Positions 1 through 13,301 of a DNA stretch of 13,301 bases are shown piece by piece. The notes beneath the pieces were generated by a model, which had not been told where the DNA came from, did not search any database, and worked only from the letters and a program-made list of their open reading frames with translations. Within the stretch, counting starts at the first letter, position 1. Each line of letters begins with the position of its first letter. The translations under genes and the position numbers were made by a program. The stretch spans positions 1 to 13,301 of the forward strand of contig JAEUJR010000241.1 of NCBI GenBank assembly GCA_016793585.1. The letters are read 5' to 3'. The stretch is from Archangium sp. Its GTDB lineage: Bacteria; Myxococcota; Myxococcia; Myxococcales; Myxococcaceae.

Positions 1-277
1 CGCCGGCCAGCTCCACCACCGCGTCATCCAACACATGAACGTTCGAGCCCTCGCACGCCGCGCGCAACTTGTCGGTGAGATGAGGAATCGCTCCGCCGTA
101 GTACTCGTGGTTACCGGGCACGTAGACGACGGGGCACGCGAACCGCTTCGCGAACCCGACTCCCCGGCCTTTCACGTCGATGTCGCCCGCGAGGATCACC
201 ACGTCGACGCCGGCGCAGTCAGGAGGCTCGAACGGTGCGAACTCGAGGTGAAGGTCCGAATAGATCCGCAAGCGCAT
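1..277 (-). CDS. Metallophosphoesterase, N-terminal part (cut by window edge)
   Basis: Calcineurin-like metallophosphoesterase; the reading frame runs off the left edge after 92 codons, so the C-terminal half is missing. Reading the minus strand from the ATG at 277 gives a protein opening MRLRIYSDLHLEF. The three N-terminal metal-binding blocks of the family are present in order: D-x-H (Ser-Asp-Leu-His, about residues 7-10), G-D (Ala-Gly-Asp-Ile-Asp, about residue 30) and G-N-H-E (Pro-Gly-Asn-His-Glu, about residue 55). These residues hold two divalent metal ions and hydrolyse phosphoester bonds; the substrate cannot be told. No signal peptide is seen, so a cytoplasmic enzyme is likely. There is no clear Shine-Dalgarno before the ATG. 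It is divergent from the small gene at 347, with about 69 bp between them. The family call is firm; the specific function is unknown. Confidence 0.85.
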   Translation of the reverse strand, partial: MRLRIYSDLHLEFAPFEPPDCAGVDVVILAGDIDVKGRGVGFAKRFACPVVYVPGNHEYYGGAIPHLTDKLRAACEGSNVHVLDDAVVELAG

Positions 278-346
278 GGAGGATCGACGCCGTCTCGTTC
301 AGAGCCTGAACTTCACCTTGGGAACGCGACGGTGCATGAAGGCCCC

Positions 347-571
347 ATGATCCACCAATACAGCAACGCGACCCAGACCCGCTGGGACAAGGGTGAGTTC
401 AAGGTGCAGCTGAACACCGCCGCCTCGTCGCGCCCGATGGGCTTCTGTGACGGCACCGCCGCCGACCTGGCCGAGCTGCAGCAGATGGCCGACGCCGAGA
501 ACACCTCGCTGCGCATCGAGAAGAAGCTGCTCAAGACCGGCCGCGAGATCTGGACGCTCCACGGAGCCTGA
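347..571 (+). CDS. Small conserved-looking hypothetical protein (74 aa)
   Basis: Not recognised. The ATG at 347 follows a short GAAGG at 338-342; an in-frame GTG at 332 would add five residues. The open frame continues far upstream, but that part is antisense to the metallophosphoesterase and is not believed. The protein has no signal peptide or membrane segment. It starts with a polar stretch containing Trp13-Asp-Lys-Gly, which is strand-like, has a lone Cys34, and then a probable amphipathic helix (residues 38-52, rich in Leu/Gln/Ala). It ends in a Lys/Arg-rich segment, Arg56-Ile-Glu-Lys-Lys. Its stop codon lies 2 bp before the next gene's ATG, so the two are probably co-transcribed and translationally coupled. 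The normal codon bias of the region and the tight spacing support it being real. Confidence 0.6.
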   Translation: MIHQYSNATQTRWDKGEFKVQLNTAASSRPMGFCDGTAADLAELQQMADAENTSLRIEKKLLKTGREIWTLHGA

Positions 572-573
572 CC

Positions 574-867
574 ATGATCGCACTCGTCCTCGCAGCGCTG
601 CTCACGCAAACGCCTGGCAGTGCCGGTGACGCGCCCCGCCTCACGATGGAGCAGGCCATCGTGAAGGCGAAAGACCACGCGAAGACCCGGAAGGTCGACC
701 TCTCGCGCCAGTATCTCGAGGCGGCCGAGTTCGATCGCGGCGGCGCGGCTCCGAAGACGACCGGTCGCTGCTGGAAGCTGCGCTGGCAGGTACCGAACGC
801 GAAAGGCGGCACCACCTTCATCGACGTCTGCGAAGACGGGCGAATCGACGTCAGCTTCGGGGAGTAG
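574..867 (+). CDS. Small exported protein, weakly PepSY-like (97 aa)
   Basis: The N-terminus (MIALVLAALLTQTPGSAG) is a short hydrophobic export signal with probable cleavage near residues 16-18, so the mature protein is about 80 residues and extracytoplasmic. The mature part has a helix (Met-Glu-Gln-Ala-Ile-Val-Lys-Ala) followed by strands around Cys-Trp-Lys-Leu-Arg-Trp and Thr-Phe-Ile-Asp-Val-Cys-Glu-Asp-Gly. That order, one helix then paired strands ending in a V-x-x-D/E-x-G turn, recalls PepSY-type domains, but the resemblance is weak and is an inference. Two cysteines in the two strands could form a disulfide. It starts 2 bp after the stop of the 74-aa gene. Its 3' end overlaps the convergent MshEN gene by 17 bp. 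Confidence 0.6.
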   Translation: MIALVLAALLTQTPGSAGDAPRLTMEQAIVKAKDHAKTRKVDLSRQYLEAAEFDRGGAAPKTTGRCWKLRWQVPNAKGGTTFIDVCEDGRIDVSFGE

Positions 868-1504
868 CCCTGCGCAGCGTGTTGTCTGCCCACGTCTCGA
901 GCACACGCTGAAGCACCTCGCGCGTCGAGATGCCGTGCGTGATCGTCATCTGGCGAACGAGCTCACCGGCCCTCGCGGACAAACCAATCGAGTCGACCAG
1001 CTCGGGCCGTGGCAACGCAGGCGCCGGCTTCACCGGAGTCACCACCGGCAGTCGCCCTGCCTCGGGATGAAACCGGTCGAGCGCACGCTTCATCGCGGCA
1101 TCGCTCGCGAGCACCACCCGCAACCGCGAACGCCCGCTCACCGCACGAACCGCGTCCTGCGTCGCGAGTGATGCCGGAGCCGTCATCGCGACCAGCAACT
1201 CACGATCCTTCAGCTCGATGGCGACGACCCGGTGCTCCCGCGCGAACCTGTTCGTCAGCACACCGAACACCTCGGGCGCCTGTGACATCGCGTCGAGATC
1301 GACGATCGGCAACTGTGCCTGGAACGCCAGCGCCGAGAACATCTGCTCCTCGGTGCACAGCCCCGCCTCGATCACCACGCGCCCCAGCGAACGCCGCGCC
1401 TGACGCCCGCGAAGAATCAACTGCTGCAGCTGCTGCTCATTCACGTGTCCAAGCTTCATCAGCACTTCGCCGAGGCGAAGCCGTGGGTTGTGTGCAGGCG
1501 TCAT
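851..1504 (-). CDS. Stand-alone MshEN (GspE/PilB N-terminal) domain protein, candidate c-di-GMP receptor
   Basis: A 217-aa protein whose residues 8-146 resemble the N-terminal domain of type II secretion / type IV pilus ATPases (T2SSE_N, MshEN). It has the tandem signature: Arg10-Leu-Gly-x-x-Leu-x-x-x-Gly, then 28 residues later Ser39-Leu-Gly-x-x-x-x-x-x-Gly, each followed by a Leu/Gln-rich helix, then Gln-Leu-Pro-Ile-Val-Asp-Leu. Tandem motifs of this kind bind cyclic di-GMP in MshE; binding here is inferred. There is no Walker A/B ATPase domain. A Pro-rich linker (about 150-168) leads to a C-terminal helical segment, so this is a detached sensor or adaptor, not a motor. The open frame starts at 1543, but the ATG at 1504 is chosen because GAGGG precedes it at good spacing. 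It is divergent from the gene at 1542. Confidence 0.75.
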   Translation of the reverse strand: MTPAHNPRLRLGEVLMKLGHVNEQQLQQLILRGRQARRSLGRVVIEAGLCTEEQMFSALAFQAQLPIVDLDAMSQAPEVFGVLTNRFAREHRVVAIELKDRELLVAMTAPASLATQDAVRAVSGRSRLRVVLASDAAMKRALDRFHPEAGRLPVVTPVKPAPALPRPELVDSIGLSARAGELVRQMTITHGISTREVLQRVLETWADNTLRRATPRS

Positions 1505-1541
1505 CGTTCGCCCTCTACGCATCGACAGGGGAACTGGTTTC

Positions 1542-1823
1542 ATGACGCGTGCGTCTCAGCTCCGCATGCGCGCGCTCATGGCCCTCGTCGTCACGAGCAC
1601 CCTGGCGCTTCCGCTGTCGCTCTCGGTGCTCGCACCGTCGATCGGCTGGCAGCTGACCTGCGCCGCCCCCGCGCTCACGAAAGAGGACTGCACCGAAGCG
1701 GGCCGAGTGCGGGCCACGAGTCGCAGCCAGGCTCTTCGAGCGCTGAGAGATCCGCTGGGGTCGTCGAGCCGCGCCCTCAGCGGGCTGTTCGTGCTCGCGA
1801 CTCAGCCGAGCGCGGTGCGGTAG
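1542..1823 (+). CDS. Small exported or single-span membrane protein (93 aa), unknown
   Basis: Not recognised. The ATG at 1542 is preceded by an AGGGGAA Shine-Dalgarno at 1527-1533, and the protein begins MTRASQLRMRAL followed by a hydrophobic stretch (residues 11-34). The Arg-rich n-region and hydrophobic core form either a signal peptide, with a possible end near Thr-Cys-Ala-Ala-Pro, or one transmembrane helix. The remainder (about 55 residues) has two cysteines (Cys40 and Cys50), then a Ser/Arg/Leu-rich tail without recognisable domains. It is divergent from the MshEN gene with a 37-bp gap that must hold both promoters. Its 3' end overlaps the dus gene by 22 bp. The good ribosome site and export signal support it; the low-complexity tail leaves doubt. 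Confidence 0.5.
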   Translation: MTRASQLRMRALMALVVTSTLALPLSLSVLAPSIGWQLTCAAPALTKEDCTEAGRVRATSRSQALRALRDPLGSSSRALSGLFVLATQPSAVR

Positions 1824-2869
1824 TCGACGTCGTATTCTTCTTCGGGCGCGTGCGCGTCGTGCTCGGCTCCGAGGAAGAACTGCTCGACCGCGCTCTCGAC
1901 CTCGGCCTTCGTCTCGATGCGGTTGACGTTGTTGCGAAACGCCGACGCGCCCGACAAGCCGTGCGCGTACCACGCGAGGTGTTTGCGGAAGTTGTGCACC
2001 GCCGCTCGCTCGGCGCGCACGGCCTCTTCTTCGGGCGACAGCTTCTCGCGCGTCACCCGCTCGTGCGACACGAAGTGCAGGTGCTCACGGAAGTGACGGA
2101 GCACCAGCGCGCACCGCTCTTCGCGCGTCGGCTTCGGGCCACCGAGCAGCTCGCGGAAGATCCACGGATTGCCGAGCGCGCCACGGCCGATCATCACGTA
2201 GTCGCAGCCCGTCTGCTCGAGCATGCGCGTCGCGTCGGCCACCGTCTTCACGTCGCCGTTGCCGATGATGGGAAACCGGTTGCCCACGTGCTTCTTCAGG
2301 TCGGCGATGACGCTCCAGTCGGCCTTGCCCGAGTAGCCCTGCGCGCGCGTTCGCGGGTGAACGGCCAGCGCTGAGACTCCAGCGGCGCCGAGTGAATCGG
2401 CCATCTCGCGGAAGTTGCGACTCGACGCGTCCCACCCCGAGCGAATCTTCGCGGTCACGGGCAGCCCGGTCGCTTCGCGCATCAGGCGAACCAGCTCGCC
2501 CGCGCGCGGAGGGTCGCACATCAAGGCCGAGCCCGCGCCGCTCTTGGTCACCTTCTTCACCGGGCAGCCCATGTTGATGTCGATGATCTGCGCGCCGTGC
2601 TCCTTGCCGATGACGGCGGCCTTCGCCATCACCTCGGGCTCGCCACCGAAGATCTGCAGCGAGTAGGGGCGCTCGATCTCGGGGTTGAAGCGCAGGTACC
2701 GCAGCGTTCGGGTGTTGATTCGAAAGAGCCCCTGCGCGCTCACCAGCTCGGTCGGGCACAGGGCAGCGCCCAGCTCGAAGGCGATGGAGCGGAACGGCAT
2801 CTCCGAGACACCGGCCATCGGCGCGAGGATGAAGCGGTTCTTCAGGGTGTACGGGCCAATGGGCAGCAT
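1802..2869 (-). CDS. dusB: tRNA-dihydrouridine synthase, DusB type
   Basis: FMN- and NADPH-dependent enzyme that reduces uridines in the D-loop of tRNA; 355 aa, normal for the DusB/NifR3 group. The protein shows the flavin-barrel start APMAGVS (16-22). The general-acid cysteine is Cys102 in Asn-Met-Gly-Cys-Pro-Val-Lys-Lys. Thr-Ala-Lys141-Ile-Arg143, His171-Pro-Arg-Thr-Arg in the substrate/FMN region, and the phosphate-binding Gly-Asn-Gly-Asp (203-206) and Gly-Arg-Gly (228-230) follow. A helical C-terminal tRNA-binding domain follows from about residue 250, with an acidic tail. The ATG at 2869 has GGGGAG upstream at about 9 nt. It is divergent from the M50 gene (68 bp between). It is not next to fis, unlike E. 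coli dusB. The subtype is inferred from overall likeness. Confidence 0.93.
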   Translation of the reverse strand: MLPIGPYTLKNRFILAPMAGVSEMPFRSIAFELGAALCPTELVSAQGLFRINTRTLRYLRFNPEIERPYSLQIFGGEPEVMAKAAVIGKEHGAQIIDINMGCPVKKVTKSGAGSALMCDPPRAGELVRLMREATGLPVTAKIRSGWDASSRNFREMADSLGAAGVSALAVHPRTRAQGYSGKADWSVIADLKKHVGNRFPIIGNGDVKTVADATRMLEQTGCDYVMIGRGALGNPWIFRELLGGPKPTREERCALVLRHFREHLHFVSHERVTREKLSPEEEAVRAERAAVHNFRKHLAWYAHGLSGASAFRNNVNRIETKAEVESAVEQFFLGAEHDAHAPEEEYDVDYRTALG

Positions 2870-2937
2870 GAGGAGCGCTCCCCTATCGGACAGTTGGAAC
2901 GGACCGCAACTGACTGCTTCATGACGATCACGAACTC

Positions 2938-4380
2938 GTGCGTGTTACGAAACGTGGCGTGTTCCAGTTCAGGCTCGGCGGCATCCCCGTACAGGTGCAC
3001 TTCAGCCATCTGCTGATCTCCGCCCTGCTCGCCTGGAGCTTCGCCCAGAGCGAACGCAGCCCCACCGAGTGGCCGGGCGTGGTGCTCACCAACCTGGCCC
3101 ACCCCGATCGCGGGCAGACGATGGTGATCGTCATGCTGCTGTGGGGCCTCATCATCTCGGTCTCGGTGCTCGTGCACGAGCTCGGCCACGCGCTCAGCTC
3201 GCGCGCGTTCGGCTACACCCCGGCGATTCAGCTCATTGGCCTCGGTGGGCGAACGTTGCCCAACGCACCGGGAGAGATTCCATGGCATCGCGAGGTGCTG
3301 CTCACGCTCGCCGGCCCCGGCGCGGGTCTGACCCTGGGCGTCATCGCGGGGGCGTTGCTGCTCTTGCTCGACGCCTCGGGCAGCTCGAACCGCGTGCTCG
3401 AGTACGCGCTCAAGGCGGCGTTCACCGCGAACCTCTTCTGGGCCCTGGTGAACCTCATTCCCGTCTCGCCGCTCGACGGCGGCCACATCGCCCGCGCGAT
3501 CCTCATGCACCTCTTCGGTCGCAAGGGCTTCCTCTATGCGCAGGTCATCACGCTGGGCTTCGCTGCCCTCGGGCTCGCGTTCGCGCTGTTCTTCAAGGCG
3601 CCGGTGCTGGGCCTGCTGTTCGGGCTCTGGGGCTTCCGATCGGTGTCCGTCGTTCAGGCCTACGCACGCGGCGAGCTGCCCGAAGGCGCGAGCGCGCACC
3701 CGATGCATCAGCAGCTCGACGCCGTCGCCGCTGACGTGAAGGCCGGGAAGCTGACCGAGGCGAAGCAGGCTGCAGAGCAGCTGTTGCGCAGCATCGACGT
3801 GCCCGCGGGCGTGAAGGCGCGCGCGCATCAACTGCTGGGCCTCATCGCGGTGAAACAATCTGACGGGCAGGAGGCCCTGCGGCACTTCCGCAACGTCGAA
3901 GGCCTGCCGGTCCCTCCGCACGCCCTCGCAGCCGCCTACTCGCTGGCCGGAGACGACGCCGCGGCACTTCCTCTCTGGGCCGAAGCCGCCCGCACCATCG
4001 ACGAGCCCCTCATTCGCGCCGAGCTCGCAGGCGCGTTGCTGAGAACGGGGCGTGAAGCCGAAGCGCGCGCCCTGCCCGGCGTTCGACTCGCCCACGCCTG
4101 GCTCGCCGCCGAACGCGTGCTCTACCTGCGCGGCGAGTACGCTCGCGCAGCGCAGATGGCCGAAGGCGCGTTTCAGGCCGAGCCCAACGCCGCTTCCGCG
4201 TACACCGCGGCCTGCAACTGGGCGCGCTCGGGCGACGCCTCCAACGCGCTGCGCTGCCTCACCCTCGCCGCGCAGAACGGCTTCACCGATGCCGCCGCCG
4301 CTCGCGCTGACCCCGACCTCACGTCGCTGCTCGGAAACCCCGGGTTCGAAGCGTGGCTCGCCGCGATGACGCCCGCGTGA
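2938..4380 (+). CDS. M50 (site-2 protease type) membrane metalloprotease with C-terminal helical-repeat domain
   Basis: Integral membrane zinc protease. The zinc site is His80-Glu81-Leu-Gly-His84 in a hydrophobic helix (Val-Leu-Val-His-Glu-Leu-Gly-His-Ala); the third ligand is Asp180 in Asn-Leu-Ile-Pro-Val-Ser-Pro-Leu-Asp-Gly-Gly-His. Further hydrophobic segments lie around 25-38, 62-80, 120-145, 160-175 and 195-220. A Leu-Ala-Gly-Pro-Gly-Ala-Gly (124-130) matches the small-residue motif of the family. Residues 235-480 are soluble and Ala/Leu/Glu-rich with TPR-like helix pairs (for example Ala-Arg-Ala-His-Gln-Leu-Leu-Gly-Leu and Tyr-Ala-Arg-Ala-Ala-Gln-Met-Ala-Glu-Gly), suggesting a partner-binding domain. 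The start is GTG at 2938, after an in-frame TGA at 2911, with no good Shine-Dalgarno; a GTG at 2959 is possible. The substrate is unknown. Confidence 0.9.
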   Translation: MRVTKRGVFQFRLGGIPVQVHFSHLLISALLAWSFAQSERSPTEWPGVVLTNLAHPDRGQTMVIVMLLWGLIISVSVLVHELGHALSSRAFGYTPAIQLIGLGGRTLPNAPGEIPWHREVLLTLAGPGAGLTLGVIAGALLLLLDASGSSNRVLEYALKAAFTANLFWALVNLIPVSPLDGGHIARAILMHLFGRKGFLYAQVITLGFAALGLAFALFFKAPVLGLLFGLWGFRSVSVVQAYARGELPEGASAHPMHQQLDAVAADVKAGKLTEAKQAAEQLLRSIDVPAGVKARAHQLLGLIAVKQSDGQEALRHFRNVEGLPVPPHALAAAYSLAGDDAAALPLWAEAARTIDEPLIRAELAGALLRTGREAEARALPGVRLAHAWLAAERVLYLRGEYARAAQMAEGAFQAEPNAASAYTAACNWARSGDASNALRCLTLAAQNGFTDAAAARADPDLTSLLGNPGFEAWLAAMTPA

Positions 4381-4390
4381 CAATCACCGC

Positions 4391-4406
4391 TTCCCTTCGA
4401 GGGGAA
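4391..4406. other. Small inverted repeat downstream of the M50 gene
   Basis: TTCCC (4391-4395) and GGGAA (4402-4406) can form a 5-bp stem around a TTCGAG loop, 11 bp after the M50 stop. There is no T-run on either side, so it is at best a weak attenuator or transcript end; it may be chance. Confidence 0.2.
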
Positions 4407-4475
4407 ATGTCGGGAGCGCTGACGATCGGATGACGGGTTGGCGTGTTGATCGTGTCGAAGAAGAGACACGACACC

Positions 4476-5453
4476 ATGACCACCACGACCTCGACGAAAC
4501 AGCCCGCGCACGAGTGGAACCTCGTCGCTTCGATTCCCTTCATCGGCATTCACTTCCTGCTCCCGCTGGCGGTGCTCTTCCCCTTCAAGTGGGAGTACGT
4601 CGCGCTCGTCGCAGTCACCTACGTGGTGCGCATGTTCGGCATCACCGCCGGCTACCACCGCTACTTCTCGCACCGCGCGTTCAAGACCAACCGCGTCTTC
4701 CAGTTCCTGCTCGCCTTCCTCGCGCAGACGAGCGCGCAGAAGGGCGCGCTCTGGTGGGCCGCCAATCATCGCCACCACCACCGCTACAGCGACACGGAGG
4801 AGGACATTCACTCTCCGGCGCGCAAGGGCTTCTTCTGGAGCCACATGGGGTGGATCCTCGTGAAGGACTACGAGCCGACGAACTACGCCGCCATCAAGGA
4901 CTTCGCCCGCTTCCCCGAGCTCGTGTGGCTCAACAAGAACTTCATGGTGCCGTCGCTCGTGGGGCTCGTCGCGCTGTTCGCCATCGGCGGCCTGCCGTGG
5001 GTCTTCTACGGCGGCATCGTCTCGACCGTGTTGCTGTACCACGGCACCTTCACCATCAACTCGCTCACGCACATCTTCGGCAAGCGCCGCTACCTGACGA
5101 CGGACACCAGCCGGAACAACTTCTGGCTCGCGCTCATCACGCTCGGCGAGGGCTGGCACAACAACCACCACTTCCACCAGAACACCGCGAACCAGGGCTG
5201 GTTCTGGTGGGAGATCGACGTCACGTTCTACGTGCTCAAGGTGCTCTCGTGGGTCGGCGTGGTGAGCGACCTGCGCCTGCCGAGCGAACAGACGAAGAAC
5301 TGCTACCTCAAGTACACCGACGAACAGCGTGCCCAGCTGCTGGCCGAGACGCGCTTCAATGCGTGGCGCACGGTGCCGCAGCGCAAGCCGATCGAAACGC
5401 CCGAGAGCATGCCCGCGATGGGGTTCGCGACGGTTCCGATGATCAAACGCTGA
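4476..5453 (+). CDS. Delta-9-type acyl-CoA / acyl-lipid desaturase
   Basis: Membrane di-iron desaturase of the SCD/OLE1/DesC family, 325 aa, which puts a cis double bond into saturated acyl chains using O2 and an electron donor and so sets membrane fluidity. All three histidine boxes are visible: His61-Arg-Tyr-Phe-Ser-His66, His98-Arg-His-His101-His102, and His228-Asn-Asn-His231-His232, plus the Asn195-Ser-Leu-Thr-His199 block that also contributes metal ligands. Hydrophobic hairpins occupy about 18-55, 72-86 and 160-190. No cytochrome b5 domain is fused, so an external ferredoxin or similar donor is needed. The ATG at 4476 is preferred over upstream GTG/TTG codons at 4443-4454 because the purine-rich GAAGAAGAGA (4457-4466) precedes it at about 9 nt. 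The substrate form (CoA, ACP or lipid) cannot be told. Confidence 0.93.
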   Translation: MTTTTSTKQPAHEWNLVASIPFIGIHFLLPLAVLFPFKWEYVALVAVTYVVRMFGITAGYHRYFSHRAFKTNRVFQFLLAFLAQTSAQKGALWWAANHRHHHRYSDTEEDIHSPARKGFFWSHMGWILVKDYEPTNYAAIKDFARFPELVWLNKNFMVPSLVGLVALFAIGGLPWVFYGGIVSTVLLYHGTFTINSLTHIFGKRRYLTTDTSRNNFWLALITLGEGWHNNHHFHQNTANQGWFWWEIDVTFYVLKVLSWVGVVSDLRLPSEQTKNCYLKYTDEQRAQLLAETRFNAWRTVPQRKPIETPESMPAMGFATVPMIKR

Positions 5454-5477
5454 GCCGAAGCTCACCCCGCGTACCTG

Positions 5478-5515
5478 AAACGAAAACGCCCACCCCGACG
5501 AATCCGGAGTGGGCG
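5478..5515 (-). terminator. Rho-independent terminator of the Cys-rich lipoprotein gene (hairpin between convergent genes)
   Basis: CGCCCACCCC (5487-5496) and GGAGTGGGCG (5506-5515) form a 10-bp stem with one G-T pair and a 9-nt loop. Read on the minus strand it is followed by TTTTCGTTT (5486-5478), a proper T-run, so it terminates the lipoprotein transcript. On the plus strand the following bases are CTCTCTGTC, so it could stop desaturase transcripts only weakly. Confidence 0.8.
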
Positions 5516-5548
5516 CTCTCTGTCACGTCGTCGCTGGACGACGGCTCG

Positions 5549-6640
5549 TCACATCGAGCAGGTGCCGAGGCCCGTGCCCATGTTGTTCTGGCACATGCCG
5601 GCCGCGCAGGTCGGCATGCCGCCGTCGACGTTGCAGAACGAGCGGCACACGCCCGAGTTGCCACCAGCCGCCGCAGCGACGCACTGCAGGCCGCGCGCGC
5701 AGAAGGCCGACGTGGTGCAGGTGCCGCCGCCCATCACCGTGCCCGCCGGCAGACAGATCGGCGTGCCCGACGTACCGAGCTGACAGGCCTCGCTCGCCTG
5801 GCAGGGCGACTGATCGAACGGGTTGCAGGCGGTGACCTGCGAGCAGATCAGGTGAAGCTCGCTCGCGCCACCCTGCACCGCGGCGAACTGCACGCCGAAG
5901 TTGCACTCGGAGCCAGGGGCACACATGTTGAGCGGGCCGCAGAAACGACGGCAGGTCGGCGACCCACCACCCGACAGACCGACGCACTGTGCGCCGCGCT
6001 GACACGAATCGGGGATCGCCTGCTGGCAGGCACCGTTGTCGGGCGTGCCGCCATCACCAAGCGAGAACGGCGTGCAGACACGCTCGACTCCGCCATCACC
6101 GACGGGCACGACCATGCACTTCGTGTTCGGCGCGGTGCAGTCCTGCGCGAGCACGCTGCACGCCCCGGGGATGCAGGTACCAGCGCTGCCGTTCACGCCG
6201 TTGAGCACGCACTCCGAGCCCGTTGGGCAGGTGGGGTTCGTGAGAATGTCGCAGGGCTGCCGAGTCGCCGAGCCGCCGCCCGTCGCGGTGCCGCCGGCGT
6301 TCGCCGTTCCGCCACCCGTGCCCGAGCCCGCCGTGTTGCCACCGCCCGTGCCCGACGAGCCGCCGCCGGTGCCAGACGAGCCGCCGCCCGTCACGTTCGA
6401 GCCGATGCACGACTTCGTCGTCATGTTGCAGGTCTGCTGCGACGCGGTGCAGTTCGAACACGCGTTGCCGCTGCTGCCGCAGGCGGCGTCGGTCAACTTG
6501 TCGGGCGTGACGCACGTGCCGGCGTTGCAGCAGCCAGTACAGTTGTTCGGGCCGCACGTGGTCGTGGGCGTGCCACACGAGGGGACGACGGCGAAGACGA
6601 AGCCGAGCGCGGCTCCGAGCGAGAGGGCCTTCAATTTCAT
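5549..6640 (-). CDS. Cysteine-rich lipoprotein with Gly/Ser/Thr linker
   Basis: A 363-aa surface or periplasmic lipoprotein without a recognised catalytic domain. Start: ATG at 6640 (MKLKALSLGA), with GGAG about 9 nt upstream; the longer open frame to 6736 adds a segment without signal character. The hydrophobic signal ends in a lipobox-like Val-Pro-Ser-Cys22. Residues 23-80 form a first Cys-rich block (Cys-Gly-Pro-Asn-Asn-Cys-Thr-Gly-Cys-Cys). Residues 85-124 form a low-complexity linker with two GGGSSGT units. Residues 129-363 hold several blocks of the kind Cys-x(4-6)-Cys-x(2-3)-Gly-x-x-Cys, typical of disulfide-bonded modules. Such Cys-rich lipoproteins are common in Myxococcota and may bind other surface proteins or polysaccharide; that is inference. 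It has its own terminator and a 126-bp gap upstream. Confidence 0.88.
   Translation of the reverse strand: MKLKALSLGAALGFVFAVVPSCGTPTTTCGPNNCTGCCNAGTCVTPDKLTDAACGSSGNACSNCTASQQTCNMTTKSCIGSNVTGGGSSGTGGGSSGTGGGNTAGSGTGGGTANAGGTATGGGSATRQPCDILTNPTCPTGSECVLNGVNGSAGTCIPGACSVLAQDCTAPNTKCMVVPVGDGGVERVCTPFSLGDGGTPDNGACQQAIPDSCQRGAQCVGLSGGGSPTCRRFCGPLNMCAPGSECNFGVQFAAVQGGASELHLICSQVTACNPFDQSPCQASEACQLGTSGTPICLPAGTVMGGGTCTTSAFCARGLQCVAAAAGGNSGVCRSFCNVDGGMPTCAAGMCQNNMGTGLGTCSM
6269..6388 (-). repeat. Low-complexity linker repeat inside the Cys-rich lipoprotein
   Basis: This segment encodes residues 85-124, almost only Gly, Ser, Thr, Ala and Asn. At 6347-6388 two 21-nt copies encode GGGSSGT twice with a few synonymous differences; the rest is degenerate GGG-x units. 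It is likely a flexible spacer between two disulfide domains and a site where repeat number can vary. Confidence 0.7.
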
Positions 6641-6732
6641 GGGCGAGACTCCAGGGAATTCGAGCGCGGTCCGGCCCGCGCCTTGGGGAACAAGCGGGCG
6701 CGCACCCAAACCCACACGTGCGTGGCCGTCAA

Positions 6733-6753
6733 GCAACGCGACTGACGTGTTGC
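6733..6753 (-). terminator. Weak hairpin after the peroxiredoxin gene
   Basis: On the minus strand GCAACACG and CGCGTTGC form an 8-position stem with one A-C mismatch and a TCAGT loop, starting 13 bp after the peroxiredoxin stop. There is no T-run after it, so this is only a possible transcript end. Confidence 0.25.
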
Positions 6754-6766
6754 GCCAGCTTCCGAT

Positions 6767-7328
6767 TCACGTGCCGCCGTCTTTGGGCGGCGCGAAGAAC
6801 TGCAGCGCCTTCGGCTTCTCGAGGCTGCACGCCGTCACAGTGCTCGAGGGATCGAGCGCGTCGCTGCCCTCTTGAATCGCGAGCACCTTGCGGCCCGCGC
6901 CGATCACGAAGGTGACGCGTTTGGCGACGGTCACCAGCGGGTACTTCACGTCGAAGCGCCGCATCAGCGCGCCCGAGTCGTCACTCACGAACGAGTACGG
7001 CGCCTTCAGGCTGTCGCGAAACTTCTTCGCGGTCTCGGCGTCGTCGCCCGAGACGGCCATCACCGTGCCCTGGTGCTTCTCGATGTCGGCATACCGGTCC
7101 CGGTACGCGGTGAGCTCGCGCGTTCAACCTGCGGTGAAGGCCTTCGGGTAGAAGGCGACCACGACCGCGCTCGACCAGCTTCGACAACGTGAGCTCGCGG
7201 CCGTCGACGTCTTTGACTGCGAAGTCGGGGGCCACGTCACCCACCACCGGCGTAGCTGCGAGAACGAGAAGCGCGGCGGCGACCATGCGGGCCAGGTAAC
7301 GAAGCGACGCGCAGGGCGCCACTCTCAC
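6767..7328 (-). CDS. Selenocysteine-type peroxiredoxin (TGA at the peroxidatic Cys), with an apparent one-base frameshift
   Basis: Thiol peroxidase of the AhpC/TSA-Bcp kind, probably exported. The first frame gives a signal-like hydrophobic stretch, then Gly-Asp-Val-Ala-Pro-Asp-Phe-Ala-Val-Lys-Asp-Val-Asp-Gly-Arg-Glu-Leu-Thr-Leu-Ser, the usual peroxiredoxin start. After Leu-Val-Glu-Arg (7178-7167) homology moves by one base to the frame starting at 7165: Val-Val-Val-Ala-Phe-Tyr-Pro-Lys-Ala-Phe-Thr-Ala-Gly-[TGA 7126-7124]-Thr-Arg-Glu-Leu. It then stays open to 6767. In the family the TGA position is the peroxidatic Cys of T-x-x-C-T, so selenocysteine is proposed. The reconstructed protein is about 186 aa (Sec near 68), with one mature Cys near the C-terminus (Thr-Ala-Cys-Ser-Leu) as possible resolving residue. 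GTG at 7328 overlaps the upstream stop as GTGA and supplies a charged n-region; ATG at 7286 is the alternative. The frameshift may be a sequence error or a real lesion. Confidence 0.75.
7089..7126 (-). promoter_or_regulatory. Candidate bacterial SECIS element with recoded TGA
   Basis: On the minus strand the TGA (7126-7124) is followed by a 15-nt spacer. Then GCGTACC (7108-7102), loop GGGACC (7101-7096) and GGTATGC (7095-7089) make a 7-bp stem with one G-U pair. The apical loop begins 22 nt after the TGA and its first bases are G. Bacterial SECIS elements sit just downstream of the UGA inside the coding region, with a small apical loop carrying a G near its start, which SelB recognises. The fit is by eye; no folding energy was computed. 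Confidence 0.6.
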
Positions 7329-8596
7329 TGGGCCAGGCGCGCCCAGACGGCGGCGGCGGCTTCGCGGCTCACCCGCGCCTGCTCGGCGACGTCGACCGAG
7401 AGGGGCTTTCGTTTCCACAAGCGCCACATGCCGTCGACCATCACCGACTCCACGTGCTGCGAGGCCATGCCGTGGAGCAGGTGCGCTGCGAGCGTCTCAG
7501 AGGTGAGCGGGGTCGGCGGCTGGTAGTCGAGCACCACGAGATCGGCGACGGCCTCTTCGCGCAACGGGCCGATGGTCTGATGAAACGCCTGCGACGCGAG
7601 CCGGTGCCCGTTGGCGATGACGCGCAGAATGTCGATGGGCTGGGCGGCGTCACGGCTGCGCAGCGACGCGACCTGCGCCTCGGCCAGCGTGTCGAGGCTC
7701 ATCACGTCGGTGCCCAGACACGCGCGAACCCCGAACTTGGCCGGCGCGGCCATGCCCGTCTGCGTGTTCATGTTGCTTCGCGCAGCGTGCACCAGCCACG
7801 CGCCACGGGTGAGCAGCTCGGACAGCTGGGGCCACGAGAAGTGAACGCCCTGGGCCAGCACCGTCTTCTCGGTCACCAGCTCCTTCTCGAAGAGACGCTC
7901 GAGCGGCGTGGCGCCGAACGCCGCCTGGCTCTGTGACTCTTCGCGCGCGTCTTCGGCGATGTTCACCAGCAGCTGCGCGCCGGTGCTCGTGGTGATGGCC
8001 TTCACCGCCTGCAGCGACTCGTTCGAGGTCACGCCCAGGTGCGAGAGCCCGACCGCGCCACGGAACCGGCCACGGGCGCGCGAGATGAAGCCGGTCATCT
8101 CTTCGAGCGACTCTTCGCGGCTCACCACGCCGGCGCGGTCGGAGAGCTCGTAGGCCAGCACCCCACGAATGCCCGTGTCGTTGAGCCCGTGCGCCACCTT
8201 GCCGAGCGAGCCCGCCACCACGCGCGGAGAGGCGTGCACTGCGAACACCGTTGTGGTGCCCGCGCACAGCCCCTCGAGGCCGCCCGACGACGCGAAGGCC
8301 TGAATGTCGTCGAGGCTGAGCGCCTCTTCGACGCGCTCGAACAACGCCTGCTCGGCAGCGAAGCCACTCTGCGCCCGCGCGAGCCCCCGCAGCAGACTGC
8401 CGTGCAGGTGATGGTGGGCGCTCACGAGCCCCGGCATCACCACCCGCCCCGAGAGATCGGTCACCTCTTCGTTGGGCAGCGGCTCGAGCGACGGCGCCCG
8501 CGCGATGACCTTGCCCTTCTCGATACGAAGATCGGCGCGCTCCACCGTCGGCGGTTCGATCTCGACGAGCGTTGCCCCTCTGAGAAGCGTCGACAC
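7325..8596 (-). CDS. ssnA: SsnA-like amidohydrolase (selenium-associated family), with substituted active-site His
   Basis: A 423-aa metal-dependent hydrolase-fold protein (ATZ/TRZ, cytosine deaminase superfamily). Likeness to SsnA, an amidohydrolase found with selenium-dependent molybdenum hydroxylase genes, is seen in Pro-Gly-Leu-Val-Ser-Ala-His61-His-His63 near the start, His121-Ala-Ser-Pro followed by Gly-Ser-Leu, Leu-Val-His270-Ala-Ala-Arg-Ser-Asn-Met-Asn, Leu-Gly-Thr-Asp297, and near the end Asp-Tyr-x-x-Pro-Thr-Pro-Leu and His-Gly-Met-Ala-Ser. The HxH pair and Asp297 metal ligands are kept. The third His ligand (HxxE motif) is Asn212 (Asn-Ile-Ala-Glu215), and the His of the following Ala-His-Gly is Gln249. 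Ordinary hydrolysis may therefore be altered or lost. The start is GTG at 8596, without a clear Shine-Dalgarno. It lies directly upstream of the peroxiredoxin, probably as one operon. The SsnA call is by recognition; a generic amidohydrolase is the fallback. Confidence 0.8.
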   Translation of the reverse strand: MSTLLRGATLVEIEPPTVERADLRIEKGKVIARAPSLEPLPNEEVTDLSGRVVMPGLVSAHHHLHGSLLRGLARAQSGFAAEQALFERVEEALSLDDIQAFASSGGLEGLCAGTTTVFAVHASPRVVAGSLGKVAHGLNDTGIRGVLAYELSDRAGVVSREESLEEMTGFISRARGRFRGAVGLSHLGVTSNESLQAVKAITTSTGAQLLVNIAEDAREESQSQAAFGATPLERLFEKELVTEKTVLAQGVHFSWPQLSELLTRGAWLVHAARSNMNTQTGMAAPAKFGVRACLGTDVMSLDTLAEAQVASLRSRDAAQPIDILRVIANGHRLASQAFHQTIGPLREEAVADLVVLDYQPPTPLTSETLAAHLLHGMASQHVESVMVDGMWRLWKRKPLSVDVAEQARVSREAAAAVWARLAQ

Positions 8597-8660
8597 GAGG
8601 GCGCGGAGGCTATCCGTTCAGGTCGGATTCAACCCAGCCAAAACGCGCCGTCATGACTCG

Positions 8661-8752
8661 TGACAAGTCGCTGGTGTGCGCACTGTCCCGTTCCCAGTCA
8701 GATCAGGGCTGTGCTGTCGGAGGCAGCTCACCCCTTCACTGACAAGTGGCTG
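8661..8752. repeat. 13-bp direct repeat in the divergent promoter region
   Basis: TGACAAGTCGCTG (8661-8673) and TGACAAGTGGCTG (8740-8752) differ at one base and are 79 bp apart start to start. They lie in the 247-bp non-coding gap between the ssnA-like gene and the first protease gene. They could be operator sites for either gene; no confident -10/-35 or -24/-12 promoter was found in the gap. Confidence 0.35.
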
Positions 8753-8843
8753 TTTTTTCGTTCTGAAAGTGCTGGGCACACACCTTGCTCACGGCGCGCA
8801 CCATTGCAGGGTCTGTGCGATACGCAGCAGCAAGGGAGTCGAC

Positions 8844-10286
8844 ATGAAGTCACAGCTTCTCTTCACGGTGTTGGCCGGCGCCGTTCTTGGGAGTGCCTGC
8901 GGCCAACTCGAGCTTCCTTCGGCGGAGCCCTCGGCCAGCACCAGCCAGGAGATCATCGGCGGCACCGTCACCATGGGTGACCCTGCGGTCGTCGCGCTGG
9001 TCGTCGGCTACGGAAACCGGTTCTCGCAGTACTGCACTGGCTCGCTCATCGGCCCCAAGACGGTGCTGACCGCCGCCCACTGCATCTACGCCCAGGGCCA
9101 GAACGCGCCCTACTCCATCGCCTTCGGCACCTACGCGTCGAACCCCAGCTCGACGGTGCGGGTGGTTTCGCAGACCAGGCACCCGCTCTACTCCGGCCAG
9201 GCCAACGACTTCGGCCTGCTGCGCCTCGAGCGCGCGGTGACGAACGTGCCGCTCTTGCGATTGAACGAGACGGCGCTCACGCAGGCCATGGTGGGGTTGT
9301 CGGTGCGGCACTCGGGCTACGGCGTGACCGACGGCGCGTCGCAGATCGGCAGCGGCACCAAGCGCGAGGTGGCCACGCCCCTGCGCCGGGTGATGGCGAC
9401 CAGCTTCGAATCGGGGGCGCCCGGAAAGCAGACCTGCCAGGGAGACTCTGGCGGCCCGGCGTTCATGGTGCTGCCCGGCACCACCGACGAGAAGCTCGTT
9501 GGTGTCGTCAGCTACGGAGACCAGGGCTGCACCAACTTCGGCGTCGACATGCGCGTCGACACCGTCATCCCGTGGATTCGGCAGACCTCCAGCGCGTGGG
9601 AGGAGCCGACCTGCGAGCTCGACGGGCTCTGCAAGCAGGGCTGCGCGGTGATCGATCAAGACTGTGCGTGCGCGAGCGGTGACGGCCAGTGCTCGATCGA
9701 TTGCGCTGACTTCTCGCGTGACTCCGATTGCCCTGCCAACTGCGGCGCCGATGGCATCTGCGCGGTCGGCCAGTGCCCCCGCGCCGACGGCGATTGCGTC
9801 AGCGAGACCGGGCTGTGCACCGCGGCGACGCAATGCCAGGGCCGCCAGTGCGTGAACGACGCGCAGAACAAAGAAACCTACTGCAGCCGGCCGTGCGGTC
9901 AGACCAGCGAGTGTCAGTCGGGCATGCAGTGCGTCTCTGGCGCGTGCCGCATTCCTCCCCGGCCCGAGCGGCAACTGTTCGACGCGTGCTCGCCCATGCT
10001 CGACTTCTGCGTGACGAGCACCTGCAACGGGCCCAGCAACGGCATCACCCGCTGCGTTCAGCCCTGCAGCGTGACTGCCGACTGTGGCGACGCCGCCAAC
10101 TGCGAAGGCGGCAAGATGGGCGGTCGCTACTGCCGCCCGCTCAACCTCGACTTCATTCCGAAGACCGTCCCGGGCGTTCTGCCTCAGCTCGGCAACGTAC
10201 CGAAGGGCAACTGCAGCTCAGCGCCCGGTGGACTGTTGGGCGTGCTCATGCTGATGGTCCCGATGCGTCGTCGCCGTCGGAACTGA
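8844..10286 (+). CDS. Trypsin-fold serine protease, lipoprotein with Cys-rich modules and MYXO-CTERM-like tail
   Basis: A 480-aa surface protease. The ATG at 8844 has AAGGGAG (8832-8838) just upstream; the frame is open back to 8676, but that part has no signal. The signal ends at Leu-Gly-Ser-Ala-Cys19, a lipobox-like site. A short pro-segment leads to Ile37-Ile-Gly-Gly, the S1 mature N-terminus. Catalytic residues: His79 (Thr-Ala-Ala-His-Cys), Asp122 (Asn-Asp-Phe-Gly-Leu-Leu) and Ser202 (Cys-Gln-Gly-Asp-Ser-Gly-Gly-Pro). The residue at the chymotrypsin-189 position is Gln196, not Asp, so tryptic specificity is not expected. Residues 257-435 form several Cys-rich modules. The tail (455-480) is Gly-Asn-Cys-Ser-Ser, a hydrophobic helix and five Arg plus Asn, which resembles the MYXO-CTERM sorting signal cleaved by myxosortase. 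A close paralogue follows after 5 bp. Confidence 0.92.
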   Translation: MKSQLLFTVLAGAVLGSACGQLELPSAEPSASTSQEIIGGTVTMGDPAVVALVVGYGNRFSQYCTGSLIGPKTVLTAAHCIYAQGQNAPYSIAFGTYASNPSSTVRVVSQTRHPLYSGQANDFGLLRLERAVTNVPLLRLNETALTQAMVGLSVRHSGYGVTDGASQIGSGTKREVATPLRRVMATSFESGAPGKQTCQGDSGGPAFMVLPGTTDEKLVGVVSYGDQGCTNFGVDMRVDTVIPWIRQTSSAWEEPTCELDGLCKQGCAVIDQDCACASGDGQCSIDCADFSRDSDCPANCGADGICAVGQCPRADGDCVSETGLCTAATQCQGRQCVNDAQNKETYCSRPCGQTSECQSGMQCVSGACRIPPRPERQLFDACSPMLDFCVTSTCNGPSNGITRCVQPCSVTADCGDAANCEGGKMGGRYCRPLNLDFIPKTVPGVLPQLGNVPKGNCSSAPGGLLGVLMLMVPMRRRRRN

Positions 10287-10291
10287 ACCCC

Positions 10292-11728
10292 ATGAAACTC
10301 CGCCTTCTCTCGTCGTTCGCGCTCTTCACCGTGGCCTGCGGGCTCACCGTCGAAGAGGGCGGTGTCTCTGAGTTGCCGCCCGTGGCGTACCAGCGCGGCG
10401 CCATCGTCGGAGGCACGGTCGCTCCCGCCACCGACAACAACGTCTTTCAGCTGATCATGACCGAGAACAGCGGGCAGATGGGCATCTGCACCGCGACGCT
10501 CATCGGCTCGCGCACCCTGCTGACGGCCGCGCACTGCGTCGACTCCGCGCGCTCGGTGATCGCGCACAACGCGCCCACCGACCAACAGATTCGCTTCGGC
10601 GTGAACACCTACCGCGCGCTCCGGTGGAACACCCACCCGCAGTGGAACCCCAACGGCCAGGATCTTCGCAACGACATCGCGATCATTCTGCTCGAGAGCG
10701 CCCCCGCCAACGTGAACCCCAAGCCGTGGAACAACCAGTCGATGAACGGCACGCAGGGCCGGCCGATTCGCGCGGTGGGCTACGGCAACACCATGCCCGG
10801 CTCGGGCAACGGCACCCGCCGGCAGGTCAACCTCACCGTCGCCCAGCTCACCCAGCAGCTGATCTTCATGGGTGACAACCAGTCGAAGGGCATCTGCCAG
10901 GGCGACTCCGGTGGCCCCACGTTCTACACCTTCCCCGATGGCGTCGAGCGCCAGGTCGGCATTCACAGCTTCACCACCTCGCAGACGTGCACCTACGGAG
11001 CCGATACCCGGGTCGACGCCTTCGCGTCGTTCGTGCAGATGTACCTGACGATGTACGAGGCGCCGTCGTGTGATCGTGACGGCCGCTGCGCGACCAACTG
11101 CGCGATGCCCGACTTCGACTGCGTCTGCGCGAAGGACAACATCTGCAGCTCGGTGTGCCTCGGCCTCATGGGCGGCGTCGACCCCGACTGCCCAGACTGC
11201 GGCCCCAACGGCCTGTGCGCGACGACGGCTTGCGCCGACCCCGACCCCGACTGTGTTCCCCAGGGCGGCGACTGCACGATGGCCACGCAGTGCGTGAACC
11301 GCGAGTGCCGCAACGACCCGCAGAACCTTCAGCCGTACTGCACCCGCGCGTGCACCGGCCCCGCCGACTGCACGACTGGCTTCGAGTGCCTCAACGGCTT
11401 CTGCCTGAAGAAGCAGCTGCCGATCGTGGCGGTCGGAGCCGCCTGCCGCATCAACACGAACTTCTGCGCGATGGACACGGTCTGCACCGGGCCGACCGAG
11501 GGCGACTCGATCTGCCAGCTCACCTGCCGCAACCAGGGCGATTGCCCCGACAACTGGCAGTGCGCGAACGGGTGGAACGGCTTCCGCTTCTGTCAGGAGC
11601 CGCCCAAGCCGCAGATTCTCTTGCCCAAGGCGGCCATCGCAGGCCCGCTCGCGAAGACGGGGTGCAGCAGCGTGGGCGGGCTCACGCTGCTCCCGCTCCT
11701 CGCGCTGCTGCGTCGGCGTCGTCGCTGA
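10292..11728 (+). CDS. Second trypsin-fold serine protease, tandem paralogue with MYXO-CTERM-like tail
   Basis: A 478-aa paralogue of the preceding gene with the same architecture. The ATG at 10292 lies 5 bp after its stop, so the two are one transcript with probable translational coupling; only a weak CGGAA precedes it. The signal ends at Phe-Thr-Val-Ala-Cys16 (lipobox-like). Ile38-Val-Gly-Gly marks the mature protease start; the catalytic triad is His81, Asp128 and Ser206. The chymotrypsin-189 position is Gly200, so the S1 pocket is open or non-tryptic and differs from the first copy. Cys-rich modules follow (about 254-435), with blocks alignable to the first protein (Cys-Thr-x-Ala-Thr-Gln-Cys and Asp-x-x-Cys-x-x-Gly-x-x-Cys patterns). 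The tail Gly-Cys458-Ser-Ser-Val-Gly-Gly, a Leu-rich helix and five Arg is MYXO-CTERM-like. The stop TGA directly abuts the cysS stop on the other strand. Confidence 0.92.
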   Translation: MKLRLLSSFALFTVACGLTVEEGGVSELPPVAYQRGAIVGGTVAPATDNNVFQLIMTENSGQMGICTATLIGSRTLLTAAHCVDSARSVIAHNAPTDQQIRFGVNTYRALRWNTHPQWNPNGQDLRNDIAIILLESAPANVNPKPWNNQSMNGTQGRPIRAVGYGNTMPGSGNGTRRQVNLTVAQLTQQLIFMGDNQSKGICQGDSGGPTFYTFPDGVERQVGIHSFTTSQTCTYGADTRVDAFASFVQMYLTMYEAPSCDRDGRCATNCAMPDFDCVCAKDNICSSVCLGLMGGVDPDCPDCGPNGLCATTACADPDPDCVPQGGDCTMATQCVNRECRNDPQNLQPYCTRACTGPADCTTGFECLNGFCLKKQLPIVAVGAACRINTNFCAMDTVCTGPTEGDSICQLTCRNQGDCPDNWQCANGWNGFRFCQEPPKPQILLPKAAIAGPLAKTGCSSVGGLTLLPLLALLRRRRR

Positions 11729-13219
<1,491 letters not shown>

Positions 13220-13248
13220 GGGGAGGGGACTTTACCTGGAGGAAACTC

Positions 13249-13301
13249 ATGGTGTCAGATGTGCGATACCTCGTCAGCCAAACGACTGTCTTCTGGAGTT
13301 C
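13249..13301 (+). CDS. Start of an unidentified gene (cut by window edge)
   Basis: An excellent Shine-Dalgarno, GGAGGAAA (13238-13245), is followed by ATG at 13249 and 17 open codons (MVSDVRYLVSQTTVFWS) to the window end. Too little is present to assign a family. The divergent position 29 bp from cysS and the strong ribosome site make a real gene start likely. Confidence 0.5.
   Translation, partial: MVSDVRYLVSQTTVFWS

Follow-up and report, generated by a model that had tools for sequence, protein, structure and literature searches.

The window, by which we mean the whole analysed stretch of 13,301 nucleotides (Archangium sp., contig JAEUJR010000241.1), contains on its minus strand a peroxiredoxin gene with an in-frame TGA codon, directly preceded by a gene for an SsnA-like aminohydrolase. 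The features discussed below are collected in Table 1. The frame around the TGA translates as VVVAFYPKAFTAG-[TGA]-TRELTAYRDRYADIEKHQGT, and the codon at 7126-7124 does lie within FTAG-[TGA]-TRE, as a preliminary description of this DNA had proposed. On its plus strand the window also encodes two trypsin-like proteases in tandem, one at 8676-10286 and the other at 10289-11728, which have Cys-rich portions and a C-terminal tail rich in Arg that we take to be MYXO-CTERM-like.

Table 1. Features of the peroxiredoxin locus (positions in the window)
Feature	Position	Strand	Basis or remark
Peroxiredoxin gene (AhpC-TSA/Redoxin fold, TxxU type)	6767..7286	minus	ATG 7286-7284, stop TGA 6769-6767; frame-broken copy
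In-frame TGA at peroxidatic position, read as selenocysteine	7124..7126	minus	TGA in 40, Cys codon in 30 of 70 loci
SECIS hairpin, 8-bp stem 7108-7101/7096-7089, apical loop GGAC (7100-7097)	7089..7108	minus	Conservation in TGA rows
Gap of 5 nt relative to intact G001, breaks frame	7165..7167	minus	Alignment to G001
Conserved C-terminal Cys codon (C155 in the G001 protein), proposed resolving Cys	6827..6829	minus	Cys in 70/71 rows
SsnA-like aminohydrolase, directly upstream, probable operon partner	7325..8596	minus	Profile matches; upstream in 40/48 family-f1 loci

The nearest relative is locus L001 of genome G001, 91% identical to the window over 2.2 kb. Its named record, L081, is the MAG 'Archangiaceae bacterium isolate LZH', and the intact gene is found at L001/L081:2140-2664. 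With the same TGA read through, it codes for 174 residues, matches PF00578 with 105.5 bits (cut-off 26), which places the product among proteins with the AhpC-TSA/Redoxin domain, and carries the motif PKAFTAGU, fitting the PxxxTxxU definition given in the consulted part of PMC13188914. The frame is open from start to stop through the UGA in G001 and is not in the window copy. The peroxiredoxin sequence that had been claimed for the TGA frame on both sides of the codon is there from about 7165 on; the N-terminal part (MVAAALL...LVERG, from the ATG at 7286) lies in a different frame from the part beginning with VVVAFY. From ATG to TGA the window has 160 nt and G001 165 nt. Thus the TGA is not the only lesion, as had been assumed, because a second one, a 5-nt gap at about 7166, is present relative to G001, and the window copy as sequenced yields no full-length protein.

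A search for homologues with Cys or Sec in the TGA column, suggested in the preliminary description, returned exactly these two states. Among 70 homologous loci from 99 searched relatives, the peroxidatic column holds TGA in 40, a Cys codon (TGC or TGT) in 30 and any other codon in none; with the window added, there are 41 Sec rows and 30 Cys rows, 71 altogether. The loci read are match ranks 1-69 and 73, which leaves out G011:C55 and G046:C14 (no stop), G076:C8 (one TGA) and all lower matches, three of which list one TGA (G090:C39, G041 at 705 kb and G094:C503).

Further evidence comes from the hairpin 3' of the TGA. The 7-bp stem described earlier (7108-7102/7095-7089, loop GGGACC) is present and gains one more pair, 7101/7096, so that the stem has 8 bp and the loop reads GGAC; the distance from the TGA to the apical loop, 22 nt as first described, becomes 23 nt with the extra pair, and the MFE is -15.7. 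The hairpin fits the bacterial SECIS model as given in the legend to Fig. 2 of PMC13188914. When the encoded peptide was kept fixed, synonymous codons were redrawn 300 times and the SECIS-model stem length was scored, a stem at least as long as that of the window arose in about 12% of the redraws (P about 0.12), and the folding energy of the window was unremarkable (z -0.04). The earlier argument that a chance TGA followed by such a hairpin is unlikely does not hold for this one sequence, given its peptide. With such a P value the window hairpin alone is weak evidence, and it is conservation across relatives that counts. A search of the window against Rfam, with E values up to 1 allowed, gave no match, and no tRNA was detected by ARAGORN; neither result is evidence against a SECIS element inside a coding region.

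Across relatives, the hairpin accompanies TGA, and Cys rows have mostly lost it. In families f1 and f5, where the 35 TGA rows comprise 34 loci and the window, at least 7 of the 8 pairs are kept in 35/35 TGA rows versus 9/29 Cys rows, and all 8 are formed in 31/35 versus 4/29. Counting distinct sequences only, the figures are 29/29 versus 8/28 for at least 7 pairs and 25/29 versus 3/28 for all 8. Among rows that code for the identical peptide AYRDRY, all pairs are formed in 30/32 TGA rows and 2/14 Cys rows; the Fisher p of 1.9e-7 is uncorrected for relatedness and is too strong because the rows are related. In a tree-controlled test with 6 starred pairs, a mean of 3.6-4.3 agreed with the Sec reading and 0.1 opposed it (stem thresholds 5-8); the median p of 0.125-0.25, depending on threshold, is not significant, and the test is without power at 6 pairs. 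In the TGA row L054, one pair is retained through changes on both sides (A-T to T-A), and the peptide of this row differs. The whole-fold MFE compared with synonymous redraws gave a weak signal, with a mean z of -0.79 in the 40 TGA loci and -0.28 in the 30 Cys loci (p 0.026, with no correction for relatedness). The TGA loci of family f7 (L070-L072 and L074-L076) have hairpins other than the f1/f5 type, and four of these six lack 6 unbroken pairs in a simple SECIS scan.

Differences at fourfold sites tell a mixed story. In five loci of the genus (ten pairs pooled), the hairpin segment differs at 7/67 sites (0.10) versus 18/50 to 105/232 (0.36-0.45) elsewhere, and in ten Sec loci at 50/327 versus 0.28-0.43 in other segments. 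In 14 Cys loci the hairpin segment is the most diverged one, with 263/490 versus 0.23-0.35. A second set of 8 Sec loci shows 43/224 (0.19), no lower than other segments (0.00-0.27), and we rejected low divergence of the hairpin segment as a general trait of Sec loci.

The Sec and Cys labels change 7 times on the quick tree of 71 rows (at least 5 of these changes forced by starred branches) or 8 times on the careful tree, counted irrespective of direction. The few Cys rows in which all 8 hairpin pairs remain would fit a change from Sec to Cys. For comparison, the table in the consulted part of PMC1794560 gives 5 switches for Prx under two-headed Sec->Cys / Cys->Sec columns, and we read them as Cys->Sec. 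In genus g7, L035 (G059, TGT) and L042 (G047, TGA) differ by a single base within 57 nt, namely TGA/TGT, and at 11/420 nt around it, which indicates that this switch is very recent; both genomes have tRNA-Sec and SelB. Two further genomes of this genus, G013 and G033, each carry one Sec copy and one Cys copy of the peroxiredoxin. Such close Sec/Cys pairs represent a natural test of the benefit of selenium and of the rate at which SECIS decays once it is unneeded.

Selenocysteine requires dedicated machinery, which we searched for in seven genomes of the genus. tRNA-Sec (RF01852, 70-73 bits), SelA and SelD are present in all seven and SelB exceeds its cut-off in six; the exception is G006, a genome 85% complete, and in G001 the SelB match covers model positions 1-346 of 581. 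We infer the machinery of the window organism from these relatives. Among 14 well-known control genomes, matches over the cut-off were obtained for tRNA-Sec in 5, SelB in 2, SelA in 1 and SelD in 2, and because the tRNA-Sec cut-off was passed by that many controls, we raised this threshold to 60 bits. The 39 genomes with the TGA form then have tRNA-Sec in 31 (8 lack a match of 60 bits), SelB over the cut-off in 36 and either of them in 38; G031, 87% complete and in 900 contigs, has the TGA form and reaches neither threshold. Among the 30 genomes with the Cys form, two (G049 and G079) lack both tRNA-Sec and SelB at these thresholds. In several relatives, among them G013 and G063, SelD itself contains an internal TGA that probably encodes Sec; none of the seven genus genomes G001-G007 shows this.

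We therefore consider it very probable that the locus holds a gene for a two-thiol peroxiredoxin with selenocysteine at the peroxidatic residue, represented in the window by a copy with a 5-nt gap. The proposal that the TGA encodes Sec in place of the peroxidatic Cys, aided by a bacterial SECIS, is supported by the column containing only TGA and Cys, the association of hairpin and TGA, the machinery in genus genomes and the intact gene in G001. Decayed frames in close homologues, of which the preliminary description had warned, are not what we see: the G001 gene is intact, and on the two sides of the gap the window and G001 copies show dN of 0.012 and 0.017 with dS of 0.585 and 0.162, values which indicate that they differ under purifying selection. 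The window gene is a Sec-peroxiredoxin gene; an expressed selenoprotein is putative for this frame-broken copy.

There are two main explanations of the gap, and the low dN on both sides of it points to a recent gap or a sequence error and argues against old decay. Firstly, the gene may be a normal Sec-peroxiredoxin gene in which sequencing or assembly went wrong in GC-rich DNA, to which we give an even chance. Over 5,353 aligned nucleotides of the window, this gap is the only uncompensated frame-breaking one inside a gene body, all others being situated close to the ends of genes, in intergenic DNA or in pairs that compensate each other, and this, together with the low dN, is what an error would leave; against it, the gap is 5 nt long and outside any homopolymer run, and the open frames of the adjacent genes show that sequence quality is good elsewhere. 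Secondly, the gap may be real and recent, with this lineage having lost a Sec-peroxiredoxin function that its relatives keep, a course of events whose probability falls somewhat short of one half. The gap is a clean one that neither G001 nor the other genus loci, L008-L011, share, and a search of the genus-mate G003 turned up neither member of the gene pair, so loss may occur; there is, however, no sign of relaxed selection, and a single allele of the species has been seen.

That the window copy is a pseudogene of an ordinary Cys peroxiredoxin, with the TGA as a nonsense mutation and the gap as a second lesion, is very improbable: it does contain two lesions within about 40 nt and no intact frame, but the TGA recurs in G001, the nearest relative, whose gene is intact, and in another 39 loci, the hairpin goes with it, and dN is only 0.012-0.017. 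Bypass of the UGA without selenium, by readthrough as another residue or by a reassigned code, can draw on the open frame only and is scarcely credible, since TGA is also the terminal stop of the same gene, homologues have TGA or Cys only, and relatives possess Sec machinery.

One local peculiarity of the window concerns the 165 nt from the TGA on (7126-6962), which differ from L081 at 2 positions only; stretches of 165 nt taken every 15 nt along the upstream gene show at least 7 differences between window and G001. The near-identity perhaps marks a local recombination tract. As a trait of the genus it was rejected, because the ten pairs of the five genus loci are low in the hairpin segment only.

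To return to the Sec-peroxiredoxin itself, just two Cys/Sec columns are conserved in the alignment: the Sec/Cys column in 71/71 rows and the C-terminal Cys in all but L076, where the contig ends. In the AlphaFold2 model (pLDDT 86.4), the Sec position (residue 56, entered as Cys) lies at a helix start, in the first turn, and C155 terminates a helix close to the C-terminus; its best fold matches in the PDB are the peroxiredoxins BcpB, Bcp, AhpC and AhpE. The rows displayed begin with a short hydrophobic N-terminus that may be an export signal. A possible mechanism, built on conservation and the known bacterial process, is as follows. In intact relatives, SelB carrying Sec-tRNA-Sec would bind the hairpin 3' of the UGA and Sec would be inserted. 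The Sec would then attack peroxide, the conserved C-terminal Cys would probably resolve the selenenic acid, giving a selenenylsulphide, and regeneration would be the task of a thioredoxin-like reductant. The window copy keeps the Sec codon and SECIS; with the 5-nt gap upstream of them it would either be a very recently inactivated allele or contain a local sequence error.

The upstream gene finds its best models, the top two among the 25 NCBIfam matches listed for it, in SsnA, both well below cut-off (TIGR03314, 259.3 versus 455.5; PRK07203, 264.4 versus 444). In 40 of 48 family-f1 loci (18/24 with TGA and 22/24 with Cys), the aminohydrolase gene is the immediate upstream neighbour and has the same orientation. 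Of the rest, L017 has a match that ends further off and seven have none in the flank searched, which was about 0.5 kb for five of them; within about 0.5 kb upstream it was found in 0/15 f5 and 0/7 f7 loci. In G003, neither peroxiredoxin nor aminohydrolase was found, and in G005 the aminohydrolase is 145 nt from a contig end that may hide the peroxiredoxin. As a tentative proposal, which we ourselves hold to be rather unlikely, the SsnA-like aminohydrolase and the Sec/Cys peroxiredoxin would belong together functionally, as a pair conserved within one myxobacterial family, Sec and Cys having been swapped repeatedly (7-8 changes, some within a genus, with hairpin remnants), and the window lineage would be losing the enzyme outright. 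If true, the two would act as a redox module coupled to a deaminase-type reaction and would not serve to scavenge peroxide in general. A literature search combining SsnA, selenium and aminohydrolase found nothing.

Bacterial Sec-containing peroxiredoxins (Prx, TxxU, PF00578/COG1225) are known from the consulted parts of PMC1794560, PMC13188914, PMC1088965 and PMC1914089, among which three Prx selenoproteins are listed for Anaeromyxobacter dehalogenans. Literature searches for selenoprotein and peroxiredoxin in myxobacteria found nothing; the same terms with Sorangium cellulosum gave work that is unrelated, as judged from titles and the beginnings of abstracts, and with Myxococcus one paper unrelated by the same criterion and one naming Myxococcus just for an inhibitor. 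What we add are the 7-8 Sec/Cys switches on the tree and the SsnA-like gene directly upstream in 40/48 loci of one family. The 59 database proteins found include 31 with a length of 95-118 aa; all three that we inspected from this group begin after the UGA, so gene callers appear to cut the gene at this codon. None of the NCBIfam models reported for the intact relative reaches its cut-off, and the clade is thus likely mis-annotated. The myxobacterial clade has probably been missed by annotation.

Several peroxiredoxin groups invite comparison. The thioredoxin-dependent peroxiredoxin PrxU (NF040737) shares the fold and a local match, but 35.1 bits against a cut-off of 270 place our gene outside that family. 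Of the solved structures, those of PrxQ/BCP proteins (5epf BcpB, 2cx3 BCP) and AhpE come nearest in sequence and belong to the nearest in fold. PrxQ/BCP has a Cys five residues after the peroxidatic one; the gene described here lacks it (TRELTAYRD) and scores 63.6 bits with PRK09437 (cut-off 140). With AhpC-Prx1, the typical 2-Cys group, it shares a second Cys near the C-terminus, presumably resembling the VCP motif of that group, although TIGR03137 gives 49.1 bits against a cut-off of 272. The window gene belongs to the already known TxxU kind of Sec-peroxiredoxins, including those of A. dehalogenans, and as far as the consulted parts of that literature go it is alike in the peroxiredoxin fold, in PxxxTxxU (here PKAFTAGU) and in a bacterial SECIS directly 3' of the UGA. 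It differs in that the clade, in which the members with names are MAGs labelled Archangium or Myxococcaceae, is unnamed in those parts, that the window copy is frame-broken, and that the clade shows conservation of a second Cys at the C-terminal end and, for one family, the SsnA-like upstream gene.
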